A stretch of DNA of 11,895 bases from a bacterium (GTDB taxonomy: Bacteria; CSSED10-310; JAJRTK01), in contig JAJRTK010000533.1 in assembly GCA_024278345.1 (NCBI GenBank), positions 1 to 11,895 of the forward strand, in the 5' to 3' direction. The position numbers and the translations under genes were made by a program. Shown here piece by piece: positions 1-11,895 of this stretch (its first letter is position 1; every line of letters starts with the position of its first letter). Below the pieces are notes generated by a model, which did not search any database, was not told where the DNA came from, and worked only from the letters and a program-made list of their open reading frames with translations.

Positions 1-34
1 CGGGCTTAGGGCAGTGACTGGCGATAGGGGTGAG
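1..34 (+). repeat. R2 repeat, partial copy directly before R1 copy 1
   Basis: These bases resemble the left part of the R2 repeat seen at 11649-11732 and 3301-3387: they share the words TTAGGGCAGT and GATAGGGG in the same order. The GC-rich hairpin half of R2 is missing, and R1 copy 1 begins at once after it. The window edge may cut the left side. The match is short, so this is a tentative call based on order and on the same R2-then-R1 arrangement at the right end of the window. Confidence 0.4.
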
Positions 35-235
35 GGCCTCGGTCATGGTACCGGCCACGGTGCAGATTTCAGACGCCGCCCCAGGGCTTCCAGCCCTGGA
101 ACCCGGCGGAGGCTCTGCCTCAGGACCCCAGCTGGGAGCGCCGCTCCCAGACCCACGCCAGGGAGCCAGCTCCCTGGACCCACATCTTTGTGCGCTGCGC
201 GCTTTTTTCGGGTGGCCGGTACCATGACCGAGGCC
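35..235 (+). mobile_element. R1 miniature inverted-repeat element, copy 1 (full length)
   Basis: A 201-bp element bounded by 24-bp perfect terminal inverted repeats (35-58 and 212-235), which extend by three more pairs to 32-238 in this copy. Inside is a row of hairpins: GGAGGC/GCCTC near 105-118, CTGGGAGC-GCC-GCTCCCAG at 132-150, and CCAGGGAGC-CA-GCTCCCTGG at 158-177. A short GCGC stem followed by six T lies at 192-208. It has no credible gene; open frames across it run through the palindromes in every phase. By eye it differs from copy 2 at about eleven positions. The 9 bases on each side do not match, so no target-site duplication is visible here. It has the form of a MITE, a non-autonomous element moved by a transposase encoded elsewhere. 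Confidence 0.85.
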
Positions 236-408
236 CTCTAGGACAATGGATCGAAGGCGGCGACAATGGCGAGCAGCGGGCGCCGCGGGGAACTCGTGCC
301 AAAGGCACGGGTCGATACCGATGTGAGCGTAACGCAACACAAAGAAAACACAGGGTTTTCCAACAACTACTCCCTCAAAGAAGAGCACGGCCAAAAATCG
401 GGTCGTCA

Positions 409-499
409 GACGCCTTTGGGGCTTAGAGAAAGCGTCAAGGGCGATGATAGGCGAGCAGCGGTCGGCCGGCTGGCCGCCGATGCGAGCGGACCACAACTC
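409..499 (+). repeat. R2 repeat, diverged copy
   Basis: It aligns with the R2 copy at 3301-3387. Both have AGACGCCTTTGGGG-like starts, the shared word AAGGGCGATGATAGG, then a GC-rich hairpin and a GCGGACC-CAACTC-like end. In this copy the hairpin is built from different bases (CGGCC-GGCT-GGCCG around 462-478) in the place where the other copies have GGCGGC/GCCGCC. Retained pairing with changed sequence would fit selection on structure, but three copies are too few to show it. Confidence 0.5.
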
Positions 500-700
500 G
501 AAGACGAAAAAGGCTTTTTTTGCAATGTTGCCCTGAAAGCGTCCGACCACCAAAAATCGAGGGTGGCGAGGGTGTCCTGCCTTTCATCCCCCCGGGGGGA
601 TGGCCAGTCCTGCATGAATGTAAGAAACAATGGTGGAGAGTGAAAAAGAAGAAAAGGCGCCACACGGGTAGCGGGAAGGCCGAGCAAAGGCACTGGCCCA

Positions 701-779
701 GGTGACCCGGGGAACTACTTACAAGGTCCGGGACCGAGGAGGGTCGAGCAACGCTCGCCCTGGTGACCCGGGGAACTAC
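701..779 (+). repeat. Pair of 18-bp perfect direct repeats, 61 bp apart
   Basis: The word GGTGACCCGGGGAACTAC occurs at 701-718 and again at 762-779. Both copies are preceded by CGAGCAA-containing sequence (681-687 and 745-751), so the duplicated unit is longer but imperfect. A small hairpin, CGAGC-AAC-GCTCG at 745-757, sits just before the second copy. The pair lies about 120-200 bp upstream of the secreted-protein gene. It could be a tandem duplication or paired regulatory sites; nothing here decides between them. Confidence 0.55.
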
Positions 780-896
780 CGGAAGAAAGATCTGTGAAAG
801 AAAACCGAGCCTTCCGCCGTCCAACTCATGGTAGCGGTCAGCGCGGACATTCCGCCGAAGGCCCATCGCCAATCAGCAATAACCTGGAGACGCTCC

Positions 897-1832
897 ATGA
901 AACAGAACCGAATCTGGGCTGTGATGTTCGCAGTTTTCCTCGGGACGGGAGGTCAGCTCCTTGCCCAAACCCGCTGGGCACCCAATTCGTCGGGCAACAG
1001 GGGGGATCGGGGTTACAACGACTCTTCCAGGGGTGACTGGGTCACCTACAGACAACGAGGTTGCATCGGAAGGAGTATCTGCGCCAACAATGGTTGGACA
1101 CTCCAGGTTCCACTGGATGGCGGTACCGTGGATCGAATCCGCTTCACGGCGCGGCATCCCATGGGCAAGTTTTCCGCTGGCCGGCTTACGGTCCGGGTGG
1201 GCGGTGGAGTCATCGAAAGCCGCATCAAGATCTCCAGCAAGAGAGAGAAACGGTTCGATCTTCGGGCCGGGGGCGTTCGAGCCGACACGCTGGTCTTCGA
1301 GGCCGTGGATGGCGACGTGGAGATCGATGAGATCGAGGTTCTTTACAGCAATCGTGGCGGATCGGATGATGGCGGATCGGGTGGCGATTACGAGCACGGA
1401 TCTGGCGGAGGCGGGAATTATTGGAACCCGAACCCGGGCGGCGACTGGGCTCCCATCGGCCCCCCCGCCGATGGCGGCGGAGGTGGCGGGAACTACGGGA
1501 ACAGCCGCGGATGGGTCTCCTACCGGGACAGGGATGGCTGTTACGGCCGTGGCAATCGCTGCCGGGACCGAGGGGATACGCTTTCAGTCCGCCTGGAAAA
1601 CCGCCCAGTCTACCGGCTCCGCTTCCAAGCCCACGACGACCTCGGTTCCAGGACCGAAGCCCAGATGGAAGTCAGGATCGACGGAAAAATGATCCAGAGG
1701 ATGGACGTCAAAAAGCGGGGCCGGCGATACGACATCCCCCTGAACGGCATCTACGGTAACCGCCTGGAGATCCGCGTCTACGAGGATGACGCCATGATCC
1801 GGGATCTGGAAGTTCTGTACGACCGGCGCTGA
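897..1832 (+). CDS. Secreted protein with two tandem copies of an unrecognised domain
   Basis: A 311-residue protein that I do not recognise. The ATG at 897 is chosen over an upstream in-frame ATG at 828 because GGAG lies 7 bases before it and a signal peptide follows at once: KQNR, a hydrophobic core at residues 6-19, and a likely cut after LLA (residue 23). The mature part has two copies of one domain, about residues 46-152 and 205-310. Shared features are GWVSYR/DWVTYR at the start, a pair of cysteines close together (56/62 and 215/222), an R-I/L-R-F strand, a V-R-x-G/D-G strand, an R-F/Y-D strand and a final E-V-L-Y. The pattern suggests an all-beta, possibly sandwich-like fold. The linker (153-204) is very rich in Gly, Asn and Asp. 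Each cysteine pair could form a local disulfide outside the cytoplasm. It stands alone, convergent with the membrane-protein gene downstream. Surface or carbohydrate binding is possible but unproven. Confidence 0.8.
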   Translation: MKQNRIWAVMFAVFLGTGGQLLAQTRWAPNSSGNRGDRGYNDSSRGDWVTYRQRGCIGRSICANNGWTLQVPLDGGTVDRIRFTARHPMGKFSAGRLTVRVGGGVIESRIKISSKREKRFDLRAGGVRADTLVFEAVDGDVEIDEIEVLYSNRGGSDDGGSGGDYEHGSGGGGNYWNPNPGGDWAPIGPPADGGGGGGNYGNSRGWVSYRDRDGCYGRGNRCRDRGDTLSVRLENRPVYRLRFQAHDDLGSRTEAQMEVRIDGKMIQRMDVKKRGRRYDIPLNGIYGNRLEIRVYEDDAMIRDLEVLYDRR

Positions 1833-1870
1833 GGCCTTCGCTCCTCTCGGCGGTCGTTCGGGAACTGTTC

Positions 1871-1896
1871 GCGTGCGGGCCTGCCGGTCCGCACGC
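1871..1896 (+). terminator. Strong hairpin after the secreted-protein gene
   Basis: GCGTGCGGGCC and GGTCCGCACGC form an 11-bp stem (one G-T pair) around the loop TGCC, 38 bases after the stop codon of the upstream gene. There is no run of T after it, so it is not a classical intrinsic terminator. It could stop or pause transcription from both convergent genes or protect mRNA ends. Confidence 0.45.
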
Positions 1897-1897
1897 C

Positions 1898-2064
1898 TCG
1901 AGGGGACCTATCAGATCCGGTTGACAAGTCCACGCACGAAAGGAACCCACCGTTCAATTCCGTGAATCCCGTCCAGCCCGCCACCGGCAAGATGCCGGTG
2001 CCACCAGGGCGGTGCCGCGGAGTGTAAAGCAAAAACGCGGGGATTTGATAGGTCCCGCCTCGAG
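1898..2064. repeat. 167-bp inverted-repeat element with internal hairpin
   Basis: The two ends are inverted copies: reading inward from the right, GGATTTGATAGGTCCC then CTCGAG; from the left, the complement gives GGATCTGATAGGTCCC then CTCGAG. That is one mismatch and a 2-base insertion over about 22 bases. The centre carries a perfect hairpin, CACCGGCA-AGA-TGCCGGTG at 1982-2000. There is no gene in it. No flanking duplication is visible. A further hairpin, GAGCAT-CTTTGC-ATGCTC at 2062-2079, overlaps its right end. It fills the gap between two convergent genes and could double as a transcription stop, or be a small mobile or palindromic intergenic repeat. Confidence 0.55.
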
Positions 2065-2180
2065 CATCTTTGCATGCTCCGCGTTTTCTCCTTTGCTCCC
2101 ACGGCTGTCCCGCCATGGATGGCATGTCCGCGGTTCTCCCAGTTGCGTGGCCGCCGGTCGCCCAACGGCAGGACGAATCC

Positions 2181-2816
2181 TCAACAAGCCACGGTCCAGG
2201 CGAAAAGAAGCTGAGCGCCGTAGTAGAGCGGAAGACCCCACAAACGGTTGACGATGCCTGGAGCAACGAATGCATCCCGCGCCACGGCCAGATCGGAGAG
2301 GTAAAACGCTACCGCCGCCACGGGGATCCACAAAGAACCACCCGCCACCACAACGCCCACCGCAAGGGCCACCATGAGTGTAATAACCGCAAAATAGGCC
2401 TGCACCGGGCGGAGCAGCTTCCCACCGACATGCGGAAAAAGCCAGCGCCCCACGAAAAAAGCCGGGACAAGAAGCGCCGCCACCGCGATTCCGGAGGCCT
2501 GGAGGCTCACGCCCTTCACAAGAAAGGCCACGGCAAATGCCAGGTGCCCCAAAAGAAAGCTGACCAGTCCCGCCAGAAAGCCCCACTTTTCCTTGACGAT
2601 GAGAAAAACGTCCCCAAACCAGGAAAGGAAAAGCGCCGCAAACACCGCCTTTCCGTAGTCCGTCTCCAATGCCCCCATCTGAAGGGCGAAAAGAAGAAAT
2701 CCCGTGGAGGCCAACGGCTTGAAGAGCCAAACCAGCCTCCTCTTCTTCCGAGCCTCGGCCCACAAGACAACGATGACCGATGCGAATGTCAAACCCGGCA
2801 ATAGCCAATCCTTCAA
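2181..2816 (-). CDS. Lysoplasmalogenase-like YhhN/TMEM86 family membrane protein
   Basis: A 211-residue, strongly hydrophobic protein with about seven to eight membrane segments, the usual size for the YhhN family. Family marks are visible: FKPLAS (32-37), the acid pair in SWFGD (65-69), GH (90-91), YLSD (172-175) with R180-D181 after it, and PLYYGAQ (196-202). Eukaryotic TMEM86B hydrolyses the vinyl-ether bond of lysoplasmalogens, and some bacterial members have related activity; for most bacteria the substrate is not established. The start is a TTG at 2816: it has an AGGAGG (2822-2827) five bases upstream, while the first in-frame ATG would cut off the first membrane segments and the FKPLAS motif. 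A longer frame on the same strand overlaps it but is not protein-like. An R1 element starts only 56 bp upstream of the start codon, so the gene's promoter is either squeezed into that gap or lies in or beyond the element. Confidence 0.87.
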   Translation of the reverse strand: MKDWLLPGLTFASVIVVLWAEARKKRRLVWLFKPLASTGFLLFALQMGALETDYGKAVFAALFLSWFGDVFLIVKEKWGFLAGLVSFLLGHLAFAVAFLVKGVSLQASGIAVAALLVPAFFVGRWLFPHVGGKLLRPVQAYFAVITLMVALAVGVVVAGGSLWIPVAAVAFYLSDLAVARDAFVAPGIVNRLWGLPLYYGAQLLFAWTVAC

Positions 2817-2863
2817 GAAGACCTCCTTGGCGAGAATATGCCAGTCCTACTGGGCCTCAAAAG

Positions 2864-3081
2864 CCCCGATGCGGCCTCGGTCATGGTACCGGCCACGGTT
2901 CAGATTTCAGACGCCGCCCCGGGGCTTCCAGCCCTGGAACCCGGCGGAGGCTCCGCCTCCGAACCTCCGCAGGAGCGCCACTCCCAGACCCACGCCAGGG
3001 AGCGAGCTCCCTGGACCCACATCTTTGTGCGCTGCGCGCTTTTTTCGGGTGGCCGGTACCATGACCGAGGCCCCCCGATGC
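2864..3081 (+). mobile_element. R1 miniature element, copy 2, with 9-bp target-site duplication
   Basis: The element itself is 2873-3072 (200 bp). It has the same terminal inverted repeats as copy 1 (2873-2896 and 3049-3072). It is flanked on both sides by CCCCGATGC (2864-2872 and 3073-3081), a perfect 9-bp direct repeat. This fixes the element's exact ends and shows it arrived by transposition. Internal hairpins are as in copy 1, but one arm of the CTGGGAGC hairpin has lost a base and changed another, while CCAGGGAGC-GA-GCTCCCTGG keeps both arms with a different centre. It lies just upstream of the lysoplasmalogenase gene. Confidence 0.92.
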
Positions 3082-3437
3082 CACACATTCCCATCGTTAT
3101 CATGCCCGGGAAATCCAGAAGAGACAAACGGAACCTGCCACAGGCATTCCCGCTCATCAGTTTCCCACAAACCCTGAAAAGCCTTGGTTCTTGTCCCCAA
3201 ATCGGAAGCCCCATGGGCAACTTCGGCCTCGGTCATCGGTGGGCACTTTGGCGACTATGGCTGACTCGGCACCAGCAACCCGTAAAATTTGGTCGAAAGA
3301 CGCCTTGGGGGCAGTGAGCCTGGTTGAAGGGCGATGATAGGGGAGGGGCGGCGGACGGATTGCCGCCGACCCGACCGGACCTCAACCCGTGAAGGAAGGT
3401 CGCCGATGGCATTTGCGGTTCCAGAACGGTCAAAGGT
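3082..3437. other. Non-coding stretch with R1 end relic and R2 copy
   Basis: No gene is seen. The 12-base word GGCCTCGGTCAT, identical to the outer end of R1, stands alone at 3225-3236. R2 occupies 3301-3387. The open frames across this stretch on the minus strand run through repeats and have no family features I know. Confidence 0.5.
3301..3387 (+). repeat. R2 repeat, full copy A
   Basis: From 3339 to 3386 this copy is almost identical to 11685-11732: GATAGGGGAGGGGCGGCGG, then GGA(T/C)TGCCGCC, then GACCCGACCGGACC(T/C)CAACC. GGCGGC and GCCGCC can pair into a hairpin. The left part, with GCAGTGAGCCTG, aligns more loosely with the other copies. Each better copy sits within a few hundred bases of an R1 element. 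It has no coding sense that I can find. Confidence 0.65.
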
Positions 3438-3848
3438 GTGACCACCGATGGCTTCCTACCGAACGTGGAGTTTTGCGCCCCTCTCCGCCATCTGCTGAAC
3501 TCCAGCTCCGAACCCCTCCCGCGAGGCTTTCGCTTTGCCCATCGCATGCAGGTGCAGACCTCGATGAACCATCCTGAGTTACCTCCCACCAGCCTCCGGG
3601 TCGATTGGCTGTGCAGTTTCCTCCACCGCAAGCTCTTCATGATGCGAACCTTCCACCGCGGCCTGGAGTCAGGGCGGCGGCTGGTCAAAGCCTACGCTGT
3701 GCGGCACAACTTCATGCCCTACGGTCCCCGGGCCCGTAACAGTCCAGCCAGTCCGGTTGAGGTGACCGGCGGCCACCTGCCTGCGCCCAGTTGGCTCGCA
3801 AGGGTGTGTTTTACTCCTCCTAATATTCTCGTGAGTCGTAAGTTCTAG
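3438..3848 (+). pseudogene. Transposase C-terminal fragment (family uncertain)
   Basis: One open frame reads like the last part of a transposase: VDWLCSFLHRKLFMM, then FHRGLESGRRLVKAYAV, RHNFMPYGPRAR, a SPVEV stretch, and a WLARVC end before the TAG at 3846-3848. The pattern RHNF-PYGPRAR-SP-E followed by W-L is what I recall from the C-terminal ends of some DDE transposases. The catalytic part is absent upstream, where R2 sequence lies instead. The protein-like section begins roughly at 3500. It is convergent with the second transposase relic, with only about 60 bases between their ends. I cannot name the IS family with confidence. Confidence 0.45.
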
Positions 3849-3906
3849 GGTCCGTTCATGATTATCGGGCATTGCATGCAAAATCATTCATCCATTGCTA
3901 TTCTCT

Positions 3907-4767
3907 TCAAAATACTGATTCCCAACACGGAGTTTCTCGGTTATTCGATGAAGAAAAGTCGGTGAATGAACCCACCCAATGCCTCTCCAAAAGGAAAGAT
4001 TGAAAAAACTCGTCCCAACGGTCGGCCATGAGAATCGCCCTCAGATAGATGAGCGCCTCGAGATGCCCTTCTTTCCAGCACATGGAGGCTGATTTGAAGG
4101 GCAGGTGGATGATGCGTCGAATGGCACTAATATCGTACGCAGCGATTGATGGGACGAGCGCGGCGACCTCGAGCCAAAGGAGGGAGCCTCTCCAGGACTC
4201 GTGCGGCTCCTCCAGGCTCCAGAAGCAATCGGCTCAGTTCCCGGCGAAGTTCTTCCCGGGCTTTGTCCGAGAGGTTCTTACACTCCTTGAGGACTTCGGA
4301 AAGCGCCTTGGTGGCGTGATAATAGTCCAGCGCCACGAAGAGCCGCTCGGGATGAATTCCCACTTCATGCACCGGCTTACCGATGATGCGGCCCCAAATC
4401 CAGTCGGCCCCATCGGCGACGAAGATGACCTGCTTGGCCCGGTGAAGACCCAGCAAGCGCAAATTCCCCACGAGCAGGTCAAACGTCTCGGCGGCGACGG
4501 CCAGGCTCGTTTCGTAGATGGGCTTCACCGAAGGTCCACTTCTCCGTCGTCGTCCAGAATATCGATGGTGAGCACTCGAGGCTCTTTCCATTACCCTGGC
4601 GAATCCTCCGCCAGAGGATCCTCCAGCACCTCCTGGATGGCCCGGTTCGGGAGTTCGATGGCTTCCGCGCCCATGGACACCGCAAGCTGGGTGAGCCTGG
4701 AGACACCGAGTTTCAACCCGCCCCGCTCCAACTGCTCCCGGGCTTCTTCATGGGACGAGCAGAGAAC
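3907..4767 (-). pseudogene. Decayed ISKra4-like transposase
   Basis: Reading leftward on the minus strand, four segments match one transposase in order. Segment one has EEAREQLERGGLKLGVSRLT and AIQEVLEDPL, then an in-frame TAA (4591-4593). Segment two has WKEPRVLTIDILDDDGE, then TGA (4525-4527). A frame change leads to segment three, with YETSLAV, AKQVIFVADGADWIWGRI and ALDYYHATKAL, the typical catalytic-core strand and helix, ending at TAG (4127-4129). A second frame change leads to segment four, with AIRRIIHLPFKSASMCWKEG, LEALIYLRAIL and DRWDEFF, ending at TGA (3907-3909). The N-terminus is missing and there are internal deletions, so it cannot be active. The order of motifs fits ISKra4-type transposases; related DDE families with the same DGA-W-IW motif are the alternative. 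Confidence 0.75.
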
Positions 4768-4867
4768 GCTCCGCCTCCGAACCTCCGCTGGGAGCGCTGC
4801 TCCTGGACCTCGCCAGGGAGCTGGCTCCCTGGACCCACGTTCTTGTACGCTGCGCGTCTTTTTTTCT
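4768..4867 (+). mobile_element. R1 element, eroded copy 3 without termini
   Basis: The inner hairpin part of R1 is recognisable: GCTCCGCCTCCGAACCTCCGC, the GGGAGC-GCT-GCTCC hairpin, CCAGGGAGC-TG-GCTCCCTGG, and a CTGCGCGT stretch followed by seven T. Neither terminal inverted repeat is left, the left flank runs straight into transposase sequence and the right flank into unrelated bases. The CCAGGGAGC stem is intact despite a changed centre (TG instead of CA or GA). It abuts the broken N-terminal side of the transposase relic. Confidence 0.75.
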
Positions 4868-4974
4868 TTCTTCTATTGCTCTTTCCATTGTTTCATGGAA
4901 CGCTTTGGAAATGAGGGGATGCTTCAGGCCCTCGCTCACTGGCCGGGAAGGTCTGAGGTCCGGGGGGCAATCGT

Positions 4975-5003
4975 TTGGCAAGAGACCTGAGTTGAGGCAT
5001 AAT
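4975..5003 (+). promoter_or_regulatory. Sigma-70-type promoter of the methionine aminopeptidase gene
   Basis: TTGGCA (4975-4980), a 17-base spacer, and CATAAT (4998-5003) form a near-consensus housekeeping promoter. Transcription would begin near 5010. That leaves a leader of about 39 bases with AAGGTG at 5038-5043 and the proposed ATC start at 5049. It places all upstream in-frame ATG, GTG and TTG codons outside the transcript. Confidence 0.6.
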
Positions 5004-5048
5004 GGTAAGTTCCAACTCAATCATCGCCTCCATTCCCAAGGTGCCGCC

Positions 5049-5918
5049 ATCAAGAAAGTCGCCCGAAATGCTCCCTGCTGGTGCGGGAGCGGAAAGAAAT
5101 ACAAAAAGTGCCATCTGTCGCAGGACGACGAAGCCCGGCGAACAAGAGCGGCTCCCACTCCGTGGAAACACGCTGACATCGTTTTTAAGACGCCAGCACA
5201 GATCGAGGGCATCTACCATGCCTGCCAGCTCACGAAGGAGATCCTCGACTTGGTGGGAGAACGCATCGGAGCTGGAGTGACCACAGCCGAAATCAACCGG
5301 TGGGTCCACGAAGAGACCCTGGCCCGCAACGCCATCCCAGCGCCCTTGAACTACAAGGGCTTTCCCAAGAGTGTCTGCACCTCCATCAACAGCGTCATCT
5401 GCCATGGGATCCCCGACGGGACACTCCTTGAGGATGGCGATATCATCAATGTCGATGTCACGACCATCGCCGATGGATACTACGGAGATGCCAGCCGGAT
5501 GTTCCTCATCGGGGAAGTCTCCAAAGCCGCCAAACAGCTTGTGGCCACGGCGAAAGACTGCCTGGAAATCGGTATTCTCCAGGTTCGACCCGGCGCAACG
5601 GTGGGCGATATCGGCTACGCGATCCAGCGGCATGCGGAGAAACTCGGGTACACGGTCGTAAGGGAGTTTACAGGGCATGGCATCGGCATCTCCTTCCACG
5701 AAGCGCCCGTGATACTCCACTACGGCAAACGGGGGAAAGGGATGCCGCTACTGCCCAACATGACCTTCACCATCGAACCGATGATCAACGCCGGACGCCG
5801 TGAATGCCAGATTCTCTCCGACGGCTGGACTGCCGTCACACGGGACGGCAGCCTGTCGGCGCAGTGGGAGCACACGCTGCTGGTGACGGAGACAGGGGTG
5901 GAGATCCTCACGGCGTAG
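5049..5918 (+). CDS. map: Type I methionine aminopeptidase with N-terminal SEC-C motif
   Basis: Removes the initiator methionine from nascent proteins in the cytoplasm. Counting from 5049 the protein has 289 residues. The five metal ligands of the family are present: D136, D147, H210 (TGHGIG), E243 (TIEP) and E274; H119 matches the substrate-binding histidine. Residues 10-22 are a SEC-C zinc motif, C-W-C then eight residues then C-H, which in other MetAPs is thought to aid ribosome association. The start is odd. Homologues with this tag begin with a form of M-K-K-V-x-R-N, which here falls on ATC AAG AAA; AAGGTG lies five bases before it and the promoter at 4975-5003 excludes the earlier in-frame starts (TTG 4992, ATG 4911). 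So either ATC is used or an ATG has been lost. A conventional gene caller would extend it upstream into repeat-derived sequence. It is convergent with the ybjQ-like gene. Confidence 0.9.
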   Translation: MKKVARNAPCWCGSGKKYKKCHLSQDDEARRTRAAPTPWKHADIVFKTPAQIEGIYHACQLTKEILDLVGERIGAGVTTAEINRWVHEETLARNAIPAPLNYKGFPKSVCTSINSVICHGIPDGTLLEDGDIINVDVTTIADGYYGDASRMFLIGEVSKAAKQLVATAKDCLEIGILQVRPGATVGDIGYAIQRHAEKLGYTVVREFTGHGIGISFHEAPVILHYGKRGKGMPLLPNMTFTIEPMINAGRRECQILSDGWTAVTRDGSLSAQWEHTLLVTETGVEILTA

Positions 5919-5978
5919 GCGGCGCACACACCGGATTGCGCATCACCTCGTTCGGCGAAGGTTCGGGATTTTCGGGTG

Positions 5979-6060
5979 GGCCTTCCGGCCTGCATGCCGG
6001 TGTCCCGCCTTGGGTGGATACCGGCGTTTCTCGCGGGCACGGCGTGCCGCGCTCCTACGG
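5979..6060. repeat. Palindrome-rich sequence between convergent genes
   Basis: Several small inverted repeats are packed here: GGCC-TTCC-GGCC (5979-5990), CCGGC-CTGCAT-GCCGG (5985-6000) and GGCAC-GGC-GTGCC (6036-6048). They lie in the gap between two convergent genes (5919-6072). Sequences of this look, with GGCACGCCGTGCC and GATGCCGGTG words, recur as palindromic intergenic repeats in many G+C-rich genomes. They may act as a two-way transcription stop; no T run is present. Confidence 0.4.
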
Positions 6061-6072
6061 GGAGAGGGCGGT

Positions 6073-6399
6073 TCACGGATCGCACGGCTCTACCTGGACT
6101 GCGGTGCCGTAGGCCAGGATCTCCGACGCTCCCGCCATGACCATGGAGGTCATAAACCGGACACCAATGATGGCGTTGGCGCCCAGGCCCCGCGCCTCGT
6201 CCACCATGCGGTCCAATGCCTGTTCCCTGGATTCCCCCATGAGCTTCGTGTATTCCTTGATCTCGCCGCCGGCAATGTTCCGGAAAGCGGCCATGATATC
6301 CTTGCCGACGTGACGGGCCCGGATGGTGTTGCCCCGAACAAGTCCCAGGACCTTGGTGATCCTCTTGCCAGCAATCTGGTTTGTTGTGATGACGATCAT
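6073..6399 (-). CDS. YbjQ family protein (UPF0145, heavy-metal-binding fold)
   Basis: A 108-residue protein of the usual length for YbjQ. It begins MIVITTNQIAGKRITKVLGLV, the typical opening, then RGNTIRARHVGKDIMAAFRN, GGEIKEYTKLM, EARGLGANAIIGVRF and a final strand AYGTAVQVE. The family forms ring-shaped oligomers in known structures and its function is unsettled, with roles in metal or stress responses proposed. The start at 6399 has AAGGAG (6407-6412) seven bases upstream. Its ATG overlaps the TGA of the anti-sigma gene (ATGA), so its translation is likely coupled to that gene; a longer in-frame extension upstream lies inside the anti-sigma gene and is not used. Position as the third gene of an ECF sigma operon hints that its amount is tied to whatever stress the sigma factor senses. 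Confidence 0.9.
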   Translation of the reverse strand: MIVITTNQIAGKRITKVLGLVRGNTIRARHVGKDIMAAFRNIAGGEIKEYTKLMGESREQALDRMVDEARGLGANAIIGVRFMTSMVMAGASEILAYGTAVQVEPCDP

Positions 6400-6830
6400 T
6401 TTTCTACTCCTTGGTATTTGTCGATCTTCGCCTCTACGACTCTCTCTCTGACGATAGAGTAGAGCAGGAAAGAAAGGCCCAGGAAGAGGCTGCCGCCGCC
6501 GATTTTGACGATGATAGGCGAGGACGGGTCCCGAAGGAAATCTAGGATTCCCCAGACCCCGAGGATGAGGATGCCCACCCCCAGGAAGCTCCAGCCCACT
6601 CCATTTCTCAGGCGGGAAGAGATGGCGAGCCAGCGCGCTTCCCACTCTTCCTCCGATGGGGCGTCGGGACTCAATTGTTTCGCCGCCTCTCTGAGGGCCT
6701 TGTATTCTTCCATGGCCTTCCGGGAAGCAGGATCTTCTTCCAGCATCAATCTGACTCTTTGTGCTTCTTGTTGCGTGAGTTCGCCATCGACGTAGGCAGA
6801 AAGCAAGCTTTCTTTTTTGTCCATCTTCAT
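6396..6830 (-). CDS. Membrane anti-sigma factor
   Basis: A 144-residue protein right after the ECF sigma gene. The N-terminal cytoplasmic part, LLSAYVDGELTQQEAQRV and helices to about residue 75, matches the sigma-binding domain of anti-sigma factors (YVDGEL is typical). The zinc-binding H-x3-C-x2-C motif of the ZAS group is missing; there is no cysteine in the protein. Two membrane segments follow (about 79-97 and 108-127), and the tail after them is short, so there is no large outer sensor domain. The start at 6830 is fixed by an ATGA overlap with the sigma stop. It probably holds the sigma factor at the membrane until a signal frees it. Release by proteolysis or direct membrane sensing cannot be told from sequence. 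Confidence 0.85.
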   Translation of the reverse strand: MKMDKKESLLSAYVDGELTQQEAQRVRLMLEEDPASRKAMEEYKALREAAKQLSPDAPSEEEWEARWLAISSRLRNGVGWSFLGVGILILGVWGILDFLRDPSSPIIVKIGGGSLFLGLSFLLYSIVRERVVEAKIDKYQGVEK

Positions 6831-7426
6831 AACCAATCCTCCAGCATCAAGCGCAACTTGCGCCTTGCGTAGAAAAGTCTGGACATGACCGTGCCCTTGG
6901 CCACGCCCAGGACGTGTGCGATCTCTTCGTAGGTCAAGGATTGCCCCTCGCGGAGCAAGAAGACCTCCCGCTGCTCTGGATTGAGGCCATCCAACGCCCA
7001 CCGGAGCCTCTGGGAGAGTTCCATTCCCCGCATTTTTTCTTCGGGATTCCCCGTGAATTGTGGATCGGGCTGTTCTTTCGCATGGGTGCCGAGCCGTTCT
7101 TCACTCCGTCTTTGGCGGCGGCGAAGCAGATCGATGGCGGAGTTCCGGACGATCCTCAAGAGCCAGGGGGAGAAGGGCCGCCTGGTGTCGTATTTTCCAA
7201 GAGAGCGAAATGCCTTCAGGAACCCGTCCTGACAGGCGTCGAGAGCATCTTCGCGATGCCTGAGAACCCCCATGGCTACCTGAAAAGCGCTCTGGCGGTG
7301 CCGTTGGAAGAGAGTGCGAAATCCTTGGGAATCGCCTTGAAGACAGGATTGGACGAGTTGAGTGTCCTCCGCTGCCGGGGTCGAGAGTCGAGTCGTGGAA
7401 AGCGACAGGGCATCGATTCCAGTCAT
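6827..7426 (-). CDS. ECF-type RNA polymerase sigma factor
   Basis: A 199-residue protein with sigma region 2 at about residues 22-108 (LVQSCLQGDSQGFRTLFQRH, then DALDACQDGFLKAFRSL and PFSPWLLRIVRNSAIDLLRR) and region 4 at about 137-196 (LNPEQREVFLLREGQSLTYE, EIAHVLGVAKGTVMSRLFYA). These bind core polymerase and the -10 and -35 boxes of target promoters. The start at 7426 is preferred over a longer in-frame one because AGGAGG (7433-7438) lies six bases upstream and homology begins soon after. The linker between regions (about 109-136) is long and polar. Head of a three-gene operon with its anti-sigma factor and a YbjQ protein, divergent from the SNF2 helicase gene. The group cannot be assigned by eye. 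Confidence 0.92.
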   Translation of the reverse strand: MTGIDALSLSTTRLSTPAAEDTQLVQSCLQGDSQGFRTLFQRHRQSAFQVAMGVLRHREDALDACQDGFLKAFRSLGKYDTRRPFSPWLLRIVRNSAIDLLRRRQRRSEERLGTHAKEQPDPQFTGNPEEKMRGMELSQRLRWALDGLNPEQREVFLLREGQSLTYEEIAHVLGVAKGTVMSRLFYARRKLRLMLEDWL

Positions 7427-7593
7427 CTTCGACCTCCTTTTTTTTGAGACTCGGTGACGCCTTTCATTAGATCTTACGATTTTTTGCGTGGAGTTATTCA
7501 AAATGGGGTCGAACTTGACCGGAAACCGAAAAACTATTAGGAAGCTCGGGAACTTCTTTTTTATTGTCACGAAAACAGCAAGTTTTCCATCTT
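7427..7593. promoter_or_regulatory. Divergent intergenic region between sigma operon and helicase operon
   Basis: This 167-bp stretch is clearly richer in A and T than its surroundings and must hold promoters for both directions. For the sigma operon a weak pair is TTGAAT (complement of 7496-7501) and TAAGAT (complement of 7471-7476), but the spacing of 19 is long. On the plus strand the word GAACTT occurs twice (7511-7516 and 7550-7555), the second as GGGAACTT, which resembles an ECF -35 box. No matching -10 box is clear. None of these is firm. Confidence 0.4.
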
Positions 7594-10299
7594 ATGAAGC
7601 AAGTCGGTCTCACTCTTGTCATGACACCGGCCGGAAGGCTGGTTCCAGTGGAAGCTTCCGAAGCGCCGCCCATCGCCAGCGACGTTGCTCAACGACTGTT
7701 CGGCGCATTTTCGAGGGGCACGGGAGAAGGACTTTTGCAGCTTGGCGCGGGCGAAGTAGCGACGCCTCTTCCGGCGGTTTTCGTCTATTGGCGGGAACTG
7801 GGAACGCTTTATATGACCGCGGTTTGCACTCATGGCCAGGAAGAGGAACCGCACGGGGAGAGAGCGAGTCTTCCGCCACCGGAGGAGGAATTGGCGGTTT
7901 TGGCGGAAGCGCCTCCACTGATGAAGGGCGCCGAGTATCTGACCCTCGATCTTTTATTCAGGCTTTGGGACGAGCTCCATTGGTCGTTCCACGGGCGGTT
8001 GCGGGACTCTGGCAAATCTTTGCAGGAGCTTCTGCAGGAACTGAATCCGGCCTGGAACCTTGTGGGTCGCGTTCATTTTCATTTGGCGGAGAACCGGCGA
8101 GACCCGGACTACCCCTTCGCCTTTCTGGCGACCTATACGAGCCGCATGGCTGCTCATGCCAGGCCCAGGCACTCCCCGTTGGGGCAGGCGCTTCGGGAGT
8201 ATGCCGGCACGGCGAACAAGCAGCAGCTTCTCTCGCTTCTGACGCCGGTTCAGAAGGCGGCCCAGGCGTGTGATTGGCTGGCGGAAATGGTGGACTCGTC
8301 GGAGATTTTCCATCCTCTCCGATGGACCCCGCCGGAGGCATTCCGTTTTTTGAACGATCTTCCGAAGCTGGAGGCGGCTGGCGTCGTGGTTCGAGTCCCT
8401 GGAACCTGGAAGGCGAAACATCCTTCTAAGCCCATGGTCATGGGAACGGTTGGGGAGAACAAGCCTTCTCGGCTTGGGGCGGATTCGCTGCTCAATTTCC
8501 GGATGCAAGTCACTCTGGACGGCGAAGAGCTTACCGAACAAGAGATCCAGGCACTCCTACAGGAAACCTCGGGGCTGGTCTTGCTCCGGGGAAAGTGGAT
8601 TGAAATTGATCCCGAGAAACTCAAGAAGATGCTGGACGAGCTCCGCAGTGTGCAGAAACTGGCGGACAAGCGGGGGCTGACCTTTGCCGAAGGAATGCGA
8701 CTTCTGTCCGGAACTACCGCGGTGGAGGAGCTCGGGGAAGAGGAGTCAGCAGCGGATTGGTCCAAAATCGTGGCGGGCCCGTGGCTGGCCAAGATGCTTC
8801 GGGACCTGCGAAGCCCCGAGGGGTTGGCGGTGATTCGGCCGGGGAAAGCCGTGAAGACGAAGCTCCGGCCCTACCAGCAGGTGGGGGTCCGGTGGCTCAG
8901 GCTTCTGTCCGAGCTTGGTCTTGGCGCCTGTCTTGCCGATGACATGGGGCTTGGCAAGACGATCCAAGTCTTGGCTCTGTTGGTCATCCTGAAGCGGAAG
9001 AAGAATGTGGAACGCCGTCCCAGCCTTCTCTTGGCCCCCGCTTCTTTGTTGGCGAACTGGGCGGCGGAGGTTGAGCGGTTCACGCCCAGCCTCAAGATTC
9101 TGCTGGCCCACGGTTCGGCGATGCCTCGTACGGAGCTGAAGACATTGACGGAAAAAAGGCTGAAAAAAGTCGATCTTGTCATCACGAGCTACGGCTCGTT
9201 GCTCCGGCTTCCCTGGCTGGAGGAGACAGCGTGGCGGCTTGTGATCCTGGACGAGGCGCAGGCCATCAAGAATCCGGGCGCGAAACAGACACGGGCCGCC
9301 AAGAAGCTGACGGCCTGGACAAGGATCGCCCTCACGGGGACGCCTGTGGAAAACCGGCTGTCGGATCTCTGGTCGATCTTCGATTTCCTGAATCCGGGGC
9401 TCCTGGGCTCCAACCGAGAGTTCACAGAATTCGTTAAGCGCCTGGACGAGAGGGAGCACAACCCTTACGCGCCTCTCCGAAGGCTGGTGCGGCCGTACAT
9501 TCTCCGGCGGCTGAATACCGATCCCAAGGTGATTTCGGACTTGCCGGAGAAGACGGAGCTCAAGGCCTATTGCCACTTGAGCCGGACCCAAGCGGCCCTG
9601 TACCAGCAATCCGTGGACGAGCTGCGGGACGGGCTGGACGACGTGGACGGGATCCAGCGACGCGGCATTATTCTCTCCTTCCTTTTGCGGTTCAAACAGA
9701 TCTGCAACCATCCCTCGCAGTGGCTGGGGGACAGCGGTTGGGCCGAAAAGGAGAGCGGGAAAATGCAGAGGCTCCGCCAGATCGTGGAGGTCCTTGCCGA
9801 GCGGCAAGAAAAAGCCCTGATTTTTACTCAGTTTCGCCAAGTGATGGAACCGCTGGCGGCCTTCCTTGGGAAGCTGTTCGGTCGCCCGGGACTGATGCTC
9901 CACGGAGGGACTCCGGTCAAGAAGCGAAAAGAGTTGGTCCGCCGGCTCCAGGAGGGCGAGGCCCCTTTCTTCTTGCTCTCTCTCAAGGCCGGCGGCTCGG
10001 GGTTGAACCTCACGGCCGCATCCCACGTCATCCATTTCGACAGGTGGTGGAACCCGGCGGTGGAGAACCAGGCAACGGATCGGGCTTTCAGGATCGGGCA
10101 GCACAAAAACGTCCTGGTCCACAAGTTTATCTGCCGCGGTACCATTGAAGAGAAGATCGATCAGCTCATCGACGACAAGCGCAAGATTTCCACGGAGATC
10201 CTCGAAGCGGGCGGCAACCAGCTATTGACGGAAATGCCCAATGACGAACTCCTTCAACTGGTCGCTCTTGACCTCCGAGCGGCTTCCCAGGAGGGTTAA
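7594..10299 (+). CDS. SNF2-family DEAD/DEAH-box helicase (ATP-dependent DNA translocase)
   Basis: A 901-residue SNF2 ATPase. The N-terminal half (about 1-430) fits the SNF2-associated region of bacterial members, including the well-kept stretch FLATYTSRMAAHARPRHSPL followed by IFHPLRWTPPEAFRFL. The motor follows: motif I DMGLGKT (450-456), Ia LLLAPASLLANWAAE, II DEAQ (553-556), III LTGTPVENRLSDLWS, then lobe two with ALIFTQFRQVME, V GGSGLNL (from 800) and VI QATDRAFRIGQ (from 826). All catalytic motifs are intact. Such proteins move along duplex DNA and displace bound proteins. The ATG at 7594 is chosen over TTG 7564 because protein-like sequence starts there; neither has a clear ribosome binding site, so the start is uncertain. 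The SWIM gene follows after 5 bases. SNF2-SWIM gene pairs are known (for example ywqA-ywqB in Bacillus subtilis), with no settled role; DNA repair, transcription or phage defence are all possible. Confidence 0.93.
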   Translation: MKQVGLTLVMTPAGRLVPVEASEAPPIASDVAQRLFGAFSRGTGEGLLQLGAGEVATPLPAVFVYWRELGTLYMTAVCTHGQEEEPHGERASLPPPEEELAVLAEAPPLMKGAEYLTLDLLFRLWDELHWSFHGRLRDSGKSLQELLQELNPAWNLVGRVHFHLAENRRDPDYPFAFLATYTSRMAAHARPRHSPLGQALREYAGTANKQQLLSLLTPVQKAAQACDWLAEMVDSSEIFHPLRWTPPEAFRFLNDLPKLEAAGVVVRVPGTWKAKHPSKPMVMGTVGENKPSRLGADSLLNFRMQVTLDGEELTEQEIQALLQETSGLVLLRGKWIEIDPEKLKKMLDELRSVQKLADKRGLTFAEGMRLLSGTTAVEELGEEESAADWSKIVAGPWLAKMLRDLRSPEGLAVIRPGKAVKTKLRPYQQVGVRWLRLLSELGLGACLADDMGLGKTIQVLALLVILKRKKNVERRPSLLLAPASLLANWAAEVERFTPSLKILLAHGSAMPRTELKTLTEKRLKKVDLVITSYGSLLRLPWLEETAWRLVILDEAQAIKNPGAKQTRAAKKLTAWTRIALTGTPVENRLSDLWSIFDFLNPGLLGSNREFTEFVKRLDEREHNPYAPLRRLVRPYILRRLNTDPKVISDLPEKTELKAYCHLSRTQAALYQQSVDELRDGLDDVDGIQRRGIILSFLLRFKQICNHPSQWLGDSGWAEKESGKMQRLRQIVEVLAERQEKALIFTQFRQVMEPLAAFLGKLFGRPGLMLHGGTPVKKRKELVRRLQEGEAPFFLLSLKAGGSGLNLTAASHVIHFDRWWNPAVENQATDRAFRIGQHKNVLVHKFICRGTIEEKIDQLIDDKRKISTEILEAGGNQLLTEMPNDELLQLVALDLRAASQEG

Positions 10300-10304
10300 G
10301 CAAG

Positions 10305-11573
10305 ATGTCTTACTACGAATATGGCTACTACCCCCGGTACGTCAGCGTCGCGGAACGGCGGCACAAGGCGGAGAAACAGCGAAAGAAACTGGAAAAAAAA
10401 GGGCGCAAGCTGTCGCCCATCGAGATCGAGGGACGGGGAATTGCAAAGACTTTCTGGGGAAAGTCCTGGTGCGGAAACCTCGAACGCTATGCCGACTACG
10501 AGAACCGCATCGGCCGGGGCCGCTCCTACGTTCGCCACGGCTCGGTCATCGACCTCGAGATCGAGGTCTGCCGGGTCAAGGCTCTGGTGGCCGGACGCAA
10601 GCTCTACACTGTGGAAATCGAGATCGAGGCCGTCCCTAAAAAGCGCTGGAAGTCGATATGCAAAGACTGCTCCGGATCCATCGACTCCTTGGTGGACCTC
10701 TTGAAGGGTCGATTGGACAAGAGCGTCATGGACCGGCTCTGCCGCCAAAAGAGCGGCCTCTTCCCGGCGCCAGCCGAAATCTCCTTCGACTGTAGCTGCC
10801 CCGACTGGGCCTCCATGTGCAAACATGTCGCCGCTGTTCTGTATGGAATCGGCGCACGGCTGGACCATGACCCCGAACTCCTCTTCCTGCTCCGGGATGT
10901 GGATCAAAGCGAGATTTTGGCAAACGCGGGGACGGATCTGTCTCTGGGAGGCGAGAGCATCGAGCAAGAGAAGGTTCTGGAGGGGAATGACTTGGCTGAC
11001 CTCTTCGATATCGACATCGCGGTGGAACCCGATCCGCCCAAACCGACGAAGCGCAAACGCGCCTCCAGGGTCAAGACCGCCACGGCAAAGGCAGTGCGTT
11101 CCCCGGCGAAGCCGGCGGCAAGAAAGACCAGCGTTCGAAGCAAAAAAACGGCAATTGCCTCCAAGAAGACCACCAGCACCAAAGCCAAGAGCGCCACAAG
11201 GTCTAAGGCACGCACCTCCGCCAAAAAGCCGGCGGGCACCAAGGCCAGGGCACGCACACCCGCTCCTCGCAAAGCCCGCGTTCCGGTGGCACGGGCTGGC
11301 ACGACCATCAAGAGGGCTACCGCGAGCCCACGTCGCCCCAAGACCACCAGCACCACCCCGGCTCCGGACAAACAAGCCGGGAGAATCCAGACCGAAGCGC
11401 TCTTGGCAGCCGTCATTCGCCTCCAGGGGAGAAGTGGCGTCACCGCGGCCAGACTTGCCAAAGACCTCGGAGTCTCCGCGAGCACCATGAACAAGATGAT
11501 CGCGACGCTGGTGAAAAACGACCTGCTACGGCAAGCCGAAACGAGGCCGAAAAGCTACCGCTTCGCATTTTGA
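10305..11573 (+). CDS. SWIM zinc-finger protein with H1-like basic tail and C-terminal winged helix
   Basis: A 422-residue protein with three parts. Residues 1-240 form the SWIM region: a basic coiled stretch (about 17-36), the opening motif AKTFWGKSWCGNLERY (47-62), and the zinc site C163-x-C165-x6-C172-x-H174 followed by a hydrophobic helix. Residues 246-355 are a low-complexity tail of K, R, A, T, S and P with no acidic residue, like histone H1 or bacterial H1-like proteins. Residues 360-422 look like a winged helix-turn-helix: ALLAAVIRLQGRSGVTAARL, AKDLGVSASTMNKMIATLV, and a final basic wing. SWIM domains are expected to bind DNA or protein. AGGAGGG (10289-10295) lies nine bases before the ATG, and only 5 bases separate it from the helicase stop, so the two are one operon. 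The tail and the last domain probably add non-specific and specific DNA contacts. The partner helicase could be loaded by it. Confidence 0.9.
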   Translation: MSYYEYGYYPRYVSVAERRHKAEKQRKKLEKKGRKLSPIEIEGRGIAKTFWGKSWCGNLERYADYENRIGRGRSYVRHGSVIDLEIEVCRVKALVAGRKLYTVEIEIEAVPKKRWKSICKDCSGSIDSLVDLLKGRLDKSVMDRLCRQKSGLFPAPAEISFDCSCPDWASMCKHVAAVLYGIGARLDHDPELLFLLRDVDQSEILANAGTDLSLGGESIEQEKVLEGNDLADLFDIDIAVEPDPPKPTKRKRASRVKTATAKAVRSPAKPAARKTSVRSKKTAIASKKTTSTKAKSATRSKARTSAKKPAGTKARARTPAPRKARVPVARAGTTIKRATASPRRPKTTSTTPAPDKQAGRIQTEALLAAVIRLQGRSGVTAARLAKDLGVSASTMNKMIATLVKNDLLRQAETRPKSYRFAF

Positions 11574-11582
11574 CCTGTTTCA

Positions 11583-11602
11583 GGGCGGCTTCCAGGCCGC
11601 CC
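11583..11602 (+). terminator. Hairpin after the helicase-SWIM operon
   Basis: GGGCGGC-TTCCAG-GCCGCCC, a 7-bp stem with a 6-base loop, begins 9 bases after the SWIM stop codon. Only scattered T follow, so it is a weak terminator candidate or an mRNA 3'-end stabiliser. Confidence 0.45.
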
Positions 11603-11755
11603 GTGTTCATCGGCGACCACCAATTGAGCGGTAACCTTGAGGATCGGGTTTTAGGGCAGTAGGCCTGTTCGAACGGGGTGACAGGGGAGGGGCGGCGGAC
11701 GGACTGCCGCCGACCCGACCGGACCCCAACCAGAAGCGAGAGGCGTGGTTTTCAG
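11603..11755. other. Intergenic tail holding R2 before the last R1 copy
   Basis: No gene is seen. R2 copy B fills 11649-11732, and about 23 bases separate it from the terminal repeat of R1 copy 4. Confidence 0.5.
11649..11732 (+). repeat. R2 repeat, full copy B
   Basis: The right half (11685-11732) differs from copy A at only about three positions and keeps the GGCGGC/GCCGCC hairpin. The left half (TTAGGGCAGT, CCTGTTCGAACGGGGTGACAGG) is looser; CCTGTTCGAACGGG also contains the palindrome TTCGAA. It precedes R1 copy 4 just as the partial R2 precedes R1 copy 1. Confidence 0.65.
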
Positions 11756-11895
11756 GGCCTCGGTCATGGTACCGGCCACGGTTCAGATTTCAGACGCCGC
11801 CCCGGGGCTTCCAGCCCTGGAACCCGGCGGAGGCTCCGCCTCCGGACCTCCGCTGGGAGCGCCGCTCCCAGACCCACGCCAGGGAGCCAGCTCCC
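11756..11895 (+). mobile_element. R1 miniature element, copy 4, cut by the window edge
   Basis: The first 140 bases of R1 are present from the terminal repeat to the start of the CCAGGGAGC hairpin, in the same orientation as the other copies. By eye about five positions differ from copy 2 and the CTGGGAGC-GCC-GCTCCCAG hairpin is intact. The right end and any target-site duplication lie outside the window. Confidence 0.88.

Follow-up and report, generated by a model that had tools for sequence, protein, structure and literature searches.

The window, meaning the whole stretch of 11,895 nucleotides that was analysed, is one contig (C481) of a 6.06-Mb, 550-contig genome assembly that is 87.9% complete. 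Positions 7564-11573 encode an intact SNF2-type helicase (911 aa) and, after it, a protein of 422 aa that gave a weak SWIM-type match and contains a basic, lysine-rich repeat region. A degenerate transposase-like gene fragment (..VADGADWIWGRIIG..ALDYYHATKALSEVLK) lies on the minus strand at 4049-4763, where it abuts a truncated hairpin chain; this fragment showed no Pfam or plasmid match. A dispersed repeat (..GGCGATGATAGGGGAGGGGCGGCGGACGGATTGCCGCCGACCCGACCGGACC..) was seen at 394-461, 3284-3387, 11640-11731 and 1-34, and R1 copy 1 may lie inside one of its copies. The features below belong to the repeat R1, very probably a MITE, and to its relatives.

35..235, + strand: R1 copy 1, complete, 201 bp, type A; ends 35-58 and 212-235 perfectly complementary
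2864..2872, no strand: left target duplication of R1 copy 2, CCCCGATGC, read from the sequence
2873..3072, + strand: R1 copy 2, complete, 200 bp, type B; ends 2873-2896 and 3049-3072, 24/24 complementary
3073..3081, no strand: right target duplication of R1 copy 2, CCCCGATGC, read from the sequence
3225..3242, + strand: superfamily end GGCCTCGGTCATCGGTGG; the genome has 53 sites of this kind
4768..4867, + strand: hairpin-chain relative, truncated, starting midway in hairpin 2 and extending to the T-run; no MITE ends
11756..11895, + strand: R1 copy 4, left 140 bases, type B; truncated by the end of the contig

The perfect 24-bp terminal inverted repeat shared by copies 1 and 2 reads GGCCTCGGTCATGGTACCGGCCAC. 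In copy 1, all 24 positions were complementary, or 27 of 27 when the adjoining GAG/CTC was counted, and the two copies were approximately 95% identical. These coordinates and ends had been proposed in an earlier, sequence-only reading of the window, as had the perfect 9-bp duplication CCCCGATGC on both sides of copy 2, and both were reproduced. That reading counted four copies, of which copies 1, 2 and 4 were retained; the remaining one (4768-4867) proved to match just part of the chain, with approximately 84% identity across the shared parts and neither terminal repeat. Copy 1 showed no target duplication, its left flank consisting of just 34 bases of contig. R1 has no coding capacity, as had been anticipated: only chance reading frames cross its 199-201 bp. 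Open frames around R1 insertions were long and overlapping, in G+C-rich DNA. An Rfam scan of the window and of R1 copy 1 gave no match above chance.

Copy numbers were derived from searches of the genome. The 24-bp end, with at most 2 mismatches, was found 108 times in forward and 108 times in reverse orientation (216 in total), while a reversed-pattern control gave no matches in the same genome. Most of the examined R1 sites lay at contig edges, and contigs broke off up to approximately 140 bases inside R1, as would be expected of an assembly whose overlaps of about 140 bases are too short to cross a 200-bp repeat. The genome therefore holds about 100 copies. The suspicion that the family might be high-copy was therefore justified. 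Forty copies were scored, of which the complete ones measured 199-201 bp; a 174-bp deletion derivative (L071) also occurred. R1 was divided into two types, or subfamilies, by three distinguishing sites, and copies differed from the consensus of their own type by 1-7 bases (roughly 1-2%), in agreement with the low divergence first noted among the complete copies.

Target duplications were scored in R1 and in elements with related ends, which together form a wider superfamily. Both ends were readable in 40 superfamily elements, and 18 of these were flanked by a duplication of 8 or 9 bp, allowing for no more than one mismatch. In a control of 200 trials that re-paired left flanks with right flanks at random, the mean was 0.47 duplications and the maximum 3. 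Complete R1 copies situated well inside contigs, defined by flanks longer than 300 bases on each side, carried a perfect 8-9-bp duplication in eight of nine cases (L005, L006, L014, L016, L018, L022, L024, and L026), L010 being the sole exception. The usual length was 8 bp, with 9 bp found in a minority (L014 and window copy 2). Flanking duplications, which had been expected as 9-mers, were thus consistent in occurrence but typically one base shorter. The other R1 copies without a duplication, window copy 1 included, all lay no more than about 225 bases from a contig end, a position at which recombination between copies, or a chimeric join, is likely.

Related ends were widespread in the genome. 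Ends of a wider type such as GGCCTTGGTCATCGTTTCGGCCA occurred at 31 further sites, and the related end GGNNNYGGTCATCGGTGG, often extended as TGCCTTCGGCAGCTCTCGCTGTCGCTCGGACCCGGCCAC, at 53 further sites. Elements bounded by related ends had the same duplication length as R1. Some of their interiors contained hairpin chains like that of R1, some were expanded by extra hairpins (L094, L135, and L142), and others lacked the chain: L105, of approximately 154 bp, was flanked by the duplication GGGAATCC, and L129 measured 91 bp. Since these chain-less members (about 90-154 bp) share ends and duplications with the others, mobility is defined by the ends, with the chain as cargo. Within this larger, older superfamily, R1 forms the youngest branch.

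The sequence between the R1 ends consists of four strong hairpins (H1-H4), one weak hairpin and one short hairpin followed by T6. In copy 1 they are placed as follows.

81..99, + strand: hairpin H1, from the fold; inner pair T-A replaced by C-G in relatives, a compensatory change
107..123, + strand: hairpin H2, from the fold; no compensated pairs in relatives
132..150, + strand: hairpin H3, from the fold; UA to CG and GC to AU compensated in relatives
158..177, + strand: hairpin H4; in other copies the insertion point of an intron or IS lies just downstream
192..208 (3027-3045 in copy 2), + strand only: short hairpin with T6, terminator-like

The RNA fold of 35-235 had a predicted energy of -126.6 kcal/mol (z = -9.15, against 200 shuffles). 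In copy 2, the terminator-like feature was recovered as two overlapping matches, against 0.1 expected from shuffles, and each R1 copy may therefore be able to stop transcription in one direction, on the + strand. Another locus (L068, C133:90-235) carried a different hairpin chain (GGGGCCTCCGGCCCC..CAGGGCTTTGCCCTG..CAGGGAGCTCGCTCCCTGG..) with GTACATTCATGTACG and a T-rich tail at its end; the chain apparently belongs to a further repeat, which is connected to an R1 left end.

Conservation of the chain was analysed in 18 diverged chains, in which 94% of pair cells were paired. Each of the compensated pairs in H1 and H3 occurred in four of these chains. None of 500 shuffles reached the observed covariation score or the observed count of doubly changed cells. 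However, the number of doubly changed pairs was reached by 72 of the 500, which indicated few independent events; the covariation check that had been proposed thus gave a positive outcome for the first two measures and not for the third. Within the R1 burst, 9 distinct variants were found at 70 stem sites and 29 at 83 unpaired interior sites (Fisher p ~0.02, in a single exploratory comparison). Together, these patterns suggest that the hairpins have been kept, either through selection or through template-switch correction. It is conceivable, although we consider it unlikely, that the chain is kept for a host function, as a terminator, RNA stabiliser or protein-binding site, which would be compatible with R1 being a MITE. 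The lower number of distinct variants in stems, the compensatory pairs in H1 and H3 and the T6 tail at the end of the chain are consistent with such a role. Conversely, independent changes are few, template-switch correction can likewise preserve perfect hairpins, and members without the chain have spread too. The earlier suggestion that the chain may be functional was supported only in part, by stems more conserved than linkers and by an intron landing site (see below), and not as regards a host function.

With its short non-coding sequence, terminal inverted repeats, fixed-length duplication and multiple copies of low divergence, R1 has the characteristics of a MITE, and we have little doubt that it is a 199-201-bp non-coding element of this kind, mobilised in trans by a transposase of the DDE type acting on its 24-bp ends. 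Such a transposase would bind these ends and cut the target with a stagger of 8 (sometimes 9) bp, which would yield direct duplications of equal length; the route would probably be cut-and-paste, with the hairpin chain carried as cargo between the ends. Two observations weigh against this assignment: an autonomous element with R1 ends was not found among the three transposase families scanned, and several copies, including window copy 1, lacked duplications, though nearly all of these are at contig edges. The spread of a MITE family through this genome, as put forward in the sequence-only reading, is supported by consistent ends, by duplications at unrelated sites and by low divergence. Inconsistent ends, absence of duplications or occurrence only inside longer repeats would have spoken against it; each was looked for and none was found.

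A spread of R1 without transposition, through recombination or gene conversion between older repeats, would fit the copies without target duplication and the loci at which R1 adjoins or lies within other repeats. This explanation is very unlikely in view of the exact ends of R1 and of its perfect 8-9-bp duplications at unrelated sequences, whose number far exceeded that of the re-pairing control.

Other mobile elements had inserted into the chain just after H4, its last long hairpin. A group II intron was recognised by seven junctions, all at one exact point directly after GGAC, equivalent to window 179/180. In the three 5' junctions (C78, C128, and C38), H4 and GGAC were followed by the intron 5' end GTRCGCCTGAAAGCACATTCGGACAGG, and all three read GCTCCCTGGAC|GTRCGCC. 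The four 3' junctions (C206, C32, C109, and C96) all showed the intron 3' end CCTACCCCTAT|, followed by the tail of the chain. Two of the 5' junctions (C78 and C128) and one 3' junction (C32) were in R1 proper; the remaining four were in related chains. Domain V/VI was matched by Rfam RF00029 (58 bits) in C206, C32, and C109, whereas domains I-IV gave no Rfam matches at E 0.01 in L116, L067, and L069. In C38, the 5' part of the intron includes the beginning of a group II reverse transcriptase (TIGR04416 fragment, E 4.6e-23), which scored under the full-length cut-off because the contig ends. These results identify H4 plus GGAC as a preferred group II intron insertion point. Class C introns insert at hairpin motifs, either terminators or attC (PMC4424553), and by analogy the intron found here appears to behave like class C in its hairpin targeting, the landing hairpin in this case being MITE-borne.

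An unrelated two-ORF IS was likewise inserted just after H4, behind GGACC (equivalent to window 180/181), with CCCTGGACC on both sides.

L066 (C33:39-1657) and L075 (C464): two-ORF IS with its own ends, TGGGGTGGTGAATTT..AAATTCACCACCCCA

The junctions of this IS were found on separate contigs, one with R1 left-end sequence (C33) and the other with R1 right-end sequence (C464), so that a single insertion into R1 with a 9-bp duplication is only inferred. The 423-aa transposase had no Pfam or NCBIfam match. It shared 30-32% identity with unnamed proteins encoded on plasmids of Nostoc and Thiodictyon, and its plasmid-borne relatives from Nostoc, Calothrix, and Thiodictyon carry the annotation hypothetical. 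The IS with TGGGGTGGTGAATTT ends possibly represents an unnamed family. The location of a transposase gene between R1 left-end and, on the other contig, right-end sequence could suggest that this IS is the parent of R1. That is most improbable, since the IS has ends of its own, is flanked on both sides by R1 sequence and has a further junction in non-R1 DNA at the start of C33; it was rejected as the parent and is considered a separate IS inserted into R1.

Repeats of the REP, BIME and REPIN type are, like R1, dispersed, palindromic and of high copy number, and each 24-bp end of R1 is self-foldable (GGCC..GGCC) in an element full of hairpins. Single-strand HUH transposition is not known to leave a target duplication. 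As R1 has target duplications, is 5-10 times longer than these repeats and lacks at its ends the GTAG or CGTC tag of the 20-40-bp REPs (PMC3733652), its movement as a REP/REPIN-type repeat by a RAYT (tyrosine) transposase can practically be discounted.

A search for an autonomous IS with the same 24-bp ends had been proposed in the sequence-only reading. The 87.9%-complete assembly was scanned for three transposase families (PF00872, PF12762, and PF01609); no autonomous element with R1 ends was found in this search. Derivation from IS256 was rejected, as the genome contained no match to its transposase (Transposase_mut, PF00872). The same applied to IS1595, for which two transposase matches were found, neither adjoined by an R1-like end; the sequence common to both loci begins GGCTCTATATGCGATC. 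ISAs1-type transposases were present with ends that differ from those of R1. All but four of the R1-type ends in the genome continued with MITE-like bases at two tested positions, and no transposase with R1 ends was recognised alongside these four sites. A candidate autonomous element, 'R4' (GGCCTTGGTCATAGTACCGGCCAT + GACCCTGTGAG..), proved to be a short repeat with one R1-like end, present at three loci. The partner may have been lost, may be located in the missing 12% of the genome or may belong to a family other than those scanned.

R1 was absent from 97 relatives, including 7 from the same phylum. Neither the R1 end nor H4 with its linker had matches in viral contigs, and R1 had none in plasmid and phage collections. 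A search of genome contigs revealed a related 23-bp end, GGCCTTGGTCATGGTACCGGCCA, in a MAG of an uncultured Lamprocystis, an unrelated bacterium (L078 7931-7953, near the contig end); at a distance of about 130 bases lies an inverted end that matches it in part. No transposase was recognised in the part of this contig that was examined, and the 23-bp end had no plasmid match. This element is possibly a related MITE.

In size and abundance, R1 has its closest published parallel in the hupL MITE from Candidatus Thiomargarita nelsonii, of about 205 bp, with matches on 260 of 439 contigs and no parental IS identified (PMC4853749). The two share their size, terminal inverted repeats with flanking direct repeats, and a parent IS that has not been found, a likeness taken from their descriptions; the hupL element differs in its 19-bp repeats and 10-bp direct repeats, against 24 and 8-9 bp in R1, and the text consulted mentions no hairpin chain hosting a group II intron (PMC4853749). 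MITEAba12 is also non-coding and has duplications of 9 (some 8) bp, visible in only 40% of copies; unlike R1 it is shorter (111-114 bp), has 16-bp ends, derives from a known parent (ISAba12) and reaches no more than 22 copies per genome (PMC6382973).

Elements of the kind to which R1 belongs, ordinary parasite DNA, are already known. Beyond what had been read from the window itself, this study adds the usual duplication length of 8 bp, the existence of a superfamily, the role of the chain as cargo and its use as an intron landing site. With approximately 100 near-identical copies and a larger, older superfamily, this 6-Mb genome, of which only a handful of relatives have been sequenced, shows a recent MITE burst that accounts for many of the breaks in the 550-contig assembly. 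Reuse of a MITE hairpin by a group II intron offers a simple system in which to study whether hairpin-seeking introns need the safe targets provided by other mobile elements. More speculatively, and in our estimation improbably, the hairpin array, spread by the MITE superfamily, could be a portable, harmless landing pad that draws group II introns and ISs into MITE hairpins and away from genes, ends transcription in one direction and is kept for its benefit to the host or the mobile community. If correct, this would amount to three nested levels: a DNA transposon, a retroelement and their host.
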